Assembly: GCA_030654395.1 (NCBI GenBank)
Contig: JAURXM010000132.1
Location: forward strand, 372,001 to 436,000
Origin: Aquabacterium sp.
GTDB taxonomy: Bacteria > Pseudomonadota > Gammaproteobacteria > Burkholderiales > Burkholderiaceae_C
Length of the DNA stretch: 64,000 nucleotides
Direction: 5' to 3'
How positions within the stretch are numbered: the stretch's first letter is position 1; the number at the start of each line of letters is the position of its first letter. Below are positions 1 through 64,000 of this stretch, one piece after another. A program made the position numbers and the translations under genes. The notes below the pieces were generated by a model. It searched no databases and was not told the origin of the DNA. It was given only the letters and a program-made list of their open reading frames with translations.

Positions 1-681
1 GGCTCCGAAGGGGCTGTGGCTAAGTTTGTAGAGCAGTCTCTGGGTGCCTTGGTACTCAAGCGAGGAGACGGTGTGAGTGTGCGTACGTGGGCTGACATGG
101 GGGTGCGCCTTAAGCCTGACTTTGTGGCGGGTTTAGGGGCTTGGATTGCGCCGCTCAGTGGGCAAGGGACTGCGACCGGCGTGTCATCTGGTGGTCCTGC
201 CGCGCCAGCAGAAGCCCAAACTGTTTTCCAACTTTTGCCGTTGGCCGCACCTGGCTTGACCGAGTACACCATTGACATTGATGGCCAAGTGCTGCGTTAC
301 CGCAATGGGGCTGCGACTTGGGGTAACTATGTTTGGCCAGGATCGGGTACACCTGGCGTCCACATCACAGGTGTGGGTTTTGATGGCAAAAAACTGGAAT
401 TTTTTAACGAACCCGGTCATTTCGGTTTGGAGAAAATGATCAATTCGGCACAGCGTAAAAAAGTGGATGGCCAAGTGTTTGAGTTGCGCTGGCCGCAAGG
501 CTCGGTGTCGGTGGCTGTTCATCTGCGCATCATCTCGAATTCGGCCACGCCTGCACCCGTTGCGGCTAACACGACACCCGTTGCTGGTTCAGCTGGCGCG
601 GTTTCTCGGCCAGGCACATTGCCTTCGATCATCACCGGGCCCGATGACAGAGCCCCTAGTAAGGACGGTTCAGCCTCATGA
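1..681 (+). CDS. tssM: Type VI secretion protein TssM/IcmF, C-terminal fragment (truncated by window start)
   Basis: Frame open from base 1; C-terminal TssM-like sequence (VFELRWPQGSVSVAVHLRIIS); immediately followed by overlapping tagF-like gene. Confidence 0.8.
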   Translation, partial: GSEGAVAKFVEQSLGALVLKRGDGVSVRTWADMGVRLKPDFVAGLGAWIAPLSGQGTATGVSSGGPAAPAEAQTVFQLLPLAAPGLTEYTIDIDGQVLRYRNGAATWGNYVWPGSGTPGVHITGVGFDGKKLEFFNEPGHFGLEKMINSAQRKKVDGQVFELRWPQGSVSVAVHLRIISNSATPAPVAANTTPVAGSAGAVSRPGTLPSIITGPDDRAPSKDGSAS

Positions 682-1664
682 GCACCACAGTGACAGCAGA
701 GACTGAATTCCTGTACTTTGGCAAGGTGCCCTCTCGTGGTGATTTTGTGCGCAGTACTCGCCATGTGTCGTTGATCAACAGCATTGATACATGGCAGTCT
801 CAGGCGATGGAGCGCTTGTCAACAGACCCTCGTTGGAAGTTGATTTATGACGCCGCACCGCCTGTGCACTTCGCCATCGTGGGAACCGGCAACCATGTCG
901 GTTTGGTTGGTCATTGGCTGGCCAGTCAGGATGCCTCTGGTCGACGATTCCCATTTATCACGGCTGGTGTTTTCGATTTGGCCGAGCCCCGGGAGTTTGG
1001 GCCATTGGCTCCGGTTGCTTTGGCCAGGACGTGGGCGCGGCTTGAGCAAGTTGCACGTGTCGCGCATGCAGCAACGGAGCTTGAGCATGCTCAGGCCAGC
1101 TTGAATGCATCGCTGGATGTGGAAGTGATGCCAGCCAGTGCCCAAGCTGCCTTTGACGACTTTTTGGAGACCCATACTGTCGCCAGCTTGGAGCAGATGC
1201 TGGCAGCAGCAGGTACACGGATGTCGGTGCGACAAGCGACCTTGGCGTTGGGCATGCTGCTGCAGCCCGCGATGGCGCAAGGTGCAGCCAAGTTGAGTAA
1301 GGTGTTGTGCCTGCCTTTGGTGCAGGACGCAGCCCTGCGTGGCCCTGTTGCTTCATATTGGTTGTCATTGATTCTGGTTTTCTTTCAACGCCATCAAGTT
1401 GAGTTGGGCTTGTTCATGGCGGTTCGTGATGGTCGGCCCCAGATGTTGATTGGTTTTCATGGAGCCTCTGCCGCCACACTTCATGCTGTGATCGACCCTG
1501 CGGCGTTGACTGCTCAAGGCGTGTCTTTGCTCGATTCGGAGTGGGTTGAGGACGAGGTGGCATCTGACTATGGATTGCGTAAGCTGTCTAACTATTTGCT
1601 GGACCCTAGTTTGTCTTTGGCGCAGGTTTTGCGCACATACCGGGAGGTGTTTCTTGGTGCTTGA
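678..1664 (+). CDS. tagF: Type VI secretion-associated protein TagF (ImpM family)
   Basis: N-terminus FLYFGKVPSRGDFVR...TWQSQAMERL typical of TagF; ATGA overlap with tssM. Confidence 0.85.
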   Translation: MSTTVTAETEFLYFGKVPSRGDFVRSTRHVSLINSIDTWQSQAMERLSTDPRWKLIYDAAPPVHFAIVGTGNHVGLVGHWLASQDASGRRFPFITAGVFDLAEPREFGPLAPVALARTWARLEQVARVAHAATELEHAQASLNASLDVEVMPASAQAAFDDFLETHTVASLEQMLAAAGTRMSVRQATLALGMLLQPAMAQGAAKLSKVLCLPLVQDAALRGPVASYWLSLILVFFQRHQVELGLFMAVRDGRPQMLIGFHGASAATLHAVIDPAALTAQGVSLLDSEWVEDEVASDYGLRKLSNYLLDPSLSLAQVLRTYREVFLGA

Positions 1665-2484
1665 TGTGAACAACCGTTTGTCCAAGTGCTTGCCAGCAGC
1701 TTTGGCATGGGCACTGGTGTGGGGCGTCACATCGGGTGCGCCTGTGTCAGCACAAGTTGGCGCAGTCAGTGCACCTGCTCAGGTGCTGGCGCCAAACCAA
1801 GTGGTCGTGGCAGGCACGGTGCCTGATGAGCTGACGCGTGCCACTGTGATCTCGCGCTTGCGTGAGTTGTATGGCGCCGATCGTGTCGTTGACCAATTGA
1901 CCTTGGGGTCGGTGGTGGCGCCGCCGCAATGGACACAGTATGTGCAAAAGCTACTGTCGCCGTCGATCAAGCAAGTCAGTCATGGCCAGTTGAGCGTGCA
2001 GGGCAATACGATCGACATCAAAGGTGAGGTAGGTAACGAAGCTGTGCGTCAGCAAATAGCCAGTGACATGGCGCAAGCGCTCAACCCGACATACACCGTG
2101 CGAAATGGCTTGCGTGTGGCTGTTCAAGAGCAGCAGATGGTCGACCAGACACTGGCAAACCGCATTGTCGAATTTGAGCCTGGCAGTGCCGTGTTGAGGC
2201 CCGCAACGGCCCCCCTTCTGGATGAGATGGCCTTGGCCATGGCTAAGCTCAAAGGCCGCAAGTTTGAGTTGATCGGGCACACGGATGCATCGGGCTCACG
2301 TCTGGCCAATGTCAGCTTGTCTCTGGCGCGCGCTCAGGCCGTGAAGGATTACTTGGTCGCCAAAGGCATGCCTGCAGGCAGTTTGACCACATCCGGCGTG
2401 GGGCCAGATCAACCTGTGGCTCAGAACTCCACCGAAGAAGGGCGGGCACGCAACCGCCGCATTGAATTCAGGGTGGGGTCCTGA
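1657..2484 (+). CDS. OmpA-family (peptidoglycan-binding) protein, BON-like N-terminal part, likely T6SS-linked
   Basis: C-terminal OmpA signature (FELIGHTDASGSRLANVSLSLARAQAVKDYL...GRARNRRIEFRV); signal-peptide-like N-terminus from GTG 1657 with GGGAGG upstream; overlaps tagF end. Confidence 0.8.
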   Translation: MLDVNNRLSKCLPAALAWALVWGVTSGAPVSAQVGAVSAPAQVLAPNQVVVAGTVPDELTRATVISRLRELYGADRVVDQLTLGSVVAPPQWTQYVQKLLSPSIKQVSHGQLSVQGNTIDIKGEVGNEAVRQQIASDMAQALNPTYTVRNGLRVAVQEQQMVDQTLANRIVEFEPGSAVLRPATAPLLDEMALAMAKLKGRKFELIGHTDASGSRLANVSLSLARAQAVKDYLVAKGMPAGSLTTSGVGPDQPVAQNSTEEGRARNRRIEFRVGS

Positions 2485-3556
2485 TGGCATTGTCATCATC
2501 CATATCAAGTAGTTCTTGCAAATGGGCCATGGCGCCTTGGTCTTTGACGACCTTGCGTAGCCATTCATGCAAGGGCATGTCACCCCATTTGGCCGCTTTT
2601 TCTGCCAAGTAGGCCACGGGGCTGTGAGGCTCTGTGCGCCTGAAATACCCGGCTACTTCTCTGAGCTGTTGCAAGGCCTGCACTCTGTTGCGTATGGGGC
2701 CTGTGGCTTGTGTGTTTGTATCGTGATCTGTCGACGCGCTGTCTGACAGGGCATCGGGTGAGTGGTGGGCTGCATCATTCACTTTGGATTGCGCGTGTAG
2801 TGCACCGACCTCGCGGGCCAGACGCTCGATCTCGAAAACGGCCTTGGATAAGGCCTCTTTGGCTTGGACAAAGCCGGGCCCATTGGCGCCTAGGTGGCCA
2901 TCGATGATGTGTTGCCATGTCACCAAGTACTGAAGTGACTGCCTTGCAGCTTCTAAGGTCGCCAACAGCTTGTCAGCCGGGGTCGCACGAAGCGCCCGGT
3001 TGAACTGGTCGAGCGTGATTTTGTCAGTTGCTTGTCGCGCCAATTCGTCGGAGGACCTTTCGGTTAGTGTTTGCAAGTGGCGTGCGCCAGCCAAGTCGCG
3101 CAAGTTAAATGGGGCACCTTCTCGGCCTTGTGTGACGGGCAAAGTGCTGGCCAAAGAGACCACCCGCTGAAGCACCCAGCCGATGTTGCCAATGCGCTCT
3201 TCTTGGTCATCGCCGTCGGCCTGGGGGTGCAGCGTCAGCCAGTAACGGCTACACAGTTCGGCACACAAGTGCAGACCTTGGCCCAAGCCCGTATAGCCAT
3301 TTGTCATGGACCACGCCTCGGTCAACCACATGGCCAGGCGCAAGTCCTTTGTCCTTGTGGACAGCAAGCTGGTGCAGGTTTGGGTCACGCCAGACCAGTC
3401 GGCTACTTTGAGTGCTGTCACCCACTCGCCTTGGTCCAGCGTGGGGTCATCTTCGCGACGCATCTCGGCGATTTGGTCGAAATCTCTGGAGAACGACATG
3501 TCATCGCCACAGGGCGAGAACGTCGAAATAGGCGCAAGTAAAGCTTCTGATTCCAT
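2468..3556 (-). CDS. tssA: Type VI secretion protein TssA (ImpA family)
   Basis: N-terminus SPCGDDMSFSRDFDQIAEMRREDDPTLDQGEW and C-terminal FRRTEPHSPVAYLAEKAAKWGDMPLHEWL typical of TssA; ATG at 3556 inside the larger ORF. Confidence 0.88.
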   Translation of the reverse strand: MESEALLAPISTFSPCGDDMSFSRDFDQIAEMRREDDPTLDQGEWVTALKVADWSGVTQTCTSLLSTRTKDLRLAMWLTEAWSMTNGYTGLGQGLHLCAELCSRYWLTLHPQADGDDQEERIGNIGWVLQRVVSLASTLPVTQGREGAPFNLRDLAGARHLQTLTERSSDELARQATDKITLDQFNRALRATPADKLLATLEAARQSLQYLVTWQHIIDGHLGANGPGFVQAKEALSKAVFEIERLAREVGALHAQSKVNDAAHHSPDALSDSASTDHDTNTQATGPIRNRVQALQQLREVAGYFRRTEPHSPVAYLAEKAAKWGDMPLHEWLRKVVKDQGAMAHLQELLDMDDDNAIRTPP

Positions 3557-3732
3557 ATCATCCCAGTTGTATTTTTGCCGCTGGACAATGTCCACGGATT
3601 GGGCGGAATCATCCCACGAAGCGGGTCTGCTCACGCTGTACTCGCGCCCACCCATGGGAGGGAGTTGGTTACTTGATGTATATGAAGATGAGGCTGAGTG
3701 TCTCCGGGGTTGACTTGGTAAACTGCGCCGAC

Positions 3733-4479
3733 ATGACCAACATCGATGCAATAAATCACCATGCAACGCCCCGTAGATCGGCCAATCTACGTGGGTATCG
3801 GCTTGGCTTGTTGTTGGTTTTTGTGCTTGTTTTGCATGGTTTGTTGGGGGTTGCTGTTTGGCACTGGCGTGACACACCGAAGGTGAAGCCCGCACCGTTG
3901 GCTATGACGCTGACTTTGGTAAGCGAGTTGCAGGCAGCGAGGCCACAGGCAGAGCCAATGAAATCAGTGAAGGCTGGCACGCAGTCGGTTAAGCGTCAGG
4001 TGGCGTTGATGCCGCCCCCTATTCAGCCGCCCCCAACACACTCGCCAAAACCATCGAATCTGCCCGTGGCTGCACTGGTGGTGCCAGCGTCACTCGACAG
4101 TGCGCCTGCAGCACCTGCAGCATCGGCCGTATCCAAGTCGCCAGCATCTGTTGACAGTAAGCCGGTTTCTGGCGCTGTGGCCACTCAACCCAAGGTGCTG
4201 TCCTCGTCGCAAGTGCGTTACGTGGTTCAGCCTGTTTTGAGCTATCCACAGGTGTCCCGTGATTTGGGTGAGTCTGGTGTAGTGCGCTTGCGTGTTTTGG
4301 TTGACGAGCAAGGGCGCCCTAAGGATATTGACGTGAGCAAATCATCTGGGTACCCACGCTTGGATCAGCATGCCATCTTGGCCATGAAGGGCGCACGCTT
4401 TCAACCTCATCTAGAGGACGGCGTCCCACGCATGGGTTGGGCGCAAACAGAGTTGAAATTTAGCCTCGAAGATCAATAA
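3733..4479 (+). CDS. TonB family protein (energy transducer C-terminal domain)
   Basis: N-terminal TM, Pro-rich spacer, C-terminal YPQVSRDLGESGVVRLRVLVDEQGRPKDIDVSKSSGYPRLDQHAI. Confidence 0.85.
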   Translation: MTNIDAINHHATPRRSANLRGYRLGLLLVFVLVLHGLLGVAVWHWRDTPKVKPAPLAMTLTLVSELQAARPQAEPMKSVKAGTQSVKRQVALMPPPIQPPPTHSPKPSNLPVAALVVPASLDSAPAAPAASAVSKSPASVDSKPVSGAVATQPKVLSSSQVRYVVQPVLSYPQVSRDLGESGVVRLRVLVDEQGRPKDIDVSKSSGYPRLDQHAILAMKGARFQPHLEDGVPRMGWAQTELKFSLEDQ

Positions 4480-4492
4480 GCCGCAGGTCATC

Positions 4493-5731
4493 ATGGAATC
4501 AAACAGAAGTACAAGCTCACAGGTGACCCCGCCCCAAGCGCTCGCGGGGCTGAAAGTGATCGAGTTGGGGCAACTCATCGCAGGCCCGTTTGCGGGTAAA
4601 ACGCTGGCAGATTTTGGGGCCGATGTCATCAAGATCGAACCACCTGAGGTCGATGGCTTTGCTGGTGGCGATCCGCTGCGTCAATGGCGGATGTTGCACA
4701 ACGGTACCAGTGTCTGGTGGCAGGTTCAAAGTCGAAACAAGAAAAGTGTGGTGCTTGATTTGCGTACGCCAGAGGGGCGCGAGACGGCATGCCGCTTGAT
4801 TGATGAGGCAGATGTTGTCATTGAGAATTTCAAGCCCGGCACCATGGAAAAGTGGGGCATGGCGTATGACGTGCTCAGCGCCACCAACCCTGGTTTGATC
4901 ATGCTGCGCATCAGTGGTTATGGGCAGACGGGGCCTTACCGTGAGCGTCCAGGTTTCGCGGTTGTCGCTGAGGCCATGGGCGGGATGCGCTATTTGAATG
5001 CCGAGCCCGGCCGTGTTCCTGTGCGTGCAGGTGTCAGCCTTGGGGATACTTTGGCCGGTTTGCATGGTGCTATTGGCATTTTGCTGGCCTTGCAAGCGCG
5101 GCATGCCAGTGTGAGTATCGAGGCACCAAAGGGGCGAGGTCAGGTTGTTGATGTGGCGTTGTATGAAGCGGTGTTTAACTGCATGGAAAGCCTGCTGCCC
5201 GAGTTCAGCGCCTTTGGTGCGGTGAGGCAACCAGCCGGGTCTGCTTTGCCGGGTATCGCGCCGAGCAACGCCTATGTTTGTTCGGATGGTTTGGTGGTGA
5301 TTGGCGGTAATGGTGACTCGATTTTCAAACGACTGATGATCGCCATTGCACGAGATGACTTGGCCACGGACGCCGAGTTGGCGAGCAACCCGGGCCGTGT
5401 CAAGCGTGTAGCGGAGATCGACGCGGCCATTGGTGCGTGGACAGCTGTACGCGCTGTTGATCAAGTGCTTGATGTGCTTCATGCCGCCAGCGTGCCGGTC
5501 GGCCGGATCTACAGTGCACAGGACATCTCCCATGACCCGCACTACAAAGCACGTGACATGATTTTGCAGGTGACCACGCACGATGGCCTGACCGTAGACG
5601 TGCCTGGCATCATCCCGAAGTTGTCCGCGACACCCGGGGCGATCACACGGCGTGGGCCGCTGCTAGGTGAAGATACCGATGCGGTATTGGATGCACTGAA
5701 ACAAAGCCAAAGAGGGCGATACCTTGACTGA
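4493..5731 (+). CDS. CaiB/BaiF CoA-transferase family (class III) protein
   Basis: ALAGLKVIELGQLIAGPFAGKTLADFGADVIKIEPPEVDG...RSRNKKSVVLDLRTPEGRE is characteristic. Confidence 0.92.
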   Translation: MESNRSTSSQVTPPQALAGLKVIELGQLIAGPFAGKTLADFGADVIKIEPPEVDGFAGGDPLRQWRMLHNGTSVWWQVQSRNKKSVVLDLRTPEGRETACRLIDEADVVIENFKPGTMEKWGMAYDVLSATNPGLIMLRISGYGQTGPYRERPGFAVVAEAMGGMRYLNAEPGRVPVRAGVSLGDTLAGLHGAIGILLALQARHASVSIEAPKGRGQVVDVALYEAVFNCMESLLPEFSAFGAVRQPAGSALPGIAPSNAYVCSDGLVVIGGNGDSIFKRLMIAIARDDLATDAELASNPGRVKRVAEIDAAIGAWTAVRAVDQVLDVLHAASVPVGRIYSAQDISHDPHYKARDMILQVTTHDGLTVDVPGIIPKLSATPGAITRRGPLLGEDTDAVLDALKQSQRGRYLD

Positions 5732-7466
5732 ATCTCCGGCCCCTACGGGTCAGTTCGCCTTGTTGTCTCAGCGGCGGTTTCTGCCGTTTTTTCTGACCCA
5801 GTTTTTGGGCGCTGCCAACGATAACTTGTTTAAGTTTGCCTTGACGGTGCTGGTGACATATCAGATTCAACTCAACTGGCTGCCGCCCAAAATGGCTGGG
5901 CTGGTGATTGGCGCCTTGTTTATTTTGCCCTTTGTCTTGCTATCAGCTTCGGCAGGGCAATGGGCTGATAAGTACGACAAGGCGCTGATCATGCGGCAGG
6001 TTAAGTTGCTGGAGATCAGCGTGATGGTGCTAGCCGGGGTGGGCTTTTGGCTCCAGAACGTGCCCTTGCTCTTGCTGTGTGTGTCTTTGATGGGTTTTCA
6101 CTCCACCCTCTTTGGCCCCGTTAAGTACGCCTACCTGCCTCAGCATCTGAGTGAGCGTGAGTTGACTGGCGGCAATGGCATGGTTGAGATGGGGACCTTC
6201 GTCGCCATTTTGTTGGGGCAGGTGGCCGGTGGTTTGATGATCAGCATGCCCCGCAGTGGGGCTACTTGGGTTGCGATCACTTGCTTTGTTGTTGCCGTGT
6301 TGGGTTGGTTGGTGGCCTTGCGCATACCCGCCTCGCCATCGGCTGACCCTGGCCTGAAATTGAACTGGAATCCAGCTTCCGAGACTTGGCGCAATCTCAA
6401 GCTGGCGGCTCAGCAGCCCAGTGTGTTTTTGTCATTGTTGGCTATTTCATGGATGTGGTTTTTTGGGGCCGTATTTTTGTCCCAGTTCCCCTCATTTGCG
6501 CGTGACGTATTGGGTGGGGATGAGCAAGTTGCATCGCTGTTGTTGGTGGTGTTTTCTGTGGGGGTCGCCATTGGCGCGCTTCTGTGCGAGACGTTCTCTG
6601 ATCGGCAAGTTGAAATTGGCCTGGTGCCCATTGGCGCGGTGGGCATGTCGGTATTTGCGTTTGATTTGTATCTGTCCGTGAATGGCCTTGTGCACCAAGG
6701 AGATACCTTGTTGTCGGTTGGTGCATTTGTTTCGCACCGTGACAACTGGCGCGTCATGGGTGATCTGGCTTTGCTGGCCTTTAGTGTGGGTTTGTACAGC
6801 GTGCCCATGTACGCTTTGATTCAGTTGAGATCAAAAGCAAGTCACCGCGCGCGGATCATCGCAGCCAACAACATCCTCAACGCGCTGTTCATGATCGTGA
6901 GCAGTTTGATGGCTGGCGCCTTGCTGGCCGCTGGCTTCTCGATCCCTGATGTGTTTGGCATCACGGCGCTGCTCAATGTGGTGGTCGCAGGCCTTGTGTT
7001 TTGCTTGATGCCTGAATACATGGTGCGTTTGGTGATGTTGGTGGTGGCGCGCATCATCTGTCGGCTCAAGGTGCGTGGTGCTGAGCATTTGCCAACCGAA
7101 GGTGCTGCGGTGATCTTTTGCAATCAGCTGAGTTGGGTTGATGTGGTGATTTTGGGTGCCAGCAGCCCTAGGCAGATCATCTTTGGTATGGATCAGAGAA
7201 CCTTCAACACACCTGGCATGGCTTGGTTCTTTAAGGCCATCCATGCCATACCCGTGGTATCTCACACGGATGATCCACAAGCCCACGAACGTGCAATAGA
7301 TCGGGCTCGGCGGGTGCTGGTCGATGGTGGTCTGTTGTGTCTGTTTTCGGAGGTGGACACCATGAAGATCCTGTTGACACATCCGGTCACTGCTATCAGG
7401 TCTAGACGCGCTCGTGTCGGCTTGCTAGTGTGGGAGCCAATGGCTGCTGATGAGTTGCCACGTTGA
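5724..7466 (+). CDS. LplT-like MFS transporter fused to a degenerate/truncated PlsC-type acyltransferase domain
   Basis: MFS part FLGAANDNLFKFALTVLVTYQ; C-terminal acyltransferase-like segment CNQLSWVDVVILGASSPRQIIFGMDQRTFN. TTG start overlaps previous stop. Confidence 0.82.
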   Translation: MTESPAPTGQFALLSQRRFLPFFLTQFLGAANDNLFKFALTVLVTYQIQLNWLPPKMAGLVIGALFILPFVLLSASAGQWADKYDKALIMRQVKLLEISVMVLAGVGFWLQNVPLLLLCVSLMGFHSTLFGPVKYAYLPQHLSERELTGGNGMVEMGTFVAILLGQVAGGLMISMPRSGATWVAITCFVVAVLGWLVALRIPASPSADPGLKLNWNPASETWRNLKLAAQQPSVFLSLLAISWMWFFGAVFLSQFPSFARDVLGGDEQVASLLLVVFSVGVAIGALLCETFSDRQVEIGLVPIGAVGMSVFAFDLYLSVNGLVHQGDTLLSVGAFVSHRDNWRVMGDLALLAFSVGLYSVPMYALIQLRSKASHRARIIAANNILNALFMIVSSLMAGALLAAGFSIPDVFGITALLNVVVAGLVFCLMPEYMVRLVMLVVARIICRLKVRGAEHLPTEGAAVIFCNQLSWVDVVILGASSPRQIIFGMDQRTFNTPGMAWFFKAIHAIPVVSHTDDPQAHERAIDRARRVLVDGGLLCLFSEVDTMKILLTHPVTAIRSRRARVGLLVWEPMAADELPR

Positions 7467-8848
7467 TGAGACCGACGCCATTGCCGAACAATCAAGCGGC
7501 CCATCCTCATCAGTTCGCCTTATTTGGGCAACGGCGCTTTGCCCCGTTTTTTGGCACAGTGTTCTTGGGTGCGGTCAACGACAATTTGCTGAAGTTTGCG
7601 ATTGCCTTGCTGTTGACCTATCAAGTGAGCGTGCCGTGGTTGCCGCCGCAAGTCGTCGGCCCTGCGTTGGGTGCGATTTTCATCTTGCCTTCGGTGCTGT
7701 TGTCAGCCACGGCTGGACAGTGGGCCGATAAGCTTGATTTGACGCGACTCATGCGCATGGCCAAGTCGGCCGAGATTGTGATGATGCTGTTGGCTTCGTG
7801 GGCACTGTGGCAGCACAAGGTAGGGCTGTTGTTGCTGTGCGTTTTCTTGTCAGGCGTCCATGTCACCGTGTTCTCTACATCCAAATATGCTTACTTGCCC
7901 AGACACTTGTCTGCCGGTGAGTTGACAGGTGGCAACGGCTTGCTGGAGATGGGGACATTCACGGCGATTTTGCTTGGCACTTTGTTAGGTGGCGTGCTCA
8001 TGGCCCCTCACGTGGGTGGGGTGGGTTTGTTGACAGCGGTGCTGCTCGGCGTCGCGGTTTGCGGCCGAGTGTGCGCACAATATATGCCGGTGACGCCATC
8101 GATGTCGCCTGCGCTGCGGATCAACTGGAACCCTTTGGCTGAGACGTGGCGCAACCTAGACCGCATCCACCATCAGCCGGTGCTGTTGATGTGTTTGTTG
8201 GGCATCTCGTGGATGTGGTTCTTCGGGGCGGTCTTTCTAAGCTTGTTCCCGCTTTTGGCTAAAACGGTATTGCATGCGCAGGAGGACATCGCCTCTATGC
8301 TCCTGGTGATCTCATCGGTCGGCGTGGCTGGCGGCGCCTTGTTGTGCGAGTACGTGTCGCGTGGCCGACGCAGCGAAGCGCCAAGTTTGGGACTGGTACT
8401 TTTAGGTGGCTTGGGTATGGGTGTTTTTGGATTGGACTTGTCATGGGTCATCAACCACATCGCCCATGATCCGGGTATGGCATCCATCAGCGCCTACACA
8501 ATGCATGACTTCGCTGTGCGGCCTTTGCACTGGCGCGGTGTGGTGGATCAGGTGCTCATGTCGATGTCCATCGGGCTCTTTAGCGTGCCGCTGTATGCGC
8601 AGATGCAATACCTCGCGGAACCGGCACGCCGTGCCCGCGTGATAGCGGCCAACAACATTCTGAATGCGGTTTTCATCTTGTTGTGTGCCCTCATGACTTG
8701 GGCATTGTCTGCGGCGGGCTGGGGTGTCGGTGCCATTTTTGCGACTTGTGCGAGCCTGCATCTGGTTGTGCTGTTAGTGACGCTGTGGTGGCAACCCGTG
8801 TTGTGGCATCAAAGCATGGCCTTGGTGAGGCGCTGGTGCGGCACATGA
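7466..8848 (+). CDS. LplT-like MFS transporter (tandem paralogue, no acyltransferase domain)
   Basis: Extensive co-linear similarity to the preceding ORF (FALFGQRRFAPFFGTVFLGAVNDNLLKFAIALLLTYQ); 1-nt overlap with it. Confidence 0.85.
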   Translation: MRPTPLPNNQAAHPHQFALFGQRRFAPFFGTVFLGAVNDNLLKFAIALLLTYQVSVPWLPPQVVGPALGAIFILPSVLLSATAGQWADKLDLTRLMRMAKSAEIVMMLLASWALWQHKVGLLLLCVFLSGVHVTVFSTSKYAYLPRHLSAGELTGGNGLLEMGTFTAILLGTLLGGVLMAPHVGGVGLLTAVLLGVAVCGRVCAQYMPVTPSMSPALRINWNPLAETWRNLDRIHHQPVLLMCLLGISWMWFFGAVFLSLFPLLAKTVLHAQEDIASMLLVISSVGVAGGALLCEYVSRGRRSEAPSLGLVLLGGLGMGVFGLDLSWVINHIAHDPGMASISAYTMHDFAVRPLHWRGVVDQVLMSMSIGLFSVPLYAQMQYLAEPARRARVIAANNILNAVFILLCALMTWALSAAGWGVGAIFATCASLHLVVLLVTLWWQPVLWHQSMALVRRWCGT

Positions 8849-8916
8849 TAGGCTTCCGGTCTGACTCAAACACCCCCAGTTGGGGCCATCGTTGACTGAG
8901 CTGATTGAATTGAGAT

Positions 8917-9594
8917 ATGGACAGTTTGCTTTCACGCGCCGCTTGGGCCCGTGTCATTCCTTTTTTGTTGTTCATGATTTTGTTGGCTGCGCGGGGGTAT
9001 GTGTCCCCGGACAGCGCCGTGCTCGACCCTCGGTGGGTCTATGGCCTTTCGGTGTTGATGGTCGGAGCCAGCTTGGCTTTTTTCTGGCGTCAATACAGCG
9101 AAGTCGGAGTGGGTACGGGCTTGCGCCTCGGGCACTTGGTGCTGGCTTTGGTCGTGGGCGTACTTGTATTCCAACTGTGGATACGGTTGACTGAGCCTTG
9201 GATGATGCTGGGTAGCCCGACTGCCAGCTTCAGGCCTGTTGATGCTGATGGTCAATTGCAGTGGGGCTTGGTGATCATCCGATGGATTGGGGCCGCCTTG
9301 CTGGTCCCTGTCATGGAGGAGTTGTTCTGGCGCTCTTTCTTGATGCGTTGGATTGACAACCCTGACTTTGAAAAAGTCAATCCAGCCGAGGTATCTCCTA
9401 AGGCTATTGTGCTCTCGACCTTGGTATTCATGCTGGCGCATACGCAGTGGTTGGGTGCCATCGTGGCGGGTCTGGCGTATGCCCTTTTATACCGGTACAC
9501 GCGGTCGTTGTGGGCCGCCATTGCCGCCCATGCGGTGACCAATGGTGTGCTGGGCATCTGGGTCGTGGTGTTCGCTAACTGGCAGTTTTGGTAA
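8917..9594 (+). CDS. CPBP family intramembrane (CAAX-type) metalloprotease, possibly the exosortase-associated subtype
   Basis: EExxxR (EELFWR), FxxxH (FMLAH) and HxxxN (HAVTN) motifs in a multi-TM protein. Confidence 0.82.
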   Translation: MDSLLSRAAWARVIPFLLFMILLAARGYVSPDSAVLDPRWVYGLSVLMVGASLAFFWRQYSEVGVGTGLRLGHLVLALVVGVLVFQLWIRLTEPWMMLGSPTASFRPVDADGQLQWGLVIIRWIGAALLVPVMEELFWRSFLMRWIDNPDFEKVNPAEVSPKAIVLSTLVFMLAHTQWLGAIVAGLAYALLYRYTRSLWAAIAAHAVTNGVLGIWVVVFANWQFW

Positions 9595-10646
9595 CAGGCG
9601 GGAGATCAATTTTGATCGCGACAACACGTTTGTGGGGCCGACGGTTGGGGCAGATGTTGGTGATGGCTGTTGCAGCCGGTGTGTGCGCCGTATCGCTTAT
9701 TTTGGTGGGTGATCCGGAAAGCCATCCCTTGGCGGCCTTGGTGCAATACGTCCCCTATCTCGCTTACCTGTTGCCCACGATTTTGGCCTTGGTGTGGTCC
9801 TGTTGGTTGGGGTGGGCTTGGCGTCTGGTCTCCGCGATCAGTGTGGGGCTCGTGTTGACCTTGATCATGGGTTTGGTCTGGGGGCACCCTGATGAGGGGC
9901 ATGGCCATTTGCGTGTCATGACTTACAACAGCAAAGCCCACTTGGCGATGGCTGCGCCCAACGGTGGTGCAGCCTTGGCGCTGGAGATTTACCAACATGA
10001 TCCAGATGTGTTGGTGATGCAAGATGCTGGTGAGCTCATGCAGTGGCAGCGTGAACGGCCAGATATGTTCAATGCCATTGTGGGCAAGCGGGATGTGTAC
10101 TCTTTTGGTCAGTACATCATCGCCAGTCGCTTGCCCTTAAAAGCGTGCGCGCCGGGTAGCATTCCGATTCGCAAAAAGCCACACAGCTTTGTGCATTGTG
10201 TTTTGACCGTGCATGGTGAAGAGATTGATCTTGTCACCGTTCATTTTTTGACCCCGCGTGAAGGCTTGAACGCCACGCGCCATGGGGGGCTCAAGGGCTT
10301 GGCCGCTTGGCGCGTCAACATGGAGGATCGCTTGACGCAATCCCACGAATTGGCTGCACAACTCAATGCCATGAAACGCAAGCGCATTGTGATGGGCGAC
10401 CTCAACGCGCCAGAGTCCTCAACCGTGGTGCAGACGCTCTTGCGCACAGGGATGCGGGACGCTTTTTCTAGCGCGGGCCGAGGTTATGGCTACACCCATG
10501 GGCATTCATTGCGGCCTGGACTATCTTTTTTACGCATCGACCACATTTTGGTCAGTGACGATATCGGCGTGTCACAGGCATTTGCTGGCGGCAGCGCAGC
10601 CTCGGAGCATCGCCCTGTGATCGCTGACTTGCAGGTGACGCGCTGA
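9588..10646 (+). CDS. Endonuclease/exonuclease/phosphatase family protein with N-terminal membrane segments
   Basis: LRVMTYNSKAH, GDLNAPESS, RIDHILVSDD, SEHRPVIADL motifs of the EEP superfamily. Exact start uncertain. Confidence 0.82.
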   Translation: MVTGGRSILIATTRLWGRRLGQMLVMAVAAGVCAVSLILVGDPESHPLAALVQYVPYLAYLLPTILALVWSCWLGWAWRLVSAISVGLVLTLIMGLVWGHPDEGHGHLRVMTYNSKAHLAMAAPNGGAALALEIYQHDPDVLVMQDAGELMQWQRERPDMFNAIVGKRDVYSFGQYIIASRLPLKACAPGSIPIRKKPHSFVHCVLTVHGEEIDLVTVHFLTPREGLNATRHGGLKGLAAWRVNMEDRLTQSHELAAQLNAMKRKRIVMGDLNAPESSTVVQTLLRTGMRDAFSSAGRGYGYTHGHSLRPGLSFLRIDHILVSDDIGVSQAFAGGSAASEHRPVIADLQVTR

Positions 10647-10649
10647 ACG

Positions 10650-11008
10650 CTAGCGACGAAGCTGGCGTTTGACGTGATTTGATAAGGCTTTGCTCGTGGC
10701 TTGGATGGTGTTTTTGAGGCTGACAATGCGCCCCCAAGCTAGGCTGGTTTTGACACGGGTCAGGATGCGGTCTTTGAATACCATCGACTTGGCGAACAAG
10801 CGGGCAAACCAAGCCAGTTGCATCAAGGTGGGTTGCGTCAGCATGAACAGCCTGGCCGTGACCCCGCCAATATAAGACCAACAACTTCATCGGCAACAGG
10901 GTCAATATGGGCACGATGAAAATGCCCAAGACCCCGTAAGGCGGGAGGGCCATGATGCGATGCCCGCTAGGCGCTCCATCCCCACTCTTCAAACAGCAGC
11001 AACAGTAT
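10650..11008 (-). pseudogene. Decayed small membrane-protein gene, fragments in different frames
   Basis: Minus strand: TILLLLFEEWGWSA* in one frame, MALPPYGVLGIFIVPILTLLPMKLLVLY in another, IGGVTARLFMLTQPTLMQLAWFARLFAKSMVFKDRILTRV in another; together they resemble one small membrane protein. Confidence 0.65.
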
Positions 11009-11010
11009 GG

Positions 11011-12162
<1,152 letters not shown>

Positions 12163-12175
12163 TTACGGCGAGGCG

Positions 12176-14548
12176 TTAGACCATCGTGTTGACACGGTGG
12201 GGGTTATTGAGTCGCTCTAGCAGGTGTTCGCTGCGAAAGGGTTTGGCTAGCACCTCTTGGCCTGATGAGCCTAAGCGTGCCAGTTCACTCGGGTCTGTGT
12301 CGCCCGAGATAATCAGTGTTTTGACGTTAAGCCCTTGTGCGCGCAGACTGGCGCCCAGTGTTTGGGCCAATTGCAAACCGTCCATGCCAGGCAGGCGGTA
12401 GTCCGTTATCAGCGTATCGGGCATGTCTTGTTCATCGCCATGCTCCAGCAAAGAGGGCAGCTCGTCCATCAGCGATTCGGCTTCAGGCCAGGTGCGTATG
12501 CGGGCGCCCCAGCTGTGCAGCATCTCACCCATCGCTCTGCGCAGCAAGGTGTCGTCCTCGACCAGCCAGATCACGCGGCCTGCCAAGGGTTGATCTGGGA
12601 TTTCTGGTGCTTCCTTGCGTTTGGCTGGTGCGAGGTTCAGTGGCAGCTCAACCGTAAAAAGAGAGCCCCGACCCAAACGGGATTTGACCGTGATCTGCTC
12701 GCCCATGATGTCTGCGGTGCGCCTCACGATGGCCAAGCCCAGACCAATCCCCCTGCTGCGGTCTCGCGAGGCATTGCTGACTTGGTAGAACTCCTCGAAG
12801 ATGCGTTCGAGCTGGTCTGGCGCAATGCCAATGCCTGTGTCCCACACTTCAATGCGCAGCCGATGCTTGCCGCTGTGGCGAGCGGCGACCAAAACGCCAC
12901 CACTGTGGGTGTAGCGGATCGCATTGGAGACCAAGTTGCGCAGTACGCTGTGAAAAAGCACGGGGTCAGTTAACACCGTGAGCGGCGTGTCGCTTCGGCT
13001 CTTCGGTAAGCGGAACGTCAGGCTCAGGCCTTTGGAGTCAGCGGCACTTTTCTCATGGACACGAACAGCCTGAAACACGTCGGCCAAGCACACGGACTGA
13101 AAATCGGGCTTGACCGCGCAGGCGTCCAGGCGAGAGATGTCCAACAGGCCCACAAGCAAGGATTCCATGGAGGTGACGGCTTCATCGAGCATGTCAGTTA
13201 ACTCGATGACTTCGGGTGCTTTGGCTTGCTGGCGCAACAGGCTGACCAGCAGGCCGATCGCGGCCGTAGGTTGGCGCAGGTCATGGCTGGCCGAGGCCAG
13301 AAAGCGTGTTTTCGACTGATTGGCTTCAACCAGTGCACGGGTGCGATCGGCTACGCGCTCTTCTAGGGTGATGTTCATGCGCTCTGACAGGTTCATGGCT
13401 TCGATGAACTTGCGCATCAAACGCAGGGCAAAACCCAAGAAGATGATGGGCACGCAATAAGGCGTCCAATAGAGCGCGGTGACATCTAAATAGGGTGTCA
13501 AGAATAGGTAATCGTGGGCCACGCTGACGAAGGTGCCGACGGACCCTAGCGTCATCGCAATGGCCTCTAGCCAGTGCTGCTTCCACGACGCCAGCACCAC
13601 GTGCGACACCATCAAAATCCCGCATAGCATCAGCAGCGGGTAGGCGACCAAGCGCAGCGTGTCCAAGTGGGGGGTGCCCATGACAGCCAAACCAAGCAGT
13701 GGGAAGCCAAACCCCATGACGCGCAAGGGCCAGCGTATCCGCTTGATGGGGCGGTTGGCGTAGCTCAAACCGAACATGGCTACGTAGTAGGTGCTCACGG
13801 CCTGACCGGCGAAGAAGAACCAGTCCACAACGGGTGCGGGCCAGCTGATGGTCTCGACGAAGTACAGCGCATTGCGGCCACACATCACCAGCATCAAACA
13901 GCCAAAATGACCAAACACCACATCGTTTGGTCGGGCACGCCAAGCCAGCAGCAGAAACAGTGCCATGCCTGCGACGCTCATATTGAGCATGCGAGGCAAG
14001 TCAACAGTCATCCATGCCCAGCTATCGAAGTCAGCGCGCATGTCAACCAAGGGACCGGCTTGCAGCGGCGCGATACCGGGCTTGCGAAAGGGGTTCATGC
14101 GGACATCGATTTCGATGTCGTTGTCACCGGCCAGCAAGACGTTGACAGGCAGCTCAATCAGGTAGGGCAGGGTGGCCATGCTGGTGATGGTGCTGCCCTC
14201 CATGTGCCGGGTGCTCAATTGGATGCCATTGACGGTGACGCGGTGGTCGCCAGGCAAACGGTCGATGCGCAAGGCCCAAGGCACGGTAGGTGAGCGGGGC
14301 ATGTACAGCCTTGCTCTGTAGCAACCAATCGCAGGCGGCTTGATGTTGAGGGTTCGCCAGTCATCGGGTAACTTGACGGTGCGGCCTTCAATTTGGTCGG
14401 CGCAACTGCCTTGCGACAAGACAGCCTGATCAATCACATAAGCCGGGTTTGCCCACGCTGCGTGGTGGGGCCACGCCGTGATCCAGATGATCAGGATGAG
14501 CGTGCGCTTGAGCCACGCCGCTGCCCGGTATGCAATCCCTTGTCCCAT
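12176..14548 (-). CDS. Hybrid sensor histidine kinase/response regulator with 7TM-DISM-like membrane input
   Basis: H-box FLASASHDLRQPTAAIGLL, N/G boxes (LRNLVSNAIRYT, DTGIGI, GIGLGLAIVRR), C-terminal receiver (VEDDTLLRRAM, LITDYRLPGMDG, LAKPF), multi-TM N-terminus. Confidence 0.9.
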   Translation of the reverse strand: MGQGIAYRAAAWLKRTLILIIWITAWPHHAAWANPAYVIDQAVLSQGSCADQIEGRTVKLPDDWRTLNIKPPAIGCYRARLYMPRSPTVPWALRIDRLPGDHRVTVNGIQLSTRHMEGSTITSMATLPYLIELPVNVLLAGDNDIEIDVRMNPFRKPGIAPLQAGPLVDMRADFDSWAWMTVDLPRMLNMSVAGMALFLLLAWRARPNDVVFGHFGCLMLVMCGRNALYFVETISWPAPVVDWFFFAGQAVSTYYVAMFGLSYANRPIKRIRWPLRVMGFGFPLLGLAVMGTPHLDTLRLVAYPLLMLCGILMVSHVVLASWKQHWLEAIAMTLGSVGTFVSVAHDYLFLTPYLDVTALYWTPYCVPIIFLGFALRLMRKFIEAMNLSERMNITLEERVADRTRALVEANQSKTRFLASASHDLRQPTAAIGLLVSLLRQQAKAPEVIELTDMLDEAVTSMESLLVGLLDISRLDACAVKPDFQSVCLADVFQAVRVHEKSAADSKGLSLTFRLPKSRSDTPLTVLTDPVLFHSVLRNLVSNAIRYTHSGGVLVAARHSGKHRLRIEVWDTGIGIAPDQLERIFEEFYQVSNASRDRSRGIGLGLAIVRRTADIMGEQITVKSRLGRGSLFTVELPLNLAPAKRKEAPEIPDQPLAGRVIWLVEDDTLLRRAMGEMLHSWGARIRTWPEAESLMDELPSLLEHGDEQDMPDTLITDYRLPGMDGLQLAQTLGASLRAQGLNVKTLIISGDTDPSELARLGSSGQEVLAKPFRSEHLLERLNNPHRVNTMV

Positions 14549-14560
14549 GGTGCCTGCTTT

Positions 14561-15628
14561 TTATTTTTGAATCAGCATGGCATCGCCATAGCTGAAAAAC
14601 CGATATCGCTGTTCGATCGCGTACTGATACAACTGCCTCATGTGTTCATAGCCCGTCAAGGCGCTGACCAGCATCAAGAGTGTACTTTTTGGCAGGTGAA
14701 AATTGGTGATCAACACGTCGACCACTTTGAAATTGAAACCCGGTGTGATGAAGATGTCCGTGTCACGGCTACCTGCATCCAGAATTTGGCTAGGCTGGGC
14801 GTGTAGCGCGGCGGATTCAAGCGCCCGCAGGGTCGTGGTGCCAACTGACACAATGCGTCCGCCCGCCGCTTTGGTGGCCTGTATGGCCGCGACTGTGCTG
14901 GCGGGTACATCAAACCACTCGCTGTGCATTTTGTGCTCGGCCAAGTTGTCGACGCGCACGGGCTGGAAGGTGCCCGCACCGACGTGCAAAGTCACCTCTG
15001 CGGTTTGGATGCCTTTGGCTTTGAGCCGTGCCAGCAAAGCTTCATCGAAGTGCAGAGCCGCAGTGGGCGCGGCCACTGCGCCGGGTGTGGACGCAAACAC
15101 GGTTTGGTAGCGCCGAACGTCGTCCTCTTCGTCTGTATGTGTGATGTACGGCGGCAAGGGCACGTGCCCATGTTGCTCAAGCAAGGTCAAAGGGTCACCT
15201 GAGAATCGCAGGTGGAACATCCCGCCATCGGGCCCGCCACGCCCAAGTACTTCGGCGTCAAACGCATTGGCAAAGCGCAGGGTGCTGCCGGGTTTTGGGG
15301 ATTTGCTGGACCGGACATGGGCCCACACCTCGTGGTTGGGTAAGACACGTTCAACCAGGGCCTCTACCGCGCCGCCAGAGGCTTTGTGCCCGTAAAGCCT
15401 CGCCTTGATCACCCGTGTGTTGTTGAACACGAGCAAATCACCGGCTTGCAGCAAATCAGGCAGGTCGCGAAACACGCGGTCAACGGGTTGCGGACCAAGG
15501 CCATCGAGCAGACGCGATGCGCTGCGTTCAGCGGCAGGATGCTGTGCAATCAGCTCAGGGGGGAGTTCGAAGTTGAAGTCGCTGAGGCAATAGCACGCCG
15601 CAGGTGTTGGGGGGAGGGTAGGGCTCAT
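14561..15628 (-). CDS. queA: S-adenosylmethionine:tRNA ribosyltransferase-isomerase
   Basis: [18 protein letters not shown] start, [65 protein letters not shown]. Confidence 0.97.
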
Positions 15629-15803
15629 GTCATTGAGGGACGGACGGGTCCCGTGCCAAGGAAACCCGCTATTGTCCTGCAAGCTGAGGGTTTTGCTGTA
15701 AATCGCTCCCGTGCTCGATCAGGATGGTTGTGCCGTCGTGACTTTGCCACTGTTTGGCAAGCTTGCCGCAACATGCTGCGGCAATACCTACCGATCACGC
15801 CAC

Positions 15804-16724
15804 TCACTCAAGATTGCGCACGGCTACGCACATCACAGACAGTTGCAAATCAGAGGCATCAGGGTCCACTCCTGATGCACGCTGAGCCAAGCGCAACAGG
15901 GCTGTGTTGCTGCCGCGATCACTGCTCATGATTTCAGGGCCAGCGACATGTCCATGCGGATAAAGCCGCACGCTGAAGCCCAAGGGCTCCAGCACCTCGG
16001 CAAACATACCTCGCTCGATCCCGTCGCCTGGATACTGGAAGTGGACCTCGGTCTTTAGTCGCTCGCGCTGCTCTCGGAAAGATGTGTACTTCCACTTGCG
16101 CGTCGGATGCAGCTTGACCCGTGACAATGGCACCAGCCCACGCAATTTGGATATCAGCTTTCCCGCGCCTTGGATGGCGTGATCCGACCGCAAGGGGTCT
16201 TCATCGGTGACCAGCATGCCCCCAGGCTTGACCAGCCTGGCGCATTCCCTCAAAACCTGCGCCACGTCATCGATGTGATGCAGCACCGCATTGGCCACCA
16301 CGAGATCAGCACACCCCGATGCCAGCGGGGTGTCATGCACATCCGCATACAAGGGCATGTAGCCTAATGTGGCGGCATGCTTGAGTGCCTTTTCGCTGAT
16401 GTCCACACCGATCAGGGCCTTGGGTCGGGCGTGCATGGCCCAACCTAGGTTCCCTGGGCCGCAACCCATGTCCACCACCACCTTGTCATCCCAACTGCCC
16501 GTGGCGCGAAGCCATCGGTCGGCGATCAGACCTGGATGGTTTTCGCAATCAAAATACTTCCCTCCCCATTTGGGATGAGAGAAAAACAAGGCGTTGGCTT
16601 GCATGCCCGGCGTCATGCGCATGATGGGTGATCTGGGTAAGCCCGATGGAGTCCACTCGATGGACGCGTCCGGTTTGAGGTAATGGCCCCATCTCCTGAG
16701 GCCCGCGTTCCGAATGTGTGGCAT
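15804..16724 (-). CDS. Class I SAM-dependent methyltransferase
   Basis: VVDMGCGPGNLGWAM motif I; LVVANAVLHHIDDVAQVLRECARLVKPGGMLV. Confidence 0.85.
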   Translation of the reverse strand: MPHIRNAGLRRWGHYLKPDASIEWTPSGLPRSPIMRMTPGMQANALFFSHPKWGGKYFDCENHPGLIADRWLRATGSWDDKVVVDMGCGPGNLGWAMHARPKALIGVDISEKALKHAATLGYMPLYADVHDTPLASGCADLVVANAVLHHIDDVAQVLRECARLVKPGGMLVTDEDPLRSDHAIQGAGKLISKLRGLVPLSRVKLHPTRKWKYTSFREQRERLKTEVHFQYPGDGIERGMFAEVLEPLGFSVRLYPHGHVAGPEIMSSDRGSNTALLRLAQRASGVDPDASDLQLSVMCVAVRNLE

Positions 16725-16837
16725 GAATGGAGATTCCGAAAGCTGTCGTCTTCAGTAGAATACATGGGGCGCACCGTGACGAGGCATCCCTCTCAAACAA
16801 AGGGCGAAGTAAACAAGCATCATGGAGAGGGACTGAC

Positions 16838-18982
16838 GTGACCCCAGTCGTGCCTGTTAAAGCTGCAAAGACGGTCAAAAAAGCACCAGCGGGTGATGCA
16901 GCGCCTGCGCGGTCGGCGCCGCAACGTGCGTTAGACAAGCTGGGGCTGCTGCGTGACATTGACTTGGCTTTGCACTTGCCCTTGCGCTATGAGGATGAAA
17001 CCCGCATTCAACGGTTGCGAGATGCCCGTGATGGCGAGACCGTGCAGCTTGAGGGTGTGGTGCGAGACAGCCGCATCGAATCACGTGGTCGTCGCCAATT
17101 GATCATCCGGCTGGATGACGGCACGGGCGATGTGCAGCTGAGGTTCTTGAATTTTTACGGTTCACAGCAAAAAAGCTGGGGCGCGGGCGTGCGTTTGCGT
17201 GTGCGTGGTGAGCTGCGCATGGGTTTTTTTGGACGCGAGATGATGCACCCGACCGTGCGCATCGTCACGCCAGACACCCCCCTGCCAACCGCTTTGACAC
17301 CCATTTACCCGACCAGCGCGGGCCTGCCTCAGGCGTATTTGCGCAAGGCGGTGGAGTCGGGCCTGTTGCGCGCCCAGTTGGATGAGTTGATCCCGCCTCA
17401 CTTGCTGCCTCGGCCGTGGCCGCCACTGCGTGAGGCCTTGCACTTGTTGCATCACCCCAGCGCGAACACGCCTTTGGTGACGCTGGAGGATCACAGCCAC
17501 CCAGCATGGCAACGTCTGAAGTTTGAAGAGCTGCTGGCCCAGCAAATATCGCAGATGCAGGCGCGAGCTGAGCGTGCGCACCTGAAAGCGCCTGTTTTAC
17601 TGACGCGGCCTCAGGGTTTGCAGGATAAGTTGTTGGCGGTGCTGCCGTTTCAGCTCACGTCGGCGCAACGCAAGGTCTGTGAAGAAATCGCGGGTGACTT
17701 GCAACGTGCACAACCCATGCACCGCTTGCTGCAAGGTGATGTGGGCTCAGGCAAGACCGTGGTGGCGGCCGTGGCGGCAGCCGTGGCCATGGACGCTGGC
17801 TGGCAATGCGCCTTGATGGCGCCGACCGAAATTCTGGCCGAACAACACTTTCGCAAGCTGGTCAGCTGGCTAGAGCCGTTGGGCGTGAAAGTGGCGTGGT
17901 TGACTGGCAGCCTCAAGGCCAAAGCCAAGCGCGAGCAACTGGCTGCGGTGGCCTCTGGCGAGGCGCAGTTGGTCGTCGGCACCCACGCTGTCATCCAAGA
18001 TCAGGTGGCCTTCGCTAAATTGGGCCTGGCCTTGATCGACGAGCAACACCGCTTTGGCGTGGCACAGCGACTGCAACTGCGCAGCAAGCTAGAGAGCAGC
18101 GAGCTAGAACCCCACTTGCTGATGATGAGCGCCACGCCCATCCCCCGTACTTTGGCCATGACTTACTTGGCTGACTTGGAGGTCAGCACCATTGATGAGC
18201 TGCCACCGGGGCGCACACCCATCGTCACCAAAGTCTTTGCTGACAGCCGCCGCGAAGAAGTCATCGAACGCATCCGCGATGAAGTAGCCAAAGGGCGGCA
18301 GGTATATTGGGTTTGCCCCTTGATCGATGAGACCGAAGACAGCGACAAGGCCGCAGACGAAGCAGCTGGCCGGTCTATGAACCAGCGCCCGCCCTTGGAT
18401 TTGAGTAACGTCACCGAGACCCATCAAGAGCTCAGCGAAACATTGCAAGGATTCGGCGTGGGGCTGTTGCATGGCCGGCTGCCTGCGGCCGACAAAGCCG
18501 AAATGATGGCGCGCTTTTCTGGCGGTGAGTTGTCTGTTCTGGTGGCCACAACCGTGATCGAAGTGGGCGTCGATGTGCCCAACGCCAGCCTGATGGTCAT
18601 TGAGCACGCCGAGCGATTCGGCCTGAGCCAGTTGCACCAGTTGCGCGGCCGGGTTGGGCGTGGCGCAGTGGCCAGTGTGTGCGTGCTGCTCTATGGCTCA
18701 CCCTTGTCCGATACCGGCAAACAACGCCTCAAGGCCATGGCCGAGACGACCGATGGTTTTGAGATTGCCAGGCGCGATTTGGATATACGTGGGCCGGGCG
18801 AGTTCATGGGGGCACGTCAATCTGGTGCGGCCTTGTTGCGTTTTGCAGAACTCAATGAAGATGCTGACTTGGTGGTCGAGGCACGCACGGCGGCCGAGGC
18901 CATGCTGCAACATGCACCTGATGCCGCGCAGCGTCACGTGGCGCGTTGGTTAGGCTATAAATCAGAATTCCTCAAGGCCTGA
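16838..18982 (+). CDS. recG: ATP-dependent DNA helicase RecG
   Basis: LLQGDVGSGKTVVA Walker A, LIDEQHRFGV, MSATPIPRTLAMT, RGRVGRG; GTG start at 16838 with GGAGAGG upstream (longer ATG start at 16727 possible). Confidence 0.96.
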   Translation: MTPVVPVKAAKTVKKAPAGDAAPARSAPQRALDKLGLLRDIDLALHLPLRYEDETRIQRLRDARDGETVQLEGVVRDSRIESRGRRQLIIRLDDGTGDVQLRFLNFYGSQQKSWGAGVRLRVRGELRMGFFGREMMHPTVRIVTPDTPLPTALTPIYPTSAGLPQAYLRKAVESGLLRAQLDELIPPHLLPRPWPPLREALHLLHHPSANTPLVTLEDHSHPAWQRLKFEELLAQQISQMQARAERAHLKAPVLLTRPQGLQDKLLAVLPFQLTSAQRKVCEEIAGDLQRAQPMHRLLQGDVGSGKTVVAAVAAAVAMDAGWQCALMAPTEILAEQHFRKLVSWLEPLGVKVAWLTGSLKAKAKREQLAAVASGEAQLVVGTHAVIQDQVAFAKLGLALIDEQHRFGVAQRLQLRSKLESSELEPHLLMMSATPIPRTLAMTYLADLEVSTIDELPPGRTPIVTKVFADSRREEVIERIRDEVAKGRQVYWVCPLIDETEDSDKAADEAAGRSMNQRPPLDLSNVTETHQELSETLQGFGVGLLHGRLPAADKAEMMARFSGGELSVLVATTVIEVGVDVPNASLMVIEHAERFGLSQLHQLRGRVGRGAVASVCVLLYGSPLSDTGKQRLKAMAETTDGFEIARRDLDIRGPGEFMGARQSGAALLRFAELNEDADLVVEARTAAEAMLQHAPDAAQRHVARWLGYKSEFLKA

Positions 18983-18997
18983 AGCACAATCCCCATC

Positions 18998-19921
18998 ATG
19001 ACCTTGACTGAACTTCGCTATATCGTGGCCGTGGCCCGTGAACGCCATTTTGGACGTGCTGCCGAAGCTTGCTTCGTGTCGCAACCTACCTTGTCCGTTG
19101 CCGTGAAAAAGCTCGAAGACGAACTGGACGTCAAATTGTTCGAGCGGGGCAGTGCCGAGATCAGCGTCACCCCGCTGGGTGAGGACATCGTGCGGCAGGC
19201 GCAGTCGGTGCTGGAGCAAGCCCAGTTCATCAAAGAAATCGCCAAACGGGGCAAAGACCCGCTCACGGGTGTGCTGCGATTGGGCGTGATCTACACCATC
19301 GGCCCTTACCTGTTGCCCGATTTGGTACGCACAGCCATCGCCCGTGTCCCCCAAATGCCTTTGATGTTGCAAGAGAACTTCACGGTCAAGTTGCTGGAAA
19401 TGCTGCGCGCTGGCGAGCTCGATTGCGCGATCTTGGCAGAGCCGTTCATGGACACCAATCTGGCTGTGGCGCCTTTGTACGAAGAGTCCTTTATGGTCGC
19501 CGTGCCGCGCAGCCATCCCTTGGCGCTGAGGGATAAAGTCAGCGCCGATGAGCTCAAACGCGAAACCATGCTGCTGCTGGGTTCAGGGCATTGTTTCAGA
19601 GATCACGTGCTGGATGTGTGCCCTGAGTTCGCGCGTTTTTCAAGCGATGCCGAGGGGATCCGCAAGACCTTTGAGGGCTCGTCCCTAGAGACCATCAAGC
19701 ACATGGTGGCGGCGGGCATGGGCGTGACCGTGGTGCCGCGTTTGTCGGTGCCGATTGAGCCGCATCCGCACTTGGTTTTTGTGCCCTTTGATGACCCTGT
19801 GCCAACGCGCCGTGTGGTGCTCGCTTGGCGTCGCAGCTTTACCCGCTATGAGGCCATCGCAGCCTTGCGCAACGCCATTTATGCGTGCCCGCTTGAAGGC
19901 GTGACCCGCTTGACCAGTTAA
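18998..19921 (+). CDS. oxyR: LysR-family hydrogen peroxide regulator OxyR
   Basis: LysR HTH at N-terminus; redox Cys pair GHCFRDHVLDVC with C-x8-C spacing; adjacent to recG. Confidence 0.93.
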   Translation: MTLTELRYIVAVARERHFGRAAEACFVSQPTLSVAVKKLEDELDVKLFERGSAEISVTPLGEDIVRQAQSVLEQAQFIKEIAKRGKDPLTGVLRLGVIYTIGPYLLPDLVRTAIARVPQMPLMLQENFTVKLLEMLRAGELDCAILAEPFMDTNLAVAPLYEESFMVAVPRSHPLALRDKVSADELKRETMLLLGSGHCFRDHVLDVCPEFARFSSDAEGIRKTFEGSSLETIKHMVAAGMGVTVVPRLSVPIEPHPHLVFVPFDDPVPTRRVVLAWRRSFTRYEAIAALRNAIYACPLEGVTRLTS

Positions 19922-20715
19922 GCGGCAGCGTCTGTGCCAGCCGACTTTGGTGGCGCATCAAAGCACGCCACCACCGTGAAATACAGCGAGGCATAAAAGG
20001 CACCAGCCAACCACATGCCGGCGATGACCGCTATCACATCGGCGGCAGCGGGGATGGGGATCAACAGCATCAAAAGCCTGTCCAGCAGGCCTGCCACGAT
20101 CAGGATGCCCAGCCAGCTTGCGCCATAGACGATGAATGCACCCAAGTTGCGCCATGTTGCGTAGGCACTGAAGAACAGCGCTTTGCCAACGGGCATGCGT
20201 GCCCACAACACCAAAGCAGGTGTGTGCCAAAAAATCAGCGAGACCGGGATGGTCAGGGCGGCACGCCACAGCATGTCTTGCTGCACCAAAGGATTGGTTA
20301 TCAGTTCTGCAGCGTCTTTGGCAGCCTTTCTGATGGTATCCAGCGCCTCTGGATCTGGGCCCAGCCATTGTGCGATTTGCATCACCAGCAGCGTTGCCAA
20401 GATGTAGGCCCCGCCCAGTTGAGCAAAGGCGAGGCGAGGCGAATCGGGCTGTTTGATGGCTTCGATCATCACGGCGGGTGTGATGCGTTCTCCAGCCAGC
20501 GCACGACGTGTCGCCAGCATGAAGCCCATCCAGACCAAAGGCATCACGCCAACAAACAAAGCACCCATTTGTTCGGGTAGGCTCAATAAGAGCAGGGCCA
20601 CGGTGCCAACCAAGCCCAGTAGACCAATGAAGCCGAGCGGTTGTTTTCGACAGGCCAGTACACCTTGGCGTACCCACACCAGACCTTGTGAGGCCTTGAC
20701 TAATTTGAGATTCAT
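19918..20715 (-). CDS. BPSS1780-type membrane protein
   Basis: Multi-TM protein starting LKLVKASQGLVWVRQGVLACRKQPLGFIGLLGL; ATGA-type overlap with thrB stop. Confidence 0.75.
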   Translation of the reverse strand: MNLKLVKASQGLVWVRQGVLACRKQPLGFIGLLGLVGTVALLLLSLPEQMGALFVGVMPLVWMGFMLATRRALAGERITPAVMIEAIKQPDSPRLAFAQLGGAYILATLLVMQIAQWLGPDPEALDTIRKAAKDAAELITNPLVQQDMLWRAALTIPVSLIFWHTPALVLWARMPVGKALFFSAYATWRNLGAFIVYGASWLGILIVAGLLDRLLMLLIPIPAAADVIAVIAGMWLAGAFYASLYFTVVACFDAPPKSAGTDAAA

Positions 20716-21686
20716 GTTTGAGCCGTGTTCTGGCGCTGATACGACCATGGCTGATTGCGCCTCAGCGTAAGCACCCGTTCGAAGTGGGCTGGATCGTGGG
20801 CTTGAAGCACGGCCGCATCACGTGGCAGGAAAAAATCCCACAGGCGCGATGTCCAGAACCGCAAAGCGGCAGCGCGCATGAGCTCAGGCAGCAGCGCTAT
20901 TTCGCTATCTGACAGGGTGCGTTGCATGTCGTAGGCTTGCACAAAAGCTTGGGCACGCACCGGGTCGATGGCGCCTGTTGTCAGATCGATACACCAGTCA
21001 TTGAGGCACACCGCGATGTCAAAGCCAAAGCTGTCGCAACCAGCGAAGTAAAAATCAAAAAAACCTGACAGCTTGGCGCCATCAAACATCACGTTGTCCC
21101 TGAACAGGTCGGCGTGAATGGGGCCACGAGGCAAGGCCTGAAAGGCGCTCGTGCTAGCCAGTGCAACTTGGTGCGCCAACTCGGATTCGATCAATGCGGT
21201 TTGGTCGGCTGACAGATACGGGCGCACAACGGGCACGGTCTCTATCCACCAATCTAGACCCCGCAAATTGGGTTGCTGGTGGGGGTAGTCAGCGCCAGCC
21301 AAGTGCATGCGTGCCAGCATGGCGCCGACTTGGGCGCAGTCCGCAGCCTGTGGTGCCAGTTGATTGCGGCCCTTTAACCGGGTGACGACAGCGGCCGGCT
21401 TGCCATTGAGGCTGTGCAAGATCTCGCCTTGTGCATTGGCTTGCGGTGCGGGCACCGAGATGCCGCGTGAAGCCAAATGGTGCATCAGGTTCAAGTAAAA
21501 CGGCAGTTGCTCAGCCGTCAATCGCTCAAACAAGGTCAACACATAGTCGCCCTTGTCGGTGCTGACAAAGTAATTGGTGTTCTCTATGCCCGAGGCGCAA
21601 CCCTGCAGCGTGTGCAAGGTGCCCAGATCCAGCGCACGTAACAAGCCCGCAGCTTCGGGCTGGGACACTTCAGTGAAAACGGCCAT
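20712..21686 (-). CDS. thrB: Homoserine kinase (ThrB, aminoglycoside-phosphotransferase-fold type)
   Basis: MAVFTEVS...GIENTNYFV, GPIHADLFRDNVMF, GFFDFYFAGCDSFGFDIAVCLNDW. Confidence 0.92.
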   Translation of the reverse strand: MAVFTEVSQPEAAGLLRALDLGTLHTLQGCASGIENTNYFVSTDKGDYVLTLFERLTAEQLPFYLNLMHHLASRGISVPAPQANAQGEILHSLNGKPAAVVTRLKGRNQLAPQAADCAQVGAMLARMHLAGADYPHQQPNLRGLDWWIETVPVVRPYLSADQTALIESELAHQVALASTSAFQALPRGPIHADLFRDNVMFDGAKLSGFFDFYFAGCDSFGFDIAVCLNDWCIDLTTGAIDPVRAQAFVQAYDMQRTLSDSEIALLPELMRAAALRFWTSRLWDFFLPRDAAVLQAHDPAHFERVLTLRRNQPWSYQRQNTAQT

Positions 21687-21930
21687 GAGACATGTCAAGA
21701 CATCGAAAAAAGCAAAACCCCGAGCGACAAAAAGGTACGCATTAGGGGGGAACCCGCAAGCAGATGTGGCGGCAAACCTCAGCTTAGGCGTAAACCCTCA
21801 TGCTCGGGGGGAAGACGAGAGTGTGATTGTAGGAGTCCCTGTGGCAGACTCCACGGGATATTGACAATGTTCGCTCACCGAATTGCGGGGGGCGTGCAGT
21901 TTTTCTATAACGAGGAACCGGCACAGCATC

Positions 21931-22539
21931 ATGACTACTTTTGCAAAGCGTAAAAATTTAACAGTTTCTGCCGTATTGGCTGCAGTGCTGTCTGTTATCA
22001 GTTTGTCTGCGGCGGCGCAGGTTCCTCAGTCTGCCCCTCTGGGTATTTATGGCGGCGCCAATTTCGGTGTCGGTGCTGCGCAGTGGGAGTGCGGGACGTC
22101 TTGCAACCGCGCCACCTTCAGCGGCAAGGTGTTTGGCGGTAAGCGCCTGACACCCGGTTTGGCAGCAGAGATTAACTACATGTTTTTTGGCGGCCTTGAC
22201 CGTGCCAATGACACAGCGAAGATTGCGCAGACAGGCATCTCCAGCGAGCGTCAAAAGTACCGTGCTTTGACAGTGGGCATCAATTGGGAAGTCGAGTTGC
22301 TGGAAGACTTCACCAACCATTTGCGTGTGGGTTGGGCCTTTACCCGTCGCAGCGATCAAATCGTCTATGCCGATGGGTCAACCGCACGCGTCAAGACTTA
22401 TGGCGGTGCGCCTTACTTTGGCGCAGGCCTGTCGTTTCGTGTGACAGAACAATTGCGTCTGGTTAACGGTTTTGACTACGTCATTGACGGCAAGCAGAGT
22501 TACTACTTGTTCTCCGTTGGTGCTTCTACCGAGTTTTAA
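21931..22539 (+). CDS. Outer-membrane beta-barrel (OmpA-like/porin-like) protein
   Basis: Cleavable signal peptide (..SLSAAAQV), amphipathic beta-strand pattern, C-terminal phenylalanine (ASTEF). Confidence 0.75.
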   Translation: MTTFAKRKNLTVSAVLAAVLSVISLSAAAQVPQSAPLGIYGGANFGVGAAQWECGTSCNRATFSGKVFGGKRLTPGLAAEINYMFFGGLDRANDTAKIAQTGISSERQKYRALTVGINWEVELLEDFTNHLRVGWAFTRRSDQIVYADGSTARVKTYGGAPYFGAGLSFRVTEQLRLVNGFDYVIDGKQSYYLFSVGASTEF

Positions 22540-22590
22540 CAGTCGGCAAGTGCGCGCAGGCCAACTCAGTCTGGCCTCACAATCCGGGGC

Positions 22591-25434
22591 ATGAATGCCC
22601 CGGAAATCACTTCAGGCGACAGCCGCCCAACCCTTCTCTTGGTAGATGGCTCTAGCTATCTCTACCGCGCCTTCCACGCCATGCCCGATCTGCGCGGGCC
22701 GCTGGGCGAACCAACTGGCGCCATGCACGGCGTAGTCAACATGTTGGGTTGGCTGCGTGAGCACATCGCGGCCGAACACGCGGTCTGTGTTTTTGATGCC
22801 AAAGGCCCCACCTTCCGCGACGAGTGGTACCCCGAGTACAAGGCGAACCGCCCGTCGATGCCCGATGATCTTCGTGCGCAGATTGAGCCCATCCATGAGG
22901 CGGTCAAGCTGTTGGGTTGGCCTGTTCTTGAAGTGCCCGGCATCGAGGCCGATGACGCCATCGGTACGCTTGCCCGAGTGGCTGCGGCCTGCGGACACAA
23001 GGTCGTCATCTCTACCGGCGACAAGGATCTGGCCCAGTTGGTCAATCCGCATGTCTCGCTGATCAACACCATGGCCAAACCGCCTGAGGTGCTGGACATC
23101 CCCGGCGTGCAGGCAAAATTTGGTGTGCCCCCTGATCGCATCATCGACTACTTGACCTTGATCGGCGACACGGTAGACAACGTACCGGGCGTTGAAAAGG
23201 TCGGTCCCAAGACGGCTGTGAAGTGGCTGGCCGAACATGACACGCTAGAAGGCGTGATGGCCGCAGCCGACGGCATCAAAGGCGTGGTGGGCGAGAACCT
23301 GCGCAAGGCTTTGGACTGGCTGCCTCAGGGGCGCAAACTCATCACCGTCAAGCTGGACTGCGATCTCACGGGTTATGTGCCCGAGTGGCCTTCGCTCGAT
23401 GCGCTGGCGTTCAAAGACCCAGATCAACGCGGCTTGTTGGATTTCTACACACGGTTTGGCTTTCGCGGCGCCCGCGCAGAGCTTGAAAAAAAGCTGGGCG
23501 GCAAAGCACCTCAGGCTGATAAGCCCACCAAAGCCCGCAAGCCCAGTGACACAGGTGACTTGTTTGGTGGTGAAGCCGAAGCACCAACAGCAAGCATGGA
23601 CGTGCCCGAGGCCACCCCGAGTCAGTTTGACGCCCACTACGACACCATCCTAGATTGGCCTGCATTTGATCAGTGGTTCGCCCGTATCCAAGCGGCCGAC
23701 CTGGTCGCTTTTGATACCGAGACTGATTCATTAGAGCCCCTGAAAGCCCGCATCGTAGGCTTGAGCTTTTCAGACAAAGTGGGGCAGGCCTGCTACATCC
23801 CACTGCGCCACGAAGGCCCTGATGCGCCCGTTCAATTGCCGCTGGATGAGGTGTTGGCCAAGCTCAAACCTTGGCTGGAGGACGCCACGCGTGCCAAGGT
23901 CGGCCAGAACATCAAGTACGACACCCATGTGGTGGCCAACCATGGCATCGTCATGCGTGGATATGCGCACGACACGATGCTGCAAAGCTATGTGCTGGAA
24001 GCGCACCGGCCACACAATTTGGCCAGTTTGGCGCAGCGCTTTACAGGGCGCAGCGGCCTGAGTTATGAAGATGTCGCAGGCAAGGGTGCGCAGCAGATTC
24101 CGTTTGCGCAGGTGGCTGTTGATGTCGCATCGACCTATTCCAGCGAAGACAGTGACCTGACCTTGCATGTGCACCAAACCTTGTGGCCACAGCTAGAGGC
24201 CGAGCCCGGTTTGCGTGACATTTACGAGCGTTTTGAAATGCCCGCCTCGCGTGTCTTGCAGCGCATTGAGCGCAACGGGGTGCTGATCGATCGTGCCTTG
24301 CTGGCGCAGCAAAGCCATGAGTTAGGACAGCGCATTTTGGTGCTGGAGCAAGAGGCTTACGAGCTTGCAGGCCAGCCCTTTAACCTCGGATCGCCCAAAC
24401 AGATTGGCGAAATCTTGTTCGTCAAGCAAGGCCTGCCAGTGGTCAAAAAGACCGCATCCGGTGCGCCATCCACGAACGAAGAAGTGCTGGAAAAACTGGC
24501 GGAGGACTACCCCCTGCCTGCGCGCATCTTGGCCTACCGCAGCATGGCCAAGCTCAAGTCGACCTACACAGACAAGCTGCCCTTGATGATCAACTCCGAG
24601 ACGGGCCGGGTGCATACCAATTATGCGCAAGCCGTGGCTGTCACGGGTCGCCTGTCCAGCAACGACCCCAATTTGCAGAACATCCCGGTGCGCACGGCAG
24701 AGGGTCGCCGCATCCGTGAGGCCTTCATTGCGCCACCCGGTCATGTCATCGTCTCGGCCGACTATTCGCAAATTGAGCTGCGCATCATGGCGCACATCTC
24801 CGAAGATGAGAATCTGCTGCGTGCCTTTGCCGAGGGGCAGGACGTGCACCGTGCGACCGCCAGTGAGATCTTCGGGGTGACGCCGACTGAGGTCAGCAGC
24901 GAGCAGCGCCGCTATGCCAAGGTGATCAATTTTGGCTTGATCTACGGCATGAGCGCCTTTGGCTTGGCGCAAAACCTGGGCATTGAGCGTTCAGCGGCAT
25001 CGGCCTATATTGAGCGCTACTTCACGCGCTACCCCGGTGTGAAGCGCTATATGGATGAAACCCGTGCCATCGCCAAGTCCCAGGGTTATGTCGAAACGGT
25101 GTTTGGCAGGCGCCTGTGGTTGCCCGAGATCAACAGCGCCAATGGTCCCAGCCGCGCAGGTGCTGAACGAGCCGCCATCAATGCGCCGATGCAGGGCACG
25201 GCCGCCGATTTGATCAAGCTGTCCATGGTGGCGGTTCAGGATCAACTCGATGCGCAGCAAAAGGCCACCTTGATGATCATGCAGGTGCACGATGAACTGG
25301 TTTTTGAAGTGCCCGAGACCGAATTGGATTGGGTGCGCACCGAAGTGCCACGTCTGATGGCCGAGGTGGCTCAGTTGCGTGTGCCCTTGTTGGCTGAAGT
25401 CGGCTTTGGCACGAATTGGGAGTCTGCGCACTAA
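22591..25434 (+). CDS. polA: DNA polymerase I
   Basis: 5'-nuclease, 3'-5' exonuclease (VAFDTETDSLEP) and family A polymerase motifs (SADYSQIELRIMAH, RRYAKVINFGLIYGMSAFGLA, MIMQVHDELVFEV). Confidence 0.98.
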   Translation: MNAPEITSGDSRPTLLLVDGSSYLYRAFHAMPDLRGPLGEPTGAMHGVVNMLGWLREHIAAEHAVCVFDAKGPTFRDEWYPEYKANRPSMPDDLRAQIEPIHEAVKLLGWPVLEVPGIEADDAIGTLARVAAACGHKVVISTGDKDLAQLVNPHVSLINTMAKPPEVLDIPGVQAKFGVPPDRIIDYLTLIGDTVDNVPGVEKVGPKTAVKWLAEHDTLEGVMAAADGIKGVVGENLRKALDWLPQGRKLITVKLDCDLTGYVPEWPSLDALAFKDPDQRGLLDFYTRFGFRGARAELEKKLGGKAPQADKPTKARKPSDTGDLFGGEAEAPTASMDVPEATPSQFDAHYDTILDWPAFDQWFARIQAADLVAFDTETDSLEPLKARIVGLSFSDKVGQACYIPLRHEGPDAPVQLPLDEVLAKLKPWLEDATRAKVGQNIKYDTHVVANHGIVMRGYAHDTMLQSYVLEAHRPHNLASLAQRFTGRSGLSYEDVAGKGAQQIPFAQVAVDVASTYSSEDSDLTLHVHQTLWPQLEAEPGLRDIYERFEMPASRVLQRIERNGVLIDRALLAQQSHELGQRILVLEQEAYELAGQPFNLGSPKQIGEILFVKQGLPVVKKTASGAPSTNEEVLEKLAEDYPLPARILAYRSMAKLKSTYTDKLPLMINSETGRVHTNYAQAVAVTGRLSSNDPNLQNIPVRTAEGRRIREAFIAPPGHVIVSADYSQIELRIMAHISEDENLLRAFAEGQDVHRATASEIFGVTPTEVSSEQRRYAKVINFGLIYGMSAFGLAQNLGIERSAASAYIERYFTRYPGVKRYMDETRAIAKSQGYVETVFGRRLWLPEINSANGPSRAGAERAAINAPMQGTAADLIKLSMVAVQDQLDAQQKATLMIMQVHDELVFEVPETELDWVRTEVPRLMAEVAQLRVPLLAEVGFGTNWESAH

Positions 25435-25476
25435 GAGGCCTGTGTCATCATTCAGACATGGGTTGAGTCATAAACT

Positions 25477-27552
25477 GTGGGTTTAAATGGAGCGCGTCCT
25501 CAGGTGTCTGGCATTTCTGGTGTGAAATTGTTGAGCCGTGAACAGGCCATCTTGGAGTTCAACCGCAGGGTGCTTGCACAGGCCCAGCGCGAGGACGTTC
25601 CGCTGATTGAGCGTTTGCGCTATATCTGTATCGTCTCATCGAATATGGACGAGTTCTTTGAGGTGCGTTACGCCGACGTGCTCGAAGCATCCCGCACACG
25701 CGGTACGGGCATTGGCCCCCAGTACATTGCTGATGTGGCCAAAGAGGCCCACCAGTTGGTCGACGACCAGTATCAAATTTTCAACGAAGTGCTCGGTCCG
25801 GCACTGCGCGAGGCTGGTGTTTTCATCCTCAACCACGCGCACCGCAATGCCGAGCAACGCGAGTGGGTTGCTAATTTCTTTCACAAACAGGTTCAGCCTT
25901 TGCTGGTACCTATTGGCCTAGACCCTTCTCACCCCTTTCCTCAGGTCGCCAATAAGACGCTCAATTTCATTGTGCGTTTGGGTGGTCGCGACGCTTTTGG
26001 TCGAGATAACGACATCGCCATCGTGCGCATTCCACGCGTGCTGCCCCGGGTTATTCGCCTGCCCGATGCGATTTCAGGAGGCAAGCAAGCCTTCGTGTTG
26101 CTGTCCAGCATCATCCGCTCTCATCTGGAGGAGTTGTTTGCTGGCCGAGAGATCAAGGCTTTTTCGCAGTTTCGCCTGACCCGGGATTCGGACATCGATG
26201 TCGACGAAGACGATGTCACCGATTTGCGTCAAGCCCTGCGCTCAAAAATGAGCACACGTCAGTTCGGTCAGTCTGTGCGTCTTGAGGTGGTATTCAATTG
26301 CCCGGACGATCTGTCTGGCTTTTTGCTGGAGCAATTCGGCCTGAACCAACAAGCTTTGTTCAGAGTCAATGGCCCGGTCAACTTGGTGCGCCTCACGCAG
26401 TTGATTGACCAAATCAATGCAGATAACTTGCGTTTCGAGCCGTACCAAGCTGGTTGGCCTGAGTGCCTGCCCCAGAGCGGCGGCATGTTTGAATACCTGC
26501 GTCACCATGACTGCTTGCTGCACCACCCGTTTGAGTCTTTCGACGCTGTAGTGGGTTTCCTGCGTGAAGCTGTTTACGACCCTGATGTGTTGGCCATCAA
26601 GCAAACCATCTACCGCACAGGCAGCGAGTCTGTGTTGATGGAGTTGCTGCTAGAGGCCGTGCGCCGTGGCAAAGAAGTGCTGGCTGTCGTGGAGTTAAAG
26701 GCCCGCTTTGACGAAGAGGCCAACATCAACTGGGCTGAGCGGCTAGAGGCGCTGGGTGCCCAGGTCGTGTACGGCATTGTGGGCCTCAAGACCCACGGCA
26801 AGATGATGCTGATCACACGCCGAGAGGGCGGGCGCCTGCGCCGCTATGCGCACTTGTCAACGGGTAATTACAACCCTAAGACCGCGCAGCTGTACACCGA
26901 TCTGGGTTACCTCACCAGCAACCTAGAGTTGACGGGTGATGTGGACATGATTTTCAGCCAGCTGTCGAGCCTGACGCAGCAACGATCGGCTCGGCAACTT
27001 CTGTTGGCGCCCTTTAGCATGCAGGATCAGCAAATCAAGCTGATTCGCAAGGTGGCCGATGCGGCCCAAGCTGGTAAGTCGGCGCGCATTGTGCTCAAGC
27101 TCAACTCGTTGACCGATGGGCCTTTGATTGAGGCATTGATCGAAGCGGGGCAGGCAGGTGTCAGCATTGATTTGATCGTCCGTGGTGCTTGTGTTTTGCC
27201 GCCAGGCATCGATGGCTTGACGGATAACATCCGGGTGCGTTCGGTGGTGGGGCGCATGCTAGAGCACACGCGCATTTTGTACTTCCGATGGGGCGATGGT
27301 GAGGCGAATGAGGCGCTTTACCTGTCTAGTGCCGACTGGATGAACCGCAATATGACGCGGCGTATCGAGGTAGCTTGGCCCGTGCGAGACACGACGCTGC
27401 GTCAACGCGTGATCGACGAATGCCTTGTGCCTTATTTGATGGATGGCTTGGACGCTTGGCGCTTGCTCAGTGATGGTCGATACGAGCGTGTGTCACAAGA
27501 TGGGTTCAGTGCGCAGCAAGCGCTGATGGCTCGCCATCGGGCCGTGTGTTGA
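25477..27552 (+). CDS. ppk1: Polyphosphate kinase 1
   Basis: ERLRYICIVSSNMDEFFEVR, YGIVGLKTHGKMMLITRREGGRLRRYAHLSTGNYNPKTA. Confidence 0.97.
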   Translation: MGLNGARPQVSGISGVKLLSREQAILEFNRRVLAQAQREDVPLIERLRYICIVSSNMDEFFEVRYADVLEASRTRGTGIGPQYIADVAKEAHQLVDDQYQIFNEVLGPALREAGVFILNHAHRNAEQREWVANFFHKQVQPLLVPIGLDPSHPFPQVANKTLNFIVRLGGRDAFGRDNDIAIVRIPRVLPRVIRLPDAISGGKQAFVLLSSIIRSHLEELFAGREIKAFSQFRLTRDSDIDVDEDDVTDLRQALRSKMSTRQFGQSVRLEVVFNCPDDLSGFLLEQFGLNQQALFRVNGPVNLVRLTQLIDQINADNLRFEPYQAGWPECLPQSGGMFEYLRHHDCLLHHPFESFDAVVGFLREAVYDPDVLAIKQTIYRTGSESVLMELLLEAVRRGKEVLAVVELKARFDEEANINWAERLEALGAQVVYGIVGLKTHGKMMLITRREGGRLRRYAHLSTGNYNPKTAQLYTDLGYLTSNLELTGDVDMIFSQLSSLTQQRSARQLLLAPFSMQDQQIKLIRKVADAAQAGKSARIVLKLNSLTDGPLIEALIEAGQAGVSIDLIVRGACVLPPGIDGLTDNIRVRSVVGRMLEHTRILYFRWGDGEANEALYLSSADWMNRNMTRRIEVAWPVRDTTLRQRVIDECLVPYLMDGLDAWRLLSDGRYERVSQDGFSAQQALMARHRAVC

Positions 27553-27559
27553 GTCCACA

Positions 27560-28024
27560 ATGGATTTGATTTTGTGGCGACATGCCCAAGCGCAGGCCTT
27601 GTCCACCGACATGAATCAGGACATGGCGCGTGAGTTGACACGCAAGGGCTCACACCAAGCTGATCAAATGGCCAAATGGCTCAACAAGCGTTTGCCCGGC
27701 ACAGTACGTGTACTGGCTAGTCCGGCCAAACGCACGCAGCAAACGGCCAAGGCTTTGGGTAGGCCCTTTCACACCGTGCAGGAGATCAACCCTCAGGCGT
27801 CGGTTGACGATTTGTGGGCGGCAGCATGTTGGCCCACCCTGAAGGACACGGTGGTGATCGTGGGACATCAGCCGACTTTGGGTCTGCTGGCTGCCCGCTT
27901 GCTAACGGGGCAGGACTTGGCTTGGTCGGTGCGCAAGGGTGCTGTGTGGTGGTTGCGTTTAACCGACCGCGAGGGCGGGCAGCAGGTTGCCTTGCATGCA
28001 GTCCAGTCCCCCGACTTTTTGTAA
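27560..28024 (+). CDS. sixA: Phosphohistidine phosphatase SixA-like (histidine phosphatase superfamily)
   Basis: DLILWRHAQA (RHxx), VLASPAKRTQQTA, VVIVGHQPTLGLLAARLL. Confidence 0.9.
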   Translation: MDLILWRHAQAQALSTDMNQDMARELTRKGSHQADQMAKWLNKRLPGTVRVLASPAKRTQQTAKALGRPFHTVQEINPQASVDDLWAAACWPTLKDTVVIVGHQPTLGLLAARLLTGQDLAWSVRKGAVWWLRLTDREGGQQVALHAVQSPDFL

Positions 28025-28088
28025 GTTGGGTAAATCCCCCGGATAATGGCGACAGGTACCAATTCAGGTTGCCGGAGGTTGCGCATTC

Positions 28089-28817
28089 ATGAATCAAGAC
28101 TTGTCCATCATCACCTTGGTGCTGCATGCCAGCGTAGTGGTGCAAATCGTGATGCTCTTGTTGCTGGCCGTGTCATTGGCAAGCTGGAGCGTGATTTTCA
28201 GTAAAGTCATCGGCCTCAAGCGTGTACGCGATGACAACGAAGAGTTTGACCGCGAGTTTTGGGCTGGGCGCACCCTGCAAGAGTTGTTTCAAGACGCATC
28301 CAGAGGCAACGGGCCTGTGTCACCCCAAGAGCGGATTTTTGCTGCGGGTATGCGCGAATTCATGAAGCTGCGTGAGCGTCGTGTGGCCGACGTATCTACC
28401 TTGCTTGATGGCGCACGCCGTGCCATGCGTGCCAGCTACCAACGCGAGATGGATGTGATTGAATCTCGGTTGGACTTCCTGGGCTCGGTCGGCTCTGTGT
28501 CGCCTTATGTGGGGCTGTTTGGCACCGTATGGGGCATCATGCACGCGTTCACTGGCTTGGCCAATATGCAGCAAGTGTCACTGGCCAATGTGGCGCCTGG
28601 CATTGCTGAGGCCTTGGTTGCCACGGCCATTGGTTTGTTTGCGGCGATTCCTGCTGTGCTGGCTTATAACAATTTTGCGCGCAGCATCGACCGCATCGCC
28701 ACGCAGATGGAGTCCTTCATTGAAGAGTTCTCCAACATCTTGGCGCGCAATACGGTGCAGGCCAACCCTGCTCAGCCGTCGACCGATGCTGGCCGTGCGG
28801 CGCAGCAGGGGCGTTAA
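28089..28817 (+). CDS. tolQ: TolQ (MotA/TolQ/ExbB proton channel family)
   Basis: LLAVSLASWSVIFSK, YVGLFGTVWGIMHAFTGL, IAEALVATAIGLFAAIPAVLAYN. Confidence 0.93.
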   Translation: MNQDLSIITLVLHASVVVQIVMLLLLAVSLASWSVIFSKVIGLKRVRDDNEEFDREFWAGRTLQELFQDASRGNGPVSPQERIFAAGMREFMKLRERRVADVSTLLDGARRAMRASYQREMDVIESRLDFLGSVGSVSPYVGLFGTVWGIMHAFTGLANMQQVSLANVAPGIAEALVATAIGLFAAIPAVLAYNNFARSIDRIATQMESFIEEFSNILARNTVQANPAQPSTDAGRAAQQGR

Positions 28818-28819
28818 GC

Positions 28820-29263
28820 GTGGCTGAACTCAATGCACGCGGGGGAGGGCGCCGCCGCCGCACACGCAACGAGATCAACATGGTGCCGTTCATCGACGTC
28901 ATGCTGGTTTTGTTGATCATCTTCATGGTCAGCGCCCCCTTGTTGCCTACGGGTGTGGTTGACTTGCCTAGCGTGGGCAAGGCTCGCAAGGCACCTGAAA
29001 AAGTGGTTGAAGTGGTCTTGGAGGACGGTGACCGTGTGCGTTTGCGTGTGAACCAAAAGGACGTTGATACCTTGGCGGTGTCTGATTTGGCTGCACGTGT
29101 CAAACCTTTGCAAGATGAGGCAGCGGGTGGCCCCAATGCGGTTCCGGTGATCATCAGCGCCAGCAAAGACGTGCGTTATGACGCCGTGGTGCATGTCATG
29201 GACATCCTGCAAAAAGCGGGCGTGGCACGCGTTGGCCTGTCTGTGCGTACCAACGGCGGTTGA
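28820..29263 (+). CDS. tolR: TolR (ExbD/TolR family)
   Basis: RRTRNEINMVPFIDVMLVLLIIFMVSAPLL. Confidence 0.93.
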   Translation: MAELNARGGGRRRRTRNEINMVPFIDVMLVLLIIFMVSAPLLPTGVVDLPSVGKARKAPEKVVEVVLEDGDRVRLRVNQKDVDTLAVSDLAARVKPLQDEAAGGPNAVPVIISASKDVRYDAVVHVMDILQKAGVARVGLSVRTNGG

Positions 29264-29266
29264 GTC

Positions 29267-30136
29267 GTGAACGCCGCCGCTGCATCTGTGGATATGGGCA
29301 CGGCCGGCGGTCAGGGCTTGCGCCCACGCACATCAGACGGGTGGGTGCCTAGCTTGGCGCTGGCCGTCGGTGTGCATTTGATGCTGCTGGCTGCTTTGAC
29401 GGTGGGGGTGCGATGGAAAAGTCACCCGCCTCAGCCGATTGAAGCCGAGGTCTGGGCGGAGATCCCCAAAATAGCGGTGACTGAGGTGCAGCCACCGCCA
29501 CCAACGGTCGAGCCTCAGCCTGAAGCGCCTGTGCCACCGGTGTTTGAGCCAGAGCCACCAGCTCCTGAGCCCATCCCCGACTTGGTCGTGGCCAAGAAGC
29601 CCCACAAAAAAGAACCCAAAGAACCTAAAGAGCCCAAAAAGATCAAGCACCGAGAGCCGGTTGAGGTGTTCGAGAGCGCGCCGCCTAAGGTGGCCGTTGT
29701 CAAGCCTGCGCCAGTTAAAGTGACCAAGCCCACAACCGTTAAATCGAACCAGCCCGATGTGATTGAGCGTGCCGTGCTGGAAGCCGAGCGCCAGCGCAAG
29801 GACAAGCTGCAACGCATGATGTCGGATTTGGGTAGTTTGGGCACGCCAAGTCCTTCGGCCGGCCCGAGTGCCTCGTACATCGGGCGGATCAGGGCACGCA
29901 TCAAGCCCAATATCCTGTTCACGGACAGCGTCGCAGGTAACCCTCAAGCGGTGGTTGAGGTTCGTTGCGCGCCTGACGGGCGCATCATCTCTCGCAAGCT
30001 GTTGACCTCATCGGGTGTGCCGTCATTTGATACGGCTGTCCTGCGCGCCATCGAGCGCACAGAGGTGCTGCCTGCCGATGAGAGCGGGCGGGTTCAGCCA
30101 CTGATGGAAATCAGCTTCCGCCCTAACGATTTTTGA
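29267..30136 (+). CDS. tolA: TolA/TonB-like periplasm-spanning protein
   Basis: Single N-terminal TM, Pro/Lys/Glu-rich region, C-terminal TolA/TonB-like domain; directly follows tolQR. Confidence 0.85.
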   Translation: MNAAAASVDMGTAGGQGLRPRTSDGWVPSLALAVGVHLMLLAALTVGVRWKSHPPQPIEAEVWAEIPKIAVTEVQPPPPTVEPQPEAPVPPVFEPEPPAPEPIPDLVVAKKPHKKEPKEPKEPKKIKHREPVEVFESAPPKVAVVKPAPVKVTKPTTVKSNQPDVIERAVLEAERQRKDKLQRMMSDLGSLGTPSPSAGPSASYIGRIRARIKPNILFTDSVAGNPQAVVEVRCAPDGRIISRKLLTSSGVPSFDTAVLRAIERTEVLPADESGRVQPLMEISFRPNDF

Positions 30137-30139
30137 CAG

Positions 30140-30955
30140 CTAGGGCGCTGAGGTGATCCGCCACAGCCAACCCTTGGTGAGGGCTTCGGTCAACCAAGCG
30201 GTGAAGTCAAAGTCGCCATCAGCTTGATTCAACAGCGTGGCCAGATCGTGCTCACCTGCGACTTGTTGCATCCACGCAGCCACAGGCGCTGGCAGGCCTT
30301 GTACCTGTACTTGCCCATGCCAATCGTGTCGCCAGACCACGGCGGTTTCGCCCGACCCTGCCTGCAAGGCTGATCTGGCTGCATCCTCTTGCTGCGGGCT
30401 GTCGAGCCGGTGTGCGGTCCATAAACTGGCAACAGGCCATGCTGATGTCAGTATGTGGACATGTGGCTGAAGGTGCAGTCTGAGGTTTTGTGGTGCGGTG
30501 TCTCCTAGCCGTTGAAGGCTGTCCGTGTCTACGGTGGTGTCGTGGGCGCGCTCGCTCAGGTGCACAGCCCAGTCGAGTCGGGCGCTGTCGGCCAACCAGG
30601 GCCAGTCTTGAAGATCAGGGTGGCTGTTGAGCAAGTCCGCCAGATGGCCTCCCCATTGACCCAGATCACCGCAGTTGGGCGGTTGCGTCTGCCAAAGCAA
30701 TCTAGCCAACATGTCCAGCGTATCGGTGCCCAGCATGGCGGCCATGGTGGGGTAGGTGCTGGCCAGTACCCGCTGTGACGTGGCTTGTGCGTTGAGTTGG
30801 TATGCACGCAAACCGGCGGCATCGGTGGCCAGTTTGGCCGCTTGAATCGCAGGCCAACAGGCTTGCTGGTTGTCCAATGTGCTGGCGCTTGGTAGCGTGC
30901 TGCGCCAAGCATCCATCACGGCCAGCTGGCGTTCTGTTTCTGCTTGCCTGCTCAC
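30140..30955 (-). CDS. BufC/HvfC-type partner protein (DUF2063 family) of an MNIO RiPP operon
   Basis: QQACWPAIQAAKLATDAAGLRAYQLNAQATSQRVLASTYPTMAAMLG; overlaps the DUF692 gene stop by 4 nt. Confidence 0.8.
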   Translation of the reverse strand: MSRQAETERQLAVMDAWRSTLPSASTLDNQQACWPAIQAAKLATDAAGLRAYQLNAQATSQRVLASTYPTMAAMLGTDTLDMLARLLWQTQPPNCGDLGQWGGHLADLLNSHPDLQDWPWLADSARLDWAVHLSERAHDTTVDTDSLQRLGDTAPQNLRLHLQPHVHILTSAWPVASLWTAHRLDSPQQEDAARSALQAGSGETAVVWRHDWHGQVQVQGLPAPVAAWMQQVAGEHDLATLLNQADGDFDFTAWLTEALTKGWLWRITSAP

Positions 30956-31917
30956 TCGCTACCCCATTGATCGGCGTCGCTCTCAGGGCTGTCTGTGATG
31001 CGGGCAATGGTGTTCGCGGCCAGCCTGGCCTCGTCAAGCAGCACAGCCAAAGGGGGAATGTCGACATCCCACTCAATCAGGGTCGGCAAGGCGCCCAGAT
31101 GCTCAATGGTTTGTTCATACACGTCCCAGCCTGTTGCGCTGACTCGTTGGCTGTGATCATCAATGACCAAGCGGTCTGCTTGCTCAGGCCAGCGGAATCC
31201 AGCCAAGTGGATTTGCCCCACCATGCCCACGGGCAATTGCCAAACAAAGTCCAAGGCCTGTGCACGGGCCATGGCCAGAGACTGTGTGTTATCCGTGGGT
31301 GCAGATGACGTGTGCCAACCCGCACGGCGAACACGGTTGAGGCCGTTGACGATGAGGTTGTTCAGGTCCAGCAACAGTTGGCAGCCGCTTTGGCGACACA
31401 CGCTGACCAAGAAGTCAACCTCGGGAATGAGGTCATCGCTGTACGCCATGTAGGCGGACAGGTTTTCGATCAAGATGGGCCGCTGAAGGCGATCTTGTAC
31501 CTGCTGGATGTTGCCCACCAAAATAGACAAAGACGCCTCTGTTAAGGCCACAGGTAACAAATCGCTGGCGTGAACCGCAGGCAGGCCCAAGGGGGCTACG
31601 CGTGCAAAACTGGCGTGGTCTGATACCCGTACGGGGTTGATTCGTTCAACCAATCTGGCCAGTTTGTCCAAGTGGGTCAAATCGATGCCTGAGGCTGATC
31701 CCAAGGACAAACCAACGCCATGCAAGCTGATGGGGTAGTGTGTGCCCAAGTCAGACAAGGCCCGCAGGTTGGGGCCGCCGTCGGTGAAGAAGTTTTCGGA
31801 GTGGACTTCCAAAAAACCCAGCGGCGGCAGGCTCGCACGCAGCGCTTGTGCATGCGCCTGCCTCAGCCCGATGCCGACCATGGAGATCGATCCAGCTGCT
31901 TGGGGCATCGGTGCCAT
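30952..31917 (-). CDS. DUF692 / MNIO family oxidative enzyme (BufB-like)
   Basis: VGIGLRQAHAQALRASLPPLGFLEVHSENFFTDGG, SLHGVGLSLGSA, RVSDHASF, ILIENLSAYMAY, LLLDLNNLIVNG, QIHLAGF. Confidence 0.92.
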   Translation of the reverse strand: MAPMPQAAGSISMVGIGLRQAHAQALRASLPPLGFLEVHSENFFTDGGPNLRALSDLGTHYPISLHGVGLSLGSASGIDLTHLDKLARLVERINPVRVSDHASFARVAPLGLPAVHASDLLPVALTEASLSILVGNIQQVQDRLQRPILIENLSAYMAYSDDLIPEVDFLVSVCRQSGCQLLLDLNNLIVNGLNRVRRAGWHTSSAPTDNTQSLAMARAQALDFVWQLPVGMVGQIHLAGFRWPEQADRLVIDDHSQRVSATGWDVYEQTIEHLGALPTLIEWDVDIPPLAVLLDEARLAANTIARITDSPESDADQWGSE

Positions 31918-31939
31918 GGTTTTAGCTTTGCTTTTGCTG

Positions 31940-32239
31940 TTACTTGGCCGCAGCCTTGGCAGCAGCGGCTTTGGCTTGTTCATTGCTCAAGCCGCCCAGT
32001 TTCGCGCACGTGCCTTTGGCGACCAGCTTCCAGTCCTCTGGTGAGTTGTCTTTCTTGGCCTCGCCTGCGCAGGCGTGGCTGCCGGACAAGTTAGAGCAAC
32101 TGTTCTCACCCGCCTTGGACACGCCGTAGCACTTTTCCTTGTCTTTGGCACTGGCTTGAGCGTGGGCGCTGGGGGTGTGCAGTAAACCCAGTGCCAGTAC
32201 GGATGACAGGGCAGTGGAGAGCAGTTGGCGTTGGTTCAT
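31940..32239 (-). CDS. BufA1-like (DUF2282) secreted bufferin precursor with four cysteines
   Basis: Signal peptide (..LLHTPSAHAQ); mature KCYGVSKAGENSCSNLSGSHACAGEAKKDNSPEDWKLVAKGTCAKLGG; AAGGA RBS upstream of ATG at 32239. Confidence 0.9.
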   Translation of the reverse strand: MNQRQLLSTALSSVLALGLLHTPSAHAQASAKDKEKCYGVSKAGENSCSNLSGSHACAGEAKKDNSPEDWKLVAKGTCAKLGGLSNEQAKAAAAKAAAK

Positions 32240-32349
32240 GGTGCGTCCTTGTGAATCAAGTTGAGGAATGCTGAGGTTGACAAAAATAACGCATGAAAGT
32301 CTGCGTTTGATGTTTGGTCGTGCAACTTGCCAAAATCTGACACTCATGC

Positions 32350-32363
32350 TGACAATATTGTCA
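32350..32363. promoter_or_regulatory. Perfect 14-bp palindrome TGACAATATTGTCA; candidate copper-response (CusR/CopR-type) operator
   Basis: Sequence TGACAATATTGTCA, equal to its reverse complement, in the bufA/GspE-like divergent intergenic region; fits TGACAANNTTGTCA and, as TGACAATATTGTCAT on + strand, TGACANNNNTGTNAT. Confidence 0.65.
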
Positions 32364-32480
32364 TCGACATGGCAATGGAGGGCGTTTCCCCTCTTTTTGT
32401 GCTGATCATCTTGCCGTGATTTTCATAGCATGGCAATCACCACCGGGTGCAGCTTTTGGAGCCCGGATGCAAGGATCGTC

Positions 32481-35024
32481 ATGTCTGATACACCCTATTT
32501 TAGTGAAGACCCAGAGCCATTGGCTTCGTTTGGTCAAACCGTGTCTGGCGACCTTGATGATGGCGCTTTTCGCTGGCCCACGCCACCGTTTGCCACCTAT
32601 CCAGCTGCGCGAGCACAGCAAGAGCATGAGCCTTGCGAGGTCGTGGGGCTGAACGATCGGACGATGCAAGCGAGGTTGAACTTTTTCGTGCCAACCGAGC
32701 GTGTTGCGCACATTCAGGTGCCGCCTGCGCGCACAACCATGCCCCTGCGCTTCAGCCAGTTCCGCTCTATTGTGCTGACCCGCACGCTGGCGCCGATGGA
32801 CGCAGATGACGATCTTGAATCCGAACATCACCACGCGGGCATGCTGGCAAAACGACCTGTGGTTGTCTACCGGATTCACTTGGTAGCCGGTGGCATGCTC
32901 GAGGGCGACACCATTGGCTATGTTGAAAACGATTACGGCTTGTTTTTGTTCCCGCCTGCGAACGACTACGGCACGGTCAAACGCATGTTTGTGCCGACCG
33001 AGGCCATAGCCGGCGTCGAGTTCGGCCCTTTGATTGGCCAAGCCTTGGTCGCAGACAAGGCATTGACCGTGGCCCAGGTGGACCACGCTGTAGAAGTGCA
33101 ACAAGGCCTGCGTATCCAAAAGCTCGGTGACATTTTGTTGACCCAAAAAGTGGTCACACAGACGCAGTTGCTGGAGGCCATTGCCCAGCAAAGTCGCATG
33201 CCCATGGTGCGCATTGGCGAGGCATTGATCGCCATGAACCTGATCACAGAGGATCAGTTGCACGACGCGCTCAGCCAGCAGCAGACGGACCGCACGGTGC
33301 CCCTTGGTGAGTTGTTGGTGCGTCTGGGGATGGTTTCGCGTCAAGATTTGCTCAATGCCTTGGCGCGCAAAATGGGCTACCCTTTGGTTGATTTGGATAA
33401 ATTCCCAGCCGATCCGGATGCCTTGAATAAGGTGCCATTCACGGTGGCCGCCCGTTTGTTGGTGGCGCCTTTGCTGTTGCGAGACACCACGCTGATCGTG
33501 GCCGTGGAAGACCCCAGCAAGCGCGTGGTCCTGTCTGAGTTGGAGTTCATCACGCAGTGCAAGATCGTGCCTGTACTGGCTCTGCAGAGTCAGCTGGAGT
33601 GGGCCATACGCGATGCCTATGCCAAGCTCGGGGCCGACGTCACGTCTGTGATGTTTGCTTCTTTTGCCGAGCCCAATTTGGAGATGGATCCGGTCGATTC
33701 AGGCAAACTGGTTGAAGATCTTGAGAAAGAGGGGTTGGATAAATCCCGGCAAGATGAAGACCGGCCTATTGAGCAGAGCGATAACTCTTTGGTTAGGCTG
33801 ATCAACACCATGATCGTGGAGGCCTATACGCAAGGCGTGTCGGACATCCATATCGAGAGCTATCCCGGGCGGGAGAAAATCAAAATCCGGTTTCGCAAAG
33901 ACGGGGTTTTGGTGCCGTATCTAGAGCTGCCTCACAACTACCGCAGCGCCATGATTGCCCGCATCAAGATCATGTGTGATCTGGATATATCGGACCGTCG
34001 CAAGCCGCAAGATGGCAAGATCAATTTCGCGCGTTTTGTGCCCCAATACCGGCTGGAGTTGCGCGTTGCCACCATCCCGACTAACAACGGATTAGAAGAT
34101 GTGGTGATGCGGATTTTGAGTTCCGCACGGCCTTTGCCTCTGGATAAAATTGGCTTGAGCCCTGTCAATTTGGATAGGCTTAAGGGTGCACTGGAGCGCC
34201 CATACGGCATGATTTTGTGCGTAGGCCCGACAGGCTCAGGCAAGACAACCACACTGCACTCTGCCTTGAGTTTTATCAACGTGCCTGAGCGCAAGATTTG
34301 GACGGCAGAAGACCCGGTTGAAATCACCCAGCCCGGATTGCGGCAGGTTCAGGTCAATACCAAAATAGACTGGACGTTTGCCAAAGCCTTGCGTGCTTTT
34401 TTGCGCGCTGATCCGGATGTGATCATGGTGGGTGAAATGCGCGATGCTGAGACAGCGGGCATGGGCATTGAGGCCTCCTTGACTGGGCACATGGTGCTGT
34501 CGACCTTGCATACCAACAGTGCACCTGAAACAGTCACACGTTTGTTGGACATGGGCATGGACCCGTTCAATTTTGCCGACTCCTTATTGGTGGTGTTGGC
34601 TCAGCGCTTGGTCCGTCGTTTGTGTACCGGTTGCAGGTCGTCTGAGCCAGCCTCGCCTGATCAAATTGAAGAGATGCTCAGCGAGTATCTGCACTTGTTT
34701 CCTAAAGGTGAAGAGGCGCTCTCACGCGAGCGCTTGTTGGCCGACTGGCAGCAACGTCTGGGGCAGGGCGGGGTGTTGATGACCCACACCAATACAGGCT
34801 GCCCTCAGTGCAACAACACGGGCTACAAGGGCCGTGCGGGCATCCATGAGTTGTTGTCCGTTAGCCGTGAGATCCGCCGGATGATTCAAAACGGTGTGCG
34901 CGCAGATGAATTGCAGAACCAAGCCTTGCGAGAGGGGATGCGCACCCTGCGGCAAGATGGCATAGAGAAGGTCATATCAGGCATTACCAGCATGGAAGAA
35001 GTGCGTGCGACCAGCAATATGTAG
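32481..35024 (+). CDS. GspE/PulE/PilB-like secretion ATPase with long N-terminal extension
   Basis: Walker A VGPTGSGKTTTLHSAL, DPDVIMVGEMRDAETAGMGIEASLTGHMVLSTLHTN, zinc CxxC pairs (CTGC, CPQC), N-terminal GspE_N-like repeats. Confidence 0.9.
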   Translation: MSDTPYFSEDPEPLASFGQTVSGDLDDGAFRWPTPPFATYPAARAQQEHEPCEVVGLNDRTMQARLNFFVPTERVAHIQVPPARTTMPLRFSQFRSIVLTRTLAPMDADDDLESEHHHAGMLAKRPVVVYRIHLVAGGMLEGDTIGYVENDYGLFLFPPANDYGTVKRMFVPTEAIAGVEFGPLIGQALVADKALTVAQVDHAVEVQQGLRIQKLGDILLTQKVVTQTQLLEAIAQQSRMPMVRIGEALIAMNLITEDQLHDALSQQQTDRTVPLGELLVRLGMVSRQDLLNALARKMGYPLVDLDKFPADPDALNKVPFTVAARLLVAPLLLRDTTLIVAVEDPSKRVVLSELEFITQCKIVPVLALQSQLEWAIRDAYAKLGADVTSVMFASFAEPNLEMDPVDSGKLVEDLEKEGLDKSRQDEDRPIEQSDNSLVRLINTMIVEAYTQGVSDIHIESYPGREKIKIRFRKDGVLVPYLELPHNYRSAMIARIKIMCDLDISDRRKPQDGKINFARFVPQYRLELRVATIPTNNGLEDVVMRILSSARPLPLDKIGLSPVNLDRLKGALERPYGMILCVGPTGSGKTTTLHSALSFINVPERKIWTAEDPVEITQPGLRQVQVNTKIDWTFAKALRAFLRADPDVIMVGEMRDAETAGMGIEASLTGHMVLSTLHTNSAPETVTRLLDMGMDPFNFADSLLVVLAQRLVRRLCTGCRSSEPASPDQIEEMLSEYLHLFPKGEEALSRERLLADWQQRLGQGGVLMTHTNTGCPQCNNTGYKGRAGIHELLSVSREIRRMIQNGVRADELQNQALREGMRTLRQDGIEKVISGITSMEEVRATSNM

Positions 35025-35250
35025 CGGCATCAGGGTACGAATTCGGTGAAACCGTGCCTTGTTGTGTTCGTGCAGCACGCGGTATCAGAAAAAGGTGCAA
35101 GATAGGTGTCAACGAGATCGTTAAACAGGCCTGTGAATCCCTGTCTAGTTCGGGTTTTGTAGGTGGGTGATTTCAGCGATCTTGGGTGTTAAGGCGATGC
35201 TTGTGTGGTCGCGCCGGGTCACCTTACGGACGCACCGGCAGATCACGAAG

Positions 35251-35271
35251 CATCGATGGCGTAAATCGATG
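35251..35271 (+). promoter_or_regulatory. Inverted repeat CATCGAT-N7-ATCGATG in the 5' leader of prkA
   Basis: Perfect 7-bp arms read directly; ends a few nt before the GGAGG RBS of the ATG at 35286. Confidence 0.4.
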
Positions 35272-35285
35272 TGACGGAGGTCTTT

Positions 35286-37208
35286 ATGGACGTGATCAGC
35301 AACTTCGCCGCTCGCTATGAGCGGACCCGCGAAGAAGAATTCACCCTCGAGGAGTACCTCGAGATCTGTAAAACAGACAAGTCGGCCTATGCCACGGCGG
35401 CTGAGCGCATGCTCCAAGCCATCGGTGAGCCGCAGATGATTGACACGCGCAATGACCCGCGCTTGTCCCGCATCTTCACCAACAAGGTGATCAAGCTCTA
35501 TCCTGCATTTGAAGAGTTCTATGGCATGGAAGACGCCATCGAGCAGGTGGTGAGCTACTTCCGTCATGCCGCACAGGGTTTGGAAGAAAAGAAGCAGATT
35601 TTGTATTTGCTGGGCCCGGTGGGCGGCGGCAAGTCCTCGATTGCCGAGCGACTCAAACTGCTGGCCGAAAAAGTGCCTTTCTACGCTATCAAGGGCTCGC
35701 CAGTTAATGAGTCACCGTTGGGTTTGTTTGAGCCCAACGAAGACGGCCCCATCCTTGAAAAAGAATACGGCATCCCCAGCCGCTACCTGCAGCGCATCTT
35801 GAGCCCTTGGGCGGTCAAGCGTCTGGAAGAATTCGGCGGTGATATCCGCAAGTTCAGGGTCATCAAACGCTATCCGAGCATCCTCAAGCAGGTGGGTATT
35901 GCCAAGACGGAGCCTGGTGACGAGAACAACCAAGACATCAGCGCCTTGGTCGGTAAGGTTGACATCCGCAAGCTGGAAACTTATGCGCAGGATGACCCTG
36001 ATGCTTACAGCTACTCAGGCGGTCTGTGCTTGGCCAACCAAGGCTTGCTGGAGTTCGTTGAAATGTTCAAGGCGCCCATCAAGGTGCTGCACCCCTTGCT
36101 GACGGCCACGCAAGAGAGCAACTACAAAGGCACGGAAGGCTTCGGTGCGATCCCGTTTGACGGTGTGGTGCTGGCCCACTCCAATGAGAGTGAGTGGAAG
36201 GCGTTTCGCAACAACAAGAACAATGAAGCCTTCTTGGACCGCATCTACATCGTCAAGGTGCCGTATTGCCTGAGGGTGTCTGAGGAGATCAAGATCTACG
36301 AAAAGCTGGTGCGCACATCGTCTTTGTCAAAAGCACCATGCGCCCCTGGCACGCTCAAAATGATGAGCCAGTTTGCCATTCTCACGCGCCTAAAGGAGCC
36401 TGAAAATTCCAGCCTGTTCAGCAAGATGCAGGTGTATGACGGCGAAAACCTCAAAGACACCGACCCCAAGGCCAAGTCCATTCAAGAGTACCGTGACTAC
36501 GCGGGTGTCGACGAGGGCATGAGTGGCATCTCCACACGCTTTGCGTTCAAGATCATTTCCCGCGTGTTTAACTTTGACAGCATGGAGGTTGCGGCCAATC
36601 CGGTGCATTTGATGTACGTGTTGGAGCAGCAGATCGAGCGTGAGCAGTTCGCGCCTGAAACGGAGCAAAAGTACATCTCCTACATCAAGGAGTCGCTGGC
36701 GCCGCGCTATGCCGAGTTCATTGGCAAGGAGATTCAAACCGCGTATCTGGAGAGCTACTCCGAGTATGGGCAGAACATCTTCGATCGCTATGTGACCTAT
36801 GCCGATTACTGGATACAGGACCAGGAATACCGCGACACGGACACGGGCGAAATCTTCGACCGCGCCTCGCTGAACGGCGAGTTGGAGAAGATCGAAAAGC
36901 CTGCGGGCATCTCCAACCCGAAGGATTTCCGCAATGAGATCGTCAACTTCGTGTTGCGGGCACGTGCCAACAATGGCGGCAAGAATCCTTTGTGGACCAG
37001 CTACGAGAAGCTGCGCGTGGTGATCGAGAAGAAGATGTTCAGCAACACCGAAGAGTTGTTGCCGGTCATCAGCTTCAACGCCAAGGCCAGCAACGATGAA
37101 GTCAAAAAGCACGAGGACTTCGTCAATCGGATGGTGCAAAAGGGCTATACGGCCAAGCAAGTTCGCCTGCTGTGCGAGTGGTATCTGCGGGTTCGCAAGT
37201 CGTCTTGA
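35286..37208 (+). CDS. prkA: PrkA family serine protein kinase/ATPase
   Basis: DPRLSRIFTNKVIKLYPAFEEFYGMEDAIEQVVSYFRHAAQGLEEKKQILYLLGPVGGGKSS; followed by yeaH and ycgB. Confidence 0.96.
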   Translation: MDVISNFAARYERTREEEFTLEEYLEICKTDKSAYATAAERMLQAIGEPQMIDTRNDPRLSRIFTNKVIKLYPAFEEFYGMEDAIEQVVSYFRHAAQGLEEKKQILYLLGPVGGGKSSIAERLKLLAEKVPFYAIKGSPVNESPLGLFEPNEDGPILEKEYGIPSRYLQRILSPWAVKRLEEFGGDIRKFRVIKRYPSILKQVGIAKTEPGDENNQDISALVGKVDIRKLETYAQDDPDAYSYSGGLCLANQGLLEFVEMFKAPIKVLHPLLTATQESNYKGTEGFGAIPFDGVVLAHSNESEWKAFRNNKNNEAFLDRIYIVKVPYCLRVSEEIKIYEKLVRTSSLSKAPCAPGTLKMMSQFAILTRLKEPENSSLFSKMQVYDGENLKDTDPKAKSIQEYRDYAGVDEGMSGISTRFAFKIISRVFNFDSMEVAANPVHLMYVLEQQIEREQFAPETEQKYISYIKESLAPRYAEFIGKEIQTAYLESYSEYGQNIFDRYVTYADYWIQDQEYRDTDTGEIFDRASLNGELEKIEKPAGISNPKDFRNEIVNFVLRARANNGGKNPLWTSYEKLRVVIEKKMFSNTEELLPVISFNAKASNDEVKKHEDFVNRMVQKGYTAKQVRLLCEWYLRVRKSS

Positions 37209-37265
37209 TCTGAGCCCAGCTACCGGCACACAGTATCCACTAGAACGTGCAGAAACGGAATCCCG

Positions 37266-38564
37266 ATGCGGCAACACATCATTGACCGAAGGCTGGCGGG
37301 CAAGAACAAGTCCATCGGCAACCGAGAGCGCTTTCTACGTCGACACAAGGATCAGGTTCGGGAAGCGGTGCAGCGTGCCATCAATGGCCGCAGCATCCGC
37401 GACCTCGAAAAAGGTGAGGACATCACCATTCCCAAGCGCGACCTGACCGAGCCCATTTTCAGCCACGGGCAAGGCGGCATACGTGAGGTGATTCACCCCG
37501 GTAACAAGGACTACGTCAAGGGTGACCGCATCGAGAGACCACCCGGCGGTGGTGGCAAGGGCAGTGGCTCAGGCGATGCGAGCGATTCGGGCGAGGGCGA
37601 GGATGACTTCGTCTTCTCTCTGAGCAAAGAAGAGTTCATGCAGGTCTTCTTTGAGGATTTGGCTTTGCCCAATATGGTTCGCACGGCTTTGGCCGAAGTA
37701 CCTGAGTGGAAGAGTCACCGCGCTGGCTTCTCCAATGACGGCACGCCGAGTGCCTTGCATGTGGTGCGGTCGATGCGCGGCGCATTGGGGCGTCGTATTG
37801 CGCTGGGCGCCTCGTCACGCCGCGAAATCGAAGAGCTGCAAGCGCGTTTGCTCGTGCTGCGCAGTGAGGACGCAACGGGTGATGCAGCCTTGGTGCAAAA
37901 GCATGCCGCCGAGATCGAAGAGATCGAAGCGCGTTTGTCCCACCTGCGTGGACGGGTCAAAGCTATTCCGTTTCTCGACCCGATTGACCTGCGGTTTCGC
38001 AACAGAGTCAAGCAGCCGGTGCCGACCACCAAGGCCGTGATGTTCTGCGTGATGGACGTGTCCGGCTCAATGGACGAGCAGCGCAAGGAGTTGTCGAAAC
38101 GCTTTTTTATTCTGCTGTATTTGTTCTTGACGCGGCACTACGACAAGATTGAATTGGTGTTCATCCGACATCACACGCAGGCCCAAGAGGTGACCGAGGA
38201 AGAGTTCTTCCATGCGACTGAGACGGGGGGCACAGTGGTGTCAAGCGCCTTGGTGTTGCTCGATGAAATCATCCAGACACGCTACCCCACGAGCGAGTGG
38301 AACCTGTACGTGGCCCAAGCCAGCGATGGTGACAATTGGCACCATGACTCTAGCCGTTGCCGCGAATTGTTGGCTGACAAAATTTTGCCCTTGGTGCGTT
38401 ATTTTGCCTATGTGCAAGTGGCGCAAACCGAGCAGAACTTGTGGGATGAATACCTGCAGTTGAGTGAGACGCACAAGCAGTTTGCGATGCGCAAGGTGCT
38501 GGACGCATCGCAGATTTACCCGGTGTTCCGCGAGTTGTTCAAGAAGGAAGGGGTGGGCGCATGA
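37266..38564 (+). CDS. yeaH: YeaH/YhbH family protein (DUF444, VWA-like)
   Basis: IIDRRLAGKNKSIGNRERFLRRHKDQVREAV; MDVSGSMDEQRKELSKRFFILLYLFL MIDAS-like motif. Confidence 0.95.
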   Translation: MRQHIIDRRLAGKNKSIGNRERFLRRHKDQVREAVQRAINGRSIRDLEKGEDITIPKRDLTEPIFSHGQGGIREVIHPGNKDYVKGDRIERPPGGGGKGSGSGDASDSGEGEDDFVFSLSKEEFMQVFFEDLALPNMVRTALAEVPEWKSHRAGFSNDGTPSALHVVRSMRGALGRRIALGASSRREIEELQARLLVLRSEDATGDAALVQKHAAEIEEIEARLSHLRGRVKAIPFLDPIDLRFRNRVKQPVPTTKAVMFCVMDVSGSMDEQRKELSKRFFILLYLFLTRHYDKIELVFIRHHTQAQEVTEEEFFHATETGGTVVSSALVLLDEIIQTRYPTSEWNLYVAQASDGDNWHHDSSRCRELLADKILPLVRYFAYVQVAQTEQNLWDEYLQLSETHKQFAMRKVLDASQIYPVFRELFKKEGVGA

Positions 38565-40105
38565 GTGCACAGCTTCAAAGCCATCAACTACCAGGCCCGT
38601 CTGACTGGTCGTTCGAGCTGATTGAGCAATACCACGATGTGATCCGGGCGACGGCCGAGCGTTTTAAGCTCGACACTTATCCCAATCAGCTTGAGATCAT
38701 CACGGCTGAACAAATGATGGATGCCTACGCCAGCGTCGGTATGCCTGTGAACTACAGGCACTGGTCGTATGGCAAAGAGTTCATCGCGACCGAGAAAAAT
38801 TACCGCCGTGGCTTCATGGGCTTGGCGTACGAGATCGTCATCAACTCGAACCCCTGCATCAGCTACCTGATGGAAGAAAATACCTTGGCCATGCAGGCTT
38901 TGGTGATTGCGCATGCGGCCTATGGTCACAACAGTTTTTTCAAAGGCAACTATCTGTTCAGGATGTGGACGGATGCGGGCTCTATCGTTGATTACTTGGT
39001 TTACGCCAAGAACTACGTGGCCCAGTGCGAGGAGCGCCATGGCATCGACGAGGTCGAGGCCTTGCTGGACTCTTGTCATGCGCTGATGAATCATGGGGTA
39101 GACCGCTATCGCAGGCCAGGTAAGTTGTCGCTGGATAAAGAGCTGGCACGCCGTGAAGAGCGCGAAAGCTATCTGCAGCAGCAGGTCAATGACCTGTGGC
39201 GCACGCTACCTCGTCGAGCGGATCGCCCTGAGGAAGACGCGGTGCGCCGCTTCCCTGCGGAGCCTCAAGAGAACCTGCTTTACTTCATCGAGAAACACGC
39301 GCCGCTGCTGGAGCCATGGCAGCGCGAGATTGTGCGCATCGTGCGCAAGGTGGCGCAGTACTTCTACCCGCAGCGCCAGACACAGGTGATGAATGAAGGC
39401 TGGGCCACTTTCTGGCATTACACCTTGCTCAACACCATGTATGACGACGGCCATCTGAGCGATGGCATGATGATCGAGTGGCTGCAGTCGCACACCAGCG
39501 TCGTGTTTCAGCCGCCTGTTGGGCACCGTGCTTACAGTGGTCTCAATCCGTATGCGCTTGGGTTTGCGATGTACACAGACCTCAAGCGCATTTGTGAGAA
39601 GCCAACCGAAGAGGACAGGCGTTGGTTCCCTGATTTTGCGGGCTCAGCCGAGGGCGCAGATCCTAAGGCCTATGCGTGGCTGCCGACCTTGGAGTATGCG
39701 ATGCGCAACTTCAAAGATGAGAGCTTCATCGGCCAGTACCTGTCGCCCAAGGTCATGCGGGACTTCCGTCTTTTTGCTATTCGCGATGATGAAGAAGAAA
39801 GCGAATACGAGGTCAGTGCCATCCATGATGAAAGTGGTTACCACGCCTTGCGTGAAGCACTGTCACGTCAATACGATATGAGCTCGCGTGAGCCCAATAT
39901 CCAAGTGTGGAGTGTGAACCTGCGTGGTGACCGGTCGTTGACCTTGCGCCATACCCAGCACAACAGCCGACCTTTGGCTGATGGTAGCCGCGAGGTACTC
40001 AAGCACGTGGCGCGGCTGTGGGGCTTCCCCGTGCACCTAGAGAGCGTCAATGGTGAGGGCGAAGTGCGCCAACAATGGACGGTGGCACCGGTTTCTAGCG
40101 ATTAA
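38561..40105 (+). CDS. ycgB: SpoVR family protein
   Basis: FKLDTYPNQLEIITAEQMMDAYASVGMPVNYRHWSYGKEFIATEKNYRRGFMGLAYEIVINSNPCISYLMEENT; ATGA overlap with yeaH. Confidence 0.95.
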   Translation: MSAQLQSHQLPGPSDWSFELIEQYHDVIRATAERFKLDTYPNQLEIITAEQMMDAYASVGMPVNYRHWSYGKEFIATEKNYRRGFMGLAYEIVINSNPCISYLMEENTLAMQALVIAHAAYGHNSFFKGNYLFRMWTDAGSIVDYLVYAKNYVAQCEERHGIDEVEALLDSCHALMNHGVDRYRRPGKLSLDKELARREERESYLQQQVNDLWRTLPRRADRPEEDAVRRFPAEPQENLLYFIEKHAPLLEPWQREIVRIVRKVAQYFYPQRQTQVMNEGWATFWHYTLLNTMYDDGHLSDGMMIEWLQSHTSVVFQPPVGHRAYSGLNPYALGFAMYTDLKRICEKPTEEDRRWFPDFAGSAEGADPKAYAWLPTLEYAMRNFKDESFIGQYLSPKVMRDFRLFAIRDDEEESEYEVSAIHDESGYHALREALSRQYDMSSREPNIQVWSVNLRGDRSLTLRHTQHNSRPLADGSREVLKHVARLWGFPVHLESVNGEGEVRQQWTVAPVSSD

Positions 40106-40110
40106 GGTGG

Positions 40111-40136
40111 CTGGGCGGCTTGGCCGCTCTTGGCCC
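40111..40136. terminator. Possible bidirectional hairpin between convergent ycgB and response-regulator gene
   Basis: GCGGC-TTG-GCCGC nested in TGGGC...GCCCA; no strong T-tract. Confidence 0.3.
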
Positions 40137-40137
40137 A

Positions 40138-40500
40138 TCAGGTCATCTTCAGTACTTTGCGGATGCCCTGTAACAGGACATCGTCTTTGTGCGGCTTGAC
40201 GATCCATGCAAGCACACCACAGGTTTTGGCTTGTGCTTTCAGCTCCGGGCTTGTTTGTGTGGTCAACATGAAAATGGGCGTGGTGTAGCCCTGCGTCTTG
40301 ATGTGCCCACACATCGTGAGGCCGTCCATGCCCGGCATGTTGAGGTCAGAGATGACCAGATCGATCGCATGGGCGGCCATCATTTCCAGCCCTTGCTCGC
40401 CGTTTTCTGCCTCAACGACCTCAAACCCTTGCGGTATCAGCAGGTCTTTTAAGGTGTCACGCATGGTCTTGGCATCGTCGACAACGAGAATTCTAGGCAT
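40138..40500 (-). CDS. CheY-like single-domain response regulator
   Basis: PRILVVDDAKTMRDTL, LVISDLNMPGMDG, FMLTTQ, WIVKPH. Confidence 0.92.
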   Translation of the reverse strand: MPRILVVDDAKTMRDTLKDLLIPQGFEVVEAENGEQGLEMMAAHAIDLVISDLNMPGMDGLTMCGHIKTQGYTTPIFMLTTQTSPELKAQAKTCGVLAWIVKPHKDDVLLQGIRKVLKMT

Positions 40501-41932
40501 GTGCGCCCCCTTCAATCGGTGTTGGTGCGTCGGCATTTGTAGACTCAAAACACACCTTGTTTTTCCCGCTCTGTTTGGCTGCGTACAAGTATTTGTCAGC
40601 CCTGACTATCACGGAATCCAGGGTGTCATTTCTTGTGCAAAAAGACAAGCCGCAACTGGTTGTGACGCGCAGCATTTTGCCGCCACCCACGTCTATTTCA
40701 GTCTGTTCGAGCTTCTTGCGAATGCGTTCAGCGACGATGTACCCACTTTGCGGATGAGTGTCGTTGCTGGGCAGGGCCAAGATGAATTCTTCACCGCCAT
40801 AGCGCACCGCAATATCTGTGTCGCGGGTGCTTTTTAAGATGATGTTACCGAATTCTTTGATGACCTGATCACCGACGCCATGGCCATAGGTGTCGTTGAC
40901 ACTTTTGAAGTTGTCGATGTCAAACATGACAATGGCCAGCTCTTTGAGGTTGCCTCTTTTGGATGATGCGATCAAGCGGCTGATGCTGTCGTTCATGAAC
41001 AGGCGCGTATACAAGCCCGATAGCGGATCACGGATGGCGCACTCATACAAGGCTTGTGCTTGTTTGCCAAGCAACACTGCTTTTTCAATTTGCTGTAAGG
41101 CCAGTTGGCTACCGGTGTTGTCTTCCATGATGACCATGTAGCGGTCAACAAGGCCTTCATTGATGATGGGCTGGAAGCGGGTCTTAATCCAGTTTCCGTA
41201 CTCATTCAGGCCAGCAATCTTCAACTGACTGATCGTATTGAATGAGGCTTCATTGCGGGTGAACTGTTCAACGGGTTGGCCCGTGCAATCACGCAGCATG
41301 TCGAAGGCGACGCTGATTTCACTTTGAAGATCCGGGTTGTCGGTGATTAAGACTTCCCGAAGTGACTCGCCATTCAGCGTGCGTTTGTTGAGCAAGACAT
41401 GGCAATATTCTGATAGCACTTCTGTGATGTAACCGTGTCGGTTCATGACCATCAGCCCGAGCGGGATGCTGGAGAAAATGCTCATCAACTTCAGTTCGGA
41501 CTGGTACAGACCGGACAGGTCATCGCCAATGATAGATATCACTTGACCTTCAGCCTCGCTGACATGATCAGGCTTGAAGATGCGCCAAAAGAAGGGCTTG
41601 GCTGTTTGGTCGGCGCTGACGCTGGCAACCTCTAGTTTGAAGCGGGCATGGGTGTCGCTGTCGGGGCTGGTGCGCAGATAATTGAAATGATGCAACAAGA
41701 TGGCGCGGTTTTCAGTGCTGAAAAACGAAGCAAAATCCAAGTGCAAAGCGTCTTCCATTGAGCAGCCGACCAAATCACAGAAGGCTTTGTTGGCCCTGAT
41801 GATGCGGTTGTCTTGATTCAGAACGGCAAAAACACTGGGGATATCGTCGATTATTTTTTCGCTGTATTCGCAAGCACTCTCCAGCATGGACAGCACACGG
41901 TGCGAGGCCAGTAGTTCATTGTGGTTGCTCAT
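40493..41932 (-). CDS. PAS-GGDEF diguanylate cyclase
   Basis: PAS-like N-terminus (VFAVLNQDNRIIRANKAFCDLVG), DPLSGLYTRLFMND, RYGGEEFILALP active site. Confidence 0.92.
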   Translation of the reverse strand: MSNHNELLASHRVLSMLESACEYSEKIIDDIPSVFAVLNQDNRIIRANKAFCDLVGCSMEDALHLDFASFFSTENRAILLHHFNYLRTSPDSDTHARFKLEVASVSADQTAKPFFWRIFKPDHVSEAEGQVISIIGDDLSGLYQSELKLMSIFSSIPLGLMVMNRHGYITEVLSEYCHVLLNKRTLNGESLREVLITDNPDLQSEISVAFDMLRDCTGQPVEQFTRNEASFNTISQLKIAGLNEYGNWIKTRFQPIINEGLVDRYMVIMEDNTGSQLALQQIEKAVLLGKQAQALYECAIRDPLSGLYTRLFMNDSISRLIASSKRGNLKELAIVMFDIDNFKSVNDTYGHGVGDQVIKEFGNIILKSTRDTDIAVRYGGEEFILALPSNDTHPQSGYIVAERIRKKLEQTEIDVGGGKMLRVTTSCGLSFCTRNDTLDSVIVRADKYLYAAKQSGKNKVCFESTNADAPTPIEGGAHA

Positions 41933-42516
41933 AGGAAGTCCAGCTCGCCTTCTTGTGAAGGTTCATCACTTGGCTTGATATGTGATAAATCTTGCGGTGA
42001 TGTCAGCTCAACGTAGCAACTGCAATACACCGATCCAAAGGGCCCATCTAGTTGCCAGAAGTCACCAAATTTGGCCAAGGCGCCTTGGGCTAATTTGTAG
42101 TCAGCATAAATTTCGTTGATGCCTCGGGTGCACAAAGGCACGCTCATCCCCATGGCGATGTGGTGCGCATCAAATATCCGGCACACACGCCCCCCCATTT
42201 GGTTGCTGAACTCCTTCATGAAGTCGATCAACTGCTTGTCCACCAAATTCTGCTCGCTACAGCCTTTGCTCAAACGGTAGGCGCGTATTTGCTCAGGGTT
42301 GAAGTGAACTTTGAGCACGACACGCAGCTCGGCGCTGGTCAGCAGCACCATCACGATATAGCGTTTGAGAACCTGCCCCAGCTTGTGGTTTTCGGGGGCG
42401 GCGATCAAGGTGATCTCTTCGCCGTTGAAGTATTGGCTGGCTTGCACAACAGAGGCATCGCGTAACAGCACGCGCAGGTTGTCGGTGGACGCTTGTGATG
42501 TGTCCTCACCGGCCAT
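41929..42516 (-). CDS. CheX/CheC-like phosphatase-family protein
   Basis: D-x3-E-x2-N motif (DFMKEFSN) followed 22 residues later by P (MGMSVP); 4-nt overlap with the GGDEF gene. Confidence 0.6.
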   Translation of the reverse strand: MAGEDTSQASTDNLRVLLRDASVVQASQYFNGEEITLIAAPENHKLGQVLKRYIVMVLLTSAELRVVLKVHFNPEQIRAYRLSKGCSEQNLVDKQLIDFMKEFSNQMGGRVCRIFDAHHIAMGMSVPLCTRGINEIYADYKLAQGALAKFGDFWQLDGPFGSVYCSCYVELTSPQDLSHIKPSDEPSQEGELDFL

Positions 42517-42581
42517 GGTGGGGCCCTGGTGTCAGCATGAAAGGCAATGTGTTCATCTTGGACTTTCTGAATCTGATCTTG

Positions 42582-42608
42582 TTAACGGCAGACCTGGCTG
42601 AGGCTTGA
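42582..42608 (-). promoter_or_regulatory. Candidate sigma-28 (FliA) promoter TCAAGCCT-N11-GCCGTTAA
   Basis: Reverse strand reads TCAAGCCT CAGCCAGGTCT GCCGTTAA upstream of the CheX-like gene; compare TAAAGTTT-N11-GCCGATAA. Confidence 0.45.
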
Positions 42609-42658
42609 GTGTTTGTCGGGTTGCCTGCTAATCAAGGGGGCATACTGTGACATGGTGC

Positions 42659-44635
42659 TCACATTCCGCTGTCTTCTAATTCAAGTAGCATGCTGTCCAC
42701 TGCCCGCTGCATCAGGCTGCGGTCCTCTAAATCGGTGGCCAGTCCTTCTGTGCGCAAACGCACCAAGGCGCTGCGCGTCATCGAGTGCAAACGACCAAGC
42801 TTGTCGCTAGTGAACATGAAGAACTGCCTGTTCGCGCTGACCCACAGCAAGTGCACTGTGGTCCATTGGCCTTGCATCAAAACCTTGCACCACATGCCTT
42901 TTCGCAAGGTGTCAACCCATTGTGTTGGCGCTGAATCACTGCCTAGGTTGGCTGCGTTGTCGCCGTACAGCATGGGGACGGTCGGTAGGCTGCCCAAATT
43001 GGTGTCAAGGTCGGGGCGGGGTGGCGGTAAGGTCGTTTCATCGCGGGCCATCTCTGCCTTCATTTGGCGTACGAGTTCTGCGGGGGATGGTTCTGCCTTT
43101 GGCTTGACTGGCGCAGGTGTTGCTCTCAGATGGTGGCTGTGAACACCCATCAGTTTGTCTAAGATGGCAGTTTGTTGATCCGTGGGCATGTTGATGACCG
43201 CCATGCCGCGTTGTAGTCGCTTGATCAGGTCGGGTAGTGACAGTCTGAGTGCATCACGTTCGGCCATGGTGGTTGGGGCCTGCAGGCTTTGGATCAAGTC
43301 GTCCACCGTGATCAACATGAGGTTGGCGTCATCTTGTGGGTCGCTGCTGTCTGTCATGGTATGCGTTAACACGTCCACCCACGGGCCTAACAAGAATGCC
43401 TTGATGCTGCCTTTGATGGTGGACTGCGCCAATTGTTGCTCGACTTGTTGACGCAACATGGGTTGGAGGGTCAGCCTGTGGTCGGCATCCTCAAGCTCAG
43501 AGATGGCGTGTTGGGTGTTTTGCAGCTGTGCATGACTTTGTTGCTCAATGAATGTTTGAACGTCACCCAGCGTGTCATCAAACAAGCGAGAGTCGGGTGC
43601 TGGGTCTTGCGCCAGCCGCTGCACAAGAGGTGAGAGGAACTCGGCAAAGTCAGTGAGGCCTGCGTCACCCGGTTCGCTGTAGCCGCTGGCATAGGCGGCT
43701 ACTTGGTTGATCAATTGCCAAGTCGGATGCCGGTCGGATCTCAGCAGTTGGGGGTCTTGCGTGGCGACATGCAGCACCGACGGCGCCAGCATACTGATCA
43801 TATTTTTGACAGCAGGTTGCAATGCCTCGTCTGTGTCGATTTGCTTGAATAGGCGCGTCAACATGTGCAGTGCAGCTTGATCTGTTGGATGCGGGTTGCT
43901 GCCGGCTTGCGCCACACGGCCGATCAGGCTCTGCAGGGCGCCCGGTTGTGTGACATTGATGGCACCCGGCGGCTGGGGACGGGGTATCGTCACGGCACGG
44001 TAAGCCAGTGGCTTGATACCCATTTGACGCAGCCGCTCGCATGCTTGTGCATACAGCGCACGCAATAACGTGGCCAGTTGGCGACCCATGATGCGCAGCA
44101 ACATATCGCGCTCGCCGCTGGACAAGGGCAGGTTGCGCGTGGCCTCACTCAGTGCGCGTGCATAGACCGCAGGTCTGAATGGGTTGGCGTGGGTTCTCAG
44201 GGTTTGCTCACCCTGCAAAATGGCTGTGAAGGACTGCAGTTCGCGTAGCTCCCATTCAGCGCTCAGGTCAATCAGTTGCACGGTGCGTGATATCTCGATC
44301 TCGCGCTCAGCCTGAGCTTCATCGACCAAGGTCAACTCCGTGATATTCAGGGCGTTGGCTTGGCTGGTGCTGGCTGGTGCCTTTTCGGCGTGGATGGCCT
44401 GTTCCGTGCGCACTTCGCTTTGAACCTGTTGTTCAAACGCGGCTTCTAGTTTGCCTTTGTGGGTTTGCACCGCCTCGGACACTTGGAACAAGAGGTTGCG
44501 GTCCGGCGCCATGGCGATATCGGCGCTGGATGCGCGCAAGGCTGCCTGTGTTTGCTCAAGGAGCTGTCGCGCCAAATCTGGCGTGCGCGCAAGCACGTGC
44601 TCGCAATGACTTCGGAAAGGATGCTGGTCAGCCAT
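42659..44635 (-). CDS. DUF1631 family protein
   Basis: Length and sequence pattern of DUF1631 (C-terminal GMWCKVLMQGQWTTVHLLWVSANRQFFMFTSDKLGRLHSMTRSALVRL). Confidence 0.78.
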   Translation of the reverse strand: MADQHPFRSHCEHVLARTPDLARQLLEQTQAALRASSADIAMAPDRNLLFQVSEAVQTHKGKLEAAFEQQVQSEVRTEQAIHAEKAPASTSQANALNITELTLVDEAQAEREIEISRTVQLIDLSAEWELRELQSFTAILQGEQTLRTHANPFRPAVYARALSEATRNLPLSSGERDMLLRIMGRQLATLLRALYAQACERLRQMGIKPLAYRAVTIPRPQPPGAINVTQPGALQSLIGRVAQAGSNPHPTDQAALHMLTRLFKQIDTDEALQPAVKNMISMLAPSVLHVATQDPQLLRSDRHPTWQLINQVAAYASGYSEPGDAGLTDFAEFLSPLVQRLAQDPAPDSRLFDDTLGDVQTFIEQQSHAQLQNTQHAISELEDADHRLTLQPMLRQQVEQQLAQSTIKGSIKAFLLGPWVDVLTHTMTDSSDPQDDANLMLITVDDLIQSLQAPTTMAERDALRLSLPDLIKRLQRGMAVINMPTDQQTAILDKLMGVHSHHLRATPAPVKPKAEPSPAELVRQMKAEMARDETTLPPPRPDLDTNLGSLPTVPMLYGDNAANLGSDSAPTQWVDTLRKGMWCKVLMQGQWTTVHLLWVSANRQFFMFTSDKLGRLHSMTRSALVRLRTEGLATDLEDRSLMQRAVDSMLLELEDSGM

Positions 44636-44726
44636 CTTGTCATCCTATGGAAAGCCAGTTCTTGTGAAAAGGTGAAGTGATACAGCCTTTCGTGTCTTTC
44701 GTGCTGACTGGCTGATATCTGGTAAC

Positions 44727-44742
44727 TGTGATGTTTGTCACA
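44727..44742. promoter_or_regulatory. Candidate CRP/Vfr-type site TGTGATGTTTGTCACA
   Basis: TGTGA-N6-TCACA, read directly, in the DUF1631/flhB divergent intergenic region. Confidence 0.5.
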
Positions 44743-44871
44743 CAAATAAGGCCAGCCTCTTGCGCAAAGCAAAACGCAGATGGAATAGACGGATGTGCAC
44801 CCCTCTTATTCGGCTCAAGATTTCCCGGCACTCGCGAAGAATGGCCCATAAGCAGCAGTTCCTCGCAAACC

Positions 44872-46056
44872 ATGTCTGACAACAGCTCACAAGATAAACA
44901 GTTACCGGCAACAGCCCGGAAACTGAGTAAGGCCAAGGAAGAAGGTCAAGTTGTCCGATCCAAGGACTTGGGCCACTTCTTGGTGATCATGGCCGCCACA
45001 GCGGTTTTGATGGGCTTTACCCCTACCTGGATGGGCAAGATGGAGTCGCTGATGCACGCAGCGCTGCGGTTTGACGCACGCTCCGTGGCCTCAACCGACA
45101 AAATGACCGACGCCTTGAGCTTGTGGTCTCAGGAGGCGCTGATGATGATCGTGCCCTTTAGCTTGAGCATTGTGTTGGCCTCAGCGGGGGCCAGTGTCAT
45201 GGCGGGTGGCTGGGTGATGTCGTTTAAGGTCTTGTCACCCAACTTTGGAAAGCTCAACCCCATTGCGGGTTTGGGTAACATTTTGTCCAAGCAGCAAATG
45301 ATCGATGCGCTCAAGGCCAGTGCCATGGGCCTTTTATTGGGCGCTGCTGGCGTGGCCTTTTTGATCAAGGCTTGGCCAAGTTTGGTTGGATTGATTACGC
45401 AACCCTTGCCTGCGGCCATTCATGATCTGGGTATGACCCTAGGTCAGGTATCAGGCTCCATGTTGTTGGTCATGGCGGCTTTTGCGGTGCTGGACTGGCC
45501 GCTGCAGCGCTACCTCTTCGCCGAGAAGATGAAGATGAGCCATCAGGATGTCAAGGACGAGCACAAGCAGCAAGAAGGCAATACAGAGGTCAAGGCGCGA
45601 ATCAAAGCACTCATGCGTGAAATCGGTCGCAAGCGCATGTTGGCTGCGGTGCCTACCGCCGATCTGGTCGTCATGAACCCAACCCACTATGCCGTGGCGC
45701 TGAAGTATGACGAAGCCTCCATGGGCGCGCCGCGGGTGGTGGCCAAGGGGGTTGATTTGTTGGCTTTGAAGATCCGCGACATCGCCACTGAAAACCGTGT
45801 GCCTGTTTTAGAGGCGCCACCTCTTGCGCGTGCCTTGTACGCCAATACTGAGATTGACATGGAAGTGCCTGTGGCCCTGTACAGCGCTGTAGCGCAGGTC
45901 ATGGCCTATGTCTTTCAGCTTCGTCATGCGATGGCAGGCCGTTCGCCTCTGCCTGGTAATTTGCCTGACCTGGATGTGCCGACCGATCTCGATCCGCAGC
46001 ACTCAGCCAAATTGAAGGCCAAATTGGCACAAGAAGAGATGGGGTTTGAAGTATGA
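44872..46056 (+). CDS. flhB: Flagellar export protein FlhB
   Basis: KQLPATARKLSKAKEEGQVVRSKDL and NPTH autocleavage motif (VVMNPTHYAVALKYD). Confidence 0.96.
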   Translation: MSDNSSQDKQLPATARKLSKAKEEGQVVRSKDLGHFLVIMAATAVLMGFTPTWMGKMESLMHAALRFDARSVASTDKMTDALSLWSQEALMMIVPFSLSIVLASAGASVMAGGWVMSFKVLSPNFGKLNPIAGLGNILSKQQMIDALKASAMGLLLGAAGVAFLIKAWPSLVGLITQPLPAAIHDLGMTLGQVSGSMLLVMAAFAVLDWPLQRYLFAEKMKMSHQDVKDEHKQQEGNTEVKARIKALMREIGRKRMLAAVPTADLVVMNPTHYAVALKYDEASMGAPRVVAKGVDLLALKIRDIATENRVPVLEAPPLARALYANTEIDMEVPVALYSAVAQVMAYVFQLRHAMAGRSPLPGNLPDLDVPTDLDPQHSAKLKAKLAQEEMGFEV

Positions 46057-48158
46057 ATCCGACACTGATGAGACTCCAAGCCTTGATGGGTGGCAGCGGC
46101 AAGAACCTGCAAGTGATGGCAGCCCCCATTGTGGTGGTGGCCGTCTTGGCTCTGATGGTGCTGCCTCTGCCTCCGTTTGTTTTGGATCTATTCTTTACCT
46201 TCAACATTGCGACAGCCTTGATGGTCATGATGGTGGCTGCCACCATGCTGCGTCCGCTGGACTTCGCAGCCTTCCCGCTGGTGCTGCTGCTGACAACTTT
46301 GTTGCGTTTGTCTTTGAACGTCGCATCCACTCGGGTGGTGTTGCTGGAGGGGCATACCGGAACGGGTGCAGCAGGCCAGGTGATCGAGTCTTTTGGGCAC
46401 TTCTTGATTGGTGGGAACTATGCGGTCGGTTTGATCGTGTTTGCCATCTTGGTGGTGATCAATTTTGTGGTGATCACCAAGGGTGCAGAACGAATCGCTG
46501 AAGTGGGCGCACGATTTACCTTGGATGCGATGCCTGGCAAGCAAATGGCCATCGATGCTGATTTGAACGCCGGCATGATTGACGAGAAAGAGGCCAAGCG
46601 CCGCCGCTTAGAAGTTGGCGAGGAGGCTGAGTTCCATGGTTCCATGGATGGCGCATCCAAGTTTGTGCGTGGTGACGCAGTCGCCGGCATTCTGATTTTG
46701 TTCATCAACATCGTGGGCGGCTTCGTGATTGGCGTTGTCCAGCACGGCATGTCTCCGGCTGACGCAGCCAGCACCTATGTTCTGTTGGCGGTGGGTGACG
46801 CCTTGGTCGCCCAAATCCCCGGTTTGCTGATCTCGGTGGCTGCCGCGATGGTCGTGTCCCGTGTGGGTAAGGAGCTGGACGTTGGCTCTCAGATCATGGG
46901 GCAGATGTTTGAAAACCCCAAAGTGGTTGGTGTGGCTGCCGGCATCATATTCATGCTGGGTTTGATCCCAGGTATGCCCAGTTTTGTGTTTTTGCCCATT
47001 GGCGGTGGTTTTGGATACCTTGCGTGGCGCCTGCATCAAAAACAAGAGGCAAACCGCTTGGCACCCCCGCAAGTGGACGCACCTGCTGACGCACCCAACC
47101 CCAACGGCGAGGCCTCGTGGGAGGATCTGCAGCCTGTCGATACGCTGGGCTTGGAGGTTGGCTATCGATTGATCCAGCTGGTTGACAAAGACCGAGGTGG
47201 TGACTTGCTGGCACGCATCAAAGGCGTGCGCCGCAAGTTTGCTCAAGAAGTCGGCTTCTTGCCGCCATCTGTTCACATCAAAGACAATTTGGAGCTAAAG
47301 CCTAGCTTCTACCGCATTACTTTGCGTGGTGCCGTTGTGGGCGAGGGAGAGGTTTTTCCTAATATGTTGATGGCCATCAATCCTGGGCACGTCAACAACC
47401 CCATCGCCGGTACCGCTGCGGTTGACCCTGCTTTTGGCCTGCCTGCCGTTTGGGTAGAAGAACGCCAGCGTGATGTGGCGCAAATGGAGGGCTACACAGT
47501 GGTTGATCCTGCGACCGTGGTGGCCACCCATCTTTCACACTTGATGCAAGTACACGCAGCCAAGTTGTTGGGGCGGGTAGAGACCCAGCAGTTGGTAGAG
47601 CACGTGACCAAGCTGGCCCCCAAACTGATCGAAGATGTGGTTCCCAAAATGGTCGGTATTGCTACCCTGCAAAAAGTGCTCCAACTGCTTCTAGAAGAGG
47701 GCGTGCACATCCGTGACATGCGCTCGATCATCGAGACCGTGGCCGAGCATGCCGCCACGAACCTCAATATCGTCAATGACCCGCCAGAGCTGGCACGTCG
47801 CATCCGAGTGGGCTTGGCTCCAGCCATTGTTCAGCAAATCTATGGCCCCGTGAAAGAGCTTGACGTCATCGCCATTGAGCCCGATTTGGAGCGTCTGCTG
47901 ACGCAGGCCTTGACCTCACCCAACGGCCCGATGCTGGACCCTGGTGTGGCGGACCATTTGACACGTCAAGCGGCCGAGGCCACGCAACGTCAAGAGAACA
48001 TGGGGCATCCCGCTTGCCTCTTGGTGCCCGATGCCATCCGCCCCTCTGTGGCGCGGCTACTCAAGCGGGCTGCGCCGCGCTTGAAAGTGCTGGGCCACAG
48101 CGAAATCCCTGAGACACATTCGATTCGTATCGGTACCCTGATCGGAGGCCACGCATGA
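46053..48158 (+). CDS. flhA: Flagellar export protein FlhA
   Basis: LPPFVLDLFFTFNIATALMVMMVA, ARFTLDAMPGKQMAIDADLNAGMIDEKEAKRRR; ATGA overlap with flhB. Confidence 0.97.
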   Translation: MNPTLMRLQALMGGSGKNLQVMAAPIVVVAVLALMVLPLPPFVLDLFFTFNIATALMVMMVAATMLRPLDFAAFPLVLLLTTLLRLSLNVASTRVVLLEGHTGTGAAGQVIESFGHFLIGGNYAVGLIVFAILVVINFVVITKGAERIAEVGARFTLDAMPGKQMAIDADLNAGMIDEKEAKRRRLEVGEEAEFHGSMDGASKFVRGDAVAGILILFINIVGGFVIGVVQHGMSPADAASTYVLLAVGDALVAQIPGLLISVAAAMVVSRVGKELDVGSQIMGQMFENPKVVGVAAGIIFMLGLIPGMPSFVFLPIGGGFGYLAWRLHQKQEANRLAPPQVDAPADAPNPNGEASWEDLQPVDTLGLEVGYRLIQLVDKDRGGDLLARIKGVRRKFAQEVGFLPPSVHIKDNLELKPSFYRITLRGAVVGEGEVFPNMLMAINPGHVNNPIAGTAAVDPAFGLPAVWVEERQRDVAQMEGYTVVDPATVVATHLSHLMQVHAAKLLGRVETQQLVEHVTKLAPKLIEDVVPKMVGIATLQKVLQLLLEEGVHIRDMRSIIETVAEHAATNLNIVNDPPELARRIRVGLAPAIVQQIYGPVKELDVIAIEPDLERLLTQALTSPNGPMLDPGVADHLTRQAAEATQRQENMGHPACLLVPDAIRPSVARLLKRAAPRLKVLGHSEIPETHSIRIGTLIGGHA

Positions 48159-49831
48159 ACGTCAAACGCTTTACTGGACGAAATAGCCGTGAGGCCATGC
48201 AAAAGGTCAAGGCCGCATTCGGCGATGACGCCGTGGTGCTGTCGACCAAGCCAGCTGCCGAGGGCGGCATAGAGATCCTGGCCATGGCATCTGACAACGT
48301 GCCCGCGATGGACAGCTACGCCATCGAAAAAGATGAGCCTGACCTGGGTGTACGCCCAGAGCCTGTCAGCTTGCCGACCAAAAAACAAGCTGGCAAGCAG
48401 GCCAAAGAGGCCATGTCGCATTTAGCCAGCACGGTGCAAGACGACGTCAAGCAACTGGCGATGAGCACCTTGTCGTTCCAAGACTATGTGCGCGAGCGCA
48501 TGCTCAAGCGCCGTCAAGCTGCGATGCAGCCGCGCACCGAGCCCGCGATGGCCATGCCGCCAGAGGAGCAGCTGACGCAGCGCTTCGCTGCACCCAAGGT
48601 TCAGCGACAAGAAGCACTTGCGCCTGTTGACCTAGGCGGCGACACACTCAAACGCGGCGCGCCTAGTCGCCCTGCGCCAGAAGCCGATGAGTGGGAGGCA
48701 TTGCGCCAGATATCAGTGGAACGCCCTGTTGTGAAGGCCAAGCCAGCGCAGGTAGTGCCATTGCGCAGCGAGCATACAGACCTCACCATCGACAAAATCA
48801 AGCCTGCCCGTGATGCTGTACGCAGCGCCTCGCCTGATGCGGCGACCTTGGCCGCGCTGAAAGCATCACAAGAGGCCAATGCCTCGATGTTGGGCGAGTT
48901 GCGGGCCATGCGTGCGATGATGAAGGAGCGGTTTGACACCATGGCTTTCATCGACAAGCTGGGCCGCTCACCGGCACAAGCAGCGTTGGCGCAAAAACTA
49001 TTGGATGGCGGTTTCTCCACCGTACTGATTCGCAAGTTGCTCGATGCCATGCCCGCTGATGTGGCCAACGGCGCTCACGACGAAGTGCAGTGGGCCACCC
49101 AAGTGCTGCAACGCAACTTGAACACCGCAGATCATGAGTTGTCGGTAGAAGACCAGGGCGGCATCTTTGCCATGATTGGCTCCACAGGGGTGGGCAAGAC
49201 CACCACCACGGCCAAGCTGGCTGCGGTATTTGCTGCCAAGCACGGGGCAGGCAACTTGGGCTTGATCACCCTGGATGCCTACCGTGTGGGCGCGCACGAG
49301 CAACTGCGTGCCTATGGCCGCATCCTCGGGGTGCCTGTTCACATGGCCCATGACCGTGCCGCACTGGAAGACCTGCTGGAGCTGCTGGCGGGTAAAAAAC
49401 TGATCTTGATCGACACGGCGGGTATGGCTCAACGTGACGGTCGCACCAAAGAGTTGTTGGACATGCTGGCACATCCCAGTATCCGAAAATTGCTGGTGAT
49501 CAACACAGCTGCACAAGGGGACGCGATCGAGGATGTGATGAACTCGTATCACGCCGAAGTCTGCGCAGGCGTCGTGCTGTCCAAGCTGGATGAGGCCGTC
49601 AAACTCGGCCCAGCCTTGGATGCGTTAATTCGTCACAAATTGAAGGTACTTGGTGTGGCCAACGGACAGCGTGTGCCGGAAGATTGGCACAGGCTGTCTG
49701 CGCAAGCCCTGATCCACCGTGCACTGCGTGCCAGTCTGAATCCTGCATACCGTCTGGACCCGAACGAAGTGAGTTTGATGTTCTCTATGCCTGCACAGAC
49801 GGACCCGTTGTCCCCGGCTCGCCCTGTTTGA
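48155..49831 (+). CDS. flhF: Flagellar SRP-like GTPase FlhF
   Basis: MNVKRFTGRNSREAMQKVKAAFGDDAVVLSTK; GSTGVGKTTTTAKLAAVFA; LITLDAYRVGAHEQLRAYGRILGVPV. Confidence 0.96.
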   Translation: MNVKRFTGRNSREAMQKVKAAFGDDAVVLSTKPAAEGGIEILAMASDNVPAMDSYAIEKDEPDLGVRPEPVSLPTKKQAGKQAKEAMSHLASTVQDDVKQLAMSTLSFQDYVRERMLKRRQAAMQPRTEPAMAMPPEEQLTQRFAAPKVQRQEALAPVDLGGDTLKRGAPSRPAPEADEWEALRQISVERPVVKAKPAQVVPLRSEHTDLTIDKIKPARDAVRSASPDAATLAALKASQEANASMLGELRAMRAMMKERFDTMAFIDKLGRSPAQAALAQKLLDGGFSTVLIRKLLDAMPADVANGAHDEVQWATQVLQRNLNTADHELSVEDQGGIFAMIGSTGVGKTTTTAKLAAVFAAKHGAGNLGLITLDAYRVGAHEQLRAYGRILGVPVHMAHDRAALEDLLELLAGKKLILIDTAGMAQRDGRTKELLDMLAHPSIRKLLVINTAAQGDAIEDVMNSYHAEVCAGVVLSKLDEAVKLGPALDALIRHKLKVLGVANGQRVPEDWHRLSAQALIHRALRASLNPAYRLDPNEVSLMFSMPAQTDPLSPARPV

Positions 49832-49873
49832 TCCCAGCTCGCCAACTCTACAGATGCGAAAGACGGCTAACCG

Positions 49874-50716
49874 ATGATCACAACCGAACGCAAGCCACTG
49901 AGTGCGAGTCAGGCCACAGCCCGCCAACCGGCGGATCAGGCCCAGGGCTTGAGGCAGATGTTTGCCTCTAGGGTCCTGCGCTTCGTGCCTGTCGTGGCCA
50001 ACCCCAGCGCCGGCTGTGGTGGCTTGGTACTGGAGCGCCTTTGTGCGGCCTACGCCGATTTTGATTTACACACACTGGTGGTCGATGCCAGTGACCAAGC
50101 ACGCCCTCCCGGTGAGCTCGCTGAGTTTGATCTGGCCGAAGGTGTTGAAGTCTTGTCCGACCTGATCAGCTACATGCCCGCTAGAGGCTTGCCCCTGCGC
50201 TACGCAGATGCCAGAGGCTCATGCTGCAGCCTACTCGATGCCTTGGCCGATGCCTCGCCGCAAAGTGACGTGGTGTTGGTGCACGCATCCGCCAGCGAGT
50301 TGGTGCGCTTGTTTGGGCACCGCGCACGAGGCATCAACTTGAGGCCCTTGCTGTTCACCAACGACTTGGCTGAAGGCCTCAAAGACGCTTATGGATCGGT
50401 CAAAGTGCTGAGCCAGCGTGGAGGCTGGCTGGCCTACGATTTGTTGGTTTGCGCCACCACGCGCAGCCAGCAAGCGGAGCCTGTTGCAGAGCGTTTGGCG
50501 CGCTGCTCAGATGACTTCTTGGGCGTAGCGCAACGCGACTGGCAACTGTTGGACCCCAGTGAGCCCGCTGCCACTGAGCCACACCCTCGTTTTATGGAAA
50601 TGGCAGCGGGTTTGCTGCACGGTGCCTTGCCCCTGACCTTGGGTGACACGGCTTTTGATCAACTGATGTCGCCAGGGGCCGCCTTGCCCTCACGCGCCGC
50701 ACCTGTACTCAATTGA
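49874..50716 (+). CDS. flhG: FlhG-like protein lacking a recognisable Walker A motif
   Basis: Located between flhF and fliA; DQAQGLRQMF N-terminal motif; P-loop position reads VVANPSAGCGGLVLERL. Confidence 0.75.
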   Translation: MITTERKPLSASQATARQPADQAQGLRQMFASRVLRFVPVVANPSAGCGGLVLERLCAAYADFDLHTLVVDASDQARPPGELAEFDLAEGVEVLSDLISYMPARGLPLRYADARGSCCSLLDALADASPQSDVVLVHASASELVRLFGHRARGINLRPLLFTNDLAEGLKDAYGSVKVLSQRGGWLAYDLLVCATTRSQQAEPVAERLARCSDDFLGVAQRDWQLLDPSEPAATEPHPRFMEMAAGLLHGALPLTLGDTAFDQLMSPGAALPSRAAPVLN

Positions 50717-50733
50717 CGATCATGGAGCAAAAC

Positions 50734-51447
50734 ATGTACACCGCCAAAGGACGCCTCGACGTTGACACCATGTTGCGTCAGTACAGTCCGCTGGTTCGCC
50801 GATTGGCGCACCAGATGATTGCCAAATTGCCGGCCAACGTCGAGATAGATGACCTGATTCAGGTCGGCATGATCGGGCTCACTGATGCACTGACCCGCTT
50901 TGATGCAGGGCAGGGGGTTCAGTTTGAAACCTTCGCCACCCAGCGCATTCGCGGCGCCATGCTCGATGAGTTGCGTGGCGCCGACTGGCTCAGTCGAGGC
51001 ATACGCAAGCAGCAGCGTGACATTGAGTCAGCCGTTCACCGGTTGGAGCAACGCTTAGGCCGTGCGCCGCATGAAGGCGAAATCGCCAAAGAAATGGACA
51101 TGACGCTGCCAGATTACCAAGAGATGCTCGGCAAGGTGCGTGGGACCCAGCTGATCTACCTTGAGGACATGAGCGGCGAGGATGGCGACAACGACTACCT
51201 TGATCGGCATGTGACCAATGAGGGCGATGACCCTTTGAGTCTGCTGCAAGACCACCGCATGCGCCATGCGTTGGTTGAAGCCATCAAGCACCTGCCCGAG
51301 CGCGAGCAATACGTCATGAGCATGTACTACGAGCAGGACATGAATCTCAAGGAAATCGCCGCCGTTCTGGGCGTGACCGAGTCCCGCATTTGTCAGTTAC
51401 ACAGCCAATCGATTGCGCGTTTGCGTGTCAAGTTACGCGAGTGGTGA
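50734..51447 (+). CDS. fliA: Flagellar sigma factor FliA (sigma-28)
   Basis: YSPLVRRLAHQMIAKLPANVEIDDLIQVGMIGLTDALTRFD...FETFATQRIRGAMLDELR; EIAAVLGVTESRICQLHSQSIARL. Confidence 0.96.
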   Translation: MYTAKGRLDVDTMLRQYSPLVRRLAHQMIAKLPANVEIDDLIQVGMIGLTDALTRFDAGQGVQFETFATQRIRGAMLDELRGADWLSRGIRKQQRDIESAVHRLEQRLGRAPHEGEIAKEMDMTLPDYQEMLGKVRGTQLIYLEDMSGEDGDNDYLDRHVTNEGDDPLSLLQDHRMRHALVEAIKHLPEREQYVMSMYYEQDMNLKEIAAVLGVTESRICQLHSQSIARLRVKLREW

Positions 51448-51455
51448 GCCGATAA
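51448..51455 (+). promoter_or_regulatory. Exact sigma-28 -10 hexamer-like element GCCGATAA
   Basis: Directly after the fliA stop codon; weak TCAAGTTA upstream with 12-nt spacing; overlaps the AAGGA RBS of the next gene. Confidence 0.3.
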
Positions 51456-51465
51456 GGACAACATC

Positions 51466-52839
51466 ATGTGGGGCATATTCAAACGACACAAGGCGCAAAT
51501 CGAGATCGCTGACGATCTTGAGCCTGCTGAGCTGCGCGCCAGCCAGCACGATGTGCGGGAGTTGGCTGAAACCTTGCAGCGCGACACAAGTGGGCTAGGC
51601 TGTGAAGCGGCGCACCTGCGCGGCTCATTAGAGGACGCCACAGCCATCGCTGCCCACCAAACCGAAACGCTGGCGGGTTTGGTGGCCAAGCTTCAGGATA
51701 TTGTTCAATCGCAAGAGCTTATCCACAACGAAACTGTGAGCGGCTTGAGTTCGATGAAATTAGCGCGCGATAGCGTGGGCCATGTGGGACACGAAGTCCG
51801 CGAAGTAGTCGAGACCTTGCACAAGGTGGCCGATGCCGCACGCGAGATCACACAAGTGGCCTTGCAAACCCGTTTGGTGGCATTCAATGCCTCCGTTGAG
51901 GCCAAACGCGCAGGGGTAGCTGGCGCGGGGTTCTCCGTTGTGGCTGATGCGGTGAAAGACCTGTCAAACCAAGTGGAGTCGATATCTAAAGCGATCATGA
52001 GCACGATTGGTACACTGGATTTACGCATCCAGTCGCTGGCCAATGACCTCAGCGACCAAGGTCAAAACGCAGCCACACAGAAAGGGCGAACCAGCTTTCA
52101 CCAAGCGCTGCATGGCGTCGAGGAGGGCGTGATCCGCATCAGCAACGCAGCTGACGCCAGCCGCCAATTGACGCAAGGCGTGCACGAGCAAATTGGCCTG
52201 ATGGAGACCGAGGTGCAACAAGCACGCACCGGACTTGCCTCCGCCTTTAAGCGCAGCGAGGCTGTGCTCACGGTCTCCGAGAAGTTGATGGAGATGATTT
52301 CTGTGTCGGGCGTGGATACCGGTGACACACTATACATCGAGCTTGTGCAGCGCGTCGCCGCTCAAATATCGCAAGCATTGGATGAGGCCGTGACGGCACG
52401 GCGCATATCGCTTGATCAGCTTTTTGATGATCAATACAAACCCATTGATGGCACACAACCGCAGCAACACAGCACCCACTTCAACGCGCTCATGGATGTG
52501 TTGTTGCCGCCTTTTCAAGAAGAAACGCTCAAGGCCTTGCCTGATATCGTGTTTTGTATCGCGGCTGACCGCAATGGCTACATATCGACCCACAACGATA
52601 TCTATTGCCAACCACAAAAACCAGGTGAGTTGGTCTGGAATACAGCCAACTCCCGCTGGCGGCGTATCTTCAATGACCGCACAGGCTTGGCGTCAGGCCG
52701 TAATGAGCGGCCCTTCCTCTTGCAGACCTATCGCAGAGACATGGGTGGCGGCAAGTTTGTGTTGCTCAAAGAAGCCGCAGCACCCATCACTGTGGGTGGC
52801 AGGCACTGGGGTGGCTTGCGTCTGGCTTATCGTTTCTGA
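51466..52839 (+). CDS. Soluble methyl-accepting-like protein with divergent signalling tip and C-terminal sensory domain
   Basis: MCP-like hairpin TRLVAFNASVEAKRAGVAGAGFSVVADAVKDLS; C-terminal domain FCIAADRNGYISTHN...GRHWGGLRLAYRF; no TM segment. Confidence 0.82.
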   Translation: MWGIFKRHKAQIEIADDLEPAELRASQHDVRELAETLQRDTSGLGCEAAHLRGSLEDATAIAAHQTETLAGLVAKLQDIVQSQELIHNETVSGLSSMKLARDSVGHVGHEVREVVETLHKVADAAREITQVALQTRLVAFNASVEAKRAGVAGAGFSVVADAVKDLSNQVESISKAIMSTIGTLDLRIQSLANDLSDQGQNAATQKGRTSFHQALHGVEEGVIRISNAADASRQLTQGVHEQIGLMETEVQQARTGLASAFKRSEAVLTVSEKLMEMISVSGVDTGDTLYIELVQRVAAQISQALDEAVTARRISLDQLFDDQYKPIDGTQPQQHSTHFNALMDVLLPPFQEETLKALPDIVFCIAADRNGYISTHNDIYCQPQKPGELVWNTANSRWRRIFNDRTGLASGRNERPFLLQTYRRDMGGGKFVLLKEAAAPITVGGRHWGGLRLAYRF

Positions 52840-52866
52840 AGTTTGTTGTTGGGAATCAGCGTGACC

Positions 52867-54297
52867 ATGAGTTCATCAAGAATGTCAGTTAGCTCCGTCT
52901 TTCATCAAAACGACCGCGTTGTGTTGATGAGTATGGCTGCAGTGTTTGTGGGGGCCTTGATTTATGCATCGCTCAATGATGCGGTCGTCGTAGCTTGCGC
53001 CATTGGGCTACCACTGCTCTTGCTCGGTTTGAGCATTGCACACTGGTCAAAAGCAGGCGCATTGAGTCGTGTCGCTTTGCCTATCCTAGGCATGTCTATG
53101 GTGGCGTTGCTGATTCATGTGGCCCGTGGTCACAATGAGGCGCATTTTGCTGTTTTTGCATTTCTGTCGGTGACGGTGGTCTATCGAAATCCGATTGCCG
53201 TTTTGGCAGCGGCTGCGGCCATTGCGGTGCACCACCTGGCATTCAATCAATTTCAGACTTGGGGCTGGGGCCCAATTTGTTTTACAGAGCCTAGCTTTGG
53301 TAAAGTTGTTGAGCACGCACTTTATGTTGTCGCTCAGTCTGCTGTATTGATTTTGCTTTCCACTCGGGCGAAGCGTGACTTTCAATCAGCTGAGGAATTG
53401 ATGCTGATGGCTTCGAGTTTGCGAACCCATGATGGCTTGATCGATTTAACGGCGGCTCACGTGGATTTCAAAGGTCAGGCCAGTAAAAAACTGGCCGAAG
53501 TACTGCGCTATATTGAGTCGTCAATCAATCTCGTGCGGCAGTCTGCGCAAGCCATTAACCAAGCCAGCAATGACATTGCCGAAGGTAATGATGCGCTCAA
53601 ACAGCGGACTAGCGAGGCCGAGGTCAGTTTGGAGGCGACGTCCTCGGCTGTTAGTCACATCGCAGTCATCATCAGTGCGAGTGGCGACAACGCAAGACAG
53701 GCCAACAGCTTGGCTGGCTCGGCTTCCGATGTCGCCGCTCAAGGCGGCCAAGCTGTCAGTCGAGTCGTCACAACCATGAGTGATATTCAAGGTTCAAGCA
53801 GAAAGATAACGGACATCATCAGTGTCATTGACGGCATCGCTTTTCAAACCAATATTTTGGCTTTGAATGCAGCTGTTGAGGCAGCTCGAGCCGGAGAGCA
53901 AGGCAGAGGCTTTGCCGTTGTGGCCAGTGAGGTTCGGATGCTGGCACAACGTAGTGCGAATGCGGCAAAGGAAATCAAAAATTTGATCACTGACAGCGTT
54001 GAGCAGGTTGATGTGGGGAGTGGTCTTGTTGGTAATACGGGGCAGATCATTGGCGACGTGGTCGACCAAGTTCAGCGTGTGAGCGAGTTGGTCGGTTTGA
54101 TCTCGGCCTCTAGTGCGGATCAGCGTGAGGGCATGGGGCAGATCAATCACGCTATCAGCAGAATGGAGCAGGTCAGGCAGGAAAATGCCACCCTCATGTC
54201 CCGAACATCCGTCACGGTTCAGCGTTTGCGTGAGCAGGCCGCAGAATTGACGGCGGCCGTTTCAGTGTTCAACACGGATGGCGCCTTGCGCGCTTGA
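52867..54297 (+). CDS. Membrane methyl-accepting chemotaxis protein with polytopic N-terminal sensor
   Basis: [40 protein letters not shown]; several N-terminal TMs. Confidence 0.93.
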
Positions 54298-55218
54298 TCA
54301 GCCGATCCGGCCCAACAGAAGGTACTCCATGAGAACCTTCTGCACATGCAGGCGGTTCTCGGCCTCATCCCACACCACGGATTGGGGGCCGTCGATCACA
54401 TCGGCGTCGACCTCTTCACCTCTGTGAGCGGGCAAGCAGTGCATGAACAAGGCATCGGCGCTGGCCACGGCCATCATGTCGGTGTCCACGCACCAGTCTG
54501 CAAAGGCCTTCATGCGCGTTTCGTTCTCAGCCTCGTAGCCCATGCTGGTCCACACATCGGTGGTGACCAAATCGGCACCACGGCAAGCATCCATCGGGTC
54601 TTTGAAAACCTTGTAGCAGCTGGTGTTGTTGATCCCAGCCACAGCAGGGTCAATCTCGTAACCACTGGGTGTGCTCACATGAACGGTGAACCCCAAAATC
54701 TCGGCGGCCTGCAACCAGGTATTGGCCATGTTGTTGCCATCGCCAACCCAAGCCACCACCTTGCCCTTGATGGAGCCTCGGTGCTCAATGAAGGTGAAAA
54801 TATCAGCCAAAATCTGGCAAGGGTGAAATTCATTCGTCAGGCCATTGATCACTGGCACGCGCGAATTAGCCGCAAACTTGGTCAGCTTGGCTTGCTCGTA
54901 GGTGCGGATCATGACGATGTCGACCATGCGCGAGATCACCTTGGCGCTGTCCTCAATGGGCTCGCTTCGGCCTAATTGGCTGTCCCCCGTTGTCAGGTGA
55001 ACCACCGAGCCACCCATCTGATACATGCCCGCCTCGAAGCTCACACGCGTGCGCGTGCTGGCCTTCTCAAAGATCATGGCCAGTGTGCGGTCAATCAGTG
55101 GGGTGTACTTTTCGTAGGCCTTAAAGCGCTTCTTGATGATGGCAGCGCGCTCAAACAAGTAAGCGTACTCCGGCTCGCGAAGGTCCTTGAACTGTAGATA
55201 GTGTTTGATGAGACTCAT
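54298..55218 (-). CDS. argF: Ornithine carbamoyltransferase
   Basis: FEKASTRTRVSFEAGMYQMGG, VWTSMGYEAE, FMHCLPAHRGEEV. Confidence 0.96.
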   Translation of the reverse strand: MSLIKHYLQFKDLREPEYAYLFERAAIIKKRFKAYEKYTPLIDRTLAMIFEKASTRTRVSFEAGMYQMGGSVVHLTTGDSQLGRSEPIEDSAKVISRMVDIVMIRTYEQAKLTKFAANSRVPVINGLTNEFHPCQILADIFTFIEHRGSIKGKVVAWVGDGNNMANTWLQAAEILGFTVHVSTPSGYEIDPAVAGINNTSCYKVFKDPMDACRGADLVTTDVWTSMGYEAENETRMKAFADWCVDTDMMAVASADALFMHCLPAHRGEEVDADVIDGPQSVVWDEAENRLHVQKVLMEYLLLGRIG

Positions 55219-55232
55219 ACCGGGCTTCATGG

Positions 55233-56435
55233 TCACGTCGCGCTGGTTTCGGATAGAAAGGCCTTGACCAAAGGGGTCAGGATGGCCACGATTTCATCGG
55301 CCTCTGCGGTCGTGATGATCAGCGCAGGCAGCAGGCGAATCACCTTGTCCGCGGTGACGCTCAAGAGCAGGCCAGCATCGACTGCGCGTTGCAGCAGGAC
55401 GCCACATGGGCGATCAAGCTCAATGCCGATCATCAGGCCTTGCCCACGGATCTCGCTCACACCCTTGAGTTCGCCCAATTCACGTGTCAATGCGTCACGC
55501 AGGTGCTGACCGACGTGGGCGGCATTGGCCAAAAGTTGATCTTCTTCCATGATCCGGATGGTTTCCACGCCAGCGCGCATCGCCAGCGGATTGCCGCCAA
55601 AGGTGGAACCATGGTTACCGGGGCGCAGCACGTTGGCCGCTTTGGGGCCGCAAACAACCGCGCCAATCGCCACACCTGAACCCAGCCCTTTGGCCAAGGG
55701 CATCACATCAGGTTGGATGCCAGACCATTGGTGCGCAAACCACTTGCCCGTGCGGCCCATGCCGCACTGCACCTCGTCAAGCATCAACAGCCAGCCCTTG
55801 TCATCACACAGCTTGCGCACGGCTTGCAGGTACTCCGTACGGGCGGGGTTGACGCCGCCTTCGCCTTGGATCACTTCCAGGAACACAGCCGTGACATTGG
55901 GTCGTGTGGCCGCGACGTGCTCCAGTGCGGCGATGTCATTGAGTGGTACACGCACGAAACCCTCGACCAGCGGGGTGAAGCCTTCGTGTACTTTGGGGTT
56001 GCCGGTGGCCGACAGCGTCGCAATGGAGCGGCCATGAAAGGCTTTTTCGTACACAACCACTTCAGCCCGGTCGATACCTTGATCGTGCCCGTATTTGCGT
56101 GCAATTTTCAAAGCAGCTTCGTTGGCCTCTAGGCCTGAGTTGCAGAAGAACACATTGGTCAAACCAGAGCGTTCGACCAGCAGGCGCGCCAACTCTTCTT
56201 GCAGCGGCACTTGGTAGTAGTTGCAGCTGTGGATCAGTTTTTCGAGTTGATCCTGCAAGGCGGGCACCAATTTGGGGTGCTTGTGTCCCAGTGTGTTCAC
56301 GGCGATGCCTGCTAGTGCATCCAAATAGCATCGACCCTCGGTGTCCCAAACTCGGAGGCCATCACCATGCGACAACGCAATCGGCAAGCGTCCGTAGGTG
56401 GGCATCACATGGGGCATCGACACGGGGGCATTCAT
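55233..56435 (-). CDS. argD: Acetylornithine/aspartate aminotransferase family, PLP class III
   Basis: CNSGLEANEAALKIARKYG, LMLDEVQCGMGRTGKWFAHQ, PLAKGLGSGVAIGAVV, NHGSTFGGNPLAMRAG; adjacent to argF. Confidence 0.92.
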   Translation of the reverse strand: MNAPVSMPHVMPTYGRLPIALSHGDGLRVWDTEGRCYLDALAGIAVNTLGHKHPKLVPALQDQLEKLIHSCNYYQVPLQEELARLLVERSGLTNVFFCNSGLEANEAALKIARKYGHDQGIDRAEVVVYEKAFHGRSIATLSATGNPKVHEGFTPLVEGFVRVPLNDIAALEHVAATRPNVTAVFLEVIQGEGGVNPARTEYLQAVRKLCDDKGWLLMLDEVQCGMGRTGKWFAHQWSGIQPDVMPLAKGLGSGVAIGAVVCGPKAANVLRPGNHGSTFGGNPLAMRAGVETIRIMEEDQLLANAAHVGQHLRDALTRELGELKGVSEIRGQGLMIGIELDRPCGVLLQRAVDAGLLLSVTADKVIRLLPALIITTAEADEIVAILTPLVKAFLSETSAT

Positions 56436-56674
56436 GGCATTGGGTTCTCAGGTTCAATTTGGGATGGTTGGCACAGCTTGTGCTGCACCAAAGGACATTC
56501 TAAGTAAAAGCAGGCCGTGCTTTTGTGCGTTTGGCGGCGCAATCGCTTGCCGCAGGGCTCAAGGCGGCCAAGTTGGCGCCGAAAACGGCAGGGTAGTGCC
56601 CGTTTAGTGCGCGTTTATTGGCGCTCATGTCGCAACACGGCCCTTCTTCGGGCCAAAATAAAGGCCCCAGACCT

Positions 56675-57148
56675 ATGGCACAGCTCATCAAAGACGAGCC
56701 CCTTACCAAGGTGTCAGGGCCGGACTATCCGTCCAAATTGGCCCTTGTCCCCCGTAGCCAGCAGACACAATCTGCTGCTGCACCTGTCAATCTACCGATT
56801 GCGCAGACCGCCGGAAGCCCCACCGTGTTGACGACTAAAAAACGCGAAATTTTCATTCAAGGTATCACCAAAAAAGGGCATACCTTCCGTCCAAGCGATT
56901 GGGCTGAACGTCTAGCTGGCGCCATGTCCAGTTTCCGACCTGGTGGTGCGGCCATGGGCATGGCGGCGCACATTGGCTACTCTCCCTATTGCGTGCCTAC
57001 CAGCATGGGCGACATGCGTTGCGTGGTCGTGAATGAGGCGCTGCGTGACATCGAACCCATGGCGTGGGACTTTGTCATGAGTTTTGCTCGGGACAACGAC
57101 CTGCAGGTTGTGGAGGCTTGTTTGTTGCCTCCGCCACCTAAAAAATAG
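56675..57148 (+). CDS. DUF3579 family protein
   Basis: EIFIQGITKKGHTFRPSDWAERLAGAMSSFRPGG...YSPYCVPTSMGDMRCVVVNEALRDIEPMAWDFVMSFARDNDLQV. Confidence 0.8.
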   Translation: MAQLIKDEPLTKVSGPDYPSKLALVPRSQQTQSAAAPVNLPIAQTAGSPTVLTTKKREIFIQGITKKGHTFRPSDWAERLAGAMSSFRPGGAAMGMAAHIGYSPYCVPTSMGDMRCVVVNEALRDIEPMAWDFVMSFARDNDLQVVEACLLPPPPKK

Positions 57149-57160
57149 CAGGCGGAAACG

Positions 57161-57189
57161 AAAAAGGCTCGCTTGCGCGAGCCCTTTTT
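57161..57189 (+). terminator. Rho-independent terminator
   Basis: AAAAAGGCTCGC-TTGC-GCGAGCCCTTTTT: 7-bp GC-rich stem with T-tract, between convergent DUF3579 and rpsT. Confidence 0.85.
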
Positions 57190-57210
57190 GTACTGAACAC
57201 CGAGTGGTGA

Positions 57211-57510
57211 TCAGGCTGTCACTGTCATGCCCTTGATCTTGGCTGACAGGCGGCTCTTATGGCGAGCTGCCTTGTTCTTGTGGAAGATGCCCTTGTCCGC
57301 GATCGAATCGATCACGCTTTGAGCAGTCTTGAAAGCGTCAGCGGCAACAGCCTTGTCGCCAGCCTTGACAGCCTTGAGCACGCCCTTGATGGCTGTGCGG
57401 AACTTAGAACGCAGCGATGAATTGGCGGCGTTGAGTTTGACGTCTTGGCGAACTCGCTTGCGGCCTGATGCAATGCGGACGGTCTTTTTAACTTTTGCTG
57501 CTGATGGCAT
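57211..57510 (-). CDS. rpsT: 30S ribosomal protein S20
   Basis: [31 protein letters not shown]...[20 protein letters not shown]. Confidence 0.96.
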
Positions 57511-57671
57511 GATTTTTTACCCTGCCGATGCCTGACTGTCAGCTTGGCGCTTAGGTCAATTCGCACCCAACAGGGTCAAGTTGGTTTGTGAAGTCGAACA
57601 GTATAGCTGGATTTGAATGCGATGCCAATCCCAGTGGCGCTGTACTCAGTTGGCGTTCCTATAATGATCGG

Positions 57672-59234
57672 ATGAGCCTGCTGAAATCTGCTTCTATTGT
57701 TTCCGTGCTGACCTTGGCATCACGCATCACCGGTTTGATTCGTGAGTTGCTGATTGCCTCTGCTTTTGGCGCCAGCGCGACCACAGACGCTTTTAACGTG
57801 GCTTTTCGCATCCCTAATCTGTTGCGTCGGCTGTTTGCCGAGGGCGCATTTTCACAGGCGTTTGTGCCGATTTTGGCTGAAAGCCGCGCCAAAAATGGGG
57901 ATCAAGCCACGCATGATTTGGTCAACGCTGTGGGCACTGTCCTATTTGGCGCCCTGAGTGTGGTGTGTGTGTTGGGGGTGATTGGCGCACCGGTGTTGGT
58001 CTGGGCCATGGCGTCGGGCTTGCAGCAAAGTGGTGGTTTTGACGCCGCAGTGGTCATGACGCGGTGGATGTTTCCTTATATCGGGTTCATGTCCTTGGTT
58101 GCACTGAGCGCGGGCATCCTTAATACGTGGGGCCGCTTCGGTATGCCTGCCGTGACGCCCGTGCTGCTGAATTTATCTGTGATCTCGGCTGCGCTGTTTT
58201 TATCACCCGTTTTCCGCGCGCGTGGCATCGAGCCTGTGTATGCGCTGGCCGTAGGGGTGATGGTCGGCGGCGCTTTGCAGCTTGCCGTGCAGGTGCCGGC
58301 TTTGTTGCGAATTGGGATGGTTCCACGGATCGGCATGACCTTGTCTGCTTGGCGCACCGCCCGTGCGCACCCCGGCGTGGGGCGCATCCTGCGTCAAATG
58401 GGGCCGGCCATTTTGGGTGTATCCGTCGCTCAATTGTCCTTGCTGGTCAACACGCAAATCGCCTCGCATTTGGGTGCCGGTGCAGTGTCTTGGTTGACCT
58501 ATGCTGATCGTTTGATGGAGTTTCCTACAGCCATGCTGGGGGTCGCGCTGGGCGTGGTCTTGTTGCCGCAGTTGTCCAGGGCGCAGGCCAGTGGCGATAC
58601 AGCCCAGTTTTCGTCTTTGCTGGATTGGGGTTTGCGACTCGTGCTGCTGCTGGCCTTGCCCAGTGCCGTGGCCTTGCTCGTGTTCTCAAAGCCTTTGGTT
58701 GCGGTGCTCTATCACTATGGGCGCTTCACGCCTGAGGACGTTCGTCAGACCGTTCTGGCCTTGTCCTGCTACGGCGTCGGCTTGATGGGCTTGGTAGGTG
58801 TGAAGGTGTTGGCGCCTGGTTTTTACGCCTCGCAGGACATCCGCACCCCGGTTCGCATTGGCATCACGGTACTGGTGATCACGCAATGCTTGAATTTGAT
58901 TTTTGTGCCGCTGCTCAACCAAGCCGGTTTGGCCCTGTCGATTGCGCTGGGCTCTTTGGTCAACGCCGGCTGGCTTTTGATGGGGCTGCGCAAAGCTGGC
59001 CGTTATCAGCCCTCGCCGGGGTGGGGCGTGTTTGGTGTGCGTGTGCTTGGTGCGACGGCTTTGCTGGGCGTCGGGCTGTGGCTTGCTGCCCAACACATTG
59101 ATTGGATCGGTTTGCAGCAACAGCCCTTTGTGCGCATTGGGGCGATGGTCGCTTGCTTGCTGGGGGCTGCCGTGGTGTATTTTGGCGCTTTGCTCCTCAG
59201 TGGCTTGAACCTGCGTCAAGCCATCAAAGGCTGA
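57672..59234 (+). CDS. murJ: Lipid II flippase MurJ (MviN)
   Basis: SLLKSASIVSVLTLASRITGLIRELLIASAFGASATTDAFNVAFRIPNLLRRLFAEGAFSQAFVPIL; divergent from rpsT. Confidence 0.96.
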   Translation: MSLLKSASIVSVLTLASRITGLIRELLIASAFGASATTDAFNVAFRIPNLLRRLFAEGAFSQAFVPILAESRAKNGDQATHDLVNAVGTVLFGALSVVCVLGVIGAPVLVWAMASGLQQSGGFDAAVVMTRWMFPYIGFMSLVALSAGILNTWGRFGMPAVTPVLLNLSVISAALFLSPVFRARGIEPVYALAVGVMVGGALQLAVQVPALLRIGMVPRIGMTLSAWRTARAHPGVGRILRQMGPAILGVSVAQLSLLVNTQIASHLGAGAVSWLTYADRLMEFPTAMLGVALGVVLLPQLSRAQASGDTAQFSSLLDWGLRLVLLLALPSAVALLVFSKPLVAVLYHYGRFTPEDVRQTVLALSCYGVGLMGLVGVKVLAPGFYASQDIRTPVRIGITVLVITQCLNLIFVPLLNQAGLALSIALGSLVNAGWLLMGLRKAGRYQPSPGWGVFGVRVLGATALLGVGLWLAAQHIDWIGLQQQPFVRIGAMVACLLGAAVVYFGALLLSGLNLRQAIKG

Positions 59235-59243
59235 TACTGGGCA

Positions 59244-60614
59244 TCACATCAAGGAGCGCACCAGCTCAATGGCCTCTTCCACGCGCTCAACCGCATGGAT
59301 CGTCAGGCCTTCAATGGGTTTTTTCGGTGCGTTGGCCTTGGGCACCAAGGCCATCGTGAAACCCAATTTGGCAGCCTCTTTCAGGCGATCTTGGCCGCCT
59401 GGCGCAGGCCGAATCTCGCCAGCCAAACCGACTTCGCCAAAGGCGATGAAACCTTTGGGCAGGGCGCGGCCACGCAGGCTGCTTTGAATCGCCAGTAAGA
59501 CGGCTAAGTCGGCCGCAGGCTCACTGATGCGCACGCCACCCACCGCGTTGACAAACACATCCTGATCGGCGCAGGCCATCCCCGCGTGTCGGTGCAACAC
59601 GGCGAGCAACATGGCCAAGCGGTCACGCTCTAAACCGACGCTCAAACGCCGGGGGCTGGGCCCACCTGCATCAACCAAGGCTTGGATTTCAACCAGCAGC
59701 GGGCGGGTGCCTTCCAGTGTCACCAACACGCATGACCCTGGGACGGGGTCGCCGTGGGTTGATAGAAAAATCGCACTTGGATTGCTGACGCCCTTGAGGC
59801 CTTTGTCCGTCATGGCAAACACGCCAATCTCGTTGACGGCGCCAAAGCGATTTTTAATGGCACGCACCAGCCGGAAACTACTGTGTGTGTCGCCCTCAAA
59901 ATACAGCACCGTGTCGACGATGTGCTCCAACACGCGTGGTCCGGCCAGCGTGCCATCCTTTGTGACGTGCCCGACCAGCACCGTGGTGCAGCCGCTGGAC
60001 TTGGCCACACGGGTCAAATGGGCTGCGCATTCACGCACCTGTGCCACAGACCCTGGCGCCGAGGTCAGTTGATCCGAAAACACCGTCTGGATCGAGTCGA
60101 TCACACAGAATGCGGGCTTCTCGTCATTCATGGTGGCGATGATGTTTTCCAGCTGAATTTCAGCCTGAACGCGCACTTTGGAGCCATCCAGACCCAGTCG
60201 GTGAGCACGCAACGCCACCTGTGCCGTGCTCTCCTCGCCAGTCACATACAGCACGGGCATGTGCCGTGACAGGGCATCGAGCGCCTGCAGCAGCAAGGTG
60301 GACTTGCCGATGCCCGGGTCGCCGCCGATCAACACCACGCCACCTGAAACGATCCCGCCGCCCAGCACCCGGTCAAGCTCTTCGATCCCAGTCGGGGTGC
60401 GTGCCACATCGGCCGCTTCGATGTCCGACAGGGTCGTCACCGGTTGGGCGGCATTCAAACCACGCGCCAAGGCCTGCATGCGATTCTTGCTAGGGGCCTC
60501 TGCGCGTGTTTCTTCTAAGGTATTCCATGCTTCGCAGCTTGGGCACTTGCCCAGCCACTTGGCGCTGGTGCCACCACATTCGCTGCAAGTGAAAATTGTT
60601 TTTTCTTTGGCCAT
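59244..60614 (-). CDS. radA: DNA repair protein RadA
   Basis: N-terminal zinc finger FTCSECGGTSAKWLGKCPSCEAWNT; GGDPGIGKSTLLLQ; KNRFG motif. Confidence 0.97.
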   Translation of the reverse strand: MAKEKTIFTCSECGGTSAKWLGKCPSCEAWNTLEETRAEAPSKNRMQALARGLNAAQPVTTLSDIEAADVARTPTGIEELDRVLGGGIVSGGVVLIGGDPGIGKSTLLLQALDALSRHMPVLYVTGEESTAQVALRAHRLGLDGSKVRVQAEIQLENIIATMNDEKPAFCVIDSIQTVFSDQLTSAPGSVAQVRECAAHLTRVAKSSGCTTVLVGHVTKDGTLAGPRVLEHIVDTVLYFEGDTHSSFRLVRAIKNRFGAVNEIGVFAMTDKGLKGVSNPSAIFLSTHGDPVPGSCVLVTLEGTRPLLVEIQALVDAGGPSPRRLSVGLERDRLAMLLAVLHRHAGMACADQDVFVNAVGGVRISEPAADLAVLLAIQSSLRGRALPKGFIAFGEVGLAGEIRPAPGGQDRLKEAAKLGFTMALVPKANAPKKPIEGLTIHAVERVEEAIELVRSLM

Positions 60615-60619
60615 GCGGA

Positions 60620-61117
60620 TCAGGGTGTGGTGGTGTCTGAATGGATGGCGTTGAGCCGCTGCTCAAACTCTTGGCGTAACTGGCGGCGCAGCTTGGCACC
60701 AGCAAAACGGCGCATTGCCTCGGGCCCTTCTGGTATCAGTGGCGGCACGGGAGTGGGTTTGGATTCGTCGTTGACGCCCACCATGGTGAAGAAGCAGCTA
60801 TTGGCGTGGCGAACCACCTGGGTGCGGATGTTCTCAGCAATCACCTTGACGCCGATTTCCATCGATGATGTGCCCGTGTAATTCACCGAGGCCAAAAACG
60901 TCACCAGCTCGCCCACGTGCACGGGTTGACGGAAGGTGACTTGGTCAACCGATAAGGTCACAACGTAACAACCGGCGTAGCGGCTGGCGCAGGCATAAGC
61001 CACTTGATCGAGCAGCTTGAGGATGGTGCCGCCGTGCACATTGCCGGAAAAGTTGGCCATATCCGGCGTCATGAGCACGGTCATGCGCAGTTGGTGGCGG
61101 TTGTGGTCAATGTCCAT
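60620..61117 (-). CDS. Acyl-CoA thioesterase (hotdog fold)
   Basis: MTPDMANFSGNVHGGTILKLLDQVAYACASRYAGCYVVTLSVDQVTFRQPVHVGELVTF. Confidence 0.9.
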   Translation of the reverse strand: MDIDHNRHQLRMTVLMTPDMANFSGNVHGGTILKLLDQVAYACASRYAGCYVVTLSVDQVTFRQPVHVGELVTFLASVNYTGTSSMEIGVKVIAENIRTQVVRHANSCFFTMVGVNDESKPTPVPPLIPEGPEAMRRFAGAKLRRQLRQEFEQRLNAIHSDTTTP

Positions 61118-61166
61118 TTGTCTGTCTCTACCGCTGAAGTCATGGTGGCAAGGCGCCGAGTATGGC

Positions 61167-62288
61167 TTAGCCCTGATGTGGGTTCACGGTCAGGATGGAA
61201 ACCCTTTTTGACAGCGCGCACATCAATTCATAGCCGATCGTGCCGCAGTGGTGGGCTACCTCGTCAATGGGCAGTTGCGTGGCGAGCCCCTTGTGCTCTG
61301 GGCCTTGGCCCCACAGCGTCACTTCGGTGCCAATCACGGCATGGGGCAAATGGCTGAGGTCCGCGTTGATCATGTCCATCGAGACGCGACCAATAATCGG
61401 CGCACGCTCACCCCCAACCAGCACGGGCGTGCCTTCTGGCGCGTTCCGTGGATAGCCGTCAGCGTAGCCACAAGCCAGTATGCCGATGCGCATGGGTTTG
61501 CTCGCCGTGAAGGCGCTGCCATAGCCCACTGTGTCTCCGGCCTCAATATGTTGGATGCCGATGATTTTGGTGCGCAAGGTCATGGCCGGTTGCAAGCGCC
61601 AGTAAGCGGCATCGTGCTCCGGGTAGTCTGGCGATGCGCCGTACAACATCACCCCGGGCCTGATCCAGTCACCGCGCACATCTGGGTTGGCTGCGTGGCG
61701 CAAAATGCCTGCGCTGTTGCACAGGCTGCGCTCTCCGCTGAGGTCGGCCGAATGGGTTTGGAAGGTCTTGAGTTGATGGTCGATGCCTTTGGGGCCATCT
61801 GCGTCAGAAAAATGCGTCATCAAGGACACTTCATCCACTTGGGACAGCGCGCTTAATCGGGCCCACGCACTGCGAAAGGCATGCGGGGTGAAGCCCAAGC
61901 GGTTCATGCCTGTGTTCATTTTCAAGAAAACGCGGTGCGGCCATTCCGTTTTGTGAGCCGCAAGCCAATCGATTTGCTCGTCGCAGTGCACCACATGCCA
62001 CAGCCCCAAGCGCGAGCACCACTCCAGATCTCGTGCTTCAAACACACCTTCGAGTAGCAAAATGGGGCCTCGCCAAGCCATGTCACGCAGCTTTTGCGCT
62101 TCTGCGATGTCTAGCAGGGCAAACCCGTCTGCGGCACGCAGGCCTTCAAATATGCGTTTCAGGCCATGCCCGTAACCACCCGCCTTGACGACGGCCCAGA
62201 TGCGGGCGTCGGGCGCGCACTCGCGCGCGCGCTCCAAGTTGTGGTGCAAGGCGTCGATGTGGATGAGGGCTTCAAGCGGGCGTGGCAT
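61167..62288 (-). CDS. alr: Alanine racemase
   Basis: VVKAGGYGHGLKRI PLP-Lys motif; KMNTGMNRLGF; GRVSMDMINADL. Confidence 0.95.
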   Translation of the reverse strand: MPRPLEALIHIDALHHNLERARECAPDARIWAVVKAGGYGHGLKRIFEGLRAADGFALLDIAEAQKLRDMAWRGPILLLEGVFEARDLEWCSRLGLWHVVHCDEQIDWLAAHKTEWPHRVFLKMNTGMNRLGFTPHAFRSAWARLSALSQVDEVSLMTHFSDADGPKGIDHQLKTFQTHSADLSGERSLCNSAGILRHAANPDVRGDWIRPGVMLYGASPDYPEHDAAYWRLQPAMTLRTKIIGIQHIEAGDTVGYGSAFTASKPMRIGILACGYADGYPRNAPEGTPVLVGGERAPIIGRVSMDMINADLSHLPHAVIGTEVTLWGQGPEHKGLATQLPIDEVAHHCGTIGYELMCALSKRVSILTVNPHQG

Positions 62289-62409
62289 ATAGGGGATTTT
62301 GCCAGTGTCGGCGCTCAGGGTTCACCAGTCCCTTGATTAGATGCCTTTACATCTTGAAAGCGACAGCCCGGATCGTCTCCTGTTGGCTGCGTGCTATAAC
62401 CGGCAGCTC

Positions 62410-62424
62410 CCAAGTAGTACTTGG
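62410..62424. promoter_or_regulatory. Perfect inverted repeat CCAAGTA-G-TACTTGG between divergent alr and lplT
   Basis: 7-bp arms with a 1-bp centre, read directly. Confidence 0.45.
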
Positions 62425-62458
62425 ATTTAATGGACATGGAACTACCTGACACGCGCCC

Positions 62459-63742
62459 ATGAAAAAAGGTTTTTTTACGATCATGGCAGCGCAGTTTTTC
62501 AGCTCGCTGGCAGACAACGCTTTGTTGGTGGGTGCGATTGAACTGTTGAGGGCTACTCATGCGCCCGCATGGCAGGTCCCCGCATTGGCGCCGATGTTCG
62601 CGCTTTTCTATGTGGTACTGGCGCCTATCGTCGGTGCATTTGCAGATGCGGCACCCAAGGGCCGCGTCATGTTTTATTCAAACAGCATCAAGGTCGTGGG
62701 TTGCATGATGATGCTGCTGGGTTTTCACCCACTGCTGGCTTACGCTGTCGTGGGGCTGGGGGCCGCGGCATATTCGCCCGCCAAGTACGGCATCCTCACT
62801 GAATTATTGCCTCCATCACAGTTGGTGAAGGCCAACGGCTGGATTGAAGGCTTGACGGTGGCCTCGGTCATTCTCGGCGTGCTCTTGGGCGGTCAGTTGG
62901 TCGGTGCGCGGGTTTCTGCCGTGTTATTGGGTTTTGATTTCCCCTTGGTCGACACAGGCGTGGACACTCCCGCAGAAGCGGCTATCGCTTCCATGATTTT
63001 GCTGTATATCGTTGCGGCGCTCTTTAATTTGCGCATACCGCGGACAGATGCCCCACTGCAACCCATGGCCAGTAACATCGTGACCTTGTTGCGAGATTTC
63101 TGGCAATGTAATGCTCGGCTCTGGAAGGACAAGCTCGGTCAGATATCCTTGGCCACGACCACGCTGGTCTGGGGTGTCTCGGGCAATATGCGCGTCATTG
63201 TGTTCCCTTGGGCCGCGGCTGCGTTGGGGTATTCCACAACGCAAGCTTCGTCTTTGGCTGGTGTCGTTGTCTTGGGGACGGCTGTCAGCGCGGTGGTGGC
63301 TTCGGTCATGGTGCGCTTGGATCAGGCCACCCGGCTTATCCCTTTGGGTGTGGCGATGGGGGTGTTGATGCTGGGTTTGAACTTCATTACCAGCCTCACT
63401 TGGGCGATCCCTTTCTTGATATTGTTGGGTGCGACCGTGGGTTATTTGATCGTGCCCATGAATGCTTTATTGCAGCACCGTGGCCACAGTCTGATGGGGG
63501 CAGGGCGCTCCATCGCCGTGCAAAACTTCAATGAGCAAGCCTGCATTTTGGCGCTAGGCGGCGCCTATGCTTTTGCAACCAAATTGGGTTTCTCCGCCTT
63601 CGACATCATCACCAGCTTCGGCTTGGCTGTGGCCTCAATCATGTGCTTGATTGGCGTATGGCATCGCCGTAATGCAGTGGTATATAAAACAGAAATAGAT
63701 CAACTGCTTGAGTTGGCTCGTGGGGACGGACACGGCCACTGA
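62459..63742 (+). CDS. lplT: Lysophospholipid transporter LplT
   Basis: FTIMAAQFFSSLADNALLVGAIELL, AYSPAKYGILTELLPPSQLVKANGWIEGLTVASVILGVLLGG; next to alr. Confidence 0.93.
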   Translation: MKKGFFTIMAAQFFSSLADNALLVGAIELLRATHAPAWQVPALAPMFALFYVVLAPIVGAFADAAPKGRVMFYSNSIKVVGCMMMLLGFHPLLAYAVVGLGAAAYSPAKYGILTELLPPSQLVKANGWIEGLTVASVILGVLLGGQLVGARVSAVLLGFDFPLVDTGVDTPAEAAIASMILLYIVAALFNLRIPRTDAPLQPMASNIVTLLRDFWQCNARLWKDKLGQISLATTTLVWGVSGNMRVIVFPWAAAALGYSTTQASSLAGVVVLGTAVSAVVASVMVRLDQATRLIPLGVAMGVLMLGLNFITSLTWAIPFLILLGATVGYLIVPMNALLQHRGHSLMGAGRSIAVQNFNEQACILALGGAYAFATKLGFSAFDIITSFGLAVASIMCLIGVWHRRNAVVYKTEIDQLLELARGDGHGH

Positions 63743-63828
63743 AGTGGGGGGCGTGCTACATAGCTTTACACAATCACGTCAGCGAGATGGGGTTGTGGCC
63801 CGTTGAGGTTTCACCAAGGAGAAATCTC

Positions 63829-64000
63829 ATGAACCCACTTCAACTCGTCAACCTGTCCCGCTTGGCCCTGATCGCAGGGTTGGTGGCCGCTTCGGTCAGT
63901 GCGCAGGCAGGCGGCGTCTACTGGGCAGTCAATGTCGATGCCCCTATGCAAGGCGTCGGGCGTGTTGCAACGGCCGTGTCCAATGTGCCGCATGGTGTCT
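63829..64000 (+). CDS. Secreted hypothetical protein, N-terminal part only (truncated by window end)
   Basis: AAGGAG RBS, ATG, signal peptide MNPLQLVNLSRLALIAGLVAASVSAQA then GGVYWAVNVDAPMQGVGRVATAVSNVPHGV, open to window end. Confidence 0.65.
   Translation, partial: MNPLQLVNLSRLALIAGLVAASVSAQAGGVYWAVNVDAPMQGVGRVATAVSNVPHGV

Follow-up and report, generated by a model that had tools for sequence, protein, structure and literature searches.

The closest described relatives of the protein analyzed here are FlhG, FleN, and YlxH (PDB 4RZ2, 4RZ3, 5J1J, and 8PB9), which are encoded in the same slot between flhF and fliA, carry the same DQAxxLR helix, and resemble it in sequence over the MinD-type domain, including the DAYxxxK signature. 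The literature consulted, up to a review of December 2025, consistently treats FlhG as an ATPase, and the glutamine of its helix is co-catalytic for FlhF (PMC12826062). In Vibrio, Walker A mutations deprive FlhG of ATPase activity and polar localization; the master regulator is no longer repressed, and the cells are hyperflagellated (PMC7226244). Which of the jobs of FlhG need ATP is debated. A family in which the helix is kept and the ATP site is gone represents a natural separation-of-function experiment, and flagellar number and position in that family would show what the helix does without ATP cycling.

Organization of the Locus

The window, a stretch of 64,000 nucleotides from an Aquabacterium genome, contains flhA, flhF, the ORF designated FlhG1, and fliA in that order, with FlhG1 directly 3' of flhF (Table 1). 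In what follows, "family" denotes the bacterial family of Aquabacterium and "order" denotes the Burkholderiales. The slot of FlhG1 between flhF and fliA is conserved in its relatives and across families. The original prediction had described an ORF in this slot that carries DQAQGLR and has NPSAGCGG, without lysines, in place of the P-loop, next to an intact FlhF; these readings were correct in sequence and position. The FlhF of the window retains GSTGVGKTTTTAK and matches the solved FlhF structures 8r9r (E 2e-48) and 2px0, 2px3, and 3syn (E 1e-22 for 2px0 and 3syn). The listed TTG start of the fliA frame overlaps FlhG1; translation more likely begins at one of two ATG codons, at 50723 and 50735.

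Table 1. Features of the flhA-fliA region, numbered from the first nucleotide of the window
Feature	Position	Strand	Evidence or remark
flhA, FHIPEP family	46053..48158	+	5' gene of operon; Pfam PF00771 E 2e-257
flhF, SRP-type GTPase, P-loop intact, presumed partner	48155..49831	+	NCBIfam FlhF; PDB matches
FlhG1, putative FlhG-derived pseudo-ATPase, 280 aa, ATG start	49874..50716	+	
DQAQGLR, start of putative FlhF-activating ("enhancer") helix, residues 21-27	49934..49954	+	sequence
Degenerate P-loop position, NPSAGCGG for GKGGVGKT, residues 43-50	50000..50023	+	alignment
Degenerate switch II position, VVLVHASAS for LLVDCAAGI, Asp to His	50270..50296	+	hhalign, column tally
FlhG signature DAYGSVK (canonical DAYALIK), Tyr and Lys kept	50384..50404	+	family column tally
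fliA (sigma-28), 3' gene	50713..51447	+	NCBIfam FliA E 1e-89

An orthologue of FlhG1 is found in 36 of the 37 genomes of the genus and is frame-broken in one of the 36. In one bin of the genus, flhG1 is seemingly split into two frames (L074, G027:C47:3534-4100), and in genome G165 (L131) no FlhG-like protein was detected 3' of flhF. A chance ORF, a frameshift, and a pseudogene were each considered as the identity of FlhG1 and were ruled out by its genus-wide conservation and its pN/pS.

Descent of FlhG1 from FlhG

Judged by profile comparison, FlhG1 is a true derivative of FlhG. Unlike FlhG, FleN, and YlxH, the single FlhG1 protein gave no match in searches of Pfam and NCBIfam, a result that would be expected if the ORF were unrelated to FlhG and had acquired DQAxxLR by chance. 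This explanation, to which we assign a negligible probability, is refuted by the profile searches. A profile of 23 family members searched against 177,635 PDB sequences (E up to 10) gave five matches, all of them to FleN or FlhG (best E 3e-8 for FleN and 0.01 for FlhG). Alignment with canonical FlhG, which had been proposed as a check on the prediction, gave an hhalign value of 97.4% for the FlhG1 profile against seven canonical sequences, and the match holds when the helix is removed (94.7%); also without the helix, the value against lysine-retaining FlhG of other families is 98.6%. The corresponding values for MinD, Mrp, and ParA of the same genome, which have the wider SIMIBI superfamily in common with FlhG1, are below 3%. 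The conservation of the operon position across families also argues against an unrelated ORF. In the DAYxxxK region typical of FlhG, the tyrosine is present in 126 and the lysine in 125 of 129 family sequences. An AlphaFold model of FlhG1 built from nine close relatives was too poor to be of use (pLDDT 41), and a Foldseek search of the PDB with this model gave no match under E 0.001.

Loss of the ATP Site

Unlike FlhG, FleN, and YlxH, FlhG1 is devoid of lysines at and around the position of the P-loop, and histidine replaces the switch II aspartate. The deviant Walker A motif KGGxGK[ST] is absent, as are the Walker A and switch II residues of active members of the MinD/ParA superfamily. The same is true of its relatives: the 129 non-canonical family sequences taken from flhF-fliA loci all lack both the P-loop lysine and GxxxxGK[ST], and the position of the switch II aspartate is occupied by His in 93 and by Tyr in 25 (118 of 129). 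We detected flhF in 226 of 300 family genomes and in 136 of 199 genomes of the order; a strict DNA pattern, DQA..GKGGVGK, was matched in seven of the 300 family genomes, from three genera, and a slightly looser version of it in none of the 199 genomes of the order. A second, fused FlhG in the genome of the window was considered and rejected, there being no DQA..GKGGVGK match.

In other families of the order, FlhG1 proteins comprise SGRxGVGKT and lysine-less types and resemble the FlhG1 of the window in having a nearly invariant helix and in having nearly always lost the first (signature) lysine. They differ in that some retain the P-loop lysine, with GxxxxGK[ST] still present in 11 of 63, and in that most of these families are without the separate ATPase, FlhG2, described below. 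These lysine and motif counts show a decay that proceeds by degrees within the order and has run to completion in the family of Aquabacterium. The loss of the ATP site, which had been viewed as a property of one gene, thus extends to the whole family and, in partial form, to the order, and it is well supported by the sequences that the MinD-type ATPase of FlhG1 is dead throughout the family. Annotation of an "FlhG ATPase" by position is unsafe in the Burkholderiales. Searches of open-access texts, which could miss an older report, turned up no description of an FlhG without these lysines.

Within the genus, pN/pS is 0.33 for the whole FlhG1 gene, 0.36 for the P-loop region, and ~0.34 for the rest of the domain; dS in the panel of genus members is ~1, which makes these values approximate. 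Purifying selection thus acts on the remainder of the domain as well, indicating that FlhG1 is a functional pseudo-ATPase rather than a decaying remnant. This conservation, together with the invariance of Asn43, Pro44, Gly49, and Gly50 and the conservation of His or Tyr in place of the switch II aspartate, could also reflect an unusual pocket through which FlhG1 still binds nucleotide in place of the P-loop. We consider such a pocket improbable, since both lysines have been lost in every non-canonical member of the family and the switch II aspartate in nearly all, and since the P-loop region is under less constraint than the helix.

Conservation of the Putative FlhF-activating Helix

The glutamine of the helix is present in every aligned relative. 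This invariance is partly built in because the extraction pattern required Gln, but three loci missed by the pattern also carry it. The flanking positions are more variable: the aspartate is replaced by His in 25 of 199 sequences, and the arginine is replaced in 32 aligned sequences. Among members of the genus, the 14 codons from the start of the motif, which represent the helix, have a pN of 0.07 and a pN/pS of 0.13 and are, by both measures, the most constrained of 247 segments of this length. The helix is among the segments of lowest entropy in the family and has the second lowest entropy in other families of the order.

A branch of the family that consists of other genera (L133-L156) carries a drifted form of the helix, HQ[AG]xxLH, in which Asp and Arg are lost and Gln is retained. 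Judged from the motif, this drift may mark a changed interface with FlhF, and FlhF activation may be weaker in that part of the family.

Proposed Activity of FlhG1

The descent from FlhG, the loss of the P-loop and switch residues, and the constraint on the helix give good sequence support to the prediction of a pseudo-ATPase that retains the FlhF-activating helix. FlhG1 is probably an FlhG with a dead MinD-type ATPase that has kept its helix and serves as an ATP-independent activator of FlhF. In the proposed mechanism, FlhG1 would stimulate the GTPase of FlhF independently of ATP: its helix glutamine would complete the active site of dimeric FlhF, a role known for FlhG, and the dead domain would hold the helix and dock to partners. 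Without ATP-driven dimerization, FlhG1 would not undergo the membrane binding and release cycle of canonical FlhG. The phenotypes of the Vibrio Walker A mutants cited above suggest that FlhG1 should act as a permanently ATP-free FlhG that still presents the helix to FlhF. ATP-dependent functions may, as a hypothesis, be supplied by the helix-less FlhG2 in this genome and in most of the family.

A Separate ATPase of the FlhG/FleN Class

FlhG2 is a protein of 270 amino acids encoded on another contig of the same genome (C3:43190-44002, minus strand). It shares the FlhG/FleN-class core but, unlike FlhG1, has an intact GKGGVGKT, along with DTGAGI and TDAYATIK, and is paired with a diguanylate-cyclase-like (GGDEF) gene. 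Its closest solved structures are FleN (5j1j, E 5e-53) and FlhG (E 8e-42); MinD follows with E 5e-31 (4e-19 for the E. coli protein). The DQAxxLR helix is absent from FlhG2 and from all 30 orthologues examined; these 30 also lack the C-terminal membrane helix, the EFFMxxWL segment of canonical FlhG. By its motifs and structural matches, FlhG2 is classed as an FlhG/FleN-class ATPase without the helix. Three further genomes of the genus encode orthologues with 85-90% identity, so contamination is an unlikely source of FlhG2.

The start of flhG2 overlaps the end of the GGDEF gene by 4 nt (L232:12191-14013, contig C3), and cheR-cheD-cheB adjoin flhG2 in divergent orientation. A GGDEF neighbor was found at all 53 flhG2 loci inspected, and cheR is nearby in 25. 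FlhG2 is nearly confined to the family, with three clear cases outside it. No report of FlhG2 was found in open-access texts, among which an older report could be missed.

The original prediction had proposed that this locus dispenses with ATP-dependent number control, a proposal that is weakened by FlhG2, whose ATPase motifs are intact. It had also named, as one finding that would count against it, a second intact FlhG elsewhere together with an ORF unrelated to motility. The first half is in part borne out by FlhG2, although FlhG2 lacks the DQAxxLR helix, and the second half is not, as the ORF lies in the flhF operon.

Distribution of FlhG2 in the Family

Among the 300 family genomes, FlhG2 is present in 190 of 226 that have flhF, as compared with 5 of 74 that lack it (odds ratio 73, p 1e-34). 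When kinship among genomes is handled by taking one genome per genus, the counts are 83 of 100 and 1 of 40. This co-occurrence with flhF indicates that FlhG2 is a motility-linked gene. Three of the five flhF-negative genomes with FlhG2 are incomplete, and the genus to which another, G342, belongs has flhF-positive species. Of the 110 genomes with a strong FlhG1 match, 104 have FlhG2, whereas the seven with a canonical fused FlhG all lack it.

These results raise the possibility, which we hold tentatively as an extension of the pseudo-ATPase reading, that FlhG has been divided between two genes, with FlhG1 providing the helix and FlhG2 the ATP-dependent control of number or polarity, perhaps coupled to c-di-GMP through the GGDEF neighbor. 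The position of FlhG2 closer to FleN and FlhG than to MinD, its tracking of flhF and FlhG1, its absence where FlhG is canonical, the constant GGDEF neighbor, and its near confinement to the family are all consistent with such a division. However, FlhG2 is not required, because 29 flhF-positive genomes have neither canonical FlhG nor FlhG2, and those of the 29 that were examined have a lysine-less FlhG1. As FlhG2 has no C-terminal membrane helix, it is not simply the other half of FlhG, and it is not placed inside FlhG in the phylogenetic tree. Its loss together with flagella would fit any motility gene, and the genomes with canonical FlhG belong to three genera, so that the mutual exclusivity may represent a single event. 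FlhG2 adds a second half, open to testing, to the natural separation-of-function experiment.

The seven genomes with canonical fused FlhG (G086, G093, G109, G218, G224, G299, and G302; L115-L121) lack FlhC and FlhG2, and their FlhF is weakly similar. From these features, the three genera look like cases in which the flagellar system has been replaced.

Relation to the Master Regulator

The genome of the window has FlhC and gave no match to the FleQ domain (PF06490), for which the survey gave only weak matches. In the family, FlhC is present in 13 of 13 sampled genomes with the pseudo-FlhG and in 0 of 7 with canonical FlhG. An alternative in which ATP-dependent control by FlhG was simply lost would account for this split: bacteria run by FlhDC need no inhibition of a FleQ/FlrA-type regulator, the ATPase decayed, and FlhG2 has another job, such as placing chemoreceptor arrays. 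It would also account for the many other families of the order that have a lysine-less FlhG and no FlhG2 and for the location of flhG2 beside cheR-cheD-cheB in part of the family. We regard this alternative as rather unlikely, though little more so than a division of FlhG between two genes. Outside the family there is no association between FlhC and P-loop loss (p 0.67), and the lysine persists in some FlhC-positive families; the Pfam domain of FleQ has little power as a test; and FlhG2 is nearer to FleN and FlhG than to MinD or ParA. A tie between P-loop loss and the FlhDC master regulator, perfect in the family sample and absent outside it, is a lead and is not claimed. The genome of the window has two FlhC genes (G000:C25:231169-231681 and G000:C37:493523-494035).
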